DNA of 60,167 bases from a virus, in the IMG/VR virus record IMGVR_UViG_3300017783_000017, positions 1-60,167 of that record; one strand, 5' to 3'. Made by a program: the position numbers and the translations under genes. Below are positions 1-60,167 of the stretch, piece by piece. Position 1 is the first letter of the stretch, and every line of letters begins with the position of its first letter. The notes under the pieces are model-generated. The model did not search any database. It had not been told where the DNA came from and worked only from the letters and a program-made list of their open reading frames with translations.

Positions 1-437
1 TATAGATTGAATGTTAGCAGTCGAAAACACAAACACAGTACATAAAAACTCTTTAGCAATAGGAACGAAGCGAGAGGTATTACGGTGTAGCGTATATTTT
101 TAGAATATACGGCGTAGCGTAAGATGTCGACGTAGGTTGGGAAAGGTCAGAGCCCATTGTACTTTGTGTATAAACTAATACCTACTTCCAAGTCTCGGCT
201 GTGGCGAACTCACATGAAGTCAAGATTAGATGGAACCACTAAACAGGTTCCGTCTGACTGAAACAATCTACATGAAGTAATTACAATATGACTTACGTCA
301 TATTGCTTTAATTATTGTTTATCACTTCTATCATACATAATTCATTACGAAGTAAATAGTTTGAGCGTTAGCGAAAACAAATATCTACGAAGTAGATATT
401 CAAAAACATATAAATAACAATAGTTAAAGGAACAATT
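1..437. other. Hairpin-rich non-coding leader region
   Basis: No credible gene lies here. The stretch is dense in inverted repeats. A 10-bp stem with one U-G wobble pairs 228-237 with 246-255. A perfect 9-bp stem pairs 284-292 with 297-305 around a TTAC loop. An 8-bp ATATCTAC/GTAGATAT stem with a GAA loop lies near 381-399, and a GTATATT/AATATAC stem near 92-110. A late-promoter element TATAAATA at 409-416 precedes the first gene. The stretch could be a long 5' leader, an intergenic spacer, or one or more uncharacterised RNAs. It has no long U-run typical of a terminator, and I recognise no RNA family. Confidence 0.5.
409..416 (+). promoter_or_regulatory. T4-type late promoter element TATAAATA
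   Basis: Perfect match to the T4 late -10 consensus TATAAATA, 21 nt upstream of the ATG at 438. It probably drives the 438-3184 gene pair. Confidence 0.6.
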
Positions 438-1070
438 ATGCGTATTGATGACATTACACCAAATCATGATTTAAATGAAGCACCCGCTAACATGTTCAAA
501 CAAGGACTTAGGCGACTTGGTGCAAAAGCCGCTGGCGCGGTAGGTATGAAAGGCGTAGCCGCTGGTTTAACTGGGGCAGCCGATACTGGAAAAGAAGCAA
601 ATGAACTTAAAGCTGGACTAAAAGGTTATGTTGGCTCTATTGGAGGCGATATGAACAAATTAGATGCAGGACAATTAAGTGCATTTCTAAAAAGCAAAAA
701 GATGCCGACGGATGGTGTACCTGCGGCAGGCGTTGTTCCACAAAAACAAATTGACGATATTATTTTAAAAGCTGTACAAGCATCTAAGAAATTAGGCGCA
801 GGTGGCGATGCGGCCACTGCTGGCGCAGCCGGAGGTGCTGGTGGAAAAGCTGGTGCCGGAGGACAAGGTGGTGCTGGCGGAGCAGGAGCTCCAGGCGCAC
901 AAGGTGCGGCCAATGCGGCAACAGCATCAGGTGGTGTACAAGGTAACACACCGGCAGCGGCTCCTACAGCGGCAGCCAATGCTGGAGCAAGTAGCATACC
1001 ACCAGAATTACAATCACAATTGGATGCTCTTACACCAACAGAGAAAAAAGCACTGGCAGGGTTGATATAA
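438..1070 (+). CDS. Ala/Gly-rich putative virion protein, unknown function
   Basis: A 210-residue protein I do not recognise by name. The N-terminal third is a plausible folded or helical region with basic patches. Residues ~120-185 are a low-complexity Ala/Gly/Gln linker, and the C-terminus (LTPTEKKALAGLI) looks like a short amphipathic helix. There is no signal peptide or membrane segment. The ATG is preceded by AAAGGA at 427-432 and a late promoter at 409-416. Its TAA overlaps the ATG of the next gene (TAATG), so the two are probably translationally coupled. The composition resembles the next gene product, and both lie beside baseplate and portal genes, so a minor virion or assembly role is inferred. 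The low-complexity linker makes homology searches unreliable. Confidence 0.7.
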   Translation: MRIDDITPNHDLNEAPANMFKQGLRRLGAKAAGAVGMKGVAAGLTGAADTGKEANELKAGLKGYVGSIGGDMNKLDAGQLSAFLKSKKMPTDGVPAAGVVPQKQIDDIILKAVQASKKLGAGGDAATAGAAGGAGGKAGAGGQGGAGGAGAPGAQGAANAATASGGVQGNTPAAAPTAAANAGASSIPPELQSQLDALTPTEKKALAGLI

Positions 1071-3184
1071 TGAAACTAAATGAAGTAACTCTTTACGAAA
1101 ACAAAACACATAGAATATTAAAAGAAGGTTATAGAGACCTAACAGAAGCTCAACAGTTGTATATGGGCCGTTGGGAAAAAGAGTTATGGCCATTACTTGA
1201 AGAATACAAAACAGTAATGGAAGCACAACTTACTTCAGACCAAATTGATGCTATCTTTACAAGTGCAGAAACACAAGCAATGGCTTCCGGCGACAACAAA
1301 AATATGTTGGGCAAAGCTGGTTCAGCGGCTGGTGCGGCACTTAAAGTACCAGTTGAAATTGCAAAGAAAGTTGATGCTAAAATTAATGAACTTGGCAGAG
1401 CGGCTAAAGAAGCAGGTCCTGTCAAAGATATGGATGCTAAGTTTAAACAACTTAAAGCAGACATTGACAAAAACAATCCAGACAGTAAGATTGTACAAGG
1501 TATTAAAGATGTAAGTGATTGGGCTAAAGCAAATCCGGGCAAAGCAAGTGTTGCAGTAGGTATTCTTACAGCAGTAGCGGCTTTTGCAGGTGGTCCAGCA
1601 GGTGGTGCGGCAGCAGGTTTGTTGTTGCGTTCAACAAAAGAATTACTACAAGGCGAAGACCTTTCAAGTGCAATTGGTAAGTCAATTAAGACAGCCGCTT
1701 ATGGTGCTATTGCAGGTTGGGCATTAGAAGGCATTGGCGATTGGTTAGAAGGCTTACGTTATGAAGCAGTACCGTTTGAAGCGGCACCTGGCTTAGAACA
1801 AATTGATGTAGGATTTAAAGAAACAATTTCATGGGGCGGCAATACTATCCAAAACGAATTAGGTAGTATGGTTGTACCAGCAGACCAAGTAGACAAGTTT
1901 AAAGATCTATTACAAGGTATTAAAGAAGCTACAGCAGTTACAGGACAAACAACAGATCCAGGTGCTATAAACGCATTTGAAGAACTTTGGACATTTGCAA
2001 AAACATTTGACAAAGCTGAGTTTATCAAAGATATGAATCTTGAAAATAGTGTACGACAAGCAATTGCCGCACAAAATGATTCGTTCTTACAAAACTTAAC
2101 TGCCGCAAATAATGTTATTGCCGCAACTGCCCAAGGTAGTTTACAAGCAAGTGGCAACGAAAAACTAAAAGTTGGTAGCGAAGAAATAAAACCAGAACAA
2201 GGCGAGCTTGACCTACAAGGCGGTTCAGGAACTAAAAACACTGAATCAATGGAACTTGAATTTGAAAAGTTTTTAATTGAAAAAGGTGTGCTTGATAAAA
2301 TTGGATCAGGACTTAAATCAGGTGCGGCCGCAATAGGTGGCGCTGCCAAAGCAGTTGGCAAAGAACTTGGTAACAAAATTACAAAACAAAAGTTAGTTTC
2401 ACAATGGAAAAAGATGGGTGAGCCTACAGACACAGCATCTATTTTCAACGTGCTAACAAGTGCAGGACTTACAGACGAACAAATTGCGGCCATTGCAAGT
2501 GAAACAGGAGTTGAACTTAAAGCAGGCGAAGCAGGAGCAGAAGAGCCAGCGGCTGATACAGGTACAGCAGATGCAGGCGCAGATGCAGAAGCACCAGCAC
2601 AAACAGGCGCAGATGCACCTAAAATTGAAAAAGGTAAAATTGTTAAAGGACCAGAAGGCGATGACTACGAATGGTTAGGCGCACAATGGGTAAACAAGAA
2701 AACAGGTAGAATGGCATCTAAAGATGTTGCCCCAGAACTTAATAAAACTGCAAGCGCACCAGCACCAAAGGCAGATGCACCAGCAGGTGCAGGTGACACA
2801 GCACCAGCAATAAAACCAGGTGATACAAGAGAAGTAGCAGGTAAACAATACAAATGGGAAGGCGCACTATGGACTGATTTACAAACAGGTAGACCAGTTG
2901 GTGTTATTCCATCGCTGAAGTTAGGATTACCTAATCCTAAACTTGATCCAATTGTTGCCGCGGCTAAGAAAGATCCTAAAATTGGTAAATTGATTAAAGA
3001 TCAAATTACAGCAAAAGGTGTTAAAGCAGGAACCGCAGGAGCGGCACAAGCTAAAACAGCAGGTGTCAAAGGTGATGTTAAATTAAATGCTAAAGGTGTA
3101 ACTAAGTCTGCACCATCGCCAACAGCGTCAGGCATTAGTAAGCCTAACACTGTTACGCCAAAGCCTAAACCAGCTACAGTTTAA
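1070..3184 (+). CDS. Large Ala-rich putative virion/internal protein
   Basis: A 704-residue protein of unknown function, starting in a TAATG overlap with the previous gene. The N-terminal ~70 residues look helical (acidic and aromatic). Around residues 160-195 is a Gly/Ala-rich hydrophobic stretch that could insert in a membrane or pack in a core. Two related Gly/Ala plus Lys helical segments occur near residues 80-115 and 405-445. Two copies of a short aromatic motif, Y[EK]W.GA.W...TGR, occur near residues 530 and 600, separated and followed by Ala/Pro/Lys linkers. The C-terminus is basic (PKPKPATV), suggesting nucleic-acid or scaffold contact. It is convergent with the gp51-like gene and the stop codons overlap. 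Position next to baseplate hub and portal genes suggests a virion protein, but this is inference. Confidence 0.7.
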   Translation: MKLNEVTLYENKTHRILKEGYRDLTEAQQLYMGRWEKELWPLLEEYKTVMEAQLTSDQIDAIFTSAETQAMASGDNKNMLGKAGSAAGAALKVPVEIAKKVDAKINELGRAAKEAGPVKDMDAKFKQLKADIDKNNPDSKIVQGIKDVSDWAKANPGKASVAVGILTAVAAFAGGPAGGAAAGLLLRSTKELLQGEDLSSAIGKSIKTAAYGAIAGWALEGIGDWLEGLRYEAVPFEAAPGLEQIDVGFKETISWGGNTIQNELGSMVVPADQVDKFKDLLQGIKEATAVTGQTTDPGAINAFEELWTFAKTFDKAEFIKDMNLENSVRQAIAAQNDSFLQNLTAANNVIAATAQGSLQASGNEKLKVGSEEIKPEQGELDLQGGSGTKNTESMELEFEKFLIEKGVLDKIGSGLKSGAAAIGGAAKAVGKELGNKITKQKLVSQWKKMGEPTDTASIFNVLTSAGLTDEQIAAIASETGVELKAGEAGAEEPAADTGTADAGADAEAPAQTGADAPKIEKGKIVKGPEGDDYEWLGAQWVNKKTGRMASKDVAPELNKTASAPAPKADAPAGAGDTAPAIKPGDTREVAGKQYKWEGALWTDLQTGRPVGVIPSLKLGLPNPKLDPIVAAAKKDPKIGKLIKDQITAKGVKAGTAGAAQAKTAGVKGDVKLNAKGVTKSAPSPTASGISKPNTVTPKPKPATV

Positions 3185-3408
3185 AAGTAAGGTAATCCAG
3201 ATTTTTTAGTTGTTTCGATATTGTCTTTAACAATGTCGTTAATCAACTGTCTATCTTCGAAGCAAAGAGCCATTGCTTCTTCGTAAGTCACACCGCCACG
3301 CATATGCCAACAAATTCTTAGCAATTCAGACTTAATTTGTTTTACATCTCCGTCAAGTCTTTTTGACTCTTCCAGGATCTCATCGCGACCGAACGATAAG
3401 ATCCTCAT
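3181..3408 (-). CDS. gp51-like baseplate hub assembly protein (small)
   Basis: A 75-residue, mostly helical protein. Its ATG overlaps the stop codon of the upstream gp26-like gene (ATGA), so the pair is translationally coupled. T4 also has genes 26 and 51 side by side, and small proteins in this position in marine T4-like phages are usually annotated gp51-like hub assembly catalysts. This product is far shorter than T4 gp51 (about 249 residues), so the assignment rests mainly on synteny. An alternative is a tail-assembly chaperone-like partner of gp26. The C-terminal GLPYF motif is notable. There are no membrane segments. Confidence 0.5.
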   Translation of the reverse strand: MRILSFGRDEILEESKRLDGDVKQIKSELLRICWHMRGGVTYEEAMALCFEDRQLINDIVKDNIETTKKSGLPYF

Positions 3409-4274
3409 GCGAAAAAATTTGATTGATCAAATGTAATCGGTACTTCATATGTCTCAGGTACACCTGCTTTTCTTTCTTCTTCGGTAGCAGTTATATTGAG
3501 AGGTTTGATGTTGAACTTATCTTTCTGTTTTTCCAAATGATCAGTTACTTCTTTAAAGAAGTTCTTATCGCAATTAGCAATAAACTCATCAATGTGTTTT
3601 TGACTTGTTACTTCATCATCTCCGATTTGGATAGATGAAATACTTTTAGACAAAGTTGTAATATTAATTTCAGTTAATTTTTTAAAACTTTCATTAAACT
3701 TTGCTAACTTTTCTTGTTCTGACATTTTGTCATCGTTTACTAATGCAAACACTCTCTGTTCTTCGAACGTCTTTAAAGATACGTCAGTAAACTCTCTATA
3801 TGTTAAAGGACGTAGTCTGACATGAAATTCTTCAATATCAATTTCTGTTTCAAACTGGTGTCCTGTTATATCTCCTAACAAAGAGTTTAGGTCTACACTG
3901 AAATCTTTCTCAGCGCCTGTAACAGGTGTGCTTGTGGTGAGTTCCATAGTATCACCATAAGTAGCAATTCTAATTGCTATTAGTACTGCATCAAGATCAA
4001 CACTTGGCATCATCCAAGGATCTTTGATGTTAGGTACACAACTTTTGATTAAATCAACAGTTGCTTGACCGTTGAGAAGAGCATCTGGTGTTTTCATCGT
4101 AAGCTCATCTTTTGCCGTCATTGCATATATCGGTACTTCCCCATTTTCAGGTAGGTCAATTGCACCTGGTGGGTAAAAAATCCCTCTACTTGGTAAGTTT
4201 AAATAAACTTTTGGTTGTCTAAAATACTTACGTAGCGGATTTTGTTCTTTACCGAGCTTTTCTAAATCAGCCAT
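3405..4274 (-). CDS. Baseplate hub subunit, T4 gp26-like
   Basis: A 289-residue protein with the hallmarks of the T4 gp26/T4_baseplate family. The N-terminus reads RKYFRQPKVYLNLPSRGIFY followed by PPGAI, a conserved opening in this family. A central LRPLTYREF segment and a charged helical C-terminal half follow. In T4, gp26 is a component of the hub of the baseplate, the cell-puncturing end of the tail. The ATG is preceded by GGAGAAAAG on the minus strand, and a CATAAATA late element lies about 46 nt upstream. It is translationally coupled to the downstream gp51-like gene. It is longer than T4 gp26 (208 residues), as is common in marine relatives. Confidence 0.8.
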   Translation of the reverse strand: MADLEKLGKEQNPLRKYFRQPKVYLNLPSRGIFYPPGAIDLPENGEVPIYAMTAKDELTMKTPDALLNGQATVDLIKSCVPNIKDPWMMPSVDLDAVLIAIRIATYGDTMELTTSTPVTGAEKDFSVDLNSLLGDITGHQFETEIDIEEFHVRLRPLTYREFTDVSLKTFEEQRVFALVNDDKMSEQEKLAKFNESFKKLTEINITTLSKSISSIQIGDDEVTSQKHIDEFIANCDKNFFKEVTDHLEKQKDKFNIKPLNITATEEERKAGVPETYEVPITFDQSNFFA

Positions 4275-4285
4275 TCTTTTCTCCG

Positions 4286-4293
4286 TATAAATA
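4286..4293 (+). promoter_or_regulatory. Late promoter element TATAAATA
   Basis: Perfect late consensus 60 nt upstream of the TTG start of the tape-measure candidate. It is arranged divergently with a minus-strand late element at 4320-4327. Confidence 0.6.
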
Positions 4294-4319
4294 CATTATA
4301 TAAGTATATGTATCACATT

Positions 4320-4327
4320 TATTTATG
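4320..4327 (-). promoter_or_regulatory. Late promoter element CATAAATA (minus strand)
   Basis: A one-mismatch late element reading toward the gp26-like gene, about 46 nt from its ATG. Confidence 0.5.
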
Positions 4328-4352
4328 TACGTATATAATTGGATGATTAGAT

Positions 4353-7300
4353 TTGGCTGAAGAAGTAGAAATTGGTAATGTAGGCGGAGCAGACGGTGTT
4401 GCTTCCGAAGTTACCTTACAAAAATTATTAGACGCTGTACTTAAACAAGGTATAGGCGGTTCTGGTGGTGCCGGCAAGCTACAAAAAATGCACAATGATG
4501 CATTAAAGCAAGGTGTAACAGCGGCCAAAGATCAAACAAAAGCACAAAAAGACGGCACAGAAGCTACTAAACAAGCAACTGAGTCTACAATAAAACTTTC
4601 AAGGATCATGCAGGGTGCGCTGTTAGGAAGCCTATCAGCAGTAGCAGGATCTATAAAAGGACTTGCAGGCGAAGTACTTAAAGGTAGTGAAAACCTTGGC
4701 GACTTTGCAAAACATCTACCTTTAGTAGGTGGATATCTTGCACCATTAGTAGGACTATTAGATCAAAATGTTGAAGCGTTTAGAAACATGGCTACAATTG
4801 GTGCTACGTTTGGTGACGGCTTAAACGATATAAGAAGGATTTCAGCAGAAGCTGGCGTACCATTAGGTGAGTTCCAAGAACTTGTAATGGAAAATGCAGG
4901 TGCAATGAAACTGTTTGGCGGTACTACTGCATCGGGTGCAAAAAACTTTGCTCGCATGTCTAAGGAATTTAGAGAAGGTCCAGGACAAGAATTGATGATG
5001 CTTGGTTTTTCTGCACAGCAGTTAAATCAAACACTTATTGAATATTCAGAATTTAGTCAAACACAAATTGGTGTTGACAGACGTAATAGAGCAATTGATG
5101 GTGCGCAAGCCGCAGAGTATGCAAAAACATTACAAAATGTTGCCGCGCTAACAGGTAAACGTGCAGATCAAATTGCGGCGGAAATGAAAGCCGCACAAGG
5201 CGATCAGAGAACAAGGTTAGCACTTAACCAAATGGAAGCCGGTGTACGTGAGAAGTTTATGGCAAACATGTCTCAAGCACCTGAAGGCTTACAGAAAACT
5301 TTAACAAACTTAGCATTAGGTATACCAGATGAGCTTGGTGTACAATTAGGATCATTGAGTGATACCTTTAGAGAAAAAGGTCATCAGATTAAGGACATGA
5401 ATCCTGATGAAATGAATGATTTCCTTGCACAAGTTGGTAAAGAACTTGATGCCGCAGGCGCAAGTTTTGGTAGTGCAGGTGGTTTAGTACTTGATGGTGC
5501 TCTTGGCGATGCATTACAAATTGGAGCCGCATTAAGAGACAAACGTCAACTAACTGAGGAAGAAAAGAAAGAACGTAAAGAAGCATTAGCAAGGGAAAAA
5601 GAAACTAACGCAGGAATGAAAAAATTCCATGATGCAATGCGTCAATTAAGTACTGGCGTAATGGCCGCATTTGCTGCCGAAGGTGGTCCTTTAGAAATGC
5701 TTACAAATTCTATGGGCGATCTAACAGGTATGATTACAGACTTTGTTGCAAGCCCTGAGTTTAAAGAAGGTATGAAAACTTTAACAAAGTCTCTTCAAAA
5801 CGGTGTAACACATGTAAAAGAATTTTTTGCTGATATTCAAGAATTTGGATTTGGCACAGCGTTATCAAATCTATTAGAAAAAATCAACTTCCCAAATATA
5901 TTTGCAAAAGTTGGAGATGCTATTGGAGATGCACTAAAGTCAGTGTTTACAGATCCATTAGTGCTTGGTGCTATAGCCGCAATATTTGCAGGACCCAAAC
6001 TCCTTTCAGCAGCCTCAAGTGGTGTAACTAAAATGTTTAGTGGCATGCTTGGCGGTGGTGGAGGCGGCGGAGGCGGCGGCGGAGGCGGCGGTGCCGCACC
6101 AAAAGGACGTCCAGGAGCAGGTGGAGCAAGAGCAGGAGCAAGTGTTGGTAACTTTGTAGGCCAAATGGGCGCAGGCGTAATGAAAGGCGCCGCTGCCGGT
6201 TTAAAAGCATTTGCTAATCCAGCAATACTTGTAGGTGCAGGTATATTAGCCGCTTCTATTACTGCAATTGGTGCAGGTATAGCAGGAGCAACATGGATAA
6301 TTGGTGCTTCACTTCCTAAGTTTGCAGAAGGCATGGAGAAGTTTGAAGAAGTAGACGGACCAGCATTAGTCGCAGCCGCCAAAGGCATGTTAGCAATTAG
6401 TGGAGCAATGGTAGCATTTGGCGCAGGTTCAGCAGTATCAGGATTAGGACAATTAGTAGGCGGAATAACTGAAGGCTTAGCAGGACTGTTTGGCGCAGAC
6501 GATCCGTTGACTAAGATGAAGAAATTCTCTGATGCTAACTTAGATGCTACAAAAGTAGAAGCTAACGCAAAAGCATTGGTAGCATATTCGACAGCAATGG
6601 CCGCATATGGAGGCGGAGCAGCCGCGGCTGGCTTAGGAACATTAGTTGGTGGAATAGCAACAGGTATTACGAGCTTCTTTGGAGGCGACACAGAAATACC
6701 ATTTGATAAAATTGCAAAATTTGGCACATATAATATTGACTTAGCAGGCGTAGAAAATAACGCTAAAGCATTAGTAGCATATTCAAACGCAATGGCAAAA
6801 TACTCAGCAGGTAGTGCTGGCGCAAGCATCATGGGCGCAGTGGGTAGTGTGTTTGATGCAGTAAGTGGTTTCTTTGGCGGAGAAAAAGAAGAATTACCAT
6901 TTGATAAAATAAAAGCATTTGCAAGTGTTGACTTAGGTGATACAGAAAAAATTAAAGGTAACGCAGACGCTGTAGCGGCATTTGGCAACGCTATGAGTTC
7001 ATTGCCTGCAAACCTTGATGGTGAACGCTCAGGCGGATTAATGGGTGCAGTTGCAGGATTCTTTAAAGGCGAGCAAAAGTTACCATATGATAGAATAAAA
7101 GAATTTGCTGATGTAGATCTTGGAGATACTGCAAAGGTAAAAAGTAATGCAGAAGCAGTAAGTGCATTTGGTACAGCAATGAGTAACTTACCAGCAAACA
7201 TAGACGGAGAAAGATCCGGCGGATTGTTTGGTGCTCTTGCAACAGCATTTGGTGGTGGCAAAAAACTACCTTATGAAAATATCAAAGCATTTAGTACAGC

Positions 7301-7682
7301 AGACTTAGGTAGTTTGCAAGGTGTACAAAATAATGCTAATGTTGTTAGTGCGTTTAGCACAGCATTTTCAGGTTTAAATGACGTAGAAATTGACAAAGTT
7401 ACTGATTACGCTGAAGCATTAGATACATTAACAGAATCATTAAAAGATTTAAACAAAGAACTGAAGCGAGATAATGACAGTTTACTCACAGAACGTGCAG
7501 ATGCTGGTGAATTATTATCAGGTATCAGTACTGCCAGTTCCGGCTCATCAGAAGGTATAAACCGATTAAATAGTACTATGCAATCGATAGAAACTATCTT
7601 GGGACAAATTAATAACCATAATGAGAATACAGCTAAGTATACTAAAGGGATGGCCAATGCAGATGGACTTACCTTTACATAA
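4353..7682 (+). CDS. Putative tail tape measure / hub protein
   Basis: An 1109-residue protein starting at TTG (TTGGCTGAAGAAG). No in-frame ATG gives a better start. Residues ~80-130 are hydrophobic and glycine-rich, residues ~130-450 are helical, and there is a run of 14 glycines at about residues 567-580 (6051-6092). Several Gly/Ala-rich hydrophobic helices follow. The C-terminal ~450 residues hold about six imperfect repeats of 55-75 residues, each containing [VA]xxNA.A[VL]xA[FY][SG].AM and a PF/PYD.I..F motif. Length, alternating hydrophobic helices and repeats fit a tape measure or a membrane-penetrating internal tail protein. It lies between gp26-like and portal genes. T4 gp29 is much shorter (about 590 residues), so identity with gp29 is not established. 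Confidence 0.55.
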   Translation: MAEEVEIGNVGGADGVASEVTLQKLLDAVLKQGIGGSGGAGKLQKMHNDALKQGVTAAKDQTKAQKDGTEATKQATESTIKLSRIMQGALLGSLSAVAGSIKGLAGEVLKGSENLGDFAKHLPLVGGYLAPLVGLLDQNVEAFRNMATIGATFGDGLNDIRRISAEAGVPLGEFQELVMENAGAMKLFGGTTASGAKNFARMSKEFREGPGQELMMLGFSAQQLNQTLIEYSEFSQTQIGVDRRNRAIDGAQAAEYAKTLQNVAALTGKRADQIAAEMKAAQGDQRTRLALNQMEAGVREKFMANMSQAPEGLQKTLTNLALGIPDELGVQLGSLSDTFREKGHQIKDMNPDEMNDFLAQVGKELDAAGASFGSAGGLVLDGALGDALQIGAALRDKRQLTEEEKKERKEALAREKETNAGMKKFHDAMRQLSTGVMAAFAAEGGPLEMLTNSMGDLTGMITDFVASPEFKEGMKTLTKSLQNGVTHVKEFFADIQEFGFGTALSNLLEKINFPNIFAKVGDAIGDALKSVFTDPLVLGAIAAIFAGPKLLSAASSGVTKMFSGMLGGGGGGGGGGGGGGAAPKGRPGAGGARAGASVGNFVGQMGAGVMKGAAAGLKAFANPAILVGAGILAASITAIGAGIAGATWIIGASLPKFAEGMEKFEEVDGPALVAAAKGMLAISGAMVAFGAGSAVSGLGQLVGGITEGLAGLFGADDPLTKMKKFSDANLDATKVEANAKALVAYSTAMAAYGGGAAAAGLGTLVGGIATGITSFFGGDTEIPFDKIAKFGTYNIDLAGVENNAKALVAYSNAMAKYSAGSAGASIMGAVGSVFDAVSGFFGGEKEELPFDKIKAFASVDLGDTEKIKGNADAVAAFGNAMSSLPANLDGERSGGLMGAVAGFFKGEQKLPYDRIKEFADVDLGDTAKVKSNAEAVSAFGTAMSNLPANIDGERSGGLFGALATAFGGGKKLPYENIKAFSTADLGSLQGVQNNANVVSAFSTAFSGLNDVEIDKVTDYAEALDTLTESLKDLNKELKRDNDSLLTERADAGELLSGISTASSGSSEGINRLNSTMQSIETILGQINNHNENTAKYTKGMANADGLTFT

Positions 7683-7693
7683 GAGAGAATAGA

Positions 7694-9445
7694 ATGACTT
7701 GGAAAAAATACTTTACGCCTGTAGACACTAACAATTACCAAAGAAGTAATGTAAGCCCTATTAGTGGCGGCCGAGGAGGACAAGCAGGTCCTGCACGGGC
7801 AAACTATTCAAGTTTCTTACCTGATGTATATGTTGGTACACCTAACAGAATAGAACGTTACGGTCAATACAACACTATGGATATGGATAGTGAAGTAAAT
7901 GCCGCATTAGATATATTAGGCGAATTCTGCACACAAAAGAACAAACAAAATAATACACCATTTGTATTTGATTTTAGACAACAAGCTACAAATAGTGAAA
8001 CGTTAACAATACAAAAATACTTACAACAGTGGGTAAAGTTACAAGACTTTGAAACTAAAATATTTAGAATTGTACGAAACGTATTTAAAATGGGTGATCA
8101 ATTCTTTTTGCGTGATCCAGAAACTAAACGTTGGTTTCATGTAGATCCTGCAAACGTAACACGTATTATTGTAAACGAATCAGAAGGTAAAATACCAGAG
8201 CAGTACGTAATTAAAAATATTAATTTTAATTTTAAAGACGGAATTGCAACAACACCTTATCAAACAAGTGGCAACTTAACAGGCGGTGGCGGTACACAGT
8301 ACGAACCAACTGGTGGCGCAAGAGGTATGGTAGGACAACCTCAGTCAAGTATGAGTGGAAGTAGATTCCAAACAGACGATTCTGAAGTTACTGTTGATGC
8401 AAAACACGTTGTACATTTAAGTTTATCAGAAGGATTAGATAACAATTTTCCGTTTGGTAACAGTTTATTAGAAACAATTTTTAAAGTATACAAGCAAAAA
8501 GAATTGCTTGAAGATGCGATTATCATATATCGTGTACAAAGAGCGCCAGAGCGCAGAGTATTCTACGTTGATGTGGGCAATATGCCTTCACACCTTGCTA
8601 TGCAATTTGTGGAGCGTGTTAAAACGGAAATACATCAAAGACGCATCCCATCCAAGACAGGCGGTGGCACAAATGTTATAGACAGTTCTTACAATCCGCT
8701 ATCAATTAACGAAGATTACTTCTTCCCTCAAACAGCAGAAGGTAGAGGATCAAAGGTTGAAACGCTTCCAGGTGGTACAAACTTAGGAGAAATTGATGAC
8801 CTTAGATACTTTACTAATAAGTTGGTACGCGGATTACGTATACCAAGTTCGTACTTACCAACTGGAGCAGATGATTCGGCAGCACAATATAATGACGGAC
8901 GTGTGGGCACAGCTTATATCCAAGAGCTACGCTTCAATACCTATTGTGAACGTTTGCAGAATTTAATCATTGAAGAGTTTGATACAGAATTTAAACGCTA
9001 CCTATTAGAAAAAGGCGTAAATGTCGATACAAATATGTTCGACTTAAAATTCCAACCACCACAAAACTTTGCAAGTTATAGACAAGCTGAAATTGATAAT
9101 GCTCGTGTACCAACGTATACACAGATGGCGGCAATTCCTTATATGTCAAATAGATTTGCATTAAAACGTTTCTTAGGAATGACAGACGAAGAGCTTGCAG
9201 AAAACGAAAAGCTATGGCGTGAAGAGAACGAAGAAAACTTAGAACCTATAACAGATGATACAGCAAGTCAAATTAGGGCAGGTGGAATTAGTTCAGCAGG
9301 AATAGATTCAGACCTTGGTGCTGGCGAAGATATACTTGCAGGTGACGACACAATACCAACAGACGGTGGTGATGCAACAGGACCTGAAAGTGCAACAGAT
9401 ACAGATGTAGGCGCGGCGCCTGCTAATAACGAACAAACGGTATAA
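7694..9445 (+). CDS. Portal vertex protein, T4 gp20-like
   Basis: A 583-residue protein closely matching the T4 gp20 portal family in length and motifs. These include RIERYGQYNTMDMDSEVNAA near residue 55, the FEFDFR-like region, FKMGDQFF...W near residue 130, and the AP(E/Q)RR.FY.DVGN.P segment near residue 285. The dodecameric portal sits at the unique capsid vertex, nucleates prohead assembly, and is the DNA channel and terminase dock. The acidic, Gly-rich C-terminal tail (from ~residue 515) is typical. The ATG lies 11 nt after the preceding gene and follows GAGAGAA. It opens the head-assembly operon in the order found in T4 (20-67/68-21-22-23). Confidence 0.95.
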   Translation: MTWKKYFTPVDTNNYQRSNVSPISGGRGGQAGPARANYSSFLPDVYVGTPNRIERYGQYNTMDMDSEVNAALDILGEFCTQKNKQNNTPFVFDFRQQATNSETLTIQKYLQQWVKLQDFETKIFRIVRNVFKMGDQFFLRDPETKRWFHVDPANVTRIIVNESEGKIPEQYVIKNINFNFKDGIATTPYQTSGNLTGGGGTQYEPTGGARGMVGQPQSSMSGSRFQTDDSEVTVDAKHVVHLSLSEGLDNNFPFGNSLLETIFKVYKQKELLEDAIIIYRVQRAPERRVFYVDVGNMPSHLAMQFVERVKTEIHQRRIPSKTGGGTNVIDSSYNPLSINEDYFFPQTAEGRGSKVETLPGGTNLGEIDDLRYFTNKLVRGLRIPSSYLPTGADDSAAQYNDGRVGTAYIQELRFNTYCERLQNLIIEEFDTEFKRYLLEKGVNVDTNMFDLKFQPPQNFASYRQAEIDNARVPTYTQMAAIPYMSNRFALKRFLGMTDEELAENEKLWREENEENLEPITDDTASQIRAGGISSAGIDSDLGAGEDILAGDDTIPTDGGDATGPESATDTDVGAAPANNEQTV

Positions 9446-9448
9446 ATA
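9441..9448 (+). promoter_or_regulatory. Late promoter element TATAAATA
   Basis: Perfect late consensus overlapping the portal stop codon, only 4 nt before the next ATG. Transcripts from it would start at or just after that ATG, so it more likely serves the genes from 9702 on. Confidence 0.5.
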
Positions 9449-9452
9449 CAAT

Positions 9453-9698
9453 ATGATACTTAGAGAACTATATTATTTTGACGATCAGGGTAAACCTGTT
9501 GAAGATGAAACTTATGAGCCTATTCATGATGATGGTCCTCTAACGTTTGACGACACTCGTAAAACTAAACTAACACTAAAACAAATCAATAGAATCCGCA
9601 AAGCATCTGAAACACACACTGAAGAATCTAAAAAAGATTTAGAGTTTATTAAACAGATGTATGGTATTGCAGCCAATGCTGAGGCCGGCGGAGTATGA
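9453..9698 (+). CDS. Small charged prohead-operon protein (gp67/68 position)
   Basis: An 81-residue, strongly charged protein (MILRELYYFDDQG start). It sits between the portal and protease genes, exactly where T4 carries the small prohead core genes 67 and 68. It has an acidic N-terminal half, a Lys/Arg-rich central helix (LTLKQINRIRKASE) and a second helix ending IKQMYG. No catalytic or membrane features are visible. The role as a minor prohead core component is inferred from position and size, since sequence similarity to T4 gp67 is not evident by eye. It ends 3 nt before the TTG start of the next gene. Confidence 0.7.
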   Translation: MILRELYYFDDQGKPVEDETYEPIHDDGPLTFDDTRKTKLTLKQINRIRKASETHTEESKKDLEFIKQMYGIAANAEAGGV

Positions 9699-9701
9699 TA
9701 A

Positions 9702-10295
9702 TTGGACAGTGTAGCATTTGTACTCGGTAACGGGACAAGTAGAGCATCTTTAGAATTAAAAAATCTTAGGGGAAAAGGAACTATATATGGTTGTAATGCC
9801 ATTTATAGAGATTTTGATCCTGATTATATTATTGCAGTAGACACAAAAATGGTGCTTGAATTAAACAAGCATAATGTACAACACAGAGTATCTACTTGGA
9901 CAAATCAAAATAGATCATACCAAAAACTTGTAGGGTTTAACTTCTTTAATCCATCTAAGGGTTGGAGCAGTGGACCTACTGCCTTATGGAAAGCATGTAA
10001 GGACGAACATAAAATTGTTTATATATTTGGATTTGATTACGTAGGCTTAAATAATAACACATTAGTAAACAATTTATATGCAGGCACACAAAACTATAAG
10101 AAAGAACATGAACGTGCAACCTATCATAATAACTGGTTAAAACAAACAATTATTACAATACAAGCACATCCTGAAATACAATTTTATAGAGTTACAGCAG
10201 AAAACGGCGAATTTATACCAGAGGCTTTCAGTAATTTAAGCAATTTAGACCATATAGGTATGCAAGATTTTAAGGATTTTTATGACATTTTATAA
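9702..10295 (+). CDS. DUF115/MptE-like Rossmann protein
   Basis: A 197-residue protein with TTG start right behind the previous stop. Its opening VAFVLGNGTSR followed by GTIYGCNAIYRDFDPDYIIAVD matches the pattern of DUF115-type proteins: a G-N-G-x-S loop, a strand, and an aspartate-ended strand. That family includes sugar or flagellin-modifying (Maf-like) enzymes and 6-hydroxymethylpterin diphosphokinase relatives. A second strand-rich block (IVYIFGFDYVG) ends in Asp. I infer a nucleotide-sugar or phosphate-dependent transfer enzyme, and the substrate is unknown. Its placement inside the capsid operon is unusual. It may be a moron-like insertion that modifies a virion protein or host glycan, consistent with the glycan genes at 49210-52848 and beyond 60020. 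Confidence 0.65.
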   Translation: MDSVAFVLGNGTSRASLELKNLRGKGTIYGCNAIYRDFDPDYIIAVDTKMVLELNKHNVQHRVSTWTNQNRSYQKLVGFNFFNPSKGWSSGPTALWKACKDEHKIVYIFGFDYVGLNNNTLVNNLYAGTQNYKKEHERATYHNNWLKQTIITIQAHPEIQFYRVTAENGEFIPEAFSNLSNLDHIGMQDFKDFYDIL

Positions 10296-10366
10296 GAAAT
10301 GATCATTTTGAGCCTATTTCTACGTACTTTTTTGTCTATTTGTTAAATATTATATGACAGCCCATA

Positions 10367-10383
10367 ACCAGACTATGTCTGGT
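10367..10383 (+). promoter_or_regulatory. 5'-leader hairpin before prohead core gene
   Basis: A perfect 7-bp stem ACCAGAC/GTCTGGT with a TAT loop. It has no following U-run and lies 21 nt before the ATG at 10405, next to the RBS TAGGAGAAAA. A TTAAATATTAT box at 10342-10352, shared with 14365-14374, may be a degenerate late promoter. Confidence 0.4.
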
Positions 10384-10404
10384 GCTTATTTATAGGAGAA
10401 AACA

Positions 10405-11376
10405 ATGGCAGACACAAATAAATTTGAACAAATGCTCGAGCTCCTTGTTAACGAAGACAAGGAAGGCGCTGAAGCATTATTCCACGAAATTGTAGTTGAA
10501 AAGTCACGTGACATATATGAGTCACTACTTGAAGACGAAGCGGAAATTGATGAAGCTACTGATGAAGAAGTAGATGAATCATCCGACGAAGAAACAAACG
10601 AAGCATCCGACGAAGAAGTAGATGAAGCTACTGACGAAGAAGTTGACGAAGCTAAAGACGAAGAAGTTGATGAAGGTTTTGACCTTGATGAATTTGAAGT
10701 TGAAGCAGATCCAATGGACGATGCAGGCGAAGATAAAACTGATGACATGATGTCCGACTTAGGTATGGACGACGAAGGTGAAGAAGGCGACGACGAACCA
10801 GAAGGTGACGTTGAAGATCGTGTAGAAGACCTTGAAGATGCATTAGAAGATCTTAAAGCAGAATTTGAAAAGATGATGGGCGACGAAGACGCTGGCGACA
10901 GTGACGACGAAGGCGATATGGACATGGACATGGACGCTGACGACGAAGCTGACAAAGAAGAAGCAGTTGCTTTTGAATCATCCGACGAAGAAGTTGAAGA
11001 AGCTACTGATGAAGAAGTTGACGAAGCATCCGATGAGGAAGTTGACGAAGGCGAAAAATCAGCAAGCGAAACAATGCGCGAATATGTAGAAAAAGTATCT
11101 GCAACAATGGGCGACAACGGTGACAACACTAAATCCCCAATAGCAAGCGCAAATAACATGGGTGGTACCTCTGCAAACATCGCTAAAGGCGGTGAAGAAA
11201 AAGGTGGCGACCATGCTGGCTTAGGTGATAGCAATGCTAAAGAAGATAGCGCAGGGAATGTAAATGTTCCAGGTGGTAAGGCTTCTAAAGCAAATAAAGC
11301 TCAACCAGGTCACGGGGCTGAGAAAAAAGGTAAGCCCGAACAAGCAGCCGACAAGAAATCAACTCTTGGAAGCTAA
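10405..11376 (+). CDS. Acidic prohead core protein (gp67/68-like)
   Basis: A 323-residue, extremely acidic protein between portal and protease genes. Residues 1-45 (KFEQMLELLVNEDKEGAEAL) form the conserved helical head seen in core proteins of marine T4-like phages. Residues ~48-95 and ~210-235 contain tandem 8-residue units of the type DEEVDEA[TS], also repeated in the DNA. Residues ~95-210 are Asp/Glu/Met-rich, and residues ~240-323 are a Gly/Ala/Lys-rich tail. Such acidic core proteins fill the prohead and are degraded by gp21. The ATG follows TAGGAGAAAACA. The repeat tracts are prone to expansion, so length will vary between relatives. It is not an enzyme. Confidence 0.75.
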   Translation: MADTNKFEQMLELLVNEDKEGAEALFHEIVVEKSRDIYESLLEDEAEIDEATDEEVDESSDEETNEASDEEVDEATDEEVDEAKDEEVDEGFDLDEFEVEADPMDDAGEDKTDDMMSDLGMDDEGEEGDDEPEGDVEDRVEDLEDALEDLKAEFEKMMGDEDAGDSDDEGDMDMDMDADDEADKEEAVAFESSDEEVEEATDEEVDEASDEEVDEGEKSASETMREYVEKVSATMGDNGDNTKSPIASANNMGGTSANIAKGGEEKGGDHAGLGDSNAKEDSAGNVNVPGGKASKANKAQPGHGAEKKGKPEQAADKKSTLGS

Positions 11377-11390
11377 ATTAGGAATTTTAG

Positions 11391-12011
11391 ATGAGTAATT
11401 ACCTAAGCGAACAGTTAAGTTTTGACCAAGCTCAAATAGTTGTTGAAACTGCCAACGAAGGCAAAGACCTTAAAATGAAAGGTATTTGTATCCAAGGCGG
11501 AGTGCGCAATGCTAATCAGCGTGTGTACCCAGTTGAGGAAATAGGCAGGGCTGTCAAAACTCTCAACGATCAAATTGAGAATGGTTATAGCGTTTGTGGA
11601 GAGGTAGATCATCCAGAAGGACTAAACATAAACCTTGACCGTGTGTCACACATGATTGAATCATGTTGGATGGACGGTGCTAATGGTTACGGAAAATTGA
11701 AAATCTTACCAACTCCTATGGGAAACTTAGTTAGAACAATGCTTGATGCAAAAGTTAAATTAGGTGTTTCCAGTAGGGGCTCTGGTGAAGTAGATGGTCA
11801 AGGAAACGTAAAAGACTTTGAAATAATCACCGTGGACATTGTGGCACAGCCAAGTGCCCCTGGTGCATATCCAACACCGATTTATGAGCATATCATGAAC
11901 ACTCAGGGAGGATATAAGGCATTTGAATTAGCAAAGGCAACACAAGAAGATCAAAAGGCACAAAAGTATCTTAAGGAATCGTTGGTTAATATAATCAACA
12001 ACCTCCGATAA
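11391..12011 (+). CDS. Prohead maturation protease, T4 gp21-like
   Basis: A 206-residue serine protease of the herpesvirus-assemblin-like phage prohead protease fold. Visible motifs are GEVDHPE with His74 and GVSSRGSG with Ser127/Ser128, the expected catalytic pair. YPVEEIGRAV and EIITVDIVAQPSAPGA are conserved strands. It cleaves scaffold, core proteins and the N-terminus of gp23 during head maturation. The start ATG follows AGGAATTTTAG, and the gene lies 14 nt after the core protein gene and 14 nt before the scaffold gene. Length is close to T4 gp21 (212). Nothing suggests inactivation. Confidence 0.93.
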   Translation: MSNYLSEQLSFDQAQIVVETANEGKDLKMKGICIQGGVRNANQRVYPVEEIGRAVKTLNDQIENGYSVCGEVDHPEGLNINLDRVSHMIESCWMDGANGYGKLKILPTPMGNLVRTMLDAKVKLGVSSRGSGEVDGQGNVKDFEIITVDIVAQPSAPGAYPTPIYEHIMNTQGGYKAFELAKATQEDQKAQKYLKESLVNIINNLR

Positions 12012-12025
12012 ACGAGGAGAATGGT

Positions 12026-13123
12026 ATGATAGATGCACTGAAACAACTCTTCGAAAGCGATGCAATAAACGAAGATATCAGAGCTGAAATTGAAGAAGCT
12101 TGGAACGCAAAAGTCAAAGAGAACAAACAGTCAGTGACTGCTGAACTCCGCGAAGAATTTGCTGCCAAGTACGAACATGACAAGCAGGCAATGGTTGAGT
12201 CAATCGACCAAATGCTAAGTGAAAACTTAACTGCTGAGATTGCAGAATTTGCAGAAGACCGCAAAGCACTTTCAGAGCAAAAAGCAAAATATGCTGTTGC
12301 AATGAAAGAAAATGCACATCTCTTAAAAGACTTTGTTGTAAATCAATTACAAAAAGAAGTAAGCGAATTACGTTCAGACAAAGTTAAAATGGCAGAAAGT
12401 TATTCAAAACTTGAAGAGTTCGTTGTAGAAGCTCTTACTTCCGAAATTGCAGAATTTCAAGAAGATAAAAATGATTTGGCTGAAACAAAAGTACGTTTGG
12501 TCAAAGAAGCAAAAGCACATCTTGCTAAAGTTAAAGACAACTTTATCAAGCGTGGTGCTACTGCCGTATCCAATCTTGTTAGTGAAAGTCTTAACAAAGA
12601 AATTCATCAACTTAAAGAAGATATTGATACAGCACGTAAAAATGATTTTGGTCGCAAAATTTTCGAAGCATACGCAGCCGAGTATGGCACTTCTTACTTA
12701 AATGAGAAGAGCGAGACTGCAAAACTTCTAAAAGTAATCGACACAAAAGATAAACAGTTAGCTGAAGCAAAGGCATTCGCTGCCAAAGCTAAAGACATAG
12801 CTGTAAATGTAGACACTTCACGTAAAGCACTTGAAGAGTCTATCAAAAGAGAAAAAATAATTAACGATTTGGTTTCACCGTTAGGTAAAGACCAAAAAGA
12901 AATTATGACAGATTTACTGGAATCAGTACAAACTGCAAGATTAACAAAGCAGTTTGAAAAATATTTACCAACAGTTATTGACGGTAATACTCCAGCAAAG
13001 CAGAAGGCAGTATTAAAAGAAGGCAAAGAAGTAACAGGCAACAGAGAACAACCAACTAACGTTAGTAGTGAAGCAGACGAATCAAATGTCATTGACATCA
13101 AACGTCTTGCTGGTTTAAATTAA
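12026..13123 (+). CDS. Major prohead scaffold protein, T4 gp22-like
   Basis: A 365-residue, highly charged, almost wholly helical protein with long coiled-coil stretches (about residues 15-260) rich in Glu/Lys. It starts with MIDALKQLFESDAINEDI, typical of gp22 in marine T4-like phages. The scaffold forms the prohead core around which gp23 assembles and is digested by gp21. Its place between gp21 and gp23, with strong RBS GAGGAGAATG, confirms the assignment. The short C-terminal tail IDIKRLAGL resembles the terminal capsid-contact helix of scaffolds, which is inference. T4 gp22 is shorter (269 residues). Confidence 0.88.
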   Translation: MIDALKQLFESDAINEDIRAEIEEAWNAKVKENKQSVTAELREEFAAKYEHDKQAMVESIDQMLSENLTAEIAEFAEDRKALSEQKAKYAVAMKENAHLLKDFVVNQLQKEVSELRSDKVKMAESYSKLEEFVVEALTSEIAEFQEDKNDLAETKVRLVKEAKAHLAKVKDNFIKRGATAVSNLVSESLNKEIHQLKEDIDTARKNDFGRKIFEAYAAEYGTSYLNEKSETAKLLKVIDTKDKQLAEAKAFAAKAKDIAVNVDTSRKALEESIKREKIINDLVSPLGKDQKEIMTDLLESVQTARLTKQFEKYLPTVIDGNTPAKQKAVLKEGKEVTGNREQPTNVSSEADESNVIDIKRLAGLN

Positions 13124-13133
13124 GGAGATAATT

Positions 13134-14309
13134 ATGTCAGAACTACTCGAAAGTCGCTGGCAGGATACAAAGACAGCACTTCTTGAAGGCCTTAAGGGCA
13201 ACAAGAAATCAGTTATGGCTGCAACTTTGGAAAATACGAGAGCGTATTTGTCAGAGTCAGCAACAGCTGGTGCTACATCTGCCGGTAATGTCGCAACTCT
13301 TAATAGAGTTATCCTACCAGTCATCAGACGTGTTATGCCAACAGTGATTGCAAATGAACTTGTTGGGGTACAACCAATGACCGGTCCAGTGGGTCAAATC
13401 CACACACTAAGAGTCCGTTATTCGGACACTTACGCAGGCACAGCAGGCGGTTCAACAACCGCAGGCGAAGAAGCTCTTTCACCATTCAAAATAGCTGAAG
13501 GTTATTCAGGTAATGCAAATGGTAAAGCAGATGCTACAGCAACTAAAGAAGGTACAGCTGGAAATCAACTAAGCATCCAGATCCTCAAGCAAACAGTCGA
13601 AGCTAAGACACGTAAATTGTCAGCTCGCTGGACATTTGAGGCGGCTCAGGACGCTCAGTCACAGCACGGTATTGACGTAGAAGCTGAAATCATGGCAGCA
13701 CTTGCACAAGAAATTACTGCTGAAATCGACCAAGAGGTCCTTTCAAGTCTTAATACTCTTGCAGGTACAGCCGCACTTACATACGATCAGGCCGCTGTAT
13801 CAGGTACAGCAACATTCGTTGGTGACGAACACGCCGCATTGGCAGTTCAAATCAATAGAGTTGCAAACTTGATTGCACAGCGTACACGTAGAGGCGCAGG
13901 TAACTGGGCCGTAGTTAGCCCATTTGCGCTAACGATCCTACAAAGTGCAACAACTTCAGCATTTGCAAGAACTACTGAAGGAACTTTTGAAGCTCCAACT
14001 AACACTAAAATGGTTGGTACTTTGAACAACGCTATGAAGGTATATGTTAACACATATGCAGCCGACAGTGCAAACGTACTTGTTGGTTACAAAGGTTCAA
14101 GCGAATCAGATGCGGCAGCGTTTTATTGCCCATACATTCCGCTAATGAGCTCAGGTGTTGTATTAGATCCATCAACATTCGAACCAACAGTATCATTTAT
14201 GACACGTTATGGTTATGTTGAGCTAAACAATACTGCTTCATCGCTTGGTAACGCCGCTGATTACTTGGCTGCCGTTGCAATTACCAATGGTAATGTATCT
14301 TTTAGCTAA
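13134..14309 (+). CDS. Major capsid protein, T4 gp23-like
   Basis: A 391-residue HK97-fold major capsid protein. Motifs typical of the gp23 family include TLNRVILPVIRRVMPT...NELVGVQPMTGPVGQI (residues ~60-90), ARWTFEAAQDAQSQHGIDVE (~165-185) and PYIPLMSSGVV near residue 330. A candidate gp21 cleavage site of the L-x-E type is LSE at residues 39-41, followed by a small-residue stretch. The strong RBS AAGGAGATAATT precedes the ATG. It is shorter than T4 gp23 (521), as is usual in pelagic relatives, which lack the T4 insertion domain. A perfect terminator follows at 14334-14360, closing the head operon. Confidence 0.96.
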   Translation: MSELLESRWQDTKTALLEGLKGNKKSVMAATLENTRAYLSESATAGATSAGNVATLNRVILPVIRRVMPTVIANELVGVQPMTGPVGQIHTLRVRYSDTYAGTAGGSTTAGEEALSPFKIAEGYSGNANGKADATATKEGTAGNQLSIQILKQTVEAKTRKLSARWTFEAAQDAQSQHGIDVEAEIMAALAQEITAEIDQEVLSSLNTLAGTAALTYDQAAVSGTATFVGDEHAALAVQINRVANLIAQRTRRGAGNWAVVSPFALTILQSATTSAFARTTEGTFEAPTNTKMVGTLNNAMKVYVNTYAADSANVLVGYKGSSESDAAAFYCPYIPLMSSGVVLDPSTFEPTVSFMTRYGYVELNNTASSLGNAADYLAAVAITNGNVSFS

Positions 14310-14333
14310 GATATAAAGCATAGCAAAATTGGA

Positions 14334-14360
14334 AATAGGCCCTTCGGGGCCTATTTTTTT
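14334..14360 (+). terminator. Rho-independent terminator after gp23
   Basis: A perfect 9-bp stem AATAGGCCC/GGGCCTATT with a stable TTCG tetraloop, running into seven T residues. It ends the head-assembly operon and insulates the downstream riboswitch. Confidence 0.95.
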
Positions 14361-14375
14361 GACTAAATATTATTA

Positions 14376-14418
14376 CGTTCATCCTACGGGACGGAAGTAG
14401 CATTAGCGAAGGAACGCA
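14376..14418 (+). promoter_or_regulatory. Glutamine-II riboswitch (downstream-peptide / glnA type)
   Basis: The element opens with CGTTC (14376-14380), contains ACGGAAGTAG (14391-14400) and closes with GAAGGAACG (14408-14416). These are the conserved blocks of the glutamine-binding downstream-peptide/glnA RNA class, with CGTTC/GAACG forming the P1 helix. This class was first described upstream of short ORFs in cyanobacteria, cyanophages and marine metagenomes. Here, too, a short ORF with an RBS follows. It sits just behind the gp23 terminator. A degenerate late-promoter-like TAAATATTAT lies at 14365-14374. It should sense glutamine, i.e. host nitrogen status. No covariance search was run. Confidence 0.85.
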
Positions 14419-14444
14419 CTTTAACTTTAACGAGGAGAAGTGTA

Positions 14445-14543
14445 ATGGACAACTATACGCTTTGGTGCTTTCAACAGCTTATCAAACTGCACCATAAGAA
14501 AAAAGTTGACTTTTTATTGCAAAAAGTGCAAAAAAGTGGTTGA
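14445..14543 (+). CDS. Riboswitch-associated 32-residue downstream peptide
   Basis: A 32-codon ORF (starting MDNYTLWCFQQL, ending VQKSG) placed 28 nt after the glutamine riboswitch, with a good RBS CGAGGAG at 14431-14437. It has an aromatic/Cys N-terminus, a basic centre (HHKKK) and an amphipathic C-terminal half. It has no membrane segment. It occupies the position of the downstream peptide that names this riboswitch class. In cyanophages and cyanobacteria, related small proteins are linked to nitrogen-status regulation such as control of glutamine synthetase or RNA polymerase. Whether this peptide is homologous is not visible by eye. Its stop codon overlaps the -35 box of the next promoter. 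Confidence 0.7.
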   Translation: MDNYTLWCFQQLIKLHHKKKVDFLLQKVQKSG

Positions 14544-14567
14544 CTTTTATAATATAGATGCTATATT
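14540..14567 (+). promoter_or_regulatory. Sigma70-like promoter of the structured RNA
   Basis: TTGACT (14540-14545), 16-nt spacer, TATATT (14562-14567), with a TATAAT also inside the spacer region. The predicted start, about 14574, coincides with the 5' strand of the closing helix of the following RNA. This is unlike the late elements used elsewhere in the window and suggests early or middle transcription by unmodified host polymerase. Confidence 0.7.
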
Positions 14568-14573
14568 AGTAAC

Positions 14574-14797
14574 ATAAGCAATAAAAGAGTAATTAACTTT
14601 TATTTTTTAGTGCATCGAAGAGGCTCTTACCAGAGGGTTGAAGATGACAGCTTAGGGGTGGTACCCAGGCATGGTTGCAGAAATGCGTTGTGTCACATCG
14701 CTCTACCGAGCGGAAGTTGGTTCCCGGGATTCAGACAGGTATCTGTGTCGAAGGGTTGTAGGTGAAACCGAGTCCTACCTAAAATTGCTTATTCTTA
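14574..14797 (+). ncRNA. Structured non-coding RNA, ~220 nt, family unknown
   Basis: This is a non-coding stretch visibly richer in G and C than its surroundings, flanked by a sigma70-like promoter and a rho-independent terminator. Its 5' end ATAAGCAAT (14574-14582) is perfectly complementary to ATTGCTTAT (14784-14792), giving a 9-bp closing helix. Inside are several hairpins: CTCT/AGAG with TACC loop (14624-14635), GGGT/ACCC (14656-14666), GCAT/ATGC (14669-14686), the last two enclosed by GACA/TGTC (14646-14694), CGCTC/GAGCG with TACC loop (14699-14712), ACAG/CTGT (14735-14746) and GTAGG/CCTAC (14758-14778). It lacks the signature motifs of tRNA, tmRNA, RNase P RNA or SRP RNA that I can check. 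No ORF with an RBS spans it. Confidence 0.8.
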
Positions 14798-14823
14798 AAC
14801 AGGCGCTTAGGCGTCTGTTTTCT
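14798..14823 (+). terminator. Terminator of the structured RNA (probably bidirectional)
   Basis: A 9-bp stem AACAGGCGC/GCGTCTGTT (one G-U pair) with TTAG loop, then TTTTCTT. The stop codon of the minus-strand Fis-type gene lies in the loop (14807-14809), so the hairpin may end transcripts from both sides. Confidence 0.85.
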
Positions 14824-15070
14824 TATTAAAAATTCCAAACTTTTTACATTTAGCAATAAACGTTGTACGTTTGATTCCTAAAGATTTGCTTGCATGTGTT
14901 TGATTGTAGTTGTGTTCAATTAAAGCATCTTTAATTTTATCTATTATAAAATCTTCTGTTTCTTTATCTAAATTTTTTGTAGGTACGTTCTGGTCATCTT
15001 TGATATTATGATGTCGACTCATTTCCTCAAAAGCTTCGAACATTACATCCTGTTCTGACTTTAGCACCAT
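14807..15070 (-). CDS. Fis-type HTH DNA-binding protein
   Basis: An 87-residue protein. The C-terminal ~45 residues (IKDALIEHNYNQTHASKSLG then IKRTTF) fit the Fis/NtrC C-terminal helix-turn-helix (HTH_8): A-L-x(4)-N-x(2)-x-A-x-x-L-G-I-x-R-x-T. The N-terminal half is charged and could mediate dimerisation. There is no AAA+ or receiver domain, so it resembles stand-alone Fis. Fis-type proteins bend DNA and regulate or architect transcription and recombination. It starts with ATG behind CAGGAA and a CATAAATA late element, and is divergent from the csgF operon, with an 18-bp palindrome between. Control of the island or of the convergent RNA is inference. Confidence 0.8.
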   Translation of the reverse strand: MVLKSEQDVMFEAFEEMSRHHNIKDDQNVPTKNLDKETEDFIIDKIKDALIEHNYNQTHASKSLGIKRTTFIAKCKKFGIFNKKTDA

Positions 15071-15093
15071 TTAGATTCCTGACCTTATTAAGA

Positions 15094-15101
15094 TATTTAT
15101 G
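15094..15101 (-). promoter_or_regulatory. Late promoter element CATAAATA (minus strand)
   Basis: One-mismatch late element 24 nt upstream of the Fis-type gene. Confidence 0.5.
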
Positions 15102-15146
15102 CAGTGTTTGCAAAACAATTACAATGATCGGAAACATATTACATAT

Positions 15147-15164
15147 GTGTTAAAATTTTAACAC
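15147..15164. promoter_or_regulatory. Perfect 18-bp palindrome, candidate operator
   Basis: GTGTTAAAATTTTAACAC is a perfect dyad lying between the divergent Fis-type gene and the csgF operon, 5 bp before the late promoter element at 15170. Position and symmetry fit a homodimeric regulator site. It has no U-run after it, so it is not a terminator. Confidence 0.55.
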
Positions 15165-15169
15165 CAAGC

Positions 15170-15177
15170 GATAAATA
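15170..15177 (+). promoter_or_regulatory. Late promoter element GATAAATA of the csg operon
   Basis: It begins a leader ATAAATACAAGTGGAGGGC (15171-15189) carrying the RBS of csgF. The same 19 nt occur in front of the minus-strand gene at 24446. Confidence 0.6.
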
Positions 15178-15196
15178 CAAGTGGAGGGCTTCCTTT

Positions 15197-15685
15197 ATGA
15201 AGATAAGAAATATACATATCATCGGTCTGACTTTAGCACTTACATTTGCTATACCCAATGTTGCCGCAAGTGACTTGACTTGGAGTTTTAAATCTCCAGC
15301 ATTTCATTATGGTAACGGCTACAGTACTCACGTACTAAGTGTAGAACAGCTACAGTTTAACCGCAGAAAAGAAATTGCAGATGCACAGAAAGCAGAAGCG
15401 GCTCGCTTAGAGCGTGAATTAGAAAATACTACACTTAATAAATTTATTAAGAACGTTGAATCAAGAATATATGCACAACTATCAAAACAAATGGTTGATA
15501 GTATGTTTGCTGATTGTGATGCCACAACAGGCACATGCCCAACATCAGGAACAGCAGAAATCGAAGGTTCAACTATATCATGGGTTAAAGATGCTATAAC
15601 TGGAGAAATCACTTTGACTGTTGTTGAAGAAGATGGCTCTACTACTGAAATATCGATACCAGGATCAGGAGAGTTTAATTTTTAG
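15197..15685 (+). CDS. csgF: Curli assembly protein CsgF homologue
   Basis: A 162-residue secreted protein with signal peptide (residues 1-24, cleavage after NVAA). The mature N-terminus LTWSFKSPAFHYGNG matches the CsgF start (TFQFRNPNFGGNP in E. coli), the part that plugs into the CsgG pore. LNKFIKNVESRIYAQL matches the LDNFTQAIQSQI helix. The C-terminal GEITLTVVEEDGSTTEISIP matches the family's terminal beta-hairpin. In bacteria CsgF caps CsgG at the outer membrane and anchors CsgB at the surface. The protein is slightly longer than E. coli CsgF (138), with a Cys pair (DCDATTGTC). It has a late promoter and RBS GTGGAGGG, and is followed at once by csgG. Presence in a phage is the striking feature. 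Confidence 0.88.
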   Translation: MKIRNIHIIGLTLALTFAIPNVAASDLTWSFKSPAFHYGNGYSTHVLSVEQLQFNRRKEIADAQKAEAARLERELENTTLNKFIKNVESRIYAQLSKQMVDSMFADCDATTGTCPTSGTAEIEGSTISWVKDAITGEITLTVVEEDGSTTEISIPGSGEFNF

Positions 15686-15686
15686 T

Positions 15687-16490
15687 ATGCTGAAAACTGT
15701 TTGTGCCATTCTTACCCTTGCATTCCTAACAGGCTGTGCAGGCATGCAAAGCATGGAAAAATTAATAGATTCACAGGACAGTCCTGGATTACAGGTGTCA
15801 CCTATTAAAGATAGAATGATGAATGTTCGTCCTATAGATGGACCAAAAATTACAATAGCAGTATACCAATTTGCAGATAAAACAGGACAACGTAAACCTG
15901 CAGATAATATTGCTAATTTAAGTAGCGCAGTAACACAAGGAAGTGAAGTTTGGGTTATTAAAGCTCTACAAGAAGTAGGAAACGGAACGTGGTTTGAAGT
16001 TGTTGAAAGAGTGGGCATGGACCACTTGATTAAAGAACGTCAGTTGATACGTAACACACGTGACGTGTATGAAAAAGATTTACCTAATGGTCCAACGCCA
16101 TTAAAACCTATGTTGTTTGCGGGCTTATTGCTTGAAGGCGGCATTGTAGGATACGACAGCAATGTTGCAGTCGGAGGAATTGGAGCAAGGTATTTAGGAA
16201 TAGGAGCACAAACAGAGTACAGAATAGACACTGTTACTATTGTGATGCGCCTTGTTAGTGTTAGCACCGGTAAGGTGTTGATGAGCATAGCAACCGAAAA
16301 AACGATTGCAAGCTACAGGTCCGGAGCGGACATCTTCAAGTTTTTGGATTTGGGGACTAAATTAGTGGAGTCGGAAGCCGGCTTCAGTGTTAATGAACCA
16401 GTTAATTATGCTGTGAGGGCAGCCATTGAACAAGGCATAATAGAGCTGGTAAACGAAGGAGTTAATAAAGGACTCTGGAAGTTTAAATAA
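15687..16490 (+). CDS. csgG: Curli secretion pore lipoprotein CsgG homologue
   Basis: A 267-residue protein from the ATG at 15687, 1 nt after the csgF stop, with RBS CAGGAGAG. It is a lipoprotein: hydrophobic leader then lipobox LTGC with Cys17. ITIAVYQFADKTGQRKP, SSAVTQGSEVWVIKAL, WFEVVERVGMDHLIKERQLI and a TEYRIDTVTIVMRLVSVSTG block are classic CsgG signatures, and length matches E. coli CsgG (277). CsgG forms a nonameric outer-membrane channel that exports curlin subunits. An upstream in-frame extension to 15621 would overlap csgF and bury the lipobox, so it is rejected. With csgF it makes the core of a type VIII secretion pore. No csgE is seen. Confidence 0.95.
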   Translation: MLKTVCAILTLAFLTGCAGMQSMEKLIDSQDSPGLQVSPIKDRMMNVRPIDGPKITIAVYQFADKTGQRKPADNIANLSSAVTQGSEVWVIKALQEVGNGTWFEVVERVGMDHLIKERQLIRNTRDVYEKDLPNGPTPLKPMLFAGLLLEGGIVGYDSNVAVGGIGARYLGIGAQTEYRIDTVTIVMRLVSVSTGKVLMSIATEKTIASYRSGADIFKFLDLGTKLVESEAGFSVNEPVNYAVRAAIEQGIIELVNEGVNKGLWKFK

Positions 16491-16503
16491 GAGGGTAACT
16501 ATT

Positions 16504-17250
16504 ATGAAAAGTATAAAATTGTACTTAACAGCTATACTCTGGTTTACTGTATCTACTGCTCTGGCAAACGATATTTACATCGAGCAGGTCGGAGACACAT
16601 TAGACTTAGACATAGTACAAGATGGTGCGAATAATGTTATAGGCACAGCAACAACTGCGGCTATTTTAGAGGGCGACGGTATGACGTTCGATATTACACA
16701 GACAGGAAGTGCAAACGTTATTGCGGCAACTATCAAAGGAGTGAACTACGAAGGAACATGGGATTTTACTGGTGATCGTAACACAGTAGACATGTTATGT
16801 TCAAGCGCAAGTTCGGGTAATTGTGATGACGTTACGTTGAATGTCACTGTAGATGGTGATGACAACGAATTCAAGTTTTATGTAGGGCAATCTGCAGATG
16901 CAGAAGATTTACTTGCGGCATTCACTGTTGATGGAGACGGAAACGTTTTTGACGTTGACGTTGACGGAACAGATGCAAACATAACTGTCACTGTAGATAA
17001 CAGTGCATCGTTAGCATCTAACCAAGTCCAATCAGCTACCGATAATAATCTTTCAACAAGTGTTGCTGGAGGAAATATTATTGATTTAGATATAGACGGT
17101 AATGGAGATACAAACGGGCATGAAATTATCTTAGATATTACAGGCGGCGGGTCATCTTACACCATTAACCAAAGTGGCGTTAACGACAACAAAGTTGATG
17201 CAACTTTTTCAGGTGATGGTCAAACTGTCAATATAACGCAGAGTGACTAA
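16504..17250 (+). CDS. Secreted curlin-repeat-like protein (CsgA/CsgB-like)
   Basis: A 248-residue protein with a clear signal peptide (1-21, ...STALA). The mature start NDIYIEQVGDTLDLDIVQDG and later FDITQTGSANVI, SYTINQSGVNDNKVD and VNITQSD follow the curlin pattern x-Q-x-G-x-x-N-x-x-x-x-x-Q that forms the amyloid cross-beta. Between them lie degenerate Asp/Gly-rich units (DGDGNVFDVDVDG). It has a Cys pair near residue 100. The RBS GAGGG precedes the ATG, 13 nt after csgG. It is the likely substrate of the adjacent CsgG/CsgF pore. Repeats are less regular than in CsgA, so fibre formation is not assured. Confidence 0.8.
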   Translation: MKSIKLYLTAILWFTVSTALANDIYIEQVGDTLDLDIVQDGANNVIGTATTAAILEGDGMTFDITQTGSANVIAATIKGVNYEGTWDFTGDRNTVDMLCSSASSGNCDDVTLNVTVDGDDNEFKFYVGQSADAEDLLAAFTVDGDGNVFDVDVDGTDANITVTVDNSASLASNQVQSATDNNLSTSVAGGNIIDLDIDGNGDTNGHEIILDITGGGSSYTINQSGVNDNKVDATFSGDGQTVNITQSD

Positions 17251-17251
17251 A

Positions 17252-18385
17252 ATGTTAAGATTAATTCTAACATTCGCATTTTTTCTTTCGAGCACCTCAA
17301 CCGTTTATGCTAATTTGTCAGCAGGCAATATTGGCGAAATGAAAGGCTCTGGCGTGCTTGAAAGGCGAAATGATGTAATTACAGGTGGCGCAGGCGTAAG
17401 TGTGCAAAGTATGGACACTGCGGTTACAGCTAACGGTAAAATGAGAATTGATTTTATTGACGAAACACGAGTAGATTTAACAGAACATTCAAGACTTTTG
17501 ATTGACGAGTTTGTCTATGACCCTGCAAACGATATAGGCAAACTTTCAATTAAGGCCTCCTTAGGAGGTGTGAGATATGCTTCAGGCCAAATAGCAAAAA
17601 AATATAGACAAAACGTACAAATTAAAACACCATCTGCTACAATCGGAGTTAGGGGAACCGATTTTATATTAGTAGTAGACGAGGCGGGCGGCACGATGGT
17701 AACACTTTTACCCTCTTGTGATGTAGATGGGTATTGCTACACAGGAGAAATAGAAGTGGAAACCGATGCTGGCTTTGTAATTATGAACCAAGCCTTCCAA
17801 TCCACCATGGTTACACACGGCATGCGTCCCCCGACTCCCCCTTTAATTTTAGATATAGGCGAATCAGAAATCAACCAACTATTAATATTACGTAAGAAAA
17901 AACCTTATGAAGAAGAGGAAGATGAAATACGTAAAAAAACAAAAAAGATGTTTGATTTTCTTGATATAGATTTTTTAGAATTTGACGAACTTAATAATGA
18001 TGCACTAACATCAGATGTGCAAAATATATGGGCTACAGAGTTAGATGATAGCGATTACTATCTATCTGATTTGTTAGTTGATATGTTAGATGTTTTAAAT
18101 TTAGCATTAGCTAACTTATTTAGAGATCAACTTAAACTGGAAAACCAAGAAATATTTAGACAAAAACAAATTACAGGATATGACGAAACAACACGTATAT
18201 TCCTTGATTACGAAGAACCTACATATCATATAAGAAGAAAAGATATTTCGTTAAACAACAATATAGATATAAAATTAAATGATCAATACGGTTATACTCT
18301 AAACATAGAACAGCAAGACGAAGCAGTGTATGAATATCTACTTGGTGTAGGTGCTAATAGTATAGATATAAAGCAGAGACAATAA
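17252..18385 (+). CDS. Secreted FecR-domain protein
   Basis: A 377-residue protein, ATG 1 nt after the previous stop (a GTG at 17243 is a less likely start). Signal peptide 1-20 (...STVYA). Residues ~45-150 are a FecR domain: GKMRIDFIDETRVDLTEHSRL, GKLSIKASLGGVRYASG, and VQIKTPSATIGVRGTDFILV, the family's diagnostic VRGTDF motif. The C-terminal half is charged and helical (residues ~215-310) and ends in DIKQRQ. It lacks the N-terminal anti-sigma region of true FecR. In bacteria, secreted FecR-only proteins are often encoded beside CHASE2-cyclase genes and are thought to act as periplasmic ligands or sensors. A CHASE2-cyclase lies at 21581. Confidence 0.88.
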   Translation: MLRLILTFAFFLSSTSTVYANLSAGNIGEMKGSGVLERRNDVITGGAGVSVQSMDTAVTANGKMRIDFIDETRVDLTEHSRLLIDEFVYDPANDIGKLSIKASLGGVRYASGQIAKKYRQNVQIKTPSATIGVRGTDFILVVDEAGGTMVTLLPSCDVDGYCYTGEIEVETDAGFVIMNQAFQSTMVTHGMRPPTPPLILDIGESEINQLLILRKKKPYEEEEDEIRKKTKKMFDFLDIDFLEFDELNNDALTSDVQNIWATELDDSDYYLSDLLVDMLDVLNLALANLFRDQLKLENQEIFRQKQITGYDETTRIFLDYEEPTYHIRRKDISLNNNIDIKLNDQYGYTLNIEQQDEAVYEYLLGVGANSIDIKQRQ

Positions 18386-19839
18386 TGAAACTAACAGGAA
18401 CACATTTAGGAATCTTAGTTATAGCATTATACTTTGTTTTTCAGGCTTGTCCTGTGCAAGCTAATGATGCCTTTATATATTATAGTAACGGTAGCCCAGG
18501 CACCACCGCTCAATACAATCATTTAAAAAGCGAACTTGAAGATTTAGGATTTACTGTGACAGGAAGTACAAGTGGCACAGTAAGTTCAAGTGCAATATCA
18601 GGCCAAGATTTAGTTATTGATATGGCAGGAACTTCAAACTGTGGTAGTACTTGTAAGACAGCGTATGACAACTATGTAAATGGTGGTGGTAAATTACTCA
18701 TAGTAGGAGTCAACGGTGCAACCAACAGAAATGGCAATATAGAATCACTGATTGAAAATAAAATGGGTGTGGGATCAATGACATGGTATTCCCAAAGTTG
18801 TAGCGGCTGTTTTGCTTCAGTTGCAGTAGGCGATTATGCTTCAAGTACATCAAGTGAAAACACATTGCCAGGACCAGACAAATTGTTTACAGCAAGTGGC
18901 GGTACAGCAATGGCCAAAAACAGCACAGGTAATAATTATATGAGTTGGTATAAATGGGGCTATGGTTCCAATGGTGGTACCGTAATGGTCACTACTGGTT
19001 ATGGACAGTTTTTATCATATAATTCTCTTGTTGATAATCAAAATGCTTTCTTGTTAAGAGCATTGCAAGAAGAAGGATTAGTTGCAACAACAGTGACTTA
19101 CACATCAAGTATAAGCAATGCACAGACCACACAAATAACAACATCAAGAGCAGTAACACATAGTGGTAATGGTATATACATCGAGCAAGTGGGCAATGAC
19201 AACGAGTTAACTATCGACCAAGAAGGCGATAACAATCTTATCGCAGGCACTGGTAGTACAACTACTAATTATGAAAATGCAGAAATTACTGGAAGTAACA
19301 ATGTTACTACGCTAAATCAAAATGGTACTAACAATGTAATGTTGTTTGATATCACAGGCAACTATAACGATACAACTGTTGACCAAGGCGGTACTACAGG
19401 TTCAGACGATAACAGAGCCGAGTTTAACATCAATGGCGGCTTTAATACAACAAGTATTACGCAAAATCATGCCAATGGTATTGGAACTAATGGACACTTT
19501 GTTGCATTAGATCTTGACGGTGACGACAACAATGTTTTGACAAGTCAACTTAATGATGGAGATAAGAAAGCATTTCTAAGTGTACAAGGTGACGACAATG
19601 ATATAGACCTATACCAACAAGGCTCAGGCTCGCACTATGCAGAAATATCTGTAGGCAATGATCAAACAATTGATGTAACACAAGACGGAAGTGGCAATCA
19701 CAATGCCAGTATTTCAATGTCAGGTTATACATCAGGTTTGGATCTTACACAAGATAGTTCAACAGGAAAAACTTATTCTATAATGCAAAATTGCTTAAAC
19801 GCAAATGGTTGTGGCACAACTACTATTACACAAAACTGA
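18385..19839 (+). CDS. Secreted fusion: alpha/beta (GATase/ThuA-like) domain plus curlin repeats
   Basis: A 484-residue protein whose ATG overlaps the FecR stop (TAATG). Signal peptide ~1-26 (...CPVQA). Residues ~27-230 look like a flavodoxin/class I glutamine-amidotransferase-like fold: AFIYYSNG strand, LKSELEDLGFTVTG, DLVIDMAG, YVNGGGKLLIVG and GGTVMVTTGYGQF strands. No catalytic Cys-His-Glu triad is evident. Residues ~265-484 hold curlin-like units beginning GIYIEQVGNDNELTIDQEGD, with many Q-x-G-x-x-N and D-D-N motifs, and end TTTITQN. The repeat region resembles the 16504 protein (both start with IYIEQVG). It is probably a second export substrate of CsgG, carrying a globular cargo at its N-terminus. 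Confidence 0.75.
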   Translation: MKLTGTHLGILVIALYFVFQACPVQANDAFIYYSNGSPGTTAQYNHLKSELEDLGFTVTGSTSGTVSSSAISGQDLVIDMAGTSNCGSTCKTAYDNYVNGGGKLLIVGVNGATNRNGNIESLIENKMGVGSMTWYSQSCSGCFASVAVGDYASSTSSENTLPGPDKLFTASGGTAMAKNSTGNNYMSWYKWGYGSNGGTVMVTTGYGQFLSYNSLVDNQNAFLLRALQEEGLVATTVTYTSSISNAQTTQITTSRAVTHSGNGIYIEQVGNDNELTIDQEGDNNLIAGTGSTTTNYENAEITGSNNVTTLNQNGTNNVMLFDITGNYNDTTVDQGGTTGSDDNRAEFNINGGFNTTSITQNHANGIGTNGHFVALDLDGDDNNVLTSQLNDGDKKAFLSVQGDDNDIDLYQQGSGSHYAEISVGNDQTIDVTQDGSGNHNASISMSGYTSGLDLTQDSSTGKTYSIMQNCLNANGCGTTTITQN

Positions 19840-19857
19840 AAGGGAAGGATTAAAAAA

Positions 19858-20133
19858 ATGGAAATGGGCTTTAACGAGATAGCAAAAACTTGTCTCGATT
19901 TAGAAGGGTATGATAGAAACTTACCTGTTGAAGAAAGATTTGAAGAATTTGATTTTAGAAAGGCCGCAGGGTGTGCATCTAAGGGTAGAGTTGCACTATA
20001 CATAAAAGATAATTATGATACTGCGGCTTTCTTAAAAGCAAATCCTCATTTCAGATATCCAGGCGGATCAAATGGAAACATAGACCCGTGCTGGGGCAAG
20101 AACAAAAGATATCTTGCAAACGGAGGATGTTAA
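19858..20133 (+). CDS. Small hypothetical protein of the csg island
   Basis: A 91-residue soluble protein. ATG at 19858 follows GGGAAGGA, with a second in-frame ATG at 19864. It contains three Cys (residues ~11, 39 and 78) plus a final Cys (GGC), an acidic stretch (VEERFEEFDF) and YPGGSNGNIDPCWGKN. There is no signal peptide. Not recognised. It lies between the curlin fusion and a membrane protein, in the same direction, and probably belongs to the same transcript. Confidence 0.6.
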   Translation: MEMGFNEIAKTCLDLEGYDRNLPVEERFEEFDFRKAAGCASKGRVALYIKDNYDTAAFLKANPHFRYPGGSNGNIDPCWGKNKRYLANGGC

Positions 20134-20134
20134 A

Positions 20135-20350
20135 ATGAGTAACTTTAATCAAGATCATATGTTTACAAAGCTACAAAAAATGTATTTTTTAGGATGTGGT
20201 ATATTAGTAGCATTATGTATGACTTACATTACATTTTTATATTTTGAGTATAGAGTAGTAAATGCAACATGGGAAACTACATTTGTTTCGCCTGCGGCAT
20301 TTTGGGACGAAGTACCGGACTGGAAATGGGAACCTATATTTAAGGGGTAA
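20135..20350 (+). CDS. Small single-pass membrane protein
   Basis: A 71-residue protein from ATG 20135, 1 nt after the preceding stop, with RBS GGAGG in the preceding gene end. One membrane segment covers residues ~17-38 (FLGCGILVALCMTYITFLYF), with a basic N-terminal side, followed by a short acidic/aromatic external tail (WDEVPDWKWEPIF). No family is recognised. It could be a holin-like or accessory protein of the envelope island. Size and topology alone do not decide this. Confidence 0.65.
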   Translation: MSNFNQDHMFTKLQKMYFLGCGILVALCMTYITFLYFEYRVVNATWETTFVSPAAFWDEVPDWKWEPIFKG

Positions 20351-20358
20351 ATAAACAC

Positions 20359-20616
20359 ATGTTCGGATGGTTTCAAAAGGAGCACACAGATGCAGAACAA
20401 CAAGAGGATTGGATTCCTAAGCGAGTTGCAGAGCTTAAATCCAGAATCGCCGCTCTTGAAAGCCGCATCGGAAGGCATAAAGAATCCAATCAAAGTACAC
20501 AAGCACACTCCGAGCATGTGGTGGATACGCGAACAGAGAAAACTGAATCAGCCCAAGCCAGCAAAAAAGATCTTGAAATGATGGCTCTAAAAGCCAAACT
20601 TATGGGTAAAAGATAA
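20359..20616 (+). CDS. Small coiled-coil hypothetical protein
   Basis: An 85-residue charged helical protein starting MFGWFQKEHTD. Residues ~18-42 (PKRVAELKSRIAALESRIGR) form a short coiled coil, the middle is polar and disordered, and the end is a helix (DLEMMALKAKLMGKR). The aromatic N-terminal MFGWF could associate peripherally with a membrane. It is 8 nt after the membrane-protein gene. Function is unknown. Confidence 0.6.
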   Translation: MFGWFQKEHTDAEQQEDWIPKRVAELKSRIAALESRIGRHKESNQSTQAHSEHVVDTRTEKTESAQASKKDLEMMALKAKLMGKR

Positions 20617-20619
20617 ATA
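20612..20619 (+). promoter_or_regulatory. Late promoter element GATAAATA
   Basis: One-mismatch late element overlapping the preceding stop, followed by a ~70-nt leader with a CACC/GGTG mini-hairpin (20657-20668) before the ATG at 20689. Confidence 0.5.
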
Positions 20620-20688
20620 CACTTGTAAGCGAAGCGTGAGGGCGTTTCAGAAAGTCACCTTTCGGTGCATTCACAGAAAGCAATACCC

Positions 20689-21171
20689 ATGATCGATCCC
20701 GTATCGGCTATAGGAATGGCAACAGCCGCATATCGCGGAATTAAGTCAGCAATAGACACTGGGCGAGAACTGCACGACATGGCAGGGACTCTATCTCAGT
20801 GGGCAGGTGCAATGTCTGACTTAGACTTTTCACACAAACAAGCCGAAAATCCACCAATGTTCAAAAAACTGTTTGGCGCAAGCCAAATAGAACAAAATGC
20901 TCTGGAAATTTGGGGGCATAAACAAAAAGCAAAAGAAATGCGCGATGAAATGAAAACACACATAAGTTTTTATTATGGTCCAAGTGCCTGGGATGAAATT
21001 GTACGCATCGAAGGCGAAATGCGCAAGAAACGTGCGGCAGAAGTTTATAAAGCTGAAGAACGTAAACAATTAATCTTAGAATGGGTAGTCGGAATAACTT
21101 TAGCGGTAGTAGGCCTATCTGTATTAGCTTTTGTTTTTTGGTTAATAGGAGTTGGCACAGGAAAATGGTAG
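20689..21171 (+). CDS. Conserved phage membrane-anchored protein (MIDPVSAIG family)
   Basis: A 160-residue protein. I choose ATG 20689 because the opening MIDPVSAIGMATAAYRGIKS resembles a family I recall from many T4-like marine phages. A GTG at 20665 would add 8 residues. The N-terminal third is amphipathic helix, the middle is charged (KAKEMRDEMKTHISFYYGPS then AWDEI), a coiled coil covers ~105-130, and a C-terminal membrane segment covers ~134-157 (VVGITLAVVGLSVLAFVFWL). Function is unknown. In relatives it is usually annotated as a hypothetical or structural protein. It lies between the curli and cyclase parts of the island. Confidence 0.75.
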   Translation: MIDPVSAIGMATAAYRGIKSAIDTGRELHDMAGTLSQWAGAMSDLDFSHKQAENPPMFKKLFGASQIEQNALEIWGHKQKAKEMRDEMKTHISFYYGPSAWDEIVRIEGEMRKKRAAEVYKAEERKQLILEWVVGITLAVVGLSVLAFVFWLIGVGTGKW

Positions 21172-21172
21172 T

Positions 21173-21361
21173 ATGTGGATATTAATTTACTTGGCATTAT
21201 CTGCAGGCGGAGCCATGCAAAATTATCATATAGGAACATTTACTACACAAGAAGAATGTGCCGCAGAACTTAGCAAAGCACATGTGTTAGTAAAATCAAA
21301 AGGCCAGTCTATAGATTGCATCGAAATTGTAATTGACGAGACTTACATAAAACTTAACTAA
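21173..21361 (+). CDS. Small secreted or membrane-associated protein
   Basis: A 62-residue protein, ATG 1 nt after the preceding stop. Residues 1-16 (MWILIYLALSAGGAMQ) are hydrophobic, a signal peptide or anchor. The mature part has two Cys (EECAAEL, DCIEIV) spaced ~20 apart in a short beta-alpha-beta-like pattern (HIGTFTTQEECAAELSKAH). Similar short 'FxTxExCxxA' proteins are found in marine phages and bacteria without known function. Confidence 0.6.
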   Translation: MWILIYLALSAGGAMQNYHIGTFTTQEECAAELSKAHVLVKSKGQSIDCIEIVIDETYIKLN

Positions 21362-21369
21362 ATAATTGT

Positions 21370-21573
21370 ATGTTATTAGAGTTGGCTATGGCTGGCTTCT
21401 TAACCTGCAACTTATACAAGCAAGAAATTGTAGGTGAAGATAGGCAGTGTTATTATAAATGCACAGACACTTCAAAGGATTACGCATCTACTTTGAAACA
21501 GTACCAATGCCCTAAACGACTACAAGTAGACAGACCTCCTTTAAAATTTAAAGACCGTATCAAAGACAAATAA
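21370..21573 (+). CDS. Small Cys-containing protein
   Basis: A 67-residue protein with a weakly hydrophobic N-terminus (MLLELAMAGFLTC) and five Cys overall (LTCNLY, RQCYYKCTDT, QYQCPK). The C-terminus is basic. The N-terminus might be a short signal or lipoprotein leader (FLTC), but the charge pattern is not convincing. It has no recognisable family and lies directly upstream of the cyclase. The pattern GEDRQCYYKC resembles small secreted phage proteins, but nothing more can be said. Confidence 0.5.
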   Translation: MLLELAMAGFLTCNLYKQEIVGEDRQCYYKCTDTSKDYASTLKQYQCPKRLQVDRPPLKFKDRIKDK

Positions 21574-21576
21574 ATA
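21569..21576 (+). promoter_or_regulatory. Late-like element AATAAATA next to cyclase start
   Basis: A one-mismatch late element only 4 nt before the cyclase ATG. There is no Shine-Dalgarno in the interval, so it may be chance or give a leaderless transcript. Confidence 0.3.
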
Positions 21577-21580
21577 CAGT

Positions 21581-23632
21581 ATGACCAAGTATATTACACA
21601 TTGGGCTGTGGCCTTAGTTACGGCTTTTATTATGATAGGTTTCCACTACAATGATAGCTCTGTAGTGCAAACGGCTCGGCTGAAGTCATTTGATATACTT
21701 CAACAAACAGATCAGCCAACATTATCCCAAGATATTGCTGTCGTCACTATCGACGAAAGCGCCATTGAAAAGTACGGACAATGGCCTTGGAAGCGTGATG
21801 TTCTTGCAGATATAATCTGGAAGCTTCGTGAAGCAGGTGCTGGCATTATTGTAATGCCTATGTTATTTTCAGAGCCAGATAGACTTGGCGGTGATATAGC
21901 ATTAGCCGAAGCACTTGTAGATAACGGCGTAGTGATTGCTCAAACAGGATCTACACAAGCCAATCGCAACTCGGTCCCGCGAGGAATTGCGAAGATAGGA
22001 GACCCACTGCCATACATGTTTGAATGGCCGGGGATGCTGGGACCTATTCCATTGTTAGGAGAGAATGCAGACGGTGTAGGAGTGTTGAACACTTTCCCAG
22101 AGATCGATGGCGTTGTACGTAGAGTACCTCTTCTTATGCGTATCGGGGATGATACGTATCCTGCTTTAGCAGTGGAAGTAATCAGAGTAGCAACAGGAAA
22201 TCCAAGCTATCAAGTGAAAGCTAATCAAGGTGGGATTGAAAAAGTAAGAGTTCCGGGGTTTCCAATAATAACCACAGATCCAAATGGACAAATTTGGTTA
22301 CGTTGGAATAAAGATTTTGAAACTATAAGTGTTGCTGACAATGATTTAAGTACAGTAGCAGGTAAAACTGTTATTGTAGGAGTAACTGCTGAAGGAATTG
22401 GCGGAATGATAGCATCACCAACTGGTCCAAAATATAATTACATTCCTTCAGCAGTTATGCTCCAGACTGTAATAGATGGAGATCAGATACAACGTCCATA
22501 CTGGGCGTTTTTGGCTGAACTACTTACTACAGCTATTTTAGGCCTTTTATTAGTATTATTAGCTCGTTTTACACCATATTACATAGTTGGTGGGTCTATA
22601 CTACTCTTTAGCGGAAGTCTTGCTTACGGAGCGTTATACGCTTGGCAAGAGTACCTTTATTTGCTTGATGTTACTATGCCGGTGATTACAGTTCTAATCG
22701 TCGGATTACATGCAGTGTTTAATAGATTTGTAAGTGAATACACACAGAAACAAGCAATTAAGAAACAGTTTGCAGGATATGCAAGTCCAACAGTAGTACG
22801 TTTACTACAAGAAAATCCTTCATTAATTAAAGAAGGAATGAAAAAAGAAGTTAGTATACTGTTTAGTGATTTGCGTGGCTTTACACCATTAGGCGAATCG
22901 TTCGGTGATGATGTTAAAGGCTTAACTAAAATTATGAATGGCTATATGGATGCTATTACGCAACCTATATTAGATTCAGACGGTATGGTTATTAAGTATA
23001 TCGGCGATGCAAGTATGCACATACACAATGCGCCAATAGACGATCCAGAACATCCTAAAACAGCAATACAATGTGGATTGAATATGTTAAGTGCAGTGGA
23101 GAAATTTAATGATAAAATTACAGCAGAAGGAAGGCCGCCCGTTGGAATGGGTGCCGGCATCAATACCGGCCTTGGCTATCTTGGAGAAATGGGTAGCACA
23201 GCAAGACATTCGTACGATGTGTTGGGAGACGCAGTATCAACAGCCGCAAGAATTGAAAGCAAGTGTAAAGAATACGGATGTCTCCTCTTAGTAGGCGAAA
23301 GCACATACAAAGAAACTAAAGATGATTTCTTTTATCTAAAAGTAGATGACTTACAAGTAAAAGGTAAAAGTGTAGGATTAAGCATTTATACTGTGTTAGA
23401 TTTAGAAGGAACACACGCTCAAAAGAAAAGTCAAGAAATGCACGAGCGTATGCACGATGCATACAAAGAACAAAAGTTTGATGAAGCTATTTACATATGC
23501 GAAAGACTAAAAAGGCACTTTAATGCAAAAATGCAAGGCTATTATGATATGTGGATTGAACGCTGTGAATACATGAAAACACAAGACCTACCAAAAGATT
23601 GGAATGGTGTGTTTATAGCAACTTCTAAATAA
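21581..23632 (+). CDS. CHASE2-domain class III adenylate cyclase
   Basis: A 683-residue receptor cyclase making cAMP (or cGMP) from NTP. TM ~8-22, CHASE2 extracytoplasmic sensor ~30-305 (DIAVVTIDESAIEKYGQWPW signature), three TMs ~308-330, 333-355 and 360-380, then a cyclase domain ~420-610. Metal Asp430 (ILFSDLRGF) and Asp476 (KYIGDAS), purine-reading Lys472 and Asp546 (pointing to ATP) and Arg557 are present. The transition-state Asn of the usual VNxAAR is Ser553 here (DAVSTAARIES). The C-terminal ~65 residues are a helical extension. CHASE2-cyclases with FecR partners are known in bacteria, and a FecR-domain gene lies 3 kb upstream. The gene is convergent with the next operon, with no spacer. 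Confidence 0.95.
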   Translation: MTKYITHWAVALVTAFIMIGFHYNDSSVVQTARLKSFDILQQTDQPTLSQDIAVVTIDESAIEKYGQWPWKRDVLADIIWKLREAGAGIIVMPMLFSEPDRLGGDIALAEALVDNGVVIAQTGSTQANRNSVPRGIAKIGDPLPYMFEWPGMLGPIPLLGENADGVGVLNTFPEIDGVVRRVPLLMRIGDDTYPALAVEVIRVATGNPSYQVKANQGGIEKVRVPGFPIITTDPNGQIWLRWNKDFETISVADNDLSTVAGKTVIVGVTAEGIGGMIASPTGPKYNYIPSAVMLQTVIDGDQIQRPYWAFLAELLTTAILGLLLVLLARFTPYYIVGGSILLFSGSLAYGALYAWQEYLYLLDVTMPVITVLIVGLHAVFNRFVSEYTQKQAIKKQFAGYASPTVVRLLQENPSLIKEGMKKEVSILFSDLRGFTPLGESFGDDVKGLTKIMNGYMDAITQPILDSDGMVIKYIGDASMHIHNAPIDDPEHPKTAIQCGLNMLSAVEKFNDKITAEGRPPVGMGAGINTGLGYLGEMGSTARHSYDVLGDAVSTAARIESKCKEYGCLLLVGESTYKETKDDFFYLKVDDLQVKGKSVGLSIYTVLDLEGTHAQKKSQEMHERMHDAYKEQKFDEAIYICERLKRHFNAKMQGYYDMWIERCEYMKTQDLPKDWNGVFIATSK

Positions 23633-23953
23633 TTATTTTTTACCAGTGCTGTCAAATTTTTGATTTGTTACATCACTGTATTTGTTGACAATTTCTTCAA
23701 GTTCAGCTCTACGCTCTTTATCAAGTTTTGCTTCGTTTTCTAAAGCCATAGTAAGTTTTGTATTCAAGCGTATCATGTCGTTGTCTAACATGCGAACTCT
23801 GTCAACCAGTTTTATTAGTGTAGCCATAGCATCACCAACGACAGGTTGAATTTCGGTCGTAACCCATTTCCAAATATAATATACAAAGTAACCTAACCCA
23901 GTAGCCGCGACTATTGGAAAACCATAATCACTTACTACTTGACTTAGATCCAT
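23633..23953 (-). CDS. Small membrane protein B (paralogue of 24168-24446), holin-like?
   Basis: A 106-residue protein. One membrane segment covers residues ~11-32 (GFPIVAATGLGYFVYYIWKW), followed by an amphipathic helix and a charged coiled coil (LDKERRAELEEIVNKYSDV). The N-terminal 70 residues align with those of the gene at 24446 (MD[FL]...V[SA]D.GFPI...., then D.RV..[ML][DN]ND[ML]..[IL]...[ML]..AL). Its ATG lies inside the preceding gene (26-nt overlap). Topology resembles small BhlA/UviB-type phage holins, but this is a topology guess. It ends abutting the cyclase stop. Confidence 0.7.
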   Translation of the reverse strand: MDLSQVVSDYGFPIVAATGLGYFVYYIWKWVTTEIQPVVGDAMATLIKLVDRVRMLDNDMIRLNTKLTMALENEAKLDKERRAELEEIVNKYSDVTNQKFDSTGKK

Positions 23954-24167
23954 ATTTTTCCTTTTCGTATTTCATTAATAACGTGTTCACCTCGTCTGAC
24001 TTAACAAGCCATCCGTTTTCGTTAACAATAAAGACATCGCCTGGTTTATATAACCAATGAGATTTTGGCGTACCGTCTTTTTGAACACCCATTACTTCTC
24101 CGGGCCAATCACCTTTGACAGTAAAATTATCTCCAGCTTGTTCTACAGTATAGTCTAACCAAATCAC
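23928..24167 (-). CDS. Small soluble protein between two membrane paralogues
   Basis: A 79-residue protein with GTG start immediately after the TAA of the upstream gene (TAAGTG), RBS GAGAG. It is rich in Trp, Gly and Asp (GDWPGEVMGVQKDGTPKSHW), with PGDVFIVNENGWLVK giving a small beta-barrel appearance. The C-terminus is basic (KYGSKSSSK). Not recognised. Sandwiched in one translationally coupled operon with two related membrane proteins, it may be their partner or regulator. The order membrane-soluble-membrane is reminiscent of lysis cassettes, without proof. Confidence 0.65.
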   Translation of the reverse strand: MIWLDYTVEQAGDNFTVKGDWPGEVMGVQKDGTPKSHWLYKPGDVFIVNENGWLVKSDEVNTLLMKYEKEKYGSKSSSK

Positions 24168-24446
24168 TTAATCTCTCCTTGCATCTTCTTTGCCTTCATT
24201 TGCCGCAATCCTATCTACATTAGGTTTTACCTTTAGTGCATGGCTCATAAGCGCATCGATCTTCACAAGATCATTATTCATAGTTTGCACACGATTGTCA
24301 AGACCACTTGTAATATTTTTTAATCCCTTGACAGAACCTGTAACACCTGCTAATATAAATTTTAATGTAGTAAAAACAAATAAACCGGCTGCCAATGCTC
24401 CTGCTATCGGAAACCCTAAATCTGCTACTAAACTTAAAAAGTCCAT
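24168..24446 (-). CDS. Small membrane protein A, holin-like?
   Basis: A 92-residue protein. One membrane segment covers residues ~10-33 (LGFPIAGALAAGLFVFTTLK), followed by an amphipathic helix (SGLDNRVQTMNNDLVKID) and a charged tail. It is paralogous to the 106-residue protein two genes downstream. The late promoter at 24467-24474 and the leader ATAAATACAAGTGGAGGGC are identical over 19 nt with those of the csgF operon. Expression late in infection, small size and a single TM fit a holin or pore accessory. Other membrane roles are possible. Confidence 0.7.
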   Translation of the reverse strand: MDFLSLVADLGFPIAGALAAGLFVFTTLKFILAGVTGSVKGLKNITSGLDNRVQTMNNDLVKIDALMSHALKVKPNVDRIAANEGKEDARRD

Positions 24447-24466
24447 AATGGATTGCCCTCCACTTG

Positions 24467-24474
24467 TATTTATA
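24467..24474 (-). promoter_or_regulatory. Late promoter element TATAAATA (minus strand)
   Basis: Perfect late consensus 21 nt upstream of the membrane protein A start, within a leader shared with csgF. Confidence 0.65.
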
Positions 24475-24490
24475 ACAAAATCTTACGTTT

Positions 24491-24498
24491 GATAAATA
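24491..24498 (+). promoter_or_regulatory. Late promoter element GATAAATA
   Basis: Heads the tail-fibre region, ~95 nt before the gene at 24593. The leader contains GCC/GGC (24516-24525) and an 18-codon ATG...TAG frame (24502-24558) without an RBS. Confidence 0.55.
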
Positions 24499-24592
24499 CA
24501 TATGTCAGATAGTGTGCCGCAAGGCGGACTTATGCTGTACCCACAGCGTAGCTCATAGAACGGGCATAGGACTACTATTATAGGAGAAAACA

Positions 24593-25042
24593 ATGGGAAG
24601 ACCACTTAATAAAAGGTTGATGGGAACGCCGACAGCAGCCGGCAACGAAATCAAAGTAAACTTTCATAACGGCACAGCAGTTAAAGAAGGTTATATCGTA
24701 AAGCAAAAAGGCTCAAAGAAATTTGTATGTGAAGAAATTGGAACAGCAGGCGAATTTACTTGTACACTAACAACTGGTAAATTACCAGCGGCATTAGCGG
24801 CAGGCGAAATGGCTATTTCATTCAAAATGGACGACAGTGAAACTTACACAGTAAGTAAAATTGCTGGACGTAAAGCAACTTTATCTGCTCCAAGTGGAAC
24901 AGGTGCAAACGCTTATGACGGACTTAGTGTAGCGTGGAACTTTAGCACAAGTACTTCAGATGGTGCGGCACAAGTTGAAGAAGCTGGTGACGACAACACA
25001 TTAGTAGGTACTGATGACGACGACTTCACAGAAGACGCATAA
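24593..25042 (+). CDS. Conserved T4-like phage virion protein (MGRPLNKR family)
   Basis: A 149-residue protein with strong RBS TAGGAGAAAACA. The opening MGRPLNKRLMG followed by NEIKV and GYIVKQKGSKKFVCEE and CTLTTGKLP...LAAGEMAI recall a small beta-rich structural protein found just ahead of fibre genes in cyanophages and pelagic myophages. The C-terminus is acidic (DDDDFTED). It has no catalytic signature. The virion role (decoration or tail) is inferred from context and family memory. It starts the long plus-strand tail-fibre transcript. Confidence 0.75.
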   Translation: MGRPLNKRLMGTPTAAGNEIKVNFHNGTAVKEGYIVKQKGSKKFVCEEIGTAGEFTCTLTTGKLPAALAAGEMAISFKMDDSETYTVSKIAGRKATLSAPSGTGANAYDGLSVAWNFSTSTSDGAAQVEEAGDDNTLVGTDDDDFTEDA

Positions 25043-25059
25043 AGCATAAGGATTGAATC

Positions 25060-26034
25060 TTGAAATACGTTAAAGTATCCGATAATAGTTACAAACTTTC
25101 AGTTACTGACGGTGGAACTATCTATCTTTACACCGGAGCAGAAACTGGTGAGGTTCGTATATCTGGTGACTTAATTGTTCAAGGTAATACAACTACAGTA
25201 CAAAGTGAAGAACTTACTGTTAAGGATAATATTATTATTCTTAACCAAGGTGAAACTGGTGCAGGCATCACATTAGATGAAGCAGGCATTAGAATTGACC
25301 GTGGTACTTTACAAGATGCTTATATTGTATTAGATGAGGACATCACTAATTCACGAACAGGATTACCTGGCGTATTTGCTTTTAAATTTAATGACGGATC
25401 AGCGGCAGCGATAAGAACAAATGCTATCAACACCGCTGGTTCCGATTTACATTTAATTAATTCAGGAACAGGTGTTATTACAGTTACTGGTACAACTGAT
25501 TATGAAAATCAAGTAACAGACGACGATGACATCACAAATAAAAAATATGTTGATGATGCTATTAGCACAAGTTTTGCTACTGTATTTTTAAAACAGATTG
25601 GTGACGGCGTATCAAGCCCGTCAAGCATTAGAATCTTTGATAGTGAACCATCACCAGATGGTAGCGGTGTTGATCATAGTAAAATAACTTTTACAATTGA
25701 CGGCGTAATTCATGCAGAGATGTACGATGATAGATTAGAGTATGGTAATTTAAGATTTACTGATACAATAATTGAAACAATCTCAAGTAACGATGACTTA
25801 GTTTTAAGAGCACCTGGTACAGGCGCTGTTAGAATTGATGATACTTTACATATTAACAGTACACCCGGCGACGACGATGTAGCAATAGAACCAACACAGC
25901 CAATAGACGGATCTAAGATTTATATTAGTACACAGTCTACTGGTAAGTCTGGTATTTACTTCGTAAACGACGAAGCAAACAGAGATGAATTGGTAAGTAA
26001 GAATAGAGCATTACTATTTGGAATGCTTTTTTAA
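25060..26034 (+). CDS. Short tail-fibre-like protein
   Basis: A 324-residue beta-rich protein with TTG start (TTGAAATACGTT) behind AAGGATTG. It contains ISGDLIVQGNTTTVQSEELT followed by VKDNIIILNQGETGAGI (residues ~35-70), a recurrent fibre module of marine T4-like phages, VTDDDDITNKKYVDDAI (~155), a typical triple-helix/fibre linker, and NDDLVLRAPGTGAVRIDD (~250), a repeat also found in the two large fibres downstream (LDLVPNGTGILQIDD). It is presumably a trimeric fibre or connector. Confidence 0.7.
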   Translation: MKYVKVSDNSYKLSVTDGGTIYLYTGAETGEVRISGDLIVQGNTTTVQSEELTVKDNIIILNQGETGAGITLDEAGIRIDRGTLQDAYIVLDEDITNSRTGLPGVFAFKFNDGSAAAIRTNAINTAGSDLHLINSGTGVITVTGTTDYENQVTDDDDITNKKYVDDAISTSFATVFLKQIGDGVSSPSSIRIFDSEPSPDGSGVDHSKITFTIDGVIHAEMYDDRLEYGNLRFTDTIIETISSNDDLVLRAPGTGAVRIDDTLHINSTPGDDDVAIEPTQPIDGSKIYISTQSTGKSGIYFVNDEANRDELVSKNRALLFGMLF

Positions 26035-26043
26035 GGAACAAAC

Positions 26044-26379
26044 ATGGCAATAACTAACGCACAATTAACTACAACACAATTAGACCTAATTACTGTTCCA
26101 GCAGATAAATCATATGCAATTACAAATATATTAGTTTGTAATAACCATGCAAGTGATACAGCGGCATTTGATATGCACTTAATTCCAAATGGCGCACCAT
26201 TGAATAACGCTGTGACAAGAGTTATAAGTAATTTAAGTTTACCAGCAGGTGAAACATTTACATTTGATAGTGAGAGAGTTGTTTTAGAAACAGGAGATAA
26301 AGTTTCTTTTACTGCTGATCCTGATATTGGTAGCTCTAACACAAATTTATCATGCACTATAAGTTATTTGGAAGTATAA
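26044..26379 (+). CDS. Small beta-sandwich virion protein (paralogue 1)
   Basis: A 111-residue all-beta protein (VPADKSYAITNILVCNNHA, LPAGETFTFDSERVVLETGD). It shares layout with 32902-33231 and 44778-45098: an initial loop, YxVxxIxVxN strand, DSxxVVLExGDKxxxxA, and a final strand. All three precede or follow fibre genes, suggesting fibre-attached or decorating jelly-roll subunits. RBS AAGGAAC. No catalytic residues are visible. Confidence 0.65.
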   Translation: MAITNAQLTTTQLDLITVPADKSYAITNILVCNNHASDTAAFDMHLIPNGAPLNNAVTRVISNLSLPAGETFTFDSERVVLETGDKVSFTADPDIGSSNTNLSCTISYLEV

Positions 26380-26380
26380 A

Positions 26381-26938
26381 ATGCGTCTAATTAAAGCACA
26401 AAGCACTAACCTAAGAAGTATTACCGGACAAGGTGTAAAATACGATACTGATACGCAAGTTATTGCGGATAGTGAACGTGCTTTGCTTTTACCTAAAGGT
26501 GCAGATGCAACTCGCCCAGGCGAAGCAGGAATATCAACTGCGTCAAACAATGGGCAAATACGATATAATACTACAAGTAATGAAATAGAAGCATATCAAA
26601 ACGGTGCTTGGAGAAAATTACGCTTCAAAGAGCCTAATCAAAATCCAGGTATTGTATTACAAACATTTGGCCCGGGTGACGGCACAGAAACTGTGTTTGG
26701 ACTATTAGCAAGTGGTGATACAGATAATCCTATACCAGCGGCAGCACAAAACGTTTTAGTTTTAGTTGAAAACGTTTTACAAATACCTACAACAAACTAC
26801 ACATTAGAACAAAGCGATGGAACAAATGTTCCTTCAACTGGACCTAATCCGGCTTATGCGGCAGGATGGTACATAGTATTTGGTACAGCAGTTCCTGTAG
26901 GCAAGTTCGTAACAGTCATACACAACTTCGACAAGTAA
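26381..26938 (+). CDS. Tail-fibre-associated protein
   Basis: A 185-residue protein. Its ATG is 1 nt after the previous stop. Residues ~33-75 (LLLPKGADATRPGEAG ... GQIRYNTTSNEIEAYQNGAW) are the fibre-tip module seen also in the 820- and 1109-residue fibres (LPKG...R...G.IRYNT.TN.FE.Y). The C-terminal ~95 residues (VLQTFGPGDGTETVFGL, NVLVLVENVLQIPTTNYTL) match the 'VFVNGVLQxPxxDYT' beta module common in phage fibres. It is a likely short fibre or collar component. Confidence 0.7.
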   Translation: MRLIKAQSTNLRSITGQGVKYDTDTQVIADSERALLLPKGADATRPGEAGISTASNNGQIRYNTTSNEIEAYQNGAWRKLRFKEPNQNPGIVLQTFGPGDGTETVFGLLASGDTDNPIPAAAQNVLVLVENVLQIPTTNYTLEQSDGTNVPSTGPNPAYAAGWYIVFGTAVPVGKFVTVIHNFDK

Positions 26939-26942
26939 ATCC

Positions 26943-26950
26943 TATAAATA
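26943..26950 (+). promoter_or_regulatory. Late promoter element TATAAATA
   Basis: Perfect consensus, 20 nt before the ATG of the 820-residue fibre, with RBS TAGGAG. Confidence 0.6.
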
Positions 26951-26970
26951 CACTGTAGGAGAATACTTTT

Positions 26971-29433
26971 ATGGCACAAGTTGGTCGCATATCGGGCGGT
27001 TTATTACAAGCAAATTTATTACGTAATGGCATTGATCTAAAGTTTGCCAATACTTCTACTGAAATAGCAAGTAGTACTCCTTTGTTACACCTTGATGTAA
27101 CAAACAATAAAATTAATATTAATTCAGAATCATCTACAGATGTTCTAAATATTCCTACAACACTTGCAACAGTAAATTCAATAGGTACAGTAGCAAACAT
27201 CGCTGATATTACTGTAGATAATTCTGCTATAACATCTAACAATGGCAATCTAAATTTAAATGCAGGTACTAATATATTTGCAACATCATTAGCTACCTCA
27301 GGCATTAAGATAGATTTTAATACCATATCTTCAAGAACTACGGATCAGAATATTGAACTTAGACCAAACGGCAATGGTACAGTTAATATTAGAAGTAATT
27401 TAAACAGCACAGGCGGTATACACGCTACAGGAGATATAAACTTTGGCGGTAGTCTAACAATAGGTAATGACGACACTGATGACTTAGTATTCCAAGGTGA
27501 GCTAACAAGTGATTTAATCCCAGACGCAACTGATACATATGACTTAGGTAGTGCAGATAAAAATTGGGGCGATATACATACCCAGTCATTCAATACTGAG
27601 AACACAAATGTAAACAACTTTATTATCGGTACATCAACAATGAATCGCCGACAAGGTAACATGTTTTATGTAAGTACGCTTGGAGACGATACAAATGTTG
27701 GAGATCATCAACACGGTGCATTTAGAACATTACAACATGCATTAGAAGTTGCAGATGCAAGTACAGCAGGCCCAGTAGCAATACATATTTTTCCTGGCAC
27801 ATATCAAGAAGTATGTCCTTTAATAGTTCCTGAAAGAATTACAATCATAGGGCATGATATAAGAAACACAATAATTACACCTACTTCGGATACAAACACA
27901 AATGACATTTTCCAAATACAAGGAAATGTTACTATTGAAAATCTTACAATAAAAGATTTCTTTTCACCTGGACACGCATTTAGTTTTGTTCCTAATGGTT
28001 TAGTAAACGAAAGATCACCTTACATTAGAAACATAACAGTTATTACACAGGGTAGTGTAACTTCTGCAAGCGACCCAAGAGGATATTTGCAAGGAGACGC
28101 AGGTAAAGGTGTTTTAGTAGACGGAAGTATATTAGACTTTGATAGTATAGAAGCAAGTATGTTGTTTCACTCGTGTACTTTTATTACACCTGGCGTTGAT
28201 GCAATTACAATGACAAATGGTGTAAGAGTTGAATGGTTGAATTGTTTTACATATTTTGCTAATAGAGGTTTGTATGCTACAAGAGGCGCTATAGGAAATG
28301 CAAATCCTGATAGCAGTATGCGTTATGGTGCAGAAGTTAGAAGTATAGGTTCTGCATGTGTGTACGGTAATATTGGTGCAGAAGCAGATGGTGCTGATAC
28401 AGTGATGTATCTAATAGGACATAACTTTGCATATATTGGTGTCGACGGTAATGTTACAAATGACGATACATTACATCAGCAAGCAGACGAAGTAATAGAA
28501 ATTAATGATGGTAAGATACACTATGTATCTACTGATCAAAAAGGTACTTTTAGAGTAGGTGAGACTTTTTACGCTGATTATGACACAGGTATTACAAACA
28601 TTGATGCAAATAGTTTAGACTTTACAGGCATACAACAATTAGCAGTAAATGACGGTGTAAGCCAATCTGTTATACAAGGTAACCAAATAGATACTGGAAA
28701 TATTAGAATATCTGGTAATACTATAACAACAACAGACGGTGAATTAGATCTTTCACCTAATACACAAATACTTAATTTAAATAATGCACATTTAACTTTG
28801 CCTAAAGGTTCTGATTTTAATCGTAATGAAACTGAAGGTGACATACGCTATAATACTGATACAAATTTGTTTGAAGCATATTCATCAGGCAATTTAAGTT
28901 TAGGCGGAATATATTCAGATAATCGAGAAACTTATGTAGATGCAACAACTACATCAAATAAATTAGTAATGTATGCGGATAGTTTACTTGCAGGTGAAGT
29001 TGATAATACAGGTATAGTAAACTTAGCTGGATTATCGTCTGGAGATATACTATTTGATGATGCATTAATTACTACGACATTAAGTAATTCAGATTTAGAT
29101 TTAGTGCCAAACGGCACAGGCATTTTGCAAATAGATGACATTGAAATATCAGATCAGTATATAAAAAATCTAAGCAATAATGCACTTACTATAGATCCTG
29201 CAGGAACTGGTTGGGTGAAGTTTGATTCTACAAACGGACTTAGAATTCCAACAGGTACAAACAGCAACAAATATAGCAGTCCTGAATTAGGACATACAAG
29301 ATACAATTCAGAAGCAGAATACATGGAAGTTTGGAATGGAGTTTCATGGCAGCAAGTGGCTGGAGATGGCGGCGGCGTTGACGTTGACGACATAAATGAT
29401 TTGCTTGATTTATACGTGCTTGTATTAGGATAA
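26971..29433 (+). CDS. Tail fibre with right-handed beta-helix domain
   Basis: An 820-residue protein starting MAQVGRISGGLLQANLLRNG, the same N-terminal attachment module as the next fibre. Residues ~100-215 are fibre repeats (NGNGTVNIRSNL, IPDATDTYDLGSADKNWGDI). Residues ~228-480 are pectin-lyase-like: FYVSTLGDDTNVGDHQHGAF then RTLQHALEVA, IHIFPGTYQEVCPLIVPERI, TIIGHDIRNT. Residues ~500-800 hold fibre-shaft motifs and the chaperone-like end LPKGSDFNRNETEGDIRYNT. Such domains bind or cleave surface glycans; no catalytic residues can be assigned. The next gene is a paralogue with an extra LamG domain. Confidence 0.85.
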   Translation: MAQVGRISGGLLQANLLRNGIDLKFANTSTEIASSTPLLHLDVTNNKININSESSTDVLNIPTTLATVNSIGTVANIADITVDNSAITSNNGNLNLNAGTNIFATSLATSGIKIDFNTISSRTTDQNIELRPNGNGTVNIRSNLNSTGGIHATGDINFGGSLTIGNDDTDDLVFQGELTSDLIPDATDTYDLGSADKNWGDIHTQSFNTENTNVNNFIIGTSTMNRRQGNMFYVSTLGDDTNVGDHQHGAFRTLQHALEVADASTAGPVAIHIFPGTYQEVCPLIVPERITIIGHDIRNTIITPTSDTNTNDIFQIQGNVTIENLTIKDFFSPGHAFSFVPNGLVNERSPYIRNITVITQGSVTSASDPRGYLQGDAGKGVLVDGSILDFDSIEASMLFHSCTFITPGVDAITMTNGVRVEWLNCFTYFANRGLYATRGAIGNANPDSSMRYGAEVRSIGSACVYGNIGAEADGADTVMYLIGHNFAYIGVDGNVTNDDTLHQQADEVIEINDGKIHYVSTDQKGTFRVGETFYADYDTGITNIDANSLDFTGIQQLAVNDGVSQSVIQGNQIDTGNIRISGNTITTTDGELDLSPNTQILNLNNAHLTLPKGSDFNRNETEGDIRYNTDTNLFEAYSSGNLSLGGIYSDNRETYVDATTTSNKLVMYADSLLAGEVDNTGIVNLAGLSSGDILFDDALITTTLSNSDLDLVPNGTGILQIDDIEISDQYIKNLSNNALTIDPAGTGWVKFDSTNGLRIPTGTNSNKYSSPELGHTRYNSEAEYMEVWNGVSWQQVAGDGGGVDVDDINDLLDLYVLVLG

Positions 29434-29567
29434 TCTACTAAAACGATAAATACTATTAATGCAGTACAGCGACCTTTGTATTGCAGGGTCAAACTGTGGT
29501 TCGCCGGCAAAGAGCAAATGCTGAGAATTTGGCGAGAGGGACAGGATCCCCGTATTGAGGAGAAGAG
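29434..29567 (+). promoter_or_regulatory. 5' leader with late promoter before LamG fibre
   Basis: GATAAATA at 29445-29452 is followed by a 115-nt leader with a possible ACCTTTGTATTGCAGGGT hairpin (near 29470-29487) and a GGAGAAG RBS. A 21-codon ATG frame at 29459 has no RBS. Confidence 0.5.
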
Positions 29568-32500
29568 ATGGCACTTGGTCGCATTAGTGGTCCGCTCTTA
29601 AAAGCTAACCTTCTAAGGGAGGGTGTAGATCTGGCTTTTGAGAACGACTTGCTATATTTAGATGTAAATAATAGCCGGATTGGTATAAAAACCAACACAC
29701 CCCAATACGATTTAGACGTTAACGGAACAGCAAGAGTTCCACAATTAGAAGTTTCCACAAACGCTAATATTGCAGACGTTACTATATCTGGTAATACAGT
29801 ATCTACGACTAATCCGCAACTTACTTTAGGTACAGCGGATACAGTAGTCTATCAAAACAAAGCACAAATAGATAGCATAGATATTGAAAACAATACTATT
29901 AGCACAAATACAACAAATGAGAATTTAGAATTTGCACCCAACGGTACAGGTACTGTAGAAATATTTGCCGATACAAATGTTTACGGAAATATTGTTGCTA
30001 CAGGTTCAATTACTGCTGACGGTAATATTACCATAGGCGATGCAGATACAGACGATATTACAATTAACGCAGAAGTTGCATCTAATATTATTCCAGATGC
30101 TTCTGCTACATATAACCTTGGTTCAGCAACAAAGCGTTGGAATCAAGTTTTTACAAATACATTATATGCAGACACTGTTTCTGCTAATGACTTACTTGTT
30201 GGTGGTATTGATTTAGCACTTAGACAAGGCAACATGTTATATGTTGCAGAGAATGGTGATGATACACTTACAGGTACACACCCTAATGATCCTTTTGCAA
30301 CTATTCAACAGGCATTAAGTGTAGCAACAGCAGGTGACACAATTCACATATTTCCTGGATTATATCAAGAAACATTTCCAATGACAGTGCCTGCAGGGGT
30401 TACTGTAAAAGGACACAGTATACGTAGTGTCAATATTACACCAACAGCATTATCAAACACTTCAACAGCATTTTATCTTAACGGTGAAAGCACAGTTGAA
30501 GACTTAACAATTAAAGATTTTTTTGCCCCAGGATATGCGTTTGCATTTAATCCAACAGGAATCACAGTCACTACAAGATCACCTTACATTAGAAATGTAA
30601 GTGTGATTACAGCAGGTAGCGTTACTTCTGCAAGTGACCCGAGAGGTTACTTACAAGGTGATGCAGGTGGTGGTGCATATTTAGATGGTGAACTTGCAAC
30701 AGTAGGCAGTAGAGAAGCAGGTTGCTTATTTCATAGTGTAACATTTATTGTACCTAATGCAGATGCACTTAGTTTTACTAATGGTACAAGGGTTGAATGG
30801 TTAAATTCATTTACATATTTTGCACAGCGAGGCTTATATGGTTTTGATAGTGCTAATGGTTTAAAAGGTACAGGACAAACACAAATACGTGTTACTGGAG
30901 GCTCAGGAACATTTAGCGCAGGCCAAACTTTTACTTACTACGACACAGACGGTGTAAGTGTATTAGCACAAGGCACTATTGATACAGTTGATGCTGATAA
31001 TAAATTTTATATCACAGGCAATCTTACAGGACTTACTACAGCCCAAGACAGAGGCGGTAAAACTATAGTAAGATACCAAAATCCTGTAACAGATACAGCC
31101 AAACAAAAATTTGGTGCAAGTAGTTTACAATTAGACGGCACAGAAGATTATATTGGCGTTGGCTCAAACAACGATTTTGGTTTTGGTACAGGCAACTTTA
31201 CAGTTGTAACTTGGATACATCCAACATCTGTAACAGGCACTCGTGTTATTGCAGATATGAGAGCAGGAGCAGATACAGATACGGGACTATTGTTAACAAT
31301 GGCATCAGGTGTTGCATCTGTTTACATAAACGGCTCAACAATATTGACAGCTGGAACTACAACAATGACAACATCAACATGGTATCATGTTGCAGTTGCA
31401 CGTAGCGGAACAACTATCAAATTATTCATTAACGGAAATGAAGAAGCAAGTGCAACTTATAGTGCATCAATGGGCACAGCTAAACCACTAATCATTGGCG
31501 CAAAATACGACGGCAGCGGAGAGTTTTTTGAAGGCAACTATGATGACTTTAGAATTAAAAAAGGCACAGCTCAATACACTGCAAACTTTACAGCACCTAC
31601 AACACAATTAGTTGGAGACAGTGCAACGGTATTATTATTACAATTTAATAATGCTTTAGATAGCAGTATTGAAATAATAGACAATGTAACTACAAGCCAA
31701 GACTTAAGATTTAGTGGAGGCGCAACTGCTGACTTTGTAACTTTAGCTGACAAAACTGACTTTGGCGGAGAGTTACGTTCAATAGCAAGTGCTTGTGTAT
31801 ATGGAAACTACGGAGCATACGGAAATGGTAATGGTGTGCTTATGTATCTCATTAGCCAAAACTTTGCATATATTGGAACTGGTAAAGAAGTAGATAACGA
31901 TATTAATGATGTTGTGCAAGTCAATGAAGTTACAGAATTAAGTAATGCACAAATTAGATTTAGCTCTGTTGATCACAACGGTGATTTTAGAGTAGGTGAT
32001 TTATTTTATGTAAATCAAAAAGATGGAACTATCAATTTTACATCTGCTGATTTCAATGTTAATTCGCAAAATGGTATTACTATTGTAGACGGATCCGATG
32101 TAACAACTATACTCGGTGATCAAATTACAACTGGAAATTTAAAATTTGCTGGCAATACAATTTCAAGTGTTGCAGGTGATATTAATTTAGATAGTGCAAC
32201 AGGACATTTAAAACTTACTGCAACAGGCGGATTACAATTACCTAAAGGTACAACAGCACAGCGTCCAGGAAGTCCTGCTACAGGTCAAATTAGATACAAT
32301 ACAGATACTAATATGTTTGAAGGTTATGACGGTAATTGGATTGCACTTAATGGCGTATATGATTTAGATTTAGACACTTATATTACTGCTGAAAACACAC
32401 CAGGTGCAAATGATGATACTATTAGAATGTATGTTGGTGGTAGTGAAAGAGTTAATATTACAAGTGCAAGATTAGATACTCCAAGAATTGAAGTTGATGA

Positions 32501-32897
32501 TATTTTTGTAGACGGAAATGTAATTGGAACTATTACTACCGACACAGATTTAAATTTATCTGCCAATGGTACAGGCAAGGTAAATATAGATGATATAGGT
32601 TTTAAAGATAGTACTATCACAAATAACCTTGCAGACACTGCATTGGAATTTCAGCAAGCAGGCAACGGCTACTTCAAAATTGAAGGCACAGGCGGCTTTG
32701 TTGTACCAAGCGGAACAAGTGTTCAAAGACCTTTGCCAGCATACAGAGAAACTGGTATGATAAGGTTTAACACTCAGGAAGGATACTTAGAAGTATTCGA
32801 CGGAACAAGTTGGGTGTCAGTTGCAGGTGAATCAGGTAGTATTACTTTTGCGGCAGCAGAAAATCTTGTGATTGAGTATGTATTGACGTTAGGATAA
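29568..32897 (+). CDS. Tail fibre with beta-helix and inserted LamG-like lectin domain
   Basis: An 1109-residue paralogue of the 820-residue fibre: same start (LGRISGPLLKANLLREG), same shaft motifs, same beta-helix (MLYVAENGDDTLTGTHPNDP, IHIFPGLYQETFPMTVPAG) and same terminal modules. Between GLYGFDSAN (~residue 425) and GGELRSIASACVYGNYGAYG (~735) it carries ~300 extra residues. These include a LamG/concanavalin-like jelly roll (31099-31660: FGASSLQLDGTEDYIGVGSN, GNFTVVTWIHPTS, WYHVAVARSGTTIKLFINGN). LamG_3 domains bind sugars. The insertion occurs in the loop after a conserved WLNSFTYFAQRGLY, so receptor specificity may differ from the paralogue. Confidence 0.88.
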   Translation: MALGRISGPLLKANLLREGVDLAFENDLLYLDVNNSRIGIKTNTPQYDLDVNGTARVPQLEVSTNANIADVTISGNTVSTTNPQLTLGTADTVVYQNKAQIDSIDIENNTISTNTTNENLEFAPNGTGTVEIFADTNVYGNIVATGSITADGNITIGDADTDDITINAEVASNIIPDASATYNLGSATKRWNQVFTNTLYADTVSANDLLVGGIDLALRQGNMLYVAENGDDTLTGTHPNDPFATIQQALSVATAGDTIHIFPGLYQETFPMTVPAGVTVKGHSIRSVNITPTALSNTSTAFYLNGESTVEDLTIKDFFAPGYAFAFNPTGITVTTRSPYIRNVSVITAGSVTSASDPRGYLQGDAGGGAYLDGELATVGSREAGCLFHSVTFIVPNADALSFTNGTRVEWLNSFTYFAQRGLYGFDSANGLKGTGQTQIRVTGGSGTFSAGQTFTYYDTDGVSVLAQGTIDTVDADNKFYITGNLTGLTTAQDRGGKTIVRYQNPVTDTAKQKFGASSLQLDGTEDYIGVGSNNDFGFGTGNFTVVTWIHPTSVTGTRVIADMRAGADTDTGLLLTMASGVASVYINGSTILTAGTTTMTTSTWYHVAVARSGTTIKLFINGNEEASATYSASMGTAKPLIIGAKYDGSGEFFEGNYDDFRIKKGTAQYTANFTAPTTQLVGDSATVLLLQFNNALDSSIEIIDNVTTSQDLRFSGGATADFVTLADKTDFGGELRSIASACVYGNYGAYGNGNGVLMYLISQNFAYIGTGKEVDNDINDVVQVNEVTELSNAQIRFSSVDHNGDFRVGDLFYVNQKDGTINFTSADFNVNSQNGITIVDGSDVTTILGDQITTGNLKFAGNTISSVAGDINLDSATGHLKLTATGGLQLPKGTTAQRPGSPATGQIRYNTDTNMFEGYDGNWIALNGVYDLDLDTYITAENTPGANDDTIRMYVGGSERVNITSARLDTPRIEVDDIFVDGNVIGTITTDTDLNLSANGTGKVNIDDIGFKDSTITNNLADTALEFQQAGNGYFKIEGTGGFVVPSGTSVQRPLPAYRETGMIRFNTQEGYLEVFDGTSWVSVAGESGSITFAAAENLVIEYVLTLG

Positions 32898-32901
32898 TTA
32901 G

Positions 32902-33231
32902 ATGGCAACATTATTTAAAAATAAAGTAGTAAAAGATATAGGAAAATTACCTATAACAGCAATAGCAACCGATGCAAGTACAAGAAGTACAATCGTTGGT
33001 ATAACTGTAGCTAATCTTACTACCGACACAGTAAAAGTAAGCCTTATTGTAGGAGACGATACCAGCGTTAAAGGTTTTTATTTAAAGGATGTAGCAATAC
33101 CTACAAATGCAACATTGAAAGTAATCGGTGCAGGTGATAAACTTATTTTAGCACCAGAAAATTCATTAGAAATACAAGCAGACGAAGATGACGCTTTAGA
33201 TGCTGTAATAAGTTATGTGGATATTGTTTAA
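32902..33231 (+). CDS. Small beta-sandwich virion protein (paralogue 2)
   Basis: A 109-residue all-beta protein (ITAIATDASTRSTIVGITVA, LKDVAIPTNATLKVIGAGDK, LEIQADEDDALDAVISYVDI). Same size and strand order as 26044-26379 and 44778-45098. ATG lies 4 nt after the fibre stop. A structural role beside fibres is inferred. Confidence 0.65.
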   Translation: MATLFKNKVVKDIGKLPITAIATDASTRSTIVGITVANLTTDTVKVSLIVGDDTSVKGFYLKDVAIPTNATLKVIGAGDKLILAPENSLEIQADEDDALDAVISYVDIV

Positions 33232-33243
33232 GGAGAATATGTT

Positions 33244-33633
33244 ATGTCGTTGACTATAATAGGCGGACCAGGAGAAGGTAACTCGGGTTTTACATCTGAA
33301 GTAAGATTCTTTTACGGATTACGCAGAACAGACAAAGGTGAATTGTTCTTTGGTAGATTAGATCAATTTAATGATAACGACAGTATTAACATTAATAAAC
33401 CAGGTGACGTTGAAGAACAATTTAACGAATTTACAGAAGGACAAGATTTCTTTGAAGGCAGAGATGTCGATCATGAATTAGTTTATAATAATTTAAATTA
33501 TGAACAATACAAATGGGACAACAGAAACATATATTATTATGTGAATGACGAAGGCGAATTGGTTGCAAGGGTAAATCAAAAGCAAACATACAATGACGGT
33601 GATTCATCAAATGGATTACAGCAGTACGGTTAA
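33244..33633 (+). CDS. Small fibre-locus virion protein
   Basis: A 129-residue polar protein (MSLTIIGGPGEGNSGFTSEV, RFFYGLRRTDKGELFFGRLD, Asn/Asp/Tyr-rich C-terminus). RBS AGGAGAATAT. Similar short proteins sit just before giant fibres in marine T4-like phages. No domain is recognised. It is probably a fibre hinge or baseplate adaptor, by position only. Confidence 0.6.
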   Translation: MSLTIIGGPGEGNSGFTSEVRFFYGLRRTDKGELFFGRLDQFNDNDSININKPGDVEEQFNEFTEGQDFFEGRDVDHELVYNNLNYEQYKWDNRNIYYYVNDEGELVARVNQKQTYNDGDSSNGLQQYG

Positions 33634-33644
33634 AGGTATAGAAC

Positions 33645-36600
33645 ATGGCAGAGTTTAAGTTAGATAGATTAAAATTTAGATGGAGAGGAAACTGGGCTTC
33701 AACTATCAATTACCGTAAAGATGACGTAATAACTTATCAAGGTAAGGCTTACGTTTGTTTACAAGCCCACGTTGCTTCAACAAATTTTTATACAGATAGA
33801 GATCCAGCAACCGGCGAAACAATTGCTGTAAGAGTGGGAGCTGATGCATTAAATAATCAAGCACAAGGACAGTTTACATTTGATAACATAAATGCTCCTG
33901 TGCAAAATCTACTACAAGGTAGAACATATACTTTTGATTGTAGCGACAACACAACAATTAATTTCAATACAGCAGTAAACATTTTAAAGTTTAGTTCAAC
34001 TAAAGACGGTAAATGGAACGGTGGAGACACTTACAACATTGGTGTTAGTTATGAACTTGATAGTTTACCTGTAACTGAAACAGAATATGATGATGGTTAT
34101 TCAACTGCTACTACAAGACACATTATTATCACAGTTAGTGCAGACTCGCCTGAAAGATTATATTACTTTAGTACAACAAACCCAGGCATGGGTAATGAAT
34201 TACAAACAAGATATGGTAGCTATTGGGAACTTATGTCCGATGGACAAGTTTGGAAAGGCGATTGGATTCGCGGCCAATACTATAGCGAAGGAGAAATTGT
34301 AAAGTATCGAGGACGTCAATATAAATGTATTGTTCAACATACATCACAAGTTATATTAGATTTTGAAGACGATATTGCACATTGGGAATTATTTAAGACA
34401 GGCTACGATTGGAACAACACTTGGACAGAAAGCACCGACTATAAAGTTGACGATGTAATACGTTATAATGGTGTAACTTATATTTGTAACACTGCACACA
34501 CATCTAATTCAGTTTTAGCAGGATTAGAATTTGATATTGCAAAATGGACAATTATAAGTGAAACTGAAAATTGGAAAGGTGACTGGACCATCAGCACCAG
34601 ATACATGCTCCATGACGTAGTTAAGTATGGTGGATATGTATATAGATGTATACAATATCATACATCTGCAGACAACGCAAATGTTGACGGATTAGAACTC
34701 GATCAAGCTAAATGGGTAAGCCAAGTTCAAGGTATTGAATACAAAGGTGATTGGTCCGGTGCAACAAGATATAAAATTGGTGACGTAGTAAAAAATGATG
34801 CGTCATTATACAAGTGTAAACTTGGACATACATCAGATGCTACTGCATTACGTAATGACGAATCAGCCGCATGGGATCTATATATTCCTGGATTAGATTT
34901 TGAAGGTCGCTGGAATAGTACAACTGAATATCAAAAAGGTGATATAGTTTTACATGGCGGTTATGTTTATACTGCACTAACTAATAATATTGATTCTGTA
35001 CCAGGCGCTAATGGATTGGCACAAGATACTGGCGATTGGGAAGTTACGCTTACAGGGTATAGAGCTTTAAATGATTATGATGAAACATTACAGTACCGCA
35101 CAGGTGATGTAGTACGTTACAGCGGATATTTGTACCAAGCAAAAGTTGACACACTTGCTGAAAGCCCAACACAACAACCATTAAGTTGGCAAATATTAGT
35201 ACCAGGACGTCAATTTAGAAACGCATGGGAAGACGATGTAACTTATTACGTAGGTGATATTGTAACGTGGGCTGGAACAACATACGAATGTATCTTAGAG
35301 CATACTTCTACAAATAGTGATAGTAGACCTGATTTAGATATTATACAACCAGATCAAAACTATTGGAAAATAAGCATTAAGGGTGCAGAAGGTAATAAAT
35401 TAACAAACTTCGGCGATATTAAAGTTTATGATACTGAATCTACAAGATTAGCAGTTGGATCATCGGGTAATGTGCTTAAAGTAGGAACTGATTCTATTCC
35501 AAAATGGGAAGCATTTGAAGAAGTTGATAGAGCTTTCTTTGTGTCACCTGAAGGTACAGATTCAGCTGTAAATGGTAAAACGGCGGCAGAACCTTTTAGA
35601 ACTGTAAAATTTGCTTGTGATTATGCAAGAACTAATCCAGCATTTCTTTATGAACCAAACCTAACTACATCTGATTACCAAGATAATTTAACAGGTATTG
35701 GGTTAGCCATACTACAAATACAAGCTGGCGCAGATATACCAGATGCACCAAACTTCAAAGCGTTTTTACAAACACAAACAGATGACGGTTATACGTATGC
35801 TGATATAGTTCGTGATAGCACAGATTCGACAGACGATGCTAACTTTTTTGAATTGTATAAATTAGCACCAGAAGATGCACCATCGCAAGACATAACAGAT
35901 TCTATTAACAATATTATTATTGAACTAACAGAAAACACTACTCCTTACATAGGAGAATATGTAGAGTACAACGGTACTAATTATTCTTTAATAAAAAGTA
36001 TTCCTAAAACAACTACAATTAATATTAAGACAGGTGTATATAGAGAACAAATTCCAATACTTGTCCCTGCAAATACTGCTTTGGTAGGCGACGAATTAAG
36101 AAGCACAAGAATTGAACCAGCTCCAGGATTAGAGACTGCAAACATGTTCTACGTAAGAAACGGATCTGGTATACGTAATATGACTCTACAAGGGTTGACA
36201 GGCGAATTAGGTGCACCAAACGCTAATAACACCAGACGTCCGACAGCAGGAGCATATGTTTCACTTGATCCAGGAGACGGTTCAGACGATACTGCGGCAT
36301 GGATTACAACAAAGTCACCGTATGTGCAAAATGTTTCTACATTTGGTACAGGGTGTGTAGGTATGAAAGTAGATGGTGCATTACACGATGGCGGTAATAA
36401 ATCAATTGTTGCTAACGACTTTACACAAGTTTTAAGTGATGGTATTGGTTACTGGGCAAACAAAGATGGCAAGTCAGAACTTGTGTCTGTGTTTACGTAC
36501 TACAATCATATCGGTTACTTGTGTACAGATGGTGGAAAGTTACGTGCAACCAACGGTAACAACTCATATGGAGATTACGGTTCAGTTGCAGAAGGATTTA

Positions 36601-39521
36601 ACGCAGACGAAGTTCCTGTTACAGCTAAAATAGACAACAGAACAAAACAAGCTGAAACTGGAAGATTATTTACATACGGTACAGACGAACAAAAACTTCT
36701 TGCAGTAGCTTATAAAAATGCTGGAGAAACATATACATCAGCAACAATATCATTTGCTGGCGCAGGACAATATGGTACTGGTAAAATTGATGAAATTAGA
36801 AACGGCGCAGTTAGCAATGTAAGAGTAGATCCAAAAGGTGACAGTACTGTACCAGGTGGTTTTGATTACCAATTTGTTGCCAACACTGCACAGGGTGGTG
36901 ATACTTTATCTATTACACTTGCACAGGCAGATGTAGGTACACAAGCAAAGTATATAGGACAGAGAATTGTTATTGTTTCAGGTAAAGGTGTAGGACAGTA
37001 TGGTGAAATTACTGACTTTGATGAAACAGGAAAAATTGTTATTGTAAGTAGAGAATCAGATGGAAAAAATGGTTGGGATCATTTCCAACCTGGATATCCA
37101 ATAGAAGCAACTTTAGATTCAACTACAAGATATAATATTGAACCAAAAATTACATTTACTGAACCATTGTTTGAAGCAACAAACGTAAATGGTCCTGAAA
37201 GTGGAAGTTGGCAGTACATAGTTTATGGAGGATCCAAATATGTTGCTGCCACTACAGACGGTAAGGTTGCAGTAAGTACAGACGGAACAAGTTGGACCAG
37301 CAATACTGTAACAAGTGATACTTGTGAAGTAAGTGGACTTGTTTTTGACGGAACGAATTTTATTATTAGTTTCGGAAGTTACGACAATGCCGCAACAGAT
37401 AAGTTTGCATATACTACTACAGGTAGTTCATGGACAGTTTCAACAGGGGCTATAACAGCTAACTGGCATACTATGTCAACTATAAACGGTAAGACTGTTA
37501 TGTTAGCACGTAACGGCTCTTATCAATATAGTGATGCGGCAGCCATAGGAACATGGGCTGGTAAGTCAGCAAGCGATGCTAATAACCCGTTAGTTACAGC
37601 AACACAAGCAGGCAGAGATTTTACAATAATTAGAACATTGGACAATAGGAAATGGGTTGATCCGCATTGTATTTTACAAGCAATGCAAGGATCGGGCGGA
37701 TTACTTGGCGACTTTATGGACGAAACAGTACAAGCTACTGGATTTGTAAGAAAAGATATTAACAATTCCGGCGGATTTACTTCTAAAGATACAGATTGTT
37801 TTACTGCTTGGCTTGCAGGAACAAATGGCGCAGACGCCGACGATGAAGTAACATATAATAGAAGTTTAAGAATTGAACAAATATTTGAAGACTTAGTTGC
37901 ACGTAAAATTAGTAATAGTACGTCTATTGAAGATAATTATGGCGGCAAACAAGTTTTCTATGATGGTGTTCATATTGCATTTGATGCAACAGATGGATAT
38001 TTTGCATGGTCTGTTGATGGCGAATATTGGATAACTTGGGACCACGTAGGAACTTCCGGATTACCAGTTTCTCCAAGAAGAGTACCACAATTCCAATATT
38101 CAGATGGTGCGTACGGAGCAAACAAATTAGTGCTTATAGGTGCTGAAGAAGCAGATAGTGCATTTGGATTTATACCAACTGTAGTTACACAAAACGGACA
38201 GATTTTTGAAACAGGTTATATACAAGAAGGTATATTTACAAATATAAGTTACGCTACAGGAACATTCCTTGCAACAGGTAATAGTTCTTTTGCGGCAAAA
38301 TCAACAAACGGATTGTATTGGAATACATACGGAGATGACAGTACAACGTTATCTATGACTGACTTCAAGAGCTTTACAGCAAGTGCAAGTGCAGGAGATA
38401 ATGACTGGATAGTTCTTGTTGACGGATCAAATCAATGGGATAAAGTTTCTACAGGAACACGAGCTATTGGTAGAGTAATTGTTACAACATCAAGAATAGC
38501 GGAAGTTGAAGTATACGAACCTGGTTCAGGATATACTGACGGATTATGTTTTGCTACACTTTATGATAATGAAAATACAAGAGACGCAATTTTAGATGTA
38601 AATATCAGAGATGGAGTTTTAGGTCCACCAACAATTACATATGCAGGAGAAGGATACACAACTGCTACTGCAACAATTACCGGAGATGGATATGCAGACA
38701 ATTATCAAACAGGTACAACTTTGTTTGTTAAAGACTTATCAGCAATACCAGGACCTGGATCAAACTTAAACATTGGCGGCATCGACGAAGTTCTTTATTC
38801 AGTAACAAAAGTGAGCAATCAAGAATTGATTAGTGGTAGTTGGTCTGCAGAATTTTTAATTAGCCCAAGTTTACAAGCTGATGAATCACCAGCACACGAA
38901 GTAGACTGTACAATACGTGAACAATTTAGTCAAGTAAGATTAACAGGGCACGATTTCTTAGATATTGGTACAGGAAATATTTCCAGCACACGTTATCCAA
39001 CATTATACTTAGAAGGTGAAAATCCAGTAGATGATCCTAAACCTTTTAATGAAACAATTATATATAACGGTGGTAGAGTATTCTATACAAGTACTGACCA
39101 GGACGGTAACTTTAAAGTAGGTGACTTATTTGAAGTTGAACAGGCCAGAGGTGTTGTTACAATTAGTGCAACACAATTTAATTTAAGCGGACTTACAGAA
39201 TTATCACTTGGTGGTATTCAAGTCGGCGCAAGCGCAGTTGTAATTAGAGAGTTTTCAAAAGAAACATCTTTTATTGCTAACAGTGATAATATTGTACCAA
39301 CACAAAAAGCTATTGCGGCATACTTAGAAAGCAGGATTAGCGGCGGTGGTTCAAATGCTACTACAAATACATTAGTAGCTGGACAAGTACAAATAACCTC
39401 AAACACATTAAGTTCGGCGGCAGAATTATATGTTAATATTGATGCACCAGTAAACGCAATTGGCGGCATTGACGGACATTTATTAGCCACACAATACTTA
39501 TTAGGAAGTAGCGGTGAATAA
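33645..39521 (+). CDS. Giant tail fibre A: CBM5/12-like repeats, degenerate cupredoxin, beta-helix, BNR-like insert
   Basis: A 1958-residue protein. Residues 11-~580 (33675-35385) hold eight ~60-residue repeats of the form W....Y..GD[VI]V.Y.G..Y.C...HTS, the CBM5/12 (chitin/carbohydrate-binding) pattern. Within repeat 1 is a ~115-residue cupredoxin-like insert (33867-34215). Its ligand positions read Asn112, Ser176, Asn179 and Met182, so a copper site is unlikely. Residues ~630-1060 are pectin-lyase-like (FFVSPEGTDSAVNGKTAAEP, IKTGVYREQIPILVPANTAL). Residues ~1185-1600 (37200-38460) hold a BNR/propeller-like insert (VAVSTDGTSWTSN, YFAWSVDGEYWITW). The C-terminus (~1770-1958) has RLTGHDFLDIGTGN and NGGRVFYTSTDQDGNFKVGD. 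Paralogue of the next gene. Confidence 0.85.
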   Translation: MAEFKLDRLKFRWRGNWASTINYRKDDVITYQGKAYVCLQAHVASTNFYTDRDPATGETIAVRVGADALNNQAQGQFTFDNINAPVQNLLQGRTYTFDCSDNTTINFNTAVNILKFSSTKDGKWNGGDTYNIGVSYELDSLPVTETEYDDGYSTATTRHIIITVSADSPERLYYFSTTNPGMGNELQTRYGSYWELMSDGQVWKGDWIRGQYYSEGEIVKYRGRQYKCIVQHTSQVILDFEDDIAHWELFKTGYDWNNTWTESTDYKVDDVIRYNGVTYICNTAHTSNSVLAGLEFDIAKWTIISETENWKGDWTISTRYMLHDVVKYGGYVYRCIQYHTSADNANVDGLELDQAKWVSQVQGIEYKGDWSGATRYKIGDVVKNDASLYKCKLGHTSDATALRNDESAAWDLYIPGLDFEGRWNSTTEYQKGDIVLHGGYVYTALTNNIDSVPGANGLAQDTGDWEVTLTGYRALNDYDETLQYRTGDVVRYSGYLYQAKVDTLAESPTQQPLSWQILVPGRQFRNAWEDDVTYYVGDIVTWAGTTYECILEHTSTNSDSRPDLDIIQPDQNYWKISIKGAEGNKLTNFGDIKVYDTESTRLAVGSSGNVLKVGTDSIPKWEAFEEVDRAFFVSPEGTDSAVNGKTAAEPFRTVKFACDYARTNPAFLYEPNLTTSDYQDNLTGIGLAILQIQAGADIPDAPNFKAFLQTQTDDGYTYADIVRDSTDSTDDANFFELYKLAPEDAPSQDITDSINNIIIELTENTTPYIGEYVEYNGTNYSLIKSIPKTTTINIKTGVYREQIPILVPANTALVGDELRSTRIEPAPGLETANMFYVRNGSGIRNMTLQGLTGELGAPNANNTRRPTAGAYVSLDPGDGSDDTAAWITTKSPYVQNVSTFGTGCVGMKVDGALHDGGNKSIVANDFTQVLSDGIGYWANKDGKSELVSVFTYYNHIGYLCTDGGKLRATNGNNSYGDYGSVAEGFNADEVPVTAKIDNRTKQAETGRLFTYGTDEQKLLAVAYKNAGETYTSATISFAGAGQYGTGKIDEIRNGAVSNVRVDPKGDSTVPGGFDYQFVANTAQGGDTLSITLAQADVGTQAKYIGQRIVIVSGKGVGQYGEITDFDETGKIVIVSRESDGKNGWDHFQPGYPIEATLDSTTRYNIEPKITFTEPLFEATNVNGPESGSWQYIVYGGSKYVAATTDGKVAVSTDGTSWTSNTVTSDTCEVSGLVFDGTNFIISFGSYDNAATDKFAYTTTGSSWTVSTGAITANWHTMSTINGKTVMLARNGSYQYSDAAAIGTWAGKSASDANNPLVTATQAGRDFTIIRTLDNRKWVDPHCILQAMQGSGGLLGDFMDETVQATGFVRKDINNSGGFTSKDTDCFTAWLAGTNGADADDEVTYNRSLRIEQIFEDLVARKISNSTSIEDNYGGKQVFYDGVHIAFDATDGYFAWSVDGEYWITWDHVGTSGLPVSPRRVPQFQYSDGAYGANKLVLIGAEEADSAFGFIPTVVTQNGQIFETGYIQEGIFTNISYATGTFLATGNSSFAAKSTNGLYWNTYGDDSTTLSMTDFKSFTASASAGDNDWIVLVDGSNQWDKVSTGTRAIGRVIVTTSRIAEVEVYEPGSGYTDGLCFATLYDNENTRDAILDVNIRDGVLGPPTITYAGEGYTTATATITGDGYADNYQTGTTLFVKDLSAIPGPGSNLNIGGIDEVLYSVTKVSNQELISGSWSAEFLISPSLQADESPAHEVDCTIREQFSQVRLTGHDFLDIGTGNISSTRYPTLYLEGENPVDDPKPFNETIIYNGGRVFYTSTDQDGNFKVGDLFEVEQARGVVTISATQFNLSGLTELSLGGIQVGASAVVIREFSKETSFIANSDNIVPTQKAIAAYLESRISGGGSNATTNTLVAGQVQITSNTLSSAAELYVNIDAPVNAIGGIDGHLLATQYLLGSSGE
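33675..35385 (+). repeat. Eight CBM5/12-like coding repeats (fibre A)
   Basis: Each unit has a W-D/W...Y.K.GDVV.Y.G..Y.C core ending HTS...W. Units 6-7 are degenerate (lack Cys or HTS). The cupredoxin-like domain interrupts unit 1. Confidence 0.8.
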
Positions 39522-39531
39522 TATGTGGGTA

Positions 39532-39539
39532 GATAAATA
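39532..39539 (+). promoter_or_regulatory. Late promoter element GATAAATA
   Basis: 21 nt before giant fibre B's ATG, just after fibre A's stop. Confidence 0.55.
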
Positions 39540-39559
39540 CATAGAAGACGGAGCATCAA

Positions 39560-42500
39560 ATGGCAGAGTTTAAGTTAGGACGAATTAGATTTGTATACAA
39601 AAGTGATTGGGTAACCAGCACTACATATTACAAAGATGATATAGTTAGATATGGTGGTAATACATATGTATGTATTGGCGGCCATACAGCGGCAGCAGAT
39701 TTTTACACAGATCTAAGCGCATATTGGAATAAAATTACTGACGGTCAGCAATGGAAAGGAGACTGGGATAATGCCCAGCTTTATAAAATTAATGACGTTG
39801 TTCAATATGGCGGTAACTTATACATTGCTAACGAAGGTCACACATCAGCTGATAATTCAGATGCAGTAAATACAACATTTACGGTTACTGTAGCGGCTAA
39901 ATCAGGCGGCGGCGGAAATGCATTTTATATTGATGGAACAGAAGCTCCAGTATTACAAATTGTTCCAGGCGCAGTTAATACATTTAATTTAGACAACGCA
40001 ACAAATGCTACACATCCGTTTTTACTTAGTACTTCCTCAGACGGTACTTTAGCAGGTGGAGTATTATACGATCCAAATTCAGTAACTTATCAATTAGATG
40101 GTACTACTGTTGATGTCACTGCATACATAGCAGGATTTCAAGCGGCAACTACAAGAAGATTAATACTTGACCTAACTGGTACTTTTGATGAACCTTTACA
40201 CTACTATTGTAATGCACACACAGGCATGGGCAATAGTATTATTATTACTGCAAATAGTTTAGAAACAGATAGTACAAAATGGGATCTATACGGCGAAGGA
40301 TTTGCATATAAAAACGAATGGACAATTGCAACATATTATAAAACAAATGATATTGTAAAATACAATGGTATACAATATCTTTGTGTAACACCGCATACAT
40401 CATCAGGAACAGTTGCTGAAGGTTTAGAATTTGATCAAAGTAAATGGAATGAATTTACACAAGGTTTTGATTGGAAAGGCGACTGGACAGCAGAAGCAAG
40501 ATACAGAAGAAACGATATTGTAAAATATGGTGGACAAATTTACGTATGTAACACAGGACACACTGCGGCAGCAACAAACGCACTTGGTTTAGAAAACGAT
40601 CAATCTAAATGGGATTACTTCCATAAAGGTATAGAATACAAAGGTGAATGGACACAAGGCACACGATACAAAGTAAACGACATTGTTAAGAGCGGTGGCG
40701 GAACTTGGATCTGTACAGCTTACCATACAGCAACAGGAATAACTCTACGTTCACAAGAAAGCAACTGGGCCGAGTTTGTTGATGGATTAGAATTTGAAGA
40801 TACATGGAATAATGATACCGAATATAATGCAGGCGACTTTATTACATACGGTGGTTATGGTTACGTTGCTGTTATAAACAACAGAGGCGAAGTACCTACA
40901 GAGAATCTTGGTACTTGGGATTTGTTTACTTCAGGATTTAATCATAGAGGTGAATACGGTGACGATTCATCAAACCAAGATTATAGAACAGGGGATGTTA
41001 TAAGTTTAGGAGGTTACACATATCTTTGTATACAAGATAGTAACGGTAACAGACCTCCGAATACAACTTACTGGATGAGATTAAACCAAGGTTTTTATTG
41101 GAAAGATGCTTGGACTGATTCAACATATTATGATCTCGGAGACGTAGTACGTTATAGCGATAGTAGTTACATTTGTGTATTATCACATACATCAGACGAA
41201 ACAGTTGCTCAAAATAGACCAGACCAAGATTTAGATGGTAGTGAATGGAACTTGATGTCAGGTGGTCCTGAATCAGGTACACTAACAACAGACGGTGATA
41301 TAGTTTACTTTGCTGGAGCAGGTCCAGCAAGATTACCAATTGGTCAAGCGGGACAAGTTTTAAAAGTTAACGCGGCAGGTAATGCACCAGAATGGGACTT
41401 CCTTGGAAGTGTGCCAAATGTTGTTTATGTTGATTCAAACGCAGGAAGTGATACTCCTCCACCAACCTATGGTATTACACTTGATCAACCTTTCAAAACA
41501 ATTAGATATGCACTTGAACAAATTGATATGGGAACTAACAGACGTAATAGTTCGTATTTGATAGATTTGAATAGAAGTTTTATACAAGCAGAAGCAGTTG
41601 AATGGGTTGATTATCAAGTAACTAATACAGTATCTCCATTTACAGGATCATTTACATATGATAAGACTGTATGGCGTGTTTTAGTTGGGCGTATTGTTGA
41701 CGCATTAATATATGATTTGAGACACAACGGTAATAAAGGAATAAGAGATTTAACTTTAGAGATATTTGATGATTCAACTATTTCTGGTAAAGAAACAGAA
41801 TTCAACGCAATGTTAACTTATGTTATTGAAACATTAATTGATGATGCTATATATCCTAACTTAGATCCAGCAACTAATTTCCAAACAGCAAATGGCGTTG
41901 GATCACCAATTACACAACAAAAACCAACAGGATATGATCAAAGCACTGAAGAAGTTGATGCGCAATCGTTTACTGAAACTAAAATTGCAGTCCTTAGTTC
42001 TGCAATTACAGCAGGTAATACAACAAGCACAGAAGCAGAATATATACCTAACAATACATGCTATGTAAAGACAGGACAATTTGAAGAACATCTTCCAATG
42101 ATAATACCTGAAAGAACAGCAGTTGTAGGAGACGAGTTACGTTCTACAAGAATTAAACCTTCTCCAGCAGTGACGTCTGCATCAGACACTCCTAAGAGTT
42201 TGGCAGCAATTGCAAGAATAGAAGCTGTTATATCAGACATTGTACAAAACATAAGTATTACGAAGTCAACTGGTAACTCTGATACGCAAGTAACAACAAG
42301 ACCAGCTGGTACATCAGCTGTTGGAACTGTAGCGGCAGACTTGTTTAGACAAATTTATGATTACATAGATTTTAGAATTAATGGCGCAAGCGGAGACTCA
42401 ACTACTCCTCTAACAGCAGGAACAAATACTCCACAAACATCTACAGACTATACATATTCAAGAGAAGTTATTGAAGCAAATAGAGATTTTATTATTGCAG

Positions 42501-44767
42501 AAGTACATGCTTACATTGCAGTAACTTATCCAAGTTACACATATAGTTTAGCGGCTTGTGCAAGAGATGTTGGTACATATCTTGATGCAGTAAAATATGA
42601 TTTAATTTACACAGGTAATTACAAATCATTATTAGCTGCCAGATACTATGCAAACAGTGTAGAAGGTAGCGGAACTGAAGATATGTTCTACATGAGAAAT
42701 GCAACAGGATTGCGTAATTGTACACTTGCTGATTTAACAGGTGTATTAGGTAGTGCAAACACATATGGTACTAAACGTCCAACAGCAGGTGCATATACAT
42801 CACTTGATCCGGGCTGGGGACCAGACGACGACAGAGTTTGGATCTCAGGTAAATCACCATATATCCAAAACGTAACTACATTTGGTACAGCATGTGTGGG
42901 TTGTAAAGTTGATGGAGACTTACATAACGGTGGTAACGATTCTATTGTTGCTAACGACTTTACACAAGTATTAAGTGACGGTATTGGATATTGGGTTACA
43001 AACTTAGGTAGAGCAGAACTTGTGTCAGTGTTTACTTACTATAACCACATTGGTTATTTGTCTGAAAACGGTGGTAAGATTCGTGCTACAAACGGAAATA
43101 ACTCTTACGGTGCATTTGGATCGGTTGCTGAAGGAGTTGACGATACAGAAATTCCAATTGATGCAAAAGTAAATAACCAGTATTCAGAAGCAGTAGTAGA
43201 CAGTGTGTTTACCGATGGAAATAATATTTTAGTGCTTGAATTTTTAAATGCAGGTACAGGATATACAGCCGGCGGAACAACTACAAACATAGCAGGTGAA
43301 GGCTTTGGAGCCGCAATTTCTGCAAGTAATGTTGTTGACGGCGGAGTTATGGAAGTAAGACTACTTGACACTGATGTTGATGTTGACGGAACTTTTGATA
43401 CAGGCGGTGCTGGCTACATAGAAGCGTCTAATGCGGCACAAGGTGGTAATGCAACACAGATTACAATTTCTAATACTGATATACGTTTAAGTTCACAGTA
43501 CATAGGAATGGCAATATTCATTATATCTGGTACAGGTGCAGGGCAATATGGATATATTGCTACATATAACTCTGGTACAAAGATTGCAACAGTAAATAAA
43601 ATGAGTGACGGTACAGCTGGATGGGACCATTTAGTTTCTGGCACTGCTATTGAAACAGAATTAGACGGAAGTACTACATATTCAATTGAACCAAGATTAA
43701 GTTTTGCGGCACCAGCAAGCGGACTTTATGCAGACACTACTAAAGGTAGAGTTGTATTAGATGCTGACAAGGTTGCAAAATTTAAAATATGGGATCCGGG
43801 TAACGGATATACAGTTGCTCCAGTACTTACTATTACAGATCCAAATAATACTATTGAAGTACCATTCCAGGTACGTATAGGTGATGGTGTAGTTACACAG
43901 CCTACTTGGAGTAATAGAGGTAGTGCATATGTAACTGCTGAATCAACTATATCAGGTGACGGGTATGCAGATATATTCCAACCAGGAGAATTTGTGCAAG
44001 TACAAAACATGACAGTTGAACCAAAAGCAGGTTCTAACGTAGTGTTTGATCATTTGCCGAACAAAGTGTTTAAATTGGTAACAGTAAGAAGTTTAACTGG
44101 TAGTGTACCAAACTTAGAAGCACAGTTACAAATATCTCCTAAGTTAGAAATAAATGAAGCACCGAGTCATTTACAAGATTTAGAGATGCGTATTAGATAT
44201 TCGCAGGTGCGTTTGACAGGACACGATTTCTTAGATATTGGTACTGGTGGATTTACCACTACTAACTATCCAGGAGTACCGTCACTTGCTCCGGACGCAA
44301 CAAAAGAAACAAACGATTTTGGTGGAGGACGAGTGTTCTACACCAGTACAGACCAAGATGGTAACTTTAGAGTTGGTGAACTGTTTAGCGTTGAACAGTC
44401 AACAGGTACAGCTACACTAAATGCTGATGCATTTAACATCTCTGGTTTGCAAGAACTTTCCTTAGGTGAATTAGGATTGGGCTCTGCAGGAGCAACAATT
44501 ACTGAATTCAGTACTGATGGAACGTTTACAGCAGACAGCGATAGCATTGTCCCGACGCAAAAAGCTATCAGAACATACATCACATCACAAATTGGTGGTG
44601 GTGCGGCAACACTCAACGTAAATAGTATCACAGCTGGTGTTGTAAGAATAACCAGTGATACGATTGATACAACAAATGGAGCACAAATAAACATTAATGC
44701 TAAACTTAATTTTAAGCGTGGCGTCAATGGTGCACCAGTTGCAATGAATTACTTATTAGGATCATAG
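39560..44767 (+). CDS. Giant tail fibre B: CBM5/12-like repeats, cupredoxin with Cu-type ligands, beta-helix
   Basis: A 1735-residue paralogue of fibre A (both start MAEFKL.R..F). Eight CBM5/12-like repeats (39590-41265). A cupredoxin-like insert sits in repeat 2 (39872-40256) with His152 (THPFLLSTSSDG) and Cys217, His220 and Met223 (YYCNAHTGMG), the type-1 copper ligand pattern. The beta-helix starts with VVYVDSNAGSDTPPPTYGIT followed by LDQPFKTIRYALEQ. Two copies of a helical module (41535-41775, 42470-42660) precede YMRNATGLRNCTLADLTGVL. The shared C-terminus has RLTGHDFLDIGTGG and FYTSTDQDGNFRVGEL. It is a probable long receptor-binding fibre; enzymatic activity cannot be judged. Confidence 0.85.
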   Translation: MAEFKLGRIRFVYKSDWVTSTTYYKDDIVRYGGNTYVCIGGHTAAADFYTDLSAYWNKITDGQQWKGDWDNAQLYKINDVVQYGGNLYIANEGHTSADNSDAVNTTFTVTVAAKSGGGGNAFYIDGTEAPVLQIVPGAVNTFNLDNATNATHPFLLSTSSDGTLAGGVLYDPNSVTYQLDGTTVDVTAYIAGFQAATTRRLILDLTGTFDEPLHYYCNAHTGMGNSIIITANSLETDSTKWDLYGEGFAYKNEWTIATYYKTNDIVKYNGIQYLCVTPHTSSGTVAEGLEFDQSKWNEFTQGFDWKGDWTAEARYRRNDIVKYGGQIYVCNTGHTAAATNALGLENDQSKWDYFHKGIEYKGEWTQGTRYKVNDIVKSGGGTWICTAYHTATGITLRSQESNWAEFVDGLEFEDTWNNDTEYNAGDFITYGGYGYVAVINNRGEVPTENLGTWDLFTSGFNHRGEYGDDSSNQDYRTGDVISLGGYTYLCIQDSNGNRPPNTTYWMRLNQGFYWKDAWTDSTYYDLGDVVRYSDSSYICVLSHTSDETVAQNRPDQDLDGSEWNLMSGGPESGTLTTDGDIVYFAGAGPARLPIGQAGQVLKVNAAGNAPEWDFLGSVPNVVYVDSNAGSDTPPPTYGITLDQPFKTIRYALEQIDMGTNRRNSSYLIDLNRSFIQAEAVEWVDYQVTNTVSPFTGSFTYDKTVWRVLVGRIVDALIYDLRHNGNKGIRDLTLEIFDDSTISGKETEFNAMLTYVIETLIDDAIYPNLDPATNFQTANGVGSPITQQKPTGYDQSTEEVDAQSFTETKIAVLSSAITAGNTTSTEAEYIPNNTCYVKTGQFEEHLPMIIPERTAVVGDELRSTRIKPSPAVTSASDTPKSLAAIARIEAVISDIVQNISITKSTGNSDTQVTTRPAGTSAVGTVAADLFRQIYDYIDFRINGASGDSTTPLTAGTNTPQTSTDYTYSREVIEANRDFIIAEVHAYIAVTYPSYTYSLAACARDVGTYLDAVKYDLIYTGNYKSLLAARYYANSVEGSGTEDMFYMRNATGLRNCTLADLTGVLGSANTYGTKRPTAGAYTSLDPGWGPDDDRVWISGKSPYIQNVTTFGTACVGCKVDGDLHNGGNDSIVANDFTQVLSDGIGYWVTNLGRAELVSVFTYYNHIGYLSENGGKIRATNGNNSYGAFGSVAEGVDDTEIPIDAKVNNQYSEAVVDSVFTDGNNILVLEFLNAGTGYTAGGTTTNIAGEGFGAAISASNVVDGGVMEVRLLDTDVDVDGTFDTGGAGYIEASNAAQGGNATQITISNTDIRLSSQYIGMAIFIISGTGAGQYGYIATYNSGTKIATVNKMSDGTAGWDHLVSGTAIETELDGSTTYSIEPRLSFAAPASGLYADTTKGRVVLDADKVAKFKIWDPGNGYTVAPVLTITDPNNTIEVPFQVRIGDGVVTQPTWSNRGSAYVTAESTISGDGYADIFQPGEFVQVQNMTVEPKAGSNVVFDHLPNKVFKLVTVRSLTGSVPNLEAQLQISPKLEINEAPSHLQDLEMRIRYSQVRLTGHDFLDIGTGGFTTTNYPGVPSLAPDATKETNDFGGGRVFYTSTDQDGNFRVGELFSVEQSTGTATLNADAFNISGLQELSLGELGLGSAGATITEFSTDGTFTADSDSIVPTQKAIRTYITSQIGGGAATLNVNSITAGVVRITSDTIDTTNGAQININAKLNFKRGVNGAPVAMNYLLGS
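39590..41265 (+). repeat. Eight CBM5/12-like coding repeats (fibre B)
   Basis: Same unit as in fibre A. Here the cupredoxin-like domain interrupts unit 2 between HTSADNSDA and the closing W of the unit. Confidence 0.8.
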
Positions 44768-44777
44768 GAGAAAAAAC

Positions 44778-45098
44778 ATGGCTTCAGGTAAATTAGGAAG
44801 TAGTGAACTTGTTACAGGAACTAATACAACAGTGTACACCGTGCCAGCTGATACATTTACAGTTGCAAGTGTAAGTTTTTGTAATAAGGGAAACAGCGCA
44901 GTGTCAGTAAGACTTGCTCTTGCAGACGCAGACACACCGACGGACGCAGAGTACTTAGAATACGATGTAGAACTACAGTCAAAGATGGTGTTAGAGAGAA
45001 CAGGTATTGTATTGTCAGCAACACAAAAAATTGTTGCATACGCTACCTCAGCAAATGTTTCTGTAGTAGCATTTGGAATTGAAACGCCAACGGCATAA
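44778..45098 (+). CDS. Small beta-sandwich virion protein (paralogue 3)
   Basis: A 106-residue all-beta protein (TVYTVPADTFTVASVSFCNK, YDVELQSKMVLERTGIVLSA). Third member of the group with 26044 and 32902. RBS TAGGAGAAAAAAC. Likely structural. Confidence 0.65.
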   Translation: MASGKLGSSELVTGTNTTVYTVPADTFTVASVSFCNKGNSAVSVRLALADADTPTDAEYLEYDVELQSKMVLERTGIVLSATQKIVAYATSANVSVVAFGIETPTA

Positions 45099-45101
45099 AT
45101 A
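45094..45101 (+). promoter_or_regulatory. Late promoter element CATAAATA
   Basis: Overlaps the preceding stop, 21 nt before the ATG at 45123; RBS AAAGGAAA. Confidence 0.5.
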
Positions 45102-45122
45102 CATAGGTAAAAGGAAATAACA

Positions 45123-45455
45123 ATGGGAAGATTTATAAGCACAACAGGAACTGCATCACCTACTTTAATTTCTGTAACTTCCGCGCACAGTACTAAATCT
45201 AATGAAAGGGTACTATGTGATACAGGAAGCACAGCATTTCAAGTTACTCTGCCAGCAGTGGCAGATGTTATGGTTGGCGATCAGATACAAATTATTGATA
45301 TTGGAAATAATTTTAATAGCAATAACCTTACTGTTGGAAGAAACAGTCATAACATTAATAGCACAGCTGAAGATTTAATATTAGATATTGACGGAGTTAT
45401 TGTAACTCTATTATATACTGGTACTACAAACGGTTGGGTTATTACAAGTACTTAA
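45123..45455 (+). CDS. Fibre-tip-like virion protein
   Basis: A 110-residue protein with FQVTLPAVADVMVGDQIQII then DIGNNFNSNNLTVGRNSHNI and AEDLILDIDG. This is the 'LPA...GD.I.I.D....NN.TV.RN...I...ED' beta module that ends many phage tail fibres. Here it is a free-standing protein ahead of the Cys-rich triplet, perhaps its attachment subunit. Confidence 0.7.
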   Translation: MGRFISTTGTASPTLISVTSAHSTKSNERVLCDTGSTAFQVTLPAVADVMVGDQIQIIDIGNNFNSNNLTVGRNSHNINSTAEDLILDIDGVIVTLLYTGTTNGWVITST

Positions 45456-45473
45456 GAGTTTAGGAAACACATT

Positions 45474-46454
45474 ATGGCATCACTTAACGCAATATTAACA
45501 GACAAAGCAAATGACGTAGAGACTTCACTCGCTGAGACTAACATGGAAGCTGGGACACTAAATTACTTTACTCCTGGTACTATGTTCTCCGATCCTCACA
45601 CATGTTTTTGCTGGTTAGCTCCTTCAAACGGACAAGCTATTATTGAAATATGGGGTGCAAGCGGCACAGGAGCGGCGCAATGTTGTTGTTCATACGGCAT
45701 GGCTGGCAATCCAGGAGGCTACGGAAAGAAAACTATTGAGATGACAACAGGACAAATGATTTGCGGACACTTAGGTAGAAGCTGTCATGGTTCAAGTAGT
45801 TTTTTATGCGTAGGCGGCCTAAGCGAACCTTCATGTATATGTTGGGTATCTTCAACTGGTAACGGCACAGTTTGTGCTGGCGGCGGACAAGGTGGCTATT
45901 CATACTGTAGTGGTTCAGGTAACAGTATATATTGCTGTTTTGTTGCAAGAGGACATCCGGTTACACAATTTGGTGGTACAGGTTGCGGAGTAGTTTGTAA
46001 TTACTGTGCGTCTCAAGTACCAAATGTTACAGGTGCTGATGTTACATATACCCCATTATATAGTAAGATGAATATAGGTCACTGTAATTCGTGCTGTCAT
46101 TGTTCACATGTTCAATGTGTAGCACTATCACCAGGATTAGGATCAACAAACGGCGGATACCTAATGTATTCAAGTTCAATGGGTGGCTATGGTAAATATA
46201 GACCAGCAGGTGGATCACTTGGTAACCAGTTAACGGCCTTAGAAAGTTTTAATAGAAAACCAGTAGGCGGCGGACGCCCAGGACACTGTTGGAGTGGTGG
46301 CCAGCTTTGTAGCTGTTACGAATATGAGTACAGTTGTAAAGGTTATTTGCCACATGGAGTACCCGGAGGCGGAACAATGCCTTGTGAAGGTGTTAGAGAT
46401 TACGGTGTAAGAGGAGGCCACGGCGCAGTAAGAATACAGTTTATTGCAAGTTAG
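45474..46454 (+). CDS. Cys/Gly-rich adhesin-like protein 1
   Basis: A 326-residue protein with about 27 Cys. The N-terminal ~35 residues are helical (LNAILTDKANDVETSLAETN), residues ~45-65 read CWLAPSNGQAIIEIWGASGT, and a Gly/Cys-rich body follows with paired and triple Cys (CCCS, HCNSCCHC). The C-terminus is GVRDYGVRGGHGAVRIQF. The I-E-[IV]-W-G strand and G..G.G.[VI]RI.F end resemble glycine-rich fibre-tip/adhesin domains of tailed phages (gp38-like role), with cysteines added. First of three tandem paralogues, 18 nt after the preceding gene. Confidence 0.75.
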   Translation: MASLNAILTDKANDVETSLAETNMEAGTLNYFTPGTMFSDPHTCFCWLAPSNGQAIIEIWGASGTGAAQCCCSYGMAGNPGGYGKKTIEMTTGQMICGHLGRSCHGSSSFLCVGGLSEPSCICWVSSTGNGTVCAGGGQGGYSYCSGSGNSIYCCFVARGHPVTQFGGTGCGVVCNYCASQVPNVTGADVTYTPLYSKMNIGHCNSCCHCSHVQCVALSPGLGSTNGGYLMYSSSMGGYGKYRPAGGSLGNQLTALESFNRKPVGGGRPGHCWSGGQLCSCYEYEYSCKGYLPHGVPGGGTMPCEGVRDYGVRGGHGAVRIQFIAS

Positions 46455-46465
46455 GAAATAATAAT

Positions 46466-47458
46466 ATGGCAAATTTATCAGACATAGTAGCATCAAGAGC
46501 GGCATACGTAGGCGGCACAGAAACTAACTTAGAAGACGGCGAAATTTATGTATGGGTCGGTACACACGACGAAAACGAAGCATTCCGTTGTAATATATGT
46601 TGGCAGCCAGGCGTAGCAGGAACTGCAACTATAGAAATATGGGGAGCAGGTGGTACTGGTTCAAAACAATGCTGTTGTGCTAACAATGTTCCAGCAAACT
46701 CAGGCTCATATGCAAGAATGACTGTTGATATGAATTCAAGTGATTGTGTTTGTGGATTTGTCGGAATGAGTTGCAGGCACAACGACGGATTGTGCTTTGA
46801 AGGATGTAGTCAAGCTACATGTATTAGAGTAGAACACCTTGGAGGATGTACATGTATGTGTGCGCAAGGTGGGCAAGGTGCAAGAGTGCATTGTAGTACA
46901 AGTACAGCAATTGCATGTTGCTTTGGGTCACAGTATGGACTATATTGTTCGTACACAAATGACTATTGTAGATTATATTGTAACTGTTGTTGGAATCAGT
47001 GGGGTTGTTCAAACATTGCTGGATCAATGACAGGAGTAAGTAACAACGTATGTAAACCAAGTAGATGGGGCTGTGTATGTTTTTATCATTGTAATGCATG
47101 TTGTGACTGTACACATGTTTATTATGTTCCAACAGCGCCAGCAACATTTGCAACAGAAGGTGCAACAATTATTTACACAGGTATTGGTGATACTGTACAA
47201 CAGGTTAAACCAGGTAGTGGAATAGGTAATGTAATTGCAGGATTGGCAGCCGCTTCAAGAGGTGGTATGCATGGTCATACAAATGCACACTGTTGGAACA
47301 GCAACAGAGGTTGTGGTTGTTACATTAACTGGCAGTGTGCTACATATCTTCCATACGGAATGGCCGGATTTGGCACACACGTATGTAGTAGCGTAAGAGA
47401 CTATGGACACAGAGGAGGCCCGGGTGCAATCAGAATTAAATTTAAACCGAGCACATAA
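46466..47458 (+). CDS. Cys/Gly-rich adhesin-like protein 2
   Basis: A 330-residue paralogue of the 45474 product with about 35 Cys. Same layout: ETNLEDGEIYVWVG helix-strand start, AGTATIEIWGAGGTGSKQCC, Cys-dense middle (RLYCNCCWNQWGC, HCNACCDCTHVYYVP), C-terminus SSVRDYGHRGGPGAIRIKF. It has no signal peptide, so cysteines would be reduced in the host cytoplasm. They could oxidise or bind metal after lysis. RBS AGGAAATAAT. Confidence 0.75.
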   Translation: MANLSDIVASRAAYVGGTETNLEDGEIYVWVGTHDENEAFRCNICWQPGVAGTATIEIWGAGGTGSKQCCCANNVPANSGSYARMTVDMNSSDCVCGFVGMSCRHNDGLCFEGCSQATCIRVEHLGGCTCMCAQGGQGARVHCSTSTAIACCFGSQYGLYCSYTNDYCRLYCNCCWNQWGCSNIAGSMTGVSNNVCKPSRWGCVCFYHCNACCDCTHVYYVPTAPATFATEGATIIYTGIGDTVQQVKPGSGIGNVIAGLAAASRGGMHGHTNAHCWNSNRGCGCYINWQCATYLPYGMAGFGTHVCSSVRDYGHRGGPGAIRIKFKPST

Positions 47459-47470
47459 GGAGCAGAACTA

Positions 47471-48448
47471 ATGGCAAGATTAAAAGATTTAGTTAAAAGC
47501 AGAGAACCGTTCGGTCCAAGCTCGGGAAATGAAACGAACTTAGACGATGGTTACATCTGGACATGGACACAAGTTCATTGTAGCTGTTTCCAATATGGAA
47601 CATTCTGGCATGCGCCAGGAAACGGCACAGCAACTATAGAAGTATGGGGCGGCGCAGGCGGCTCAGCACAGATGTGCTGTTGTGGAGGAATGGTACCAGG
47701 TAACGCTCCAGCATACAGTAAGAAAACAATAGATACAACATCAAGTACATGCGTTTGCGGATGTATAGGTAAAGCATGTTCACATGGTGATGCATTGTGT
47801 TTTGTAGGATGTAGTGCATCTTCAGGCATGTGTTACAACAATAGTCCAAGCATGGGCAACGGTTGTATGTGTGCGCAAGGCGGACGTTCAGCAGTTTCAA
47901 TATGCCACGAAAACAGTGGTAGTGCAATGTGTTGCTTAGGTAACAACGGAAGTTTATGTATTACAAATTTACCAGGATTTAGTAGCGGATGCGGCGTAGT
48001 ATGTAACGCACCAACCTGGGCAAATGCAAGTGCATATGGTGGAGATATTAACTGTCAAGGCTGTTACAGTAAAGTATTCTTCTGTCATTGTAATGCACTA
48101 TGTTGGCATCAAACATCTTATGAAATTTATTCCCCTGCAGGAATGTATGGACCAGATCCGGCAGTGTTTTGTTTACGTAGCGAGTGCGCTCATGCTTGTA
48201 AAGGCGGAGCTCCGCGTTTTAGTTACTGGCATTCACTGGGCGGAATAAAAAGACAACCATCACCCGTCCAATGGGAAGGTTCGTGCTATCAAAGCGGATC
48301 ATACTGTGGTTGTTACGAACAGCAAGGGTGTGTAGATTTTTGGCCACCCGGCATGCCTGGATTAGGTGGAACACCTTGTTCAAGCGTAAGAGATCACGGA
48401 AGTCGTGGAGGACACGGCTTCTTGAAAATAACATGGAAACCAAGCTAA
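47471..48448 (+). CDS. Cys/Gly-rich adhesin-like protein 3
   Basis: A 325-residue third paralogue, about 33 Cys. ETNLDDGYIWTWTQ start, NGTATIEVWGGAGGSAQMCC, FFCHCNALCWHQ, SSVRDHGSRGGHGFLKITWK end. The conserved HCN.(L/S/A)C motif and C-terminal RD.G.RGG.G are shared by all three. Divergence concentrates in the middle, as expected for tip domains under receptor selection. RBS AAGGAGCAGA. Confidence 0.75.
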   Translation: MARLKDLVKSREPFGPSSGNETNLDDGYIWTWTQVHCSCFQYGTFWHAPGNGTATIEVWGGAGGSAQMCCCGGMVPGNAPAYSKKTIDTTSSTCVCGCIGKACSHGDALCFVGCSASSGMCYNNSPSMGNGCMCAQGGRSAVSICHENSGSAMCCLGNNGSLCITNLPGFSSGCGVVCNAPTWANASAYGGDINCQGCYSKVFFCHCNALCWHQTSYEIYSPAGMYGPDPAVFCLRSECAHACKGGAPRFSYWHSLGGIKRQPSPVQWEGSCYQSGSYCGCYEQQGCVDFWPPGMPGLGGTPCSSVRDHGSRGGHGFLKITWKPS

Positions 48449-48460
48449 GGAGTATATAAC

Positions 48461-49126
48461 ATGGCAAGAGATTTTACTATTAATATCCCTGATGAGCCTT
48501 TCAAGTCTACCTTTGATGACGGAAAAACACATACCGTAACTTATACAGGTCCAAGGTACGTTGTTATCTCCGTTGACCCAAACGATAGTAACAAAGTAAA
48601 AGGCATAGAAGGTGAATCAAACGATGCGGCAGATATCAATATTGACGAGTACGTTGATGATAACTGGGACCATTATATGGTCGACGCATACAAAGATGAT
48701 AACACATTACTGCATATTTCAAGATTGAGTAATGCTTATTTGTGTCAAACTGAAATTGACAACTACGTGGAGGCAATTCCAGGTGGCGACGGTTCATTAG
48801 AATATGATTACGATTATCCGGAAGAAAGCATATTAGGTGCTATCTACAAATATCCGCAAAATATGACATACAATCCTGGAACAAAAGAATTTGGTGGCTT
48901 ACAATTAATTGAGCCAGCATGTACCAGAGATGAAATTGTAGGTAATCATCCTGATCGTATTGCAGAAATCGATGCAGAACTTGCTGACACAGCAGGTCAA
49001 CCGCAATCATGGATAGATGAGCTGAACGCAGTAAAAACATGGTATCAAAATTTTGATAGTGTGTACGGTTCAACTGATCACTGGAAAATTCCATATCCAG
49101 CAATTCCGCCAAGACCTTTTAATTAA
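48461..49126 (+). CDS. Fibre-locus hypothetical virion protein
   Basis: A 221-residue acidic protein (DDGKTHTVTYTGPRYVVISV, YVDDNWDHYMVDAYKDDNTL), with a Pro-rich end (IPYPAIPPRPFN) that resembles virion proteins near cyanophage fibres. RBS AAGGAGTATA. It is last in the adhesin transcript. A terminator-like hairpin follows at 49151-49230. No enzyme motif is seen. Confidence 0.65.
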   Translation: MARDFTINIPDEPFKSTFDDGKTHTVTYTGPRYVVISVDPNDSNKVKGIEGESNDAADINIDEYVDDNWDHYMVDAYKDDNTLLHISRLSNAYLCQTEIDNYVEAIPGGDGSLEYDYDYPEESILGAIYKYPQNMTYNPGTKEFGGLQLIEPACTRDEIVGNHPDRIAEIDAELADTAGQPQSWIDELNAVKTWYQNFDSVYGSTDHWKIPYPAIPPRPFN

Positions 49127-49150
49127 GTTTTAGCAGAACCAAAAACAATA

Positions 49151-49230
49151 ACGCTTTTGATTGGTGCCTATAAGTAACTGTGTAATAACACAAACTTATA
49201 GGATACCAAATGAAATCAAAAGCGTTTTTT
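49151..49230 (+). promoter_or_regulatory. Long hairpin overlapping a start codon (terminator and/or translational switch)
   Basis: ACGCTTTTGATT (49151-49162) pairs with AATCAAAAGCGT (49214-49225); GGT and CCTATAAGT pair with ACTTATAGG and ACC; an inner TGTGT/ACACA closes the tip. Six T's follow (49225-49230). The right arm contains the RBS AGGA and a 6-nt bulge holding the ATG (49210-49212) of the GT9-like gene. It could terminate upstream transcripts and restrain translation. Confidence 0.75.
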
Positions 49231-50151
49231 GTGAATGGCGGTTACGGTCGCGTACTATGCTCTATACCTGCATTTGAAAAATATCTTGAAGAAAATAAGG
49301 ATGACGATTTTATCATTGTTTGCGAAGGCGGAACTGATGCATTCAAAGGTCACCCGGATTTAGACGAACGTGCTTACGATCACTGGCACAAAAACTTATT
49401 CAAAGAAAAAATTAAAGACAGAGAAATTGTCACTACAGAACCGTATAGAATATACGAATATTACAATCAAGAATGTAGTTTAGCTCAAGCCTTTGATATT
49501 CAAATCAACAACAAAGGTGTAAGAGATTTACCTCCTCCTACTCTACGTCTAAACAAAGACGAAGTGCTTGTTGGAAGAAAACTTGTTCGTGAAGTAAAAG
49601 AAAAACTCAAAAAAGATAAAGTAATTGTTATTCAACCGTTTGGCCGTGGTGTACAAGTAATGGAAAATAATTTTGTAGACCAAAGTAGCAGAAGTATAGA
49701 ATACAAAGACTTAAAAGTTTTAATTAAGCATTGTCAAAAAGAGGGTTTCGGTATTGTGCTAATGTCAGAATTACAATTCGACTTTAGCGGCGATAACTTT
49801 CCAGATGAAATTGCTATGCCAGAAGGCGTAGGTTTAAGACAATGGAGTGCAATTATCAAAGAAGCAGATCACTTCTTAGGTTGTGATAGTGTAGGACAAC
49901 ACATGGCATACATAGGCAAAACTCCATCGACAGTAGTAATAGGATCAACATTTCCAGAAAATGTTTCATATCCAGACTGTGAATTTATGAACATAGTTGA
50001 TCTTGGAATGCACGATAGAGTATACGATCCTATACGTATACAGCCAGACGAATATGTAAATAGGAAAAACGAAGGCATTATGGTTATGACTAAGCCTATA
50101 CATGAATATATAATGAATAACATTTGCGGTAGACCAAACGAAGAAGATTAG
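49210..50151 (+). CDS. GT9/heptosyltransferase-like glycosyltransferase
   Basis: A 313-residue GT-B-type protein. N-terminal FFVNGGYGRVLCSIPAFEKY is the acceptor-side Rossmann with the Gly-rich loop. VIVIQPFGRGVQ starts the C-terminal Rossmann. ADHFLGCDSVGQHMAYIGKT followed by STVVIGSTFPEN is the diagnostic GT9 donor-site motif (DS..xH.A...G.P.....G). GT9 enzymes add heptose or related sugars to LPS core. The donor here may be a heptose, since a GmhB-like gene lies at the right edge. Followed by SGNH hydrolase and carbamoyltransferase genes, it forms a glycan-modification set. Its start codon lies in a long hairpin. Confidence 0.85.
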   Translation: MKSKAFFVNGGYGRVLCSIPAFEKYLEENKDDDFIIVCEGGTDAFKGHPDLDERAYDHWHKNLFKEKIKDREIVTTEPYRIYEYYNQECSLAQAFDIQINNKGVRDLPPPTLRLNKDEVLVGRKLVREVKEKLKKDKVIVIQPFGRGVQVMENNFVDQSSRSIEYKDLKVLIKHCQKEGFGIVLMSELQFDFSGDNFPDEIAMPEGVGLRQWSAIIKEADHFLGCDSVGQHMAYIGKTPSTVVIGSTFPENVSYPDCEFMNIVDLGMHDRVYDPIRIQPDEYVNRKNEGIMVMTKPIHEYIMNNICGRPNEED

Positions 50152-50154
50152 TAA

Positions 50155-51060
50155 ATGAAACGGTTATTTGCATTAGGTTGTAGTTTCACAAGTTACGCTT
50201 GGCCGTCTTATGCTGACTTTGCAGGCTTATACTTTGACGAGTACGAAAACTGGGCTTTTCCGGGGCTGGGGAATAGAGCATTATTAGAACGGTTATCAGA
50301 AATTCATGCAACTAAAAATCTTACCAAACAAGACACTGTAATTATACAATGGACTAATCCTTTTAGAAACGACACTCATAAATTTAGTGAAGGTCACTGG
50401 AGAACAAAAGGTAGTATTTTTAATTTTATAAATTCAGATAGATATAATAGAAAATGGTTAGATGAATTTTTTGATGAAAAAAGTTTTTGTTATCACACGC
50501 TTAATAATATACACATTGCAATTCATATGCTTGAAAGTATAGGATGTAAATGGTATTTTACAAGCATGGGTGAAATTAACAAAGCCGGTAGTGATTACAG
50601 AAAAGATGATGTGAGAGATCACGGAGAAGATATTTATACTGGTGAAGATTTGTGGGAAGATAAAGACTTAAAAGTTTATAAAGATAAAATTTATACACCG
50701 TTTAAAGACCATTGGCTAACTCCTGTAGGTTTGTATGCTTGGAAAAGTAAACACGACTGCTATACATTTTTTAATAATCAATATCCTAAAGGTAACACTG
50801 CTAACTGGTTTATTGGATCTAAAGAAGATAGTTACAAAGACACACACCCGTCGATACTACAACACAAAGAATATTTGGATAATATCATTATTCCTGCACT
50901 TGGCTTAGATAGCCAGAACGAACCTACGCAGATCAATAAGTGGATAGATACAGTACAAGAACTTTACACCAAGTGTGGTAGGTCATTTAAATCTTTTACA
51001 AAAAGTATAGATGATGATCACAGAATGAAAAATTGGTACATAAAATATAGAGGTATGTAA
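50155..51060 (+). CDS. SGNH/GDSL-type hydrolase
   Basis: A 301-residue protein. Block I LFALGCSFT with Ser10, block II FPGLGNRALLER (Gly/Asn40), block III WTNPFR (Asn68) and block V KDTHPSILQHKEYL with Asp229/His231 give a complete SGNH set. Such enzymes de-acylate or transfer acyl groups on sugars. ATG 3 nt after the GT9 stop, 3 nt before the next gene: an operon. Probably acts on the same glycan. Confidence 0.85.
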   Translation: MKRLFALGCSFTSYAWPSYADFAGLYFDEYENWAFPGLGNRALLERLSEIHATKNLTKQDTVIIQWTNPFRNDTHKFSEGHWRTKGSIFNFINSDRYNRKWLDEFFDEKSFCYHTLNNIHIAIHMLESIGCKWYFTSMGEINKAGSDYRKDDVRDHGEDIYTGEDLWEDKDLKVYKDKIYTPFKDHWLTPVGLYAWKSKHDCYTFFNNQYPKGNTANWFIGSKEDSYKDTHPSILQHKEYLDNIIIPALGLDSQNEPTQINKWIDTVQELYTKCGRSFKSFTKSIDDDHRMKNWYIKYRGM

Positions 51061-51063
51061 TAT

Positions 51064-52848
51064 ATGAGTAATACAGGATACATCGCAGCCATAACAAGAG
51101 GTCACAACGCTGGCGTATGCTTGCTTAAAGATGGTGAAATTGTATTTGCTATTGAAGAAGAACGTTTTTCAAGACACAAATATGATGGAGGCCCATATGC
51201 AAGTATGGTTAAAATATTAGAATACACAGACAAAATTGATTATCTGGTAGTAGCACACACCCAATCTTTAGCTGAAACAGCAGGACGAGTTGACTTTACT
51301 GGCGATGATGTGTATACTGGTTTAGCACGTAAATTAGGATTAATAAGTAGAAAAGAAAATCCATACGAGCATCCGCAAGTGGTAGATCTCAGTCATATGC
51401 ACCATAGACTGCACGTTGCATGTGCTTTTTATAGAAGTGGTTTTGAAACAGCCGCTGGCGTTATTATAGACGGCGCTGGAACTTTTATTCCATTAAGTAT
51501 GAACAACGAAGAAACGACAGGGTGGGAAACCGAAACTTTATATTCTTGTGCTTATCCAAATGACTTGAACACAATTTGGAAACACATTGGTATTAGAGGA
51601 CCTGCTATCGGCGGCGAAGTTGAAGCTGTAGATGAGATGGGCGGCAAATATCCTGCATTTGTAAATGAAAGAGCAGGCTTGGTAAAAGCCTATGAAGCAG
51701 TTACAGAATATTGTGGATTTAGTGCCATCGAAGCAGGCAAAACAATGGGCTTATTTCCATATGGCAAAGAAAACGACGGTATACCAAAAATTTATGACAG
51801 AACCAGCGTTATTCCATTAGTCAATAGAAATTTAATTATACCAACATATCCTAACTCGGGCAAAGTAAATTCTTTATCATTTGATGCGCTGAAACAGAAT
51901 CCAGACGAAAATGAAGATGCTACAAAGATGCAAAATAGAAGAGATATGGCTTACGCTGTACAAACACAAACACAACAAAGAGCATTAGAATTAATTTTAC
52001 AAGCAGTTGAAATGACTGGAGAAAAAAATGTTGTAGTAAGCGGTGGGTATGGTTTAAACTGTGTTGCAAATTATTTTTACTTAGACAAATTAAAAGACAT
52101 GGGTATTAATTTATACGTAGAACCTATTTCAAATGACGCAGGCACAGCAATAGGCGCGGCATTAATGTTCCATAGATCTCTAACACAAGATGAGTCAGTT
52201 TTAGAAAGAAGCGACGATTTGTATCTTGGACCAAAGTACAATATAGACACCAAAGAAGTTTATGCAATTTCTAAACAATACAAAGCAGATGTAACAGATG
52301 CAACAAATGAAGACGTAATAAAATTAATTACTGATAAAAATATTGTAGCAGTATACCAAGGCCGTTCTGAAAATGGACCACGTGCATTAGGCAATAGAAG
52401 CATACTATACGATCCAACAGACCCTAATGGTAAAGAACATGTAAACATGGTAAAACGTAGAGAATATTTTAGACCATTTGCAGGTAGTATATTAGAAGAA
52501 GATGTACACGAATGGTTTGATTTACGTGGTATGGAAAGCTCACCTACAATGATGTATGCTGTAAACTGTCAGCCTGGTGTTGAAGAAAAGATTCCTGCTA
52601 TTATTCATGTAGACGGAACTTGCCGTATACAAACTGTAAATAGGGAACAAAATGAAAATTATTATGACCTTATAAAAGCATTTAAAGATGCTACAGGTTG
52701 TCCTATAATTTTCAACACAAGTTTTAACTTAGGTGGCGAACCTTTAGTTGAAACACTTGAAGATGCACTATGGACTTTACAGCAAAGTGATATTGAATAC
52801 TTGTACCTTCCTGAACATAATAAATTACTTACTATCCTAAATGATTAA
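51064..52848 (+). CDS. NodU/CmcH-family carbamoyltransferase
   Basis: A 594-residue enzyme transferring a carbamoyl group from carbamoyl phosphate to sugar hydroxyls via carbamoyl-AMP. N-terminal Kae1-like domain: RGHNAGVCLLKDGEIVFAIE and EERFSRHK, MHHRLHVACAFYRSGF with metal-site His residues, GVIIDGAGTF. C-terminal YrdC-like domain: GRSENGPRALGNRSILYDPT, REYFRPFAGSILEEDV, IFNTSFNLGGEPLVETLEDA. Full length and intact. Homologues are frequent in marine T4-like phages. It completes the glycan set; the target is perhaps host O-antigen or a virion glycan. Confidence 0.93.
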   Translation: MSNTGYIAAITRGHNAGVCLLKDGEIVFAIEEERFSRHKYDGGPYASMVKILEYTDKIDYLVVAHTQSLAETAGRVDFTGDDVYTGLARKLGLISRKENPYEHPQVVDLSHMHHRLHVACAFYRSGFETAAGVIIDGAGTFIPLSMNNEETTGWETETLYSCAYPNDLNTIWKHIGIRGPAIGGEVEAVDEMGGKYPAFVNERAGLVKAYEAVTEYCGFSAIEAGKTMGLFPYGKENDGIPKIYDRTSVIPLVNRNLIIPTYPNSGKVNSLSFDALKQNPDENEDATKMQNRRDMAYAVQTQTQQRALELILQAVEMTGEKNVVVSGGYGLNCVANYFYLDKLKDMGINLYVEPISNDAGTAIGAALMFHRSLTQDESVLERSDDLYLGPKYNIDTKEVYAISKQYKADVTDATNEDVIKLITDKNIVAVYQGRSENGPRALGNRSILYDPTDPNGKEHVNMVKRREYFRPFAGSILEEDVHEWFDLRGMESSPTMMYAVNCQPGVEEKIPAIIHVDGTCRIQTVNREQNENYYDLIKAFKDATGCPIIFNTSFNLGGEPLVETLEDALWTLQQSDIEYLYLPEHNKLLTILND

Positions 52849-52862
52849 CGGTTAAAGATTCT

Positions 52863-52870
52863 GATAAATA
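52863..52870 (+). promoter_or_regulatory. Late promoter element GATAAATA
   Basis: 24 nt before the gene at 52894. Starts the last structural transcript. Confidence 0.55.
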
Positions 52871-52893
52871 CTTTGTATTAGGATCTAAACCAT

Positions 52894-53289
52894 ATGAGCA
52901 TATTAAACTACTTTCTACGTGGAAAGAGCAACACATTAATCATAAAGAACAACGGTGGGTTTACTCACTCGGGTCCTTGGGCAAGCCTAAGCGACAGCGT
53001 TGTTGTTGATAGATGGTACTTAGGTGATTTCATTTCAGTAGACTATACAATTAGTGTAGACTTAGACGCAAACAATAAAGAAATGGTTAAATTTATGGTT
53101 ACTGCAACTATGAATGATGCCAACATGGTAGAATATGCACGTAGCACAACAGGTACACAGCTAATCACATTAAATGCACAAGTTAACAATTCGTATGTAA
53201 ACATAATTGCAAGTCCTGCAATTCCTTTAGCTAAAGGTGCCAAATATATTTTTAGCACAGAGCGATATACAGGAGCAAGCATACTATGA
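52894..53289 (+). CDS. Small beta-rich virion protein
   Basis: A 131-residue protein (MSILNYFLRGKSNTLIIKNN, GPWASLSDSVVVDRWYLGDF). It is mostly strands with an Asn/Thr-rich surface. It overlaps the next gene by 4 nt (ATGA), so it is coupled to a fibre gene. Unknown family; a structural role is inferred. Confidence 0.65.
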   Translation: MSILNYFLRGKSNTLIIKNNGGFTHSGPWASLSDSVVVDRWYLGDFISVDYTISVDLDANNKEMVKFMVTATMNDANMVEYARSTTGTQLITLNAQVNNSYVNIIASPAIPLAKGAKYIFSTERYTGASIL

Positions 53290-54212
53290 CCAGAGCATTA
53301 TCTAACGCAACACAAACACCGTTCCAATCAGGGTTTGGTTTTTCCAGTCCTGGGTTTAGTGTAGACTCTGCAGGTAATATTATTGCGGCAAGTTTTAATA
53401 TTGCAGACACAGATAGTGGTATAGTTGTTGATTACACATTTTATGACAGTGGCGGGTTTTTTGGAACAGTAGAAGGACAATTTGATAATCCAGAACTAAC
53501 ATTAGAAAGAGGTAAAAGTTATAATATTGCTCTTTCATTAACTGATTTTCAGTTTTGGATTAGACAACTTGATACAGATCCAGAAGCAGAAGAAGGAGCT
53601 CAAATACCATACAACGACGGACTTACGCATAGTGGCGGCGGCGTTGGAGTAGGAGCGCAAGGTAAAACTTCTGGAACGTTAAAGTTTACAGTGCCGTTGA
53701 ATGCACCTGATACATTATACTATGCAAGTGCCTCTACAGCAGGCACAACGGTTGTAATAAACATTATAAATCCTACAGGAATATTTGGTTCATTACAAGT
53801 AACAAATTCAACACAAGCAACTGGACAAAATACTGGTGCAGTGCAACTTGCAGGCGGTATGTCTGTAGCAAAAAATATAAGTGTAGCAGGACAAATAAAA
53901 CTTGACGGTGTAGGAATACCCGACTTAATATCAAACACAAATTTAAACTTTGGTGCGGCAAATAAAGTAATCATCAAAATGGATGGTACTTCTATAGGCT
54001 ATATTGATAGCGACGGAATTTCAGCACCAATTAACAGTAGTGCAATAACAAATAGTACAATAGATAACACAACTATCGGAGCAATTACTCCGAGCACAGC
54101 AGCCTTTACATCGGCAAGTGTATCGACAAGCCCGCTAAATACTACTGATATAGCGAATAAAAATTATGTAGATCTTCAAGCGATCTCATTCTCAATAGCA
54201 TTTGGATTGTAA
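53286..54212 (+). CDS. Short tail-fibre protein
   Basis: A 308-residue protein. Residues ~70-160 form a cupredoxin-like beta domain with degenerate ligands (SYNIALSLTDFQFWIRQLDT, PLNAPDTLYYASASTAGTTV). GAVQLAGGMSVAKNISVAGQ is the fibre module 'GALxVxGGxgVxGNlyvgG', and the end TSPLNTTDIANKNYVDLQA is a standard fibre linker. It lies 3 nt before the 1935-residue gene. Confidence 0.75.
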   Translation: MTRALSNATQTPFQSGFGFSSPGFSVDSAGNIIAASFNIADTDSGIVVDYTFYDSGGFFGTVEGQFDNPELTLERGKSYNIALSLTDFQFWIRQLDTDPEAEEGAQIPYNDGLTHSGGGVGVGAQGKTSGTLKFTVPLNAPDTLYYASASTAGTTVVINIINPTGIFGSLQVTNSTQATGQNTGAVQLAGGMSVAKNISVAGQIKLDGVGIPDLISNTNLNFGAANKVIIKMDGTSIGYIDSDGISAPINSSAITNSTIDNTTIGAITPSTAAFTSASVSTSPLNTTDIANKNYVDLQAISFSIAFGL

Positions 54213-54215
54213 TAA

Positions 54216-57200
54216 ATGGCAAAGACACTAATACAAGATTATAAATTTAAACCGGGTTTAGGAGCATTAGAAAATCTTTATCCTAATGCATATGACTTAT
54301 TATCCAACAACAAAGAATTTATACAAAAAGAATCGGCAGCCTGGATAGCACTACAAGTTAGTCAAGGTGCAACAGGATTTGTTGGTTACACTTACAATAC
54401 AGAAAAGTGTGAAAGAGATGTTGGCTATAATGTTGATGCATGGCTAAAATGTTTACGCTACGGCGGTAACAAGCCACTTTATGATATTGTAAAATATTAT
54501 TGGGACGGGGATACTCCACAAGTTGACGGAGATAGACAACCTGAAATTCTAACATATTCATTTATAAATTCTTTAATTACAAGTTTTATTTTAACAAATA
54601 CAGCTTACGGTAGTATAAATGGTAGTGTAACACAAACTATTGATGCTACTAAGACATCTGAATCAACCGCAATAACTACAATGACAACTTTAATTACACA
54701 GACGTCAAGTGTTATTGCTAATGGATTATCAGCATTTGGAACAATTACTGATACTGGTTTAGGGTATATTAAGTTTATGGGCAACCATACTTTAGCAGAT
54801 ATATTACTTGTAACAAACACAACAAAAAATGAAATAATATATAATTTTGCATCGCAAACTACTGGCGGCAAAGCACTTGTAAAGACAGATACATTTGGTT
54901 ACAAAGACGAAGATTTTGCAAAGTATACGCAAAAAACTGATCAAATTACAACATTAGAATTTAATTATAGTACGTCTACACATTCCGCTACTGACGAATT
55001 ACAAGTATTCATAGAAAAAACAGAGAACGGAAATAGTCAAGTTATAACAAGACCATTTGATTTTGGTACTGATGCTATTGAACGTTTGCGTGTTGCACAA
55101 CCATTATCAATGCTTGATGCTGACTTTGAGTACGGACTACAGCCTACTAAGTGGGCGGCAATTGCTACACTTAGAGGTTATCCTTCTGTATATGAATTAG
55201 CAGGTACAGATACACCGGTACAAAGTGTTACAACAGATGCAAGTGCTGGTTCATCTGGTATTGGTGCTTCATTGATTACAGTTACTACAACTGCCGCACA
55301 CGGTTTTGAAGTAGGACAGGCTATTACTATCAAAGCGTTAGAAAATAGTGTTGCAGGTGCGGCAAGAGCAGAAGGTAGTTTTATTATTACTACAGTGCCG
55401 AGTACAATTACTTTCCAATTTTATGCAAAATCTAAAGTTGGCTCAAGTAACGGCGAGGTATTATCAACTACATATACACAATTACGTGAAGCTAATTTTT
55501 ACACAGGTGCTACTATTAGTTCTGATCCAACATTTACTGTTGCAAGTAACGGTTACTCAGGAACAATATTTCCAGAATTAGATAACCCTACAGGATCAAC
55601 ATTAATTACATTTGATGGATTTAGTCCTGCAATTGGTGCTCCGTTAATAGGAACAGGTCTTGTTACTGGTACACAGGTTACAAATATAACTGATATATCA
55701 AACGGTGGCGGCCGCTATATGACAGTAAGCGTAGTAGGTGATTATAGTACAGGCGATAATGTTATTACTTTAGAGGATGCTACAGGCGTAGTTGACAACT
55801 TAGGTTTAGACAGAGGTGACGGTACAGCAACATTTATTCAAAGTGTTGACTTTGGCGCAACAGATACTATTACACTGACCAGTAGTGTACAGGGTAATAT
55901 TATTGGTAACAAGACAACTTATACATCTGTTAGCGGCGACAATGTAAACAGTAACGGTTTGTTTGCAGAATTTGATATTTCAAGATCAAATGAAGTTTAC
56001 ACAGTTGATGCTGTATCCAGAGGTGGTGAAAACTATAATGAAGGTGATAGATTAAGAATATCAGGCTCCCAATTAGGCGGTACTACACCAGCAAACGATT
56101 TAATATTAGTTGTAACAGAAACATTTTCCGATGGTGGTGTATTAACTGTAGATGTAGAAGGTACAGCATATGATGGCGAAGGAACATTCAACGCATTGCA
56201 ACCAATAGTAAATGGTGGTACAGGTTTTGGGTGCTCTTTTGATATTGCATACACAAATAACGCATATGCCGTAACACTTGATTTACCAGGATCAGGATAT
56301 ACTTTAAATGATAGACTTTTAGTAAATGGACCTATATTAGGTGGCGATACAACAAACAACTTAATAATCACAGTGACAGGTGTTGGTGCAAGTGGAGAAA
56401 TAACTACAATTACATCAGCAGGTACTGCTCCAGATGGTAGTGCCTCTTATAACAATCCTGCACAAACATATTCAGGTAGCGGTGTAGATGCTACATTCAA
56501 TATTTCAAGAACCGGTACAACTTATACTGCAACTATACTTACAGCAGGTACAGCATATGTTTCTACAGAAACTATTGTAATCGACGGAGCATTATTAGAT
56601 GGTGTTTCTTCAACAAACGATTGTACAATTACAATTGACAATGTTGGTGGTGCGGGAGAAATAACACTTATAAGTGTATCAGGTACAGCAGTAAATACAG
56701 GTTCGAATCCAGACATAACGCCGAGTAACTTAGTTGGTAATGGTGGTACTTTTAATATAACATCAAGTGGCGGCACATATAATGTTACTATTGACAATGG
56801 TGGTGTAGATTACGGTCCTTCACAAACATTTACAATCCTTGGTAACCTATTATCAGGCGAAACTCCTACGCACGATGCAACTATTACTATCAACACAGCT
56901 GATGCATCAGGCACAATAACCGGAGTAAATATTTCAGGTACAGCAAATGGAGACACAGCTTCTTACACAAGTGTTACAACTGAAATACAGCAACCAGCAG
57001 GTACAAATGCATTATTTAATGTTTTAAGAGACACTGAAGATTCATCAGCATTTTACAATACAACTATAGCGTCAGGCGGCGCAGATTATGCAATCGGTAA
57101 CACAATAAAAATTGAAGGCGATAGCTTAGGTGGTGTTGCTCCGTTAAATGATTTGACATTACAAGTCACAGGCGTAGACGAATCTGGAGCAATTACATCA

Positions 57201-60023
57201 GTTCAAGATAGTTTTGTTGAAGCATATGCTGGCGATGTTGTTGAATTATATTGTTCTTTGGGGTTAAGTGAACCAACAAATGATATTAGTCCTCGTAATA
57301 CTTCTGTGACATATAGTGCATTGGCAACTATTAGAGTTGCATTTCCGGCAGCACACGGTTTGGTACCGGGTGACACATTTATTGTTGCTACAGAATCAGA
57401 TGACGGTTCAAACAATCACGGTTTAGCAGACGGATCATTCTTTGCTACAAATATTCCAGAAATTAATCAATTAGAATTCCAAGCCAGAGCGGCTGGCGCA
57501 ATTGATACTTCGGCAACGCCTATATTAGGTGTTGTTTATCCAAGACCAGATTCGTTCTTTATACACAGACCATTTGATGGCGGTGTACAATTAGGAACAG
57601 GTGGTCCACAACACGGTGCTCAAGCAATACGTCAAAGTAAAAAGTATATTAGATACCAGTCAGGTAAAGGTATTATGTACACAACTGGTGCTCTATTTGC
57701 TCCAAGTTATGACTTACGTAGTGTAGAAGCGGAAGATACTCCAATTGGTAGCTTAATAACAATTATAACAGACGATAACGATCATGGATGTCAAGTAGGC
57801 GGAGTAATTCGTTTGTTAGGTATTGAAATCGCAGGTTTCAATAGTGGTCCTGAAACAGCAGTACCTCCACGCTTTGATTACGAAGTAGTACAAGTAGTAG
57901 ACGAAAGAACACTCAAAGTTAGAGCACAAAGAATATTAGGTGATACTTCAGCTACCTTAGGCTTTAACGCACAAATGAGTGTTGTAGAATGGCATGGTGC
58001 AACTGTGCGTTCAGGAATATTTGATGACCAAAACGGAATTTTTTGGGAATATGATGGAACACAGTTGAGTGTTGTACAACGTACAAGTACAAAACAAATT
58101 ACAGGAACAGTTGATATTGCTGTAGATACAAATAATATTACAGGTGCAAATACCAAATTCACAGATCAATTAAAAGCAGGCGACAGGGTTGTTATAAAAG
58201 GAATGACGCATGTCGTAACGCATGTACAAAGCGATACAGCATGTACAGTAGCACCTGACTGGCGCGGAGTAATAGATTGTTCTGCATCTAAAATGATGCT
58301 TATTTCAGATAAAAAAGTAGAGCAAAAAGACTTTAATATGGATAGAATGGACGGCACTGGTCCAAGCGGTTATAACTTTGATTATGCTAAGATGCAGATG
58401 ATTGGAATACAATTTAGTTGGTATGGTGCTGGTTTCATTGACTATATGGTACGTGGTGCAGATGGTAACTTTATATTTGCACATAGAATGCGTAATTCAA
58501 ACATTAACACAGAAGCGTTTATGCGTTCAGGAAACTTACCTGTTAGGTACGAAGTTGCTAACGAAGGACCTCCAGGCAAACTTGCAGAAGCTATGACAGA
58601 TGTGCAAACGTCTTTGGTTTTAAGAGATAGTAGTTTCTTTCCAAATGCTGGTACAGTATATATTGACAACGAAATTATAGAGTTTACAGCAAACGATCAA
58701 TCAACCAATACTTTATCTGGATTAACTCGTGGGGCAAACTTTAGCAATTTCCAAGCAGGCGCAACAAGAACATATAGTGCAGGAGCTGCCGCTGTTCATG
58801 CTAATAAAACTGGTGTTGTGCTAATTAGTAATACAGTTACACCGCTGATTAGTCACTGGGGTTCTGCGTTTATTACAGACGGCATGTTTGATGAAGATAG
58901 AGGATATATCTTCTCATACGCAGAAACAGGTATCCAAGTAAGTACAACAAGACAAACTGCATTTTTGATTAGACTTGCACCAAGTGTTTCAAACGCTATT
59001 GTTGGAGACTTAGGTGAAAGAGAACTACTTAACAGAGCTCAGTTGTTGCTACAAGGTTTAGAGATTACATCAGAAGCAGGTAGTGACGATAAAGGTATTG
59101 TTGTTGAAGGTATTCTAAATCCACAGAACTATCCTGTAAACCCAGCAGATATTGGTTGGACAGGATTAGCAGGGGTTGCACAAGGTGGACAGCCGAGTTT
59201 TGCACAGATTGCTTCAGGTGGTAGTGTTGTTTGGTCAACTGGCGAGGCAGCGACTACCTCAAATATAAACAGTATTGCACAAGTTAGCACACAAATGGAT
59301 AGTGGATTATATACGAGTAGAAGAAATAATCGATTAATTTATATAAATGGTTCTGATTACAGAACAACATTTGGTGGCGTAGACTTAACACCAGTTCTTG
59401 GTAAAGTTATTACAGGCGCTAATATAGGATCTAATGTTACTATTACAGGCGGCTATATATCCAACAGCGGTAGCTATGGTTACTTTAGAATAAGCAGTGG
59501 ACCAACCTCAAATATTAATGGGAATCAATCAGATTATTTTACAATTCTTTTCAACGAAGCTCTTGTTAACAGAAACTTTGCATATTTGGACCAAGGCCAG
59601 TTCCAAGCATCAGGCGCTAAGGTAGGTACAGCGGTTACAACAGGCGGAGGTAGTGTTACATTTCCTTCACAGACATATATTAACGATATTGAATTAGTAA
59701 CATGGGCTGGAAATTCATTTTATCAAATTGATTTTAACAACTCATTTACTGGTACATTAGCTCTAAGCTCTGGTGTTATACAGTTTGAATTTGTACAACC
59801 ACCGTATGCACAACCGGGCGAAACAATCTTTGCATTTATTGCTACACCAGGAGAACGTGCAACAACTGACTTTAAAGAACTAAAAGAACTTACTAACACA
59901 CCATTAGGTGGTAGAGGAACGTATCCAAACGGTCCTGATGTGTTAGGTATTAATGTTTATAAAGTTGGTGGCGCCGCTATTGAAGCTAATATTGTTCTTA
60001 GATGGGGTGAAGCGCAGGCTTAA
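54216..60023 (+). CDS. Giant virion protein with five tandem beta repeats
   Basis: A 1935-residue protein. The N-terminus has the helical module CERDVGYNVDAWLKCLRYGG also seen in fibre B. DADFEYGLQPTKWAAIATLR (~residue 300) is a block recalled from large baseplate-wedge/fibre proteins of cyanophages. Residues ~595-1000 carry five ~80-residue repeats ([ST]GGxxYxxGDxxxIxGxxLGGxxPxNDLxxxV.......G.I). Residues ~1270-1560 read FDYAKMQMIGIQFSWYGAGF then IDYMVRGADGNFIFAHRMRN, very typical of that family. The C-terminus is beta-rich. Probably a peripheral baseplate/fibre-attachment protein. Confidence 0.8.
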   Translation: MAKTLIQDYKFKPGLGALENLYPNAYDLLSNNKEFIQKESAAWIALQVSQGATGFVGYTYNTEKCERDVGYNVDAWLKCLRYGGNKPLYDIVKYYWDGDTPQVDGDRQPEILTYSFINSLITSFILTNTAYGSINGSVTQTIDATKTSESTAITTMTTLITQTSSVIANGLSAFGTITDTGLGYIKFMGNHTLADILLVTNTTKNEIIYNFASQTTGGKALVKTDTFGYKDEDFAKYTQKTDQITTLEFNYSTSTHSATDELQVFIEKTENGNSQVITRPFDFGTDAIERLRVAQPLSMLDADFEYGLQPTKWAAIATLRGYPSVYELAGTDTPVQSVTTDASAGSSGIGASLITVTTTAAHGFEVGQAITIKALENSVAGAARAEGSFIITTVPSTITFQFYAKSKVGSSNGEVLSTTYTQLREANFYTGATISSDPTFTVASNGYSGTIFPELDNPTGSTLITFDGFSPAIGAPLIGTGLVTGTQVTNITDISNGGGRYMTVSVVGDYSTGDNVITLEDATGVVDNLGLDRGDGTATFIQSVDFGATDTITLTSSVQGNIIGNKTTYTSVSGDNVNSNGLFAEFDISRSNEVYTVDAVSRGGENYNEGDRLRISGSQLGGTTPANDLILVVTETFSDGGVLTVDVEGTAYDGEGTFNALQPIVNGGTGFGCSFDIAYTNNAYAVTLDLPGSGYTLNDRLLVNGPILGGDTTNNLIITVTGVGASGEITTITSAGTAPDGSASYNNPAQTYSGSGVDATFNISRTGTTYTATILTAGTAYVSTETIVIDGALLDGVSSTNDCTITIDNVGGAGEITLISVSGTAVNTGSNPDITPSNLVGNGGTFNITSSGGTYNVTIDNGGVDYGPSQTFTILGNLLSGETPTHDATITINTADASGTITGVNISGTANGDTASYTSVTTEIQQPAGTNALFNVLRDTEDSSAFYNTTIASGGADYAIGNTIKIEGDSLGGVAPLNDLTLQVTGVDESGAITSVQDSFVEAYAGDVVELYCSLGLSEPTNDISPRNTSVTYSALATIRVAFPAAHGLVPGDTFIVATESDDGSNNHGLADGSFFATNIPEINQLEFQARAAGAIDTSATPILGVVYPRPDSFFIHRPFDGGVQLGTGGPQHGAQAIRQSKKYIRYQSGKGIMYTTGALFAPSYDLRSVEAEDTPIGSLITIITDDNDHGCQVGGVIRLLGIEIAGFNSGPETAVPPRFDYEVVQVVDERTLKVRAQRILGDTSATLGFNAQMSVVEWHGATVRSGIFDDQNGIFWEYDGTQLSVVQRTSTKQITGTVDIAVDTNNITGANTKFTDQLKAGDRVVIKGMTHVVTHVQSDTACTVAPDWRGVIDCSASKMMLISDKKVEQKDFNMDRMDGTGPSGYNFDYAKMQMIGIQFSWYGAGFIDYMVRGADGNFIFAHRMRNSNINTEAFMRSGNLPVRYEVANEGPPGKLAEAMTDVQTSLVLRDSSFFPNAGTVYIDNEIIEFTANDQSTNTLSGLTRGANFSNFQAGATRTYSAGAAAVHANKTGVVLISNTVTPLISHWGSAFITDGMFDEDRGYIFSYAETGIQVSTTRQTAFLIRLAPSVSNAIVGDLGERELLNRAQLLLQGLEITSEAGSDDKGIVVEGILNPQNYPVNPADIGWTGLAGVAQGGQPSFAQIASGGSVVWSTGEAATTSNINSIAQVSTQMDSGLYTSRRNNRLIYINGSDYRTTFGGVDLTPVLGKVITGANIGSNVTITGGYISNSGSYGYFRISSGPTSNINGNQSDYFTILFNEALVNRNFAYLDQGQFQASGAKVGTAVTTGGGSVTFPSQTYINDIELVTWAGNSFYQIDFNNSFTGTLALSSGVIQFEFVQPPYAQPGETIFAFIATPGERATTDFKELKELTNTPLGGRGTYPNGPDVLGINVYKVGGAAIEANIVLRWGEAQA
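55990..57240 (+). repeat. Five ~80-residue coding repeats in giant virion protein
   Basis: Units start near YTVDAVSRGG, YAVTLDLPGSG, YTATILTAGTA, YNVTIDNGGVD and YNTTIASGGAD and each contain a [IV].G..L.G...[TPS].[ND]D segment. Boundaries are approximate. Confidence 0.75.
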
Positions 60024-60167
60024 TCTTTACTGTCTAAGTATTTTACAAAGTCAGCTAAGTCGTCAAACACAAGCGTTACTTTTTTAAGTGGTCTATATGT
60101 GAATCTTTTGTTTAAAAGCTCTTCAGTTTCTTTACCATGTCCTGTTCGAACTAAGATAGGTTTAGCA
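60020..60167 (-). CDS. GmhB-like heptose bisphosphate phosphatase (C-terminal fragment)
   Basis: A partial minus-strand gene cut by the window edge. The visible 48 C-terminal residues begin KPILVRTGHGKETEELL and end VFDDLADFVKYLDSKD. This matches the C-terminus of HAD-family D-glycero-D-manno-heptose-1,7-bisphosphate phosphatases (LVRTG.G........v.dsL.da..wl). Its stop overlaps that of the giant virion gene. With the GT9-like gene it suggests heptose metabolism. The catalytic DxDGT region lies outside the window. Confidence 0.7.
   Translation of the reverse strand, partial: AKPILVRTGHGKETEELLNKRFTYRPLKKVTLVFDDLADFVKYLDSKD

Follow-up and report, generated by a model that had tools for sequence, protein, structure and literature searches.

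The closest described relative of the locus studied here is the type VIII secretion (T8SS) module of SAR11 podo- and myophages. Wittmers 2022 (PMC9599517) already described this gene set and order, namely CsgF, CsgG, a CsgA/B-like protein, FecR, a second CsgA/B and an adenylate cyclase, and documented its ocean-wide distribution, its transcripts and its transfer between phage families. This pelagiphage module has no CsgC, CsgD or CsgE, and an "HK" gene, sometimes two, lies before csgF (PMC9599517). The first csgGF reports are those of Zaragoza-Solas 2020 (PMC7029224); in 2020, curli genes were also noted in a T4-like marine virus of Bacteroidetes (PMC7198788), and csgFG was reported in phage Melnitz by Buchholz 2022 (PMC9004378). 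The bacterial fibre-export system carried by these ocean phages is absent from their known hosts, which raises the question of the reason.

Gene content and order of the module

We analyzed a 60-kb IMG/VR record (60,167 nucleotides, hereafter the window), which is a fragment. At 15197-23632, it carries the genes for CsgF, CsgG, the curlin-type protein CurA, FecR, the curlin protein CurB and a CHASE2 cyclase, in this order and all on the + strand, overlapping or with short gaps between them. The functional unit runs beyond this point to 24446 and takes in h1, h2 and h3 (Table 1).

Table 1. Features of the module and its flanks in the window; Pfam matches were judged against curated cut-offs
Feature	Position	Strand	Evidence or remark
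HTH, 87-aa Fis-type helix-turn-helix	14807..15070	-	Pfam HTH_8 2.4e-6, over cut-off
CsgF	15197..15685	+	Pfam CsgF 2.2e-10, over cut-off; phrog_35372 2e-53
CsgG, outer-membrane pore lipoprotein	15687..16490	+	Pfam CsgG 5.5e-49, over cut-off; lipobox
CurA, first curlin-type secreted protein	16504..17250	+	Curlin_rpt 0.03, below cut-off
Secreted FecR-domain protein	17243..18385	+	Pfam FecR 8.8e-10, over cut-off
CurB, second curlin protein, secreted	18385..19839	+	Curlin_rpt 6e-8, over cut-off; AlphaFold, Foldseek
Six small ORFs, s1-s6	19858..21573	+	Between CurB and cyclase
CHASE2-class III adenylate cyclase	21581..23632	+	Pfam CHASE2 1.5e-41, Guanylate_cyc 1e-16, both over cut-off
h1, 106 aa, putative membrane-anchored coiled-coil protein	23633..23953	-	phrog_18771 5e-30
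h2, small protein between h1 and h3	23928..24167	-	38/80 CsgG loci
h3, 92 aa, one-TM coiled-coil protein	24168..24446	-	phrog_18771 1e-30

A first-pass annotation had described a one-direction cluster with csgF and csgG homologues, a FecR protein, a CHASE2 cyclase and two curlin-repeat proteins. The first four were borne out by the profile searches, the common direction was confirmed, and the genes are not scattered; as for the curlin-repeat proteins, CurB scored over the cut-off and CurA below it. Its proposal that a curli-type export set with its own substrates is combined with a FecR/CHASE2 pair also held, these genes being strictly co-inherited across related loci. Indeed, related phage loci with sufficient flanking sequence show the order CsgF-CsgG-CurA-FecR-CurB-cyclase again, as do the deposited genomes of the isolates Melnitz and HTVC008M; because it is repeated in this way, the set did not come together by chance. 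The suggestion that the whole module was less described had to be given up in view of PMC9599517. The annotation had missed the h1/h3 pair, the link to jumbo phages and the variability of the CurB head. CsgF, CsgG, FecR and the cyclase each have an existing PHROG of unknown function.

Compared to the pelagiphage module, the window belongs to a jumbo lineage, has h1/h3 downstream on the opposite strand and a Fis-like gene upstream, and adds six small ORFs and a headed CurB. Methylophilales phage Melnitz and Pelagibacter phage HTVC008M have the full module and h1/h3 in common with the window, but there h1/h3 are upstream and co-directional. The Melnitz paper states that csgA/B are lacking (PMC9004378); contrary to this, its GenBank entry lists FecR, the cyclase and two proteins with curlin repeats. 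Both isolates already have the complete set, and the conserved h1/h3 pair, the variable CurB head and the curlin-like FecR tail are testable parts of the question raised above.

CsgG has the lipobox LTGC, and its start is more likely at 15687 (ATG, with GGAG upstream) than at 15621. Pfam gave no match to the CsgE gate among the scanned module ORFs; CsgE is not universal in type VIII secretion. The HTH gene, divergent from csgF, is optional (18/80 CsgG loci) and encodes a candidate regulator of the module. The six small ORFs represent variable cargo: none is found at this place in Melnitz or HTVC008M, and the related locus L005 has only one s4-like ORF there. As previously annotated, two of the six have a clear membrane segment by hydropathy (20135-20350 and 20665-21171).

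Bacterial curli operons (type VIII secretion) share CsgF, CsgG and curlin-repeat substrates with the phage module. However, FecR, the cyclase or h1/h3 were found within about 9 kb of cellular curli genes in none of 25 Pseudomonadota loci (5 drawn from Alphaproteobacteria, 20 drawn across the phylum). Conversely, the bacterial FecR-CHASE2 pairs that the first-pass annotation had mentioned were found in Devosia, Rhizobiaceae and others; a secreted FecR lies beside a CHASE2 class III cyclase, as in the phages, but no curli genes lie alongside and the additional C-terminal half of the phage FecR is missing. In this sample, the combination of FecR, cyclase and h1/h3 with curli genes appears phage-specific, and the module resembles two bacterial systems fused into one, with a phage-specific pair added.

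Curlin proteins, FecR and the cyclase

Both curlin-type substrates carry a signal peptide. CurA is conserved in 80/80 CsgG loci, and this conservation, its position and its repeat pattern suggest that it is a curlin. For CurB, AlphaFold modelled an N-terminal head (residues ~27-235) and a curlin scaffold (~260-484), the latter as a solenoid-like run of strands in curlin-like register with block pLDDT mostly 75-89. The head was modelled at lower confidence as an alpha/beta domain, whose best folds by Foldseek were IFT52, the GATase-like domain of GH42-type enzymes and ThuA (E 7e-4 to 0.02), pointing to a flavodoxin/ThuA-like head in the window. A match of the head to pentatricopeptide chains was rejected as a chance stretch of 23 residues.

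All 15 loci bearing this head type are T8SS modules, while in CurB of HTVC008M a PA14 head takes its place (2.7e-6, over cut-off). In the pair L090 and L091, the CurB scaffolds are 87% identical and the heads are unrelated (22%). CurB ranges from 139 to 485 aa in length, its constant parts being the mature N terminus (in headless forms) and the C-terminal cap. As a new finding, the N-terminal heads of CurB appear interchangeable on a shared scaffold. From 6892 to about 18770, the window shares ~100% identity with L005; identity then falls off sharply inside the CurB head, a break due either to recombination at this point or to a chimeric assembly.

We consider it probable that the module exports curlins. 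Upon infection, the outer-membrane pore formed by CsgG and CsgF would export CurA and CurB, which would assemble at the surface of the infected cell into a fibre of the curlin type, with CurB as a variable tip or adhesin carrying swappable N-terminal heads. The score of CurA below the curlin cut-off and the lack of a CsgE match among the scanned ORFs count against this reading. A folded CurB head would have to be unfolded to pass CsgG, which also counts against it. A further point against it is that cultures infected with Melnitz showed no clumping (PMC9004378).

The benefit to the phage would most likely lie in an altered surface of the infected cell, through adhesion to or aggregation with new hosts, or through the blocking of competing phages. 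Adhesion or aggregation can be proposed as the purpose only tentatively. Using the same exporter, the phage might instead prevent superinfection, the fibre or the CurB head covering or binding receptors such that competing phages cannot adsorb. This was already proposed in PMC9599517, and the variable heads and recombination at CurB would fit an arms race, but the variation of CurB is equally compatible with adhesion. We regard exclusion as rather unlikely.

The FecR protein consists of a FecR domain, a helical linker and a C-terminal curlin-like strand unit (residues ~312-380). Its model has a pLDDT of 84; the FecR domain resembles the surface-signalling domain of PupR, and the tail forms a confident strand unit (pLDDT ~90) behind a long helix. 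The tails of the 53 distinct FecRs of our first set contain the strand motifs xIxQ-(about 21 residues)-xIxQ, a spacing close to the curlin rung pitch of about 22 residues. A curlin-rung profile had its best match within the tail for 63 of 82 FecRs compared to 3 of 51 with shuffled tails, counts that include related, hence non-independent, sequences. Single rung scores in the tail were weak (median, 0.1 bit), and the likeness could therefore be due to convergence. Sequences and models together suggest, as a further new finding, that the C terminus of FecR is a strand unit of curlin-like type, though the similarity is weak.

Accounting for these features, FecR in the periplasm would use its curlin-like C-terminal strands to sense, at the pore, subunits of curlin or the bases of fibres. 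It would relay the state of export to CHASE2 of the cyclase in the inner membrane, which in turn would set cAMP. Such coupling of the FecR-CHASE2 pair to export is plausible, falling slightly short of an even chance. The pair might also be an independent sensor of iron, envelope stress or nutrient state, having only the operon in common with the curli genes and reprogramming host metabolism through cAMP. The curli-free FecR-CHASE2 neighbours of Devosia and related bacteria and the PupR-like FecR domain speak for such a sensor. However, FecR sits between both curlin genes in loci with enough flank, and a search of 84,980 cellular species returned no full-length match to the phage FecR except in phage contigs within metagenome-assembled genome (MAG) bins, both of which argue against an independent sensor. 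The remaining cellular matches were FecR domains, several of them adjoining CHASE2 cyclases. We judge the independent sensor to be the improbable option here.

Returning to the cyclase of an export-coupled pair, hydropathy predicted four TM segments around CHASE2 in a 1 + 3 arrangement, the single one being N-terminal. The metal-binding Asp430 and Asp476, Lys472 and the transition-state Arg557 are invariant in 70/70 cyclases, and Asp546, with Lys472 the adenine-selecting Lys/Asp pair, is kept in 65/70. The usual transition-state Asn is replaced by Ser in 65/70, by which most phage cyclases differ from the bacterial CHASE2 cyclases. The conserved residues are consistent with an active adenylate cyclase in spite of this replacement, and with the cAMP link that the first-pass annotation had put forward. 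The same Ser counts against the explanation that we favor overall.

The h1/h3 pair and the proposed function

h1 and h3 are paralogues, each combining a hydrophobic segment at the N terminus with a coiled coil; in the hydropathy window, the segment of h3 was clear and that of h1 fell under the threshold. Both genes were present in 32/32 non-identical CsgG phage loci with enough flank, in 20 convergent downstream of the module and in 12 co-directional upstream of it, and L196 shows a further arrangement. In the reverse direction, a search led by h3 recovered module genes in 77/80 loci, the remaining 3 ending at a contig edge. Within the isolate collection, h1/h3 occurred in only 6 records, each with the full module. 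By this distribution, h1 and h3 are obligate partners of the module that have been overlooked until now; h2 is frequent but not constant. h3 is 73-85% identical in most other phages, and in L147, L145 and L157 it is 79-83% identical though the cyclase is only 40-60% identical.

Judging from their position in other loci, h1/h3 may be the "histidine kinases" (HK) of Wittmers. The window has no HK gene upstream of csgF, h1/h3 being downstream on the other strand. Neither Pfam nor NCBIfam detected a kinase domain (HisKA/HATPase) in h1 or h3, and 92-106 aa are too short for one. Searches of the PDB returned generic coiled coils only.

Alternatively, the module might be a lysis or permeability device: CsgG, alone or together with CsgF, would open a hole in the outer membrane, and h1/h3 would serve as holin-like partners in the inner membrane, either setting the time of lysis or admitting nutrients. 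A pinholin or secretin role has been proposed for Melnitz (PMC9004378), and h1 weakly matched holin phrog_4898 (0.002). On the other hand, profile searches gave no holin match for h3 and no clear holin family for h1. A general holin of T4-type phages was rejected, h1/h3 being restricted to module-bearing isolates. Moreover, a bare hole would have no use for the retained curlin proteins, FecR and cyclase, and CurB varies like a surface protein. We regard a lysis device as quite unlikely.

For export and display, h1/h3 would be placed on the inner-membrane side. Taken as a whole, the reading of the module as type VIII (curli-type) machinery, encoded by the phage, for export and display at the cell surface is, in our estimate, evenly poised between right and wrong. 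Going further, the module could be a self-contained, phage-specific surface organelle in which h1/h3, the FecR curlin rung and the cyclase report export as cAMP while CurB displays swappable heads, moved as a unit among ordinary T4-type phages, podophages and jumbo phages and lacking a cellular counterpart of the same composition; this stronger version seems doubtful.

Phage lineage and transfer of the module

The first-pass annotation had placed the locus in a T4-like phage. This is correct at the level of the T4 superfamily and can be refined: the capsid is 66-70% identical to those of jumbo phages of this superfamily (Sinorhizobium phage Phosso, 469 kb; Vibrio 2.275.O, 349 kb; PA5oct group, 287 kb), and the portal is also closest to jumbo phages (43-49%). 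By capsid and portal, we assign the window to the jumbo myoviruses of the PA5oct/Phosso/2.275.O group, a genome size of >200 kb being known only for its relatives. Among these, the 330-kb contig G406 has a capsid 87% identical to that of the window and also bears the module (L147). The module of the 236-kb contig G402 (L012) has the top CsgG identity to the window, identical loci aside; the G402 terminase is 80% identical to that of G406, with PA5oct nearest among isolates. The presence of the module in a jumbo-phage lineage, beyond smaller ocean phages, is new, and no report of curli genes in jumbo phages was found in the literature searched. This setting implies that the module moves between distant phages.

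In a CsgG tree, a quick tree with long branches, modules from contigs with the capsid type of the window did not form a single clade (p-AU 7.8e-7). A single entry into the jumbo lineage was therefore rejected, and the module has been exchanged more than once. The Pfam for the T7-type connector matched neither the candidate podophage contigs nor the controls, and podophage loci were kept among the rest. Modules in MAG bins (L164-L168) had suggested bacterial hosts (Pirellulales, Rhodobacteraceae and Flavobacteriaceae); they look like mis-binned phage contigs rather than host genes.

Regarding the flanks of the module, one ORF of the downstream fibre locus had no family match in the profile search. 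Upstream, the window contains a glutamine riboswitch and a manA RNA. These were rejected as parts of the module, since among 16 related loci they are present only in the window and the near-identical L005. The sole further case is L123, with one riboswitch at a tmRNA.

Cyclase residue 553

At residue 553 of the CHASE2 adenylate cyclase, serine took the place of the usual class III transition-state asparagine in 65 of the 70 phage cyclases, whereas the bacterial CHASE2 cyclases that we examined had retained the asparagine.

Module-bearing contigs and database records

Module-bearing phage contigs (related loci L164-L168 and contig G004) were binned within GTDB bacterial MAGs of Pirellulales, Rhodobacteraceae and Flavobacteriaceae, with at least four in the Rhodobacteraceae Water_Bin34. 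A CsgG match at 41% was found in GenBank OR851715.1, a 1.5-kb record which, despite its title "Salmonella phage", is probably bacterial DNA.

RNA elements and other genes in the window

Upstream of the module, a 32-aa ORF separates the riboswitch from the manA RNA, whose 3' end immediately precedes a terminator-like hairpin shared with the helix-turn-helix gene. These two RNAs showed no conservation together with the module. Downstream, the freshwater-2 motif directly precedes the ORF at 24593, and the related locus L157 also carries this motif (9929-10015), immediately ahead of a related ORF. The repeat-bearing ORF lies upstream of the head protease gene.

Features located in the window
Feature	Position	Strand	Remarks
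ORF	10405-11376		~77-bp internal repeats, 10534-11051
Glutamine riboswitch	14374-14420	+	
manA RNA	14580-14788	+	
Cyclase	21581-23632	+	
freshwater-2 RNA motif	24513-24595	+	
Nol-like carbamoyltransferase	51064-52848	+	phrog_1601, 5e-169
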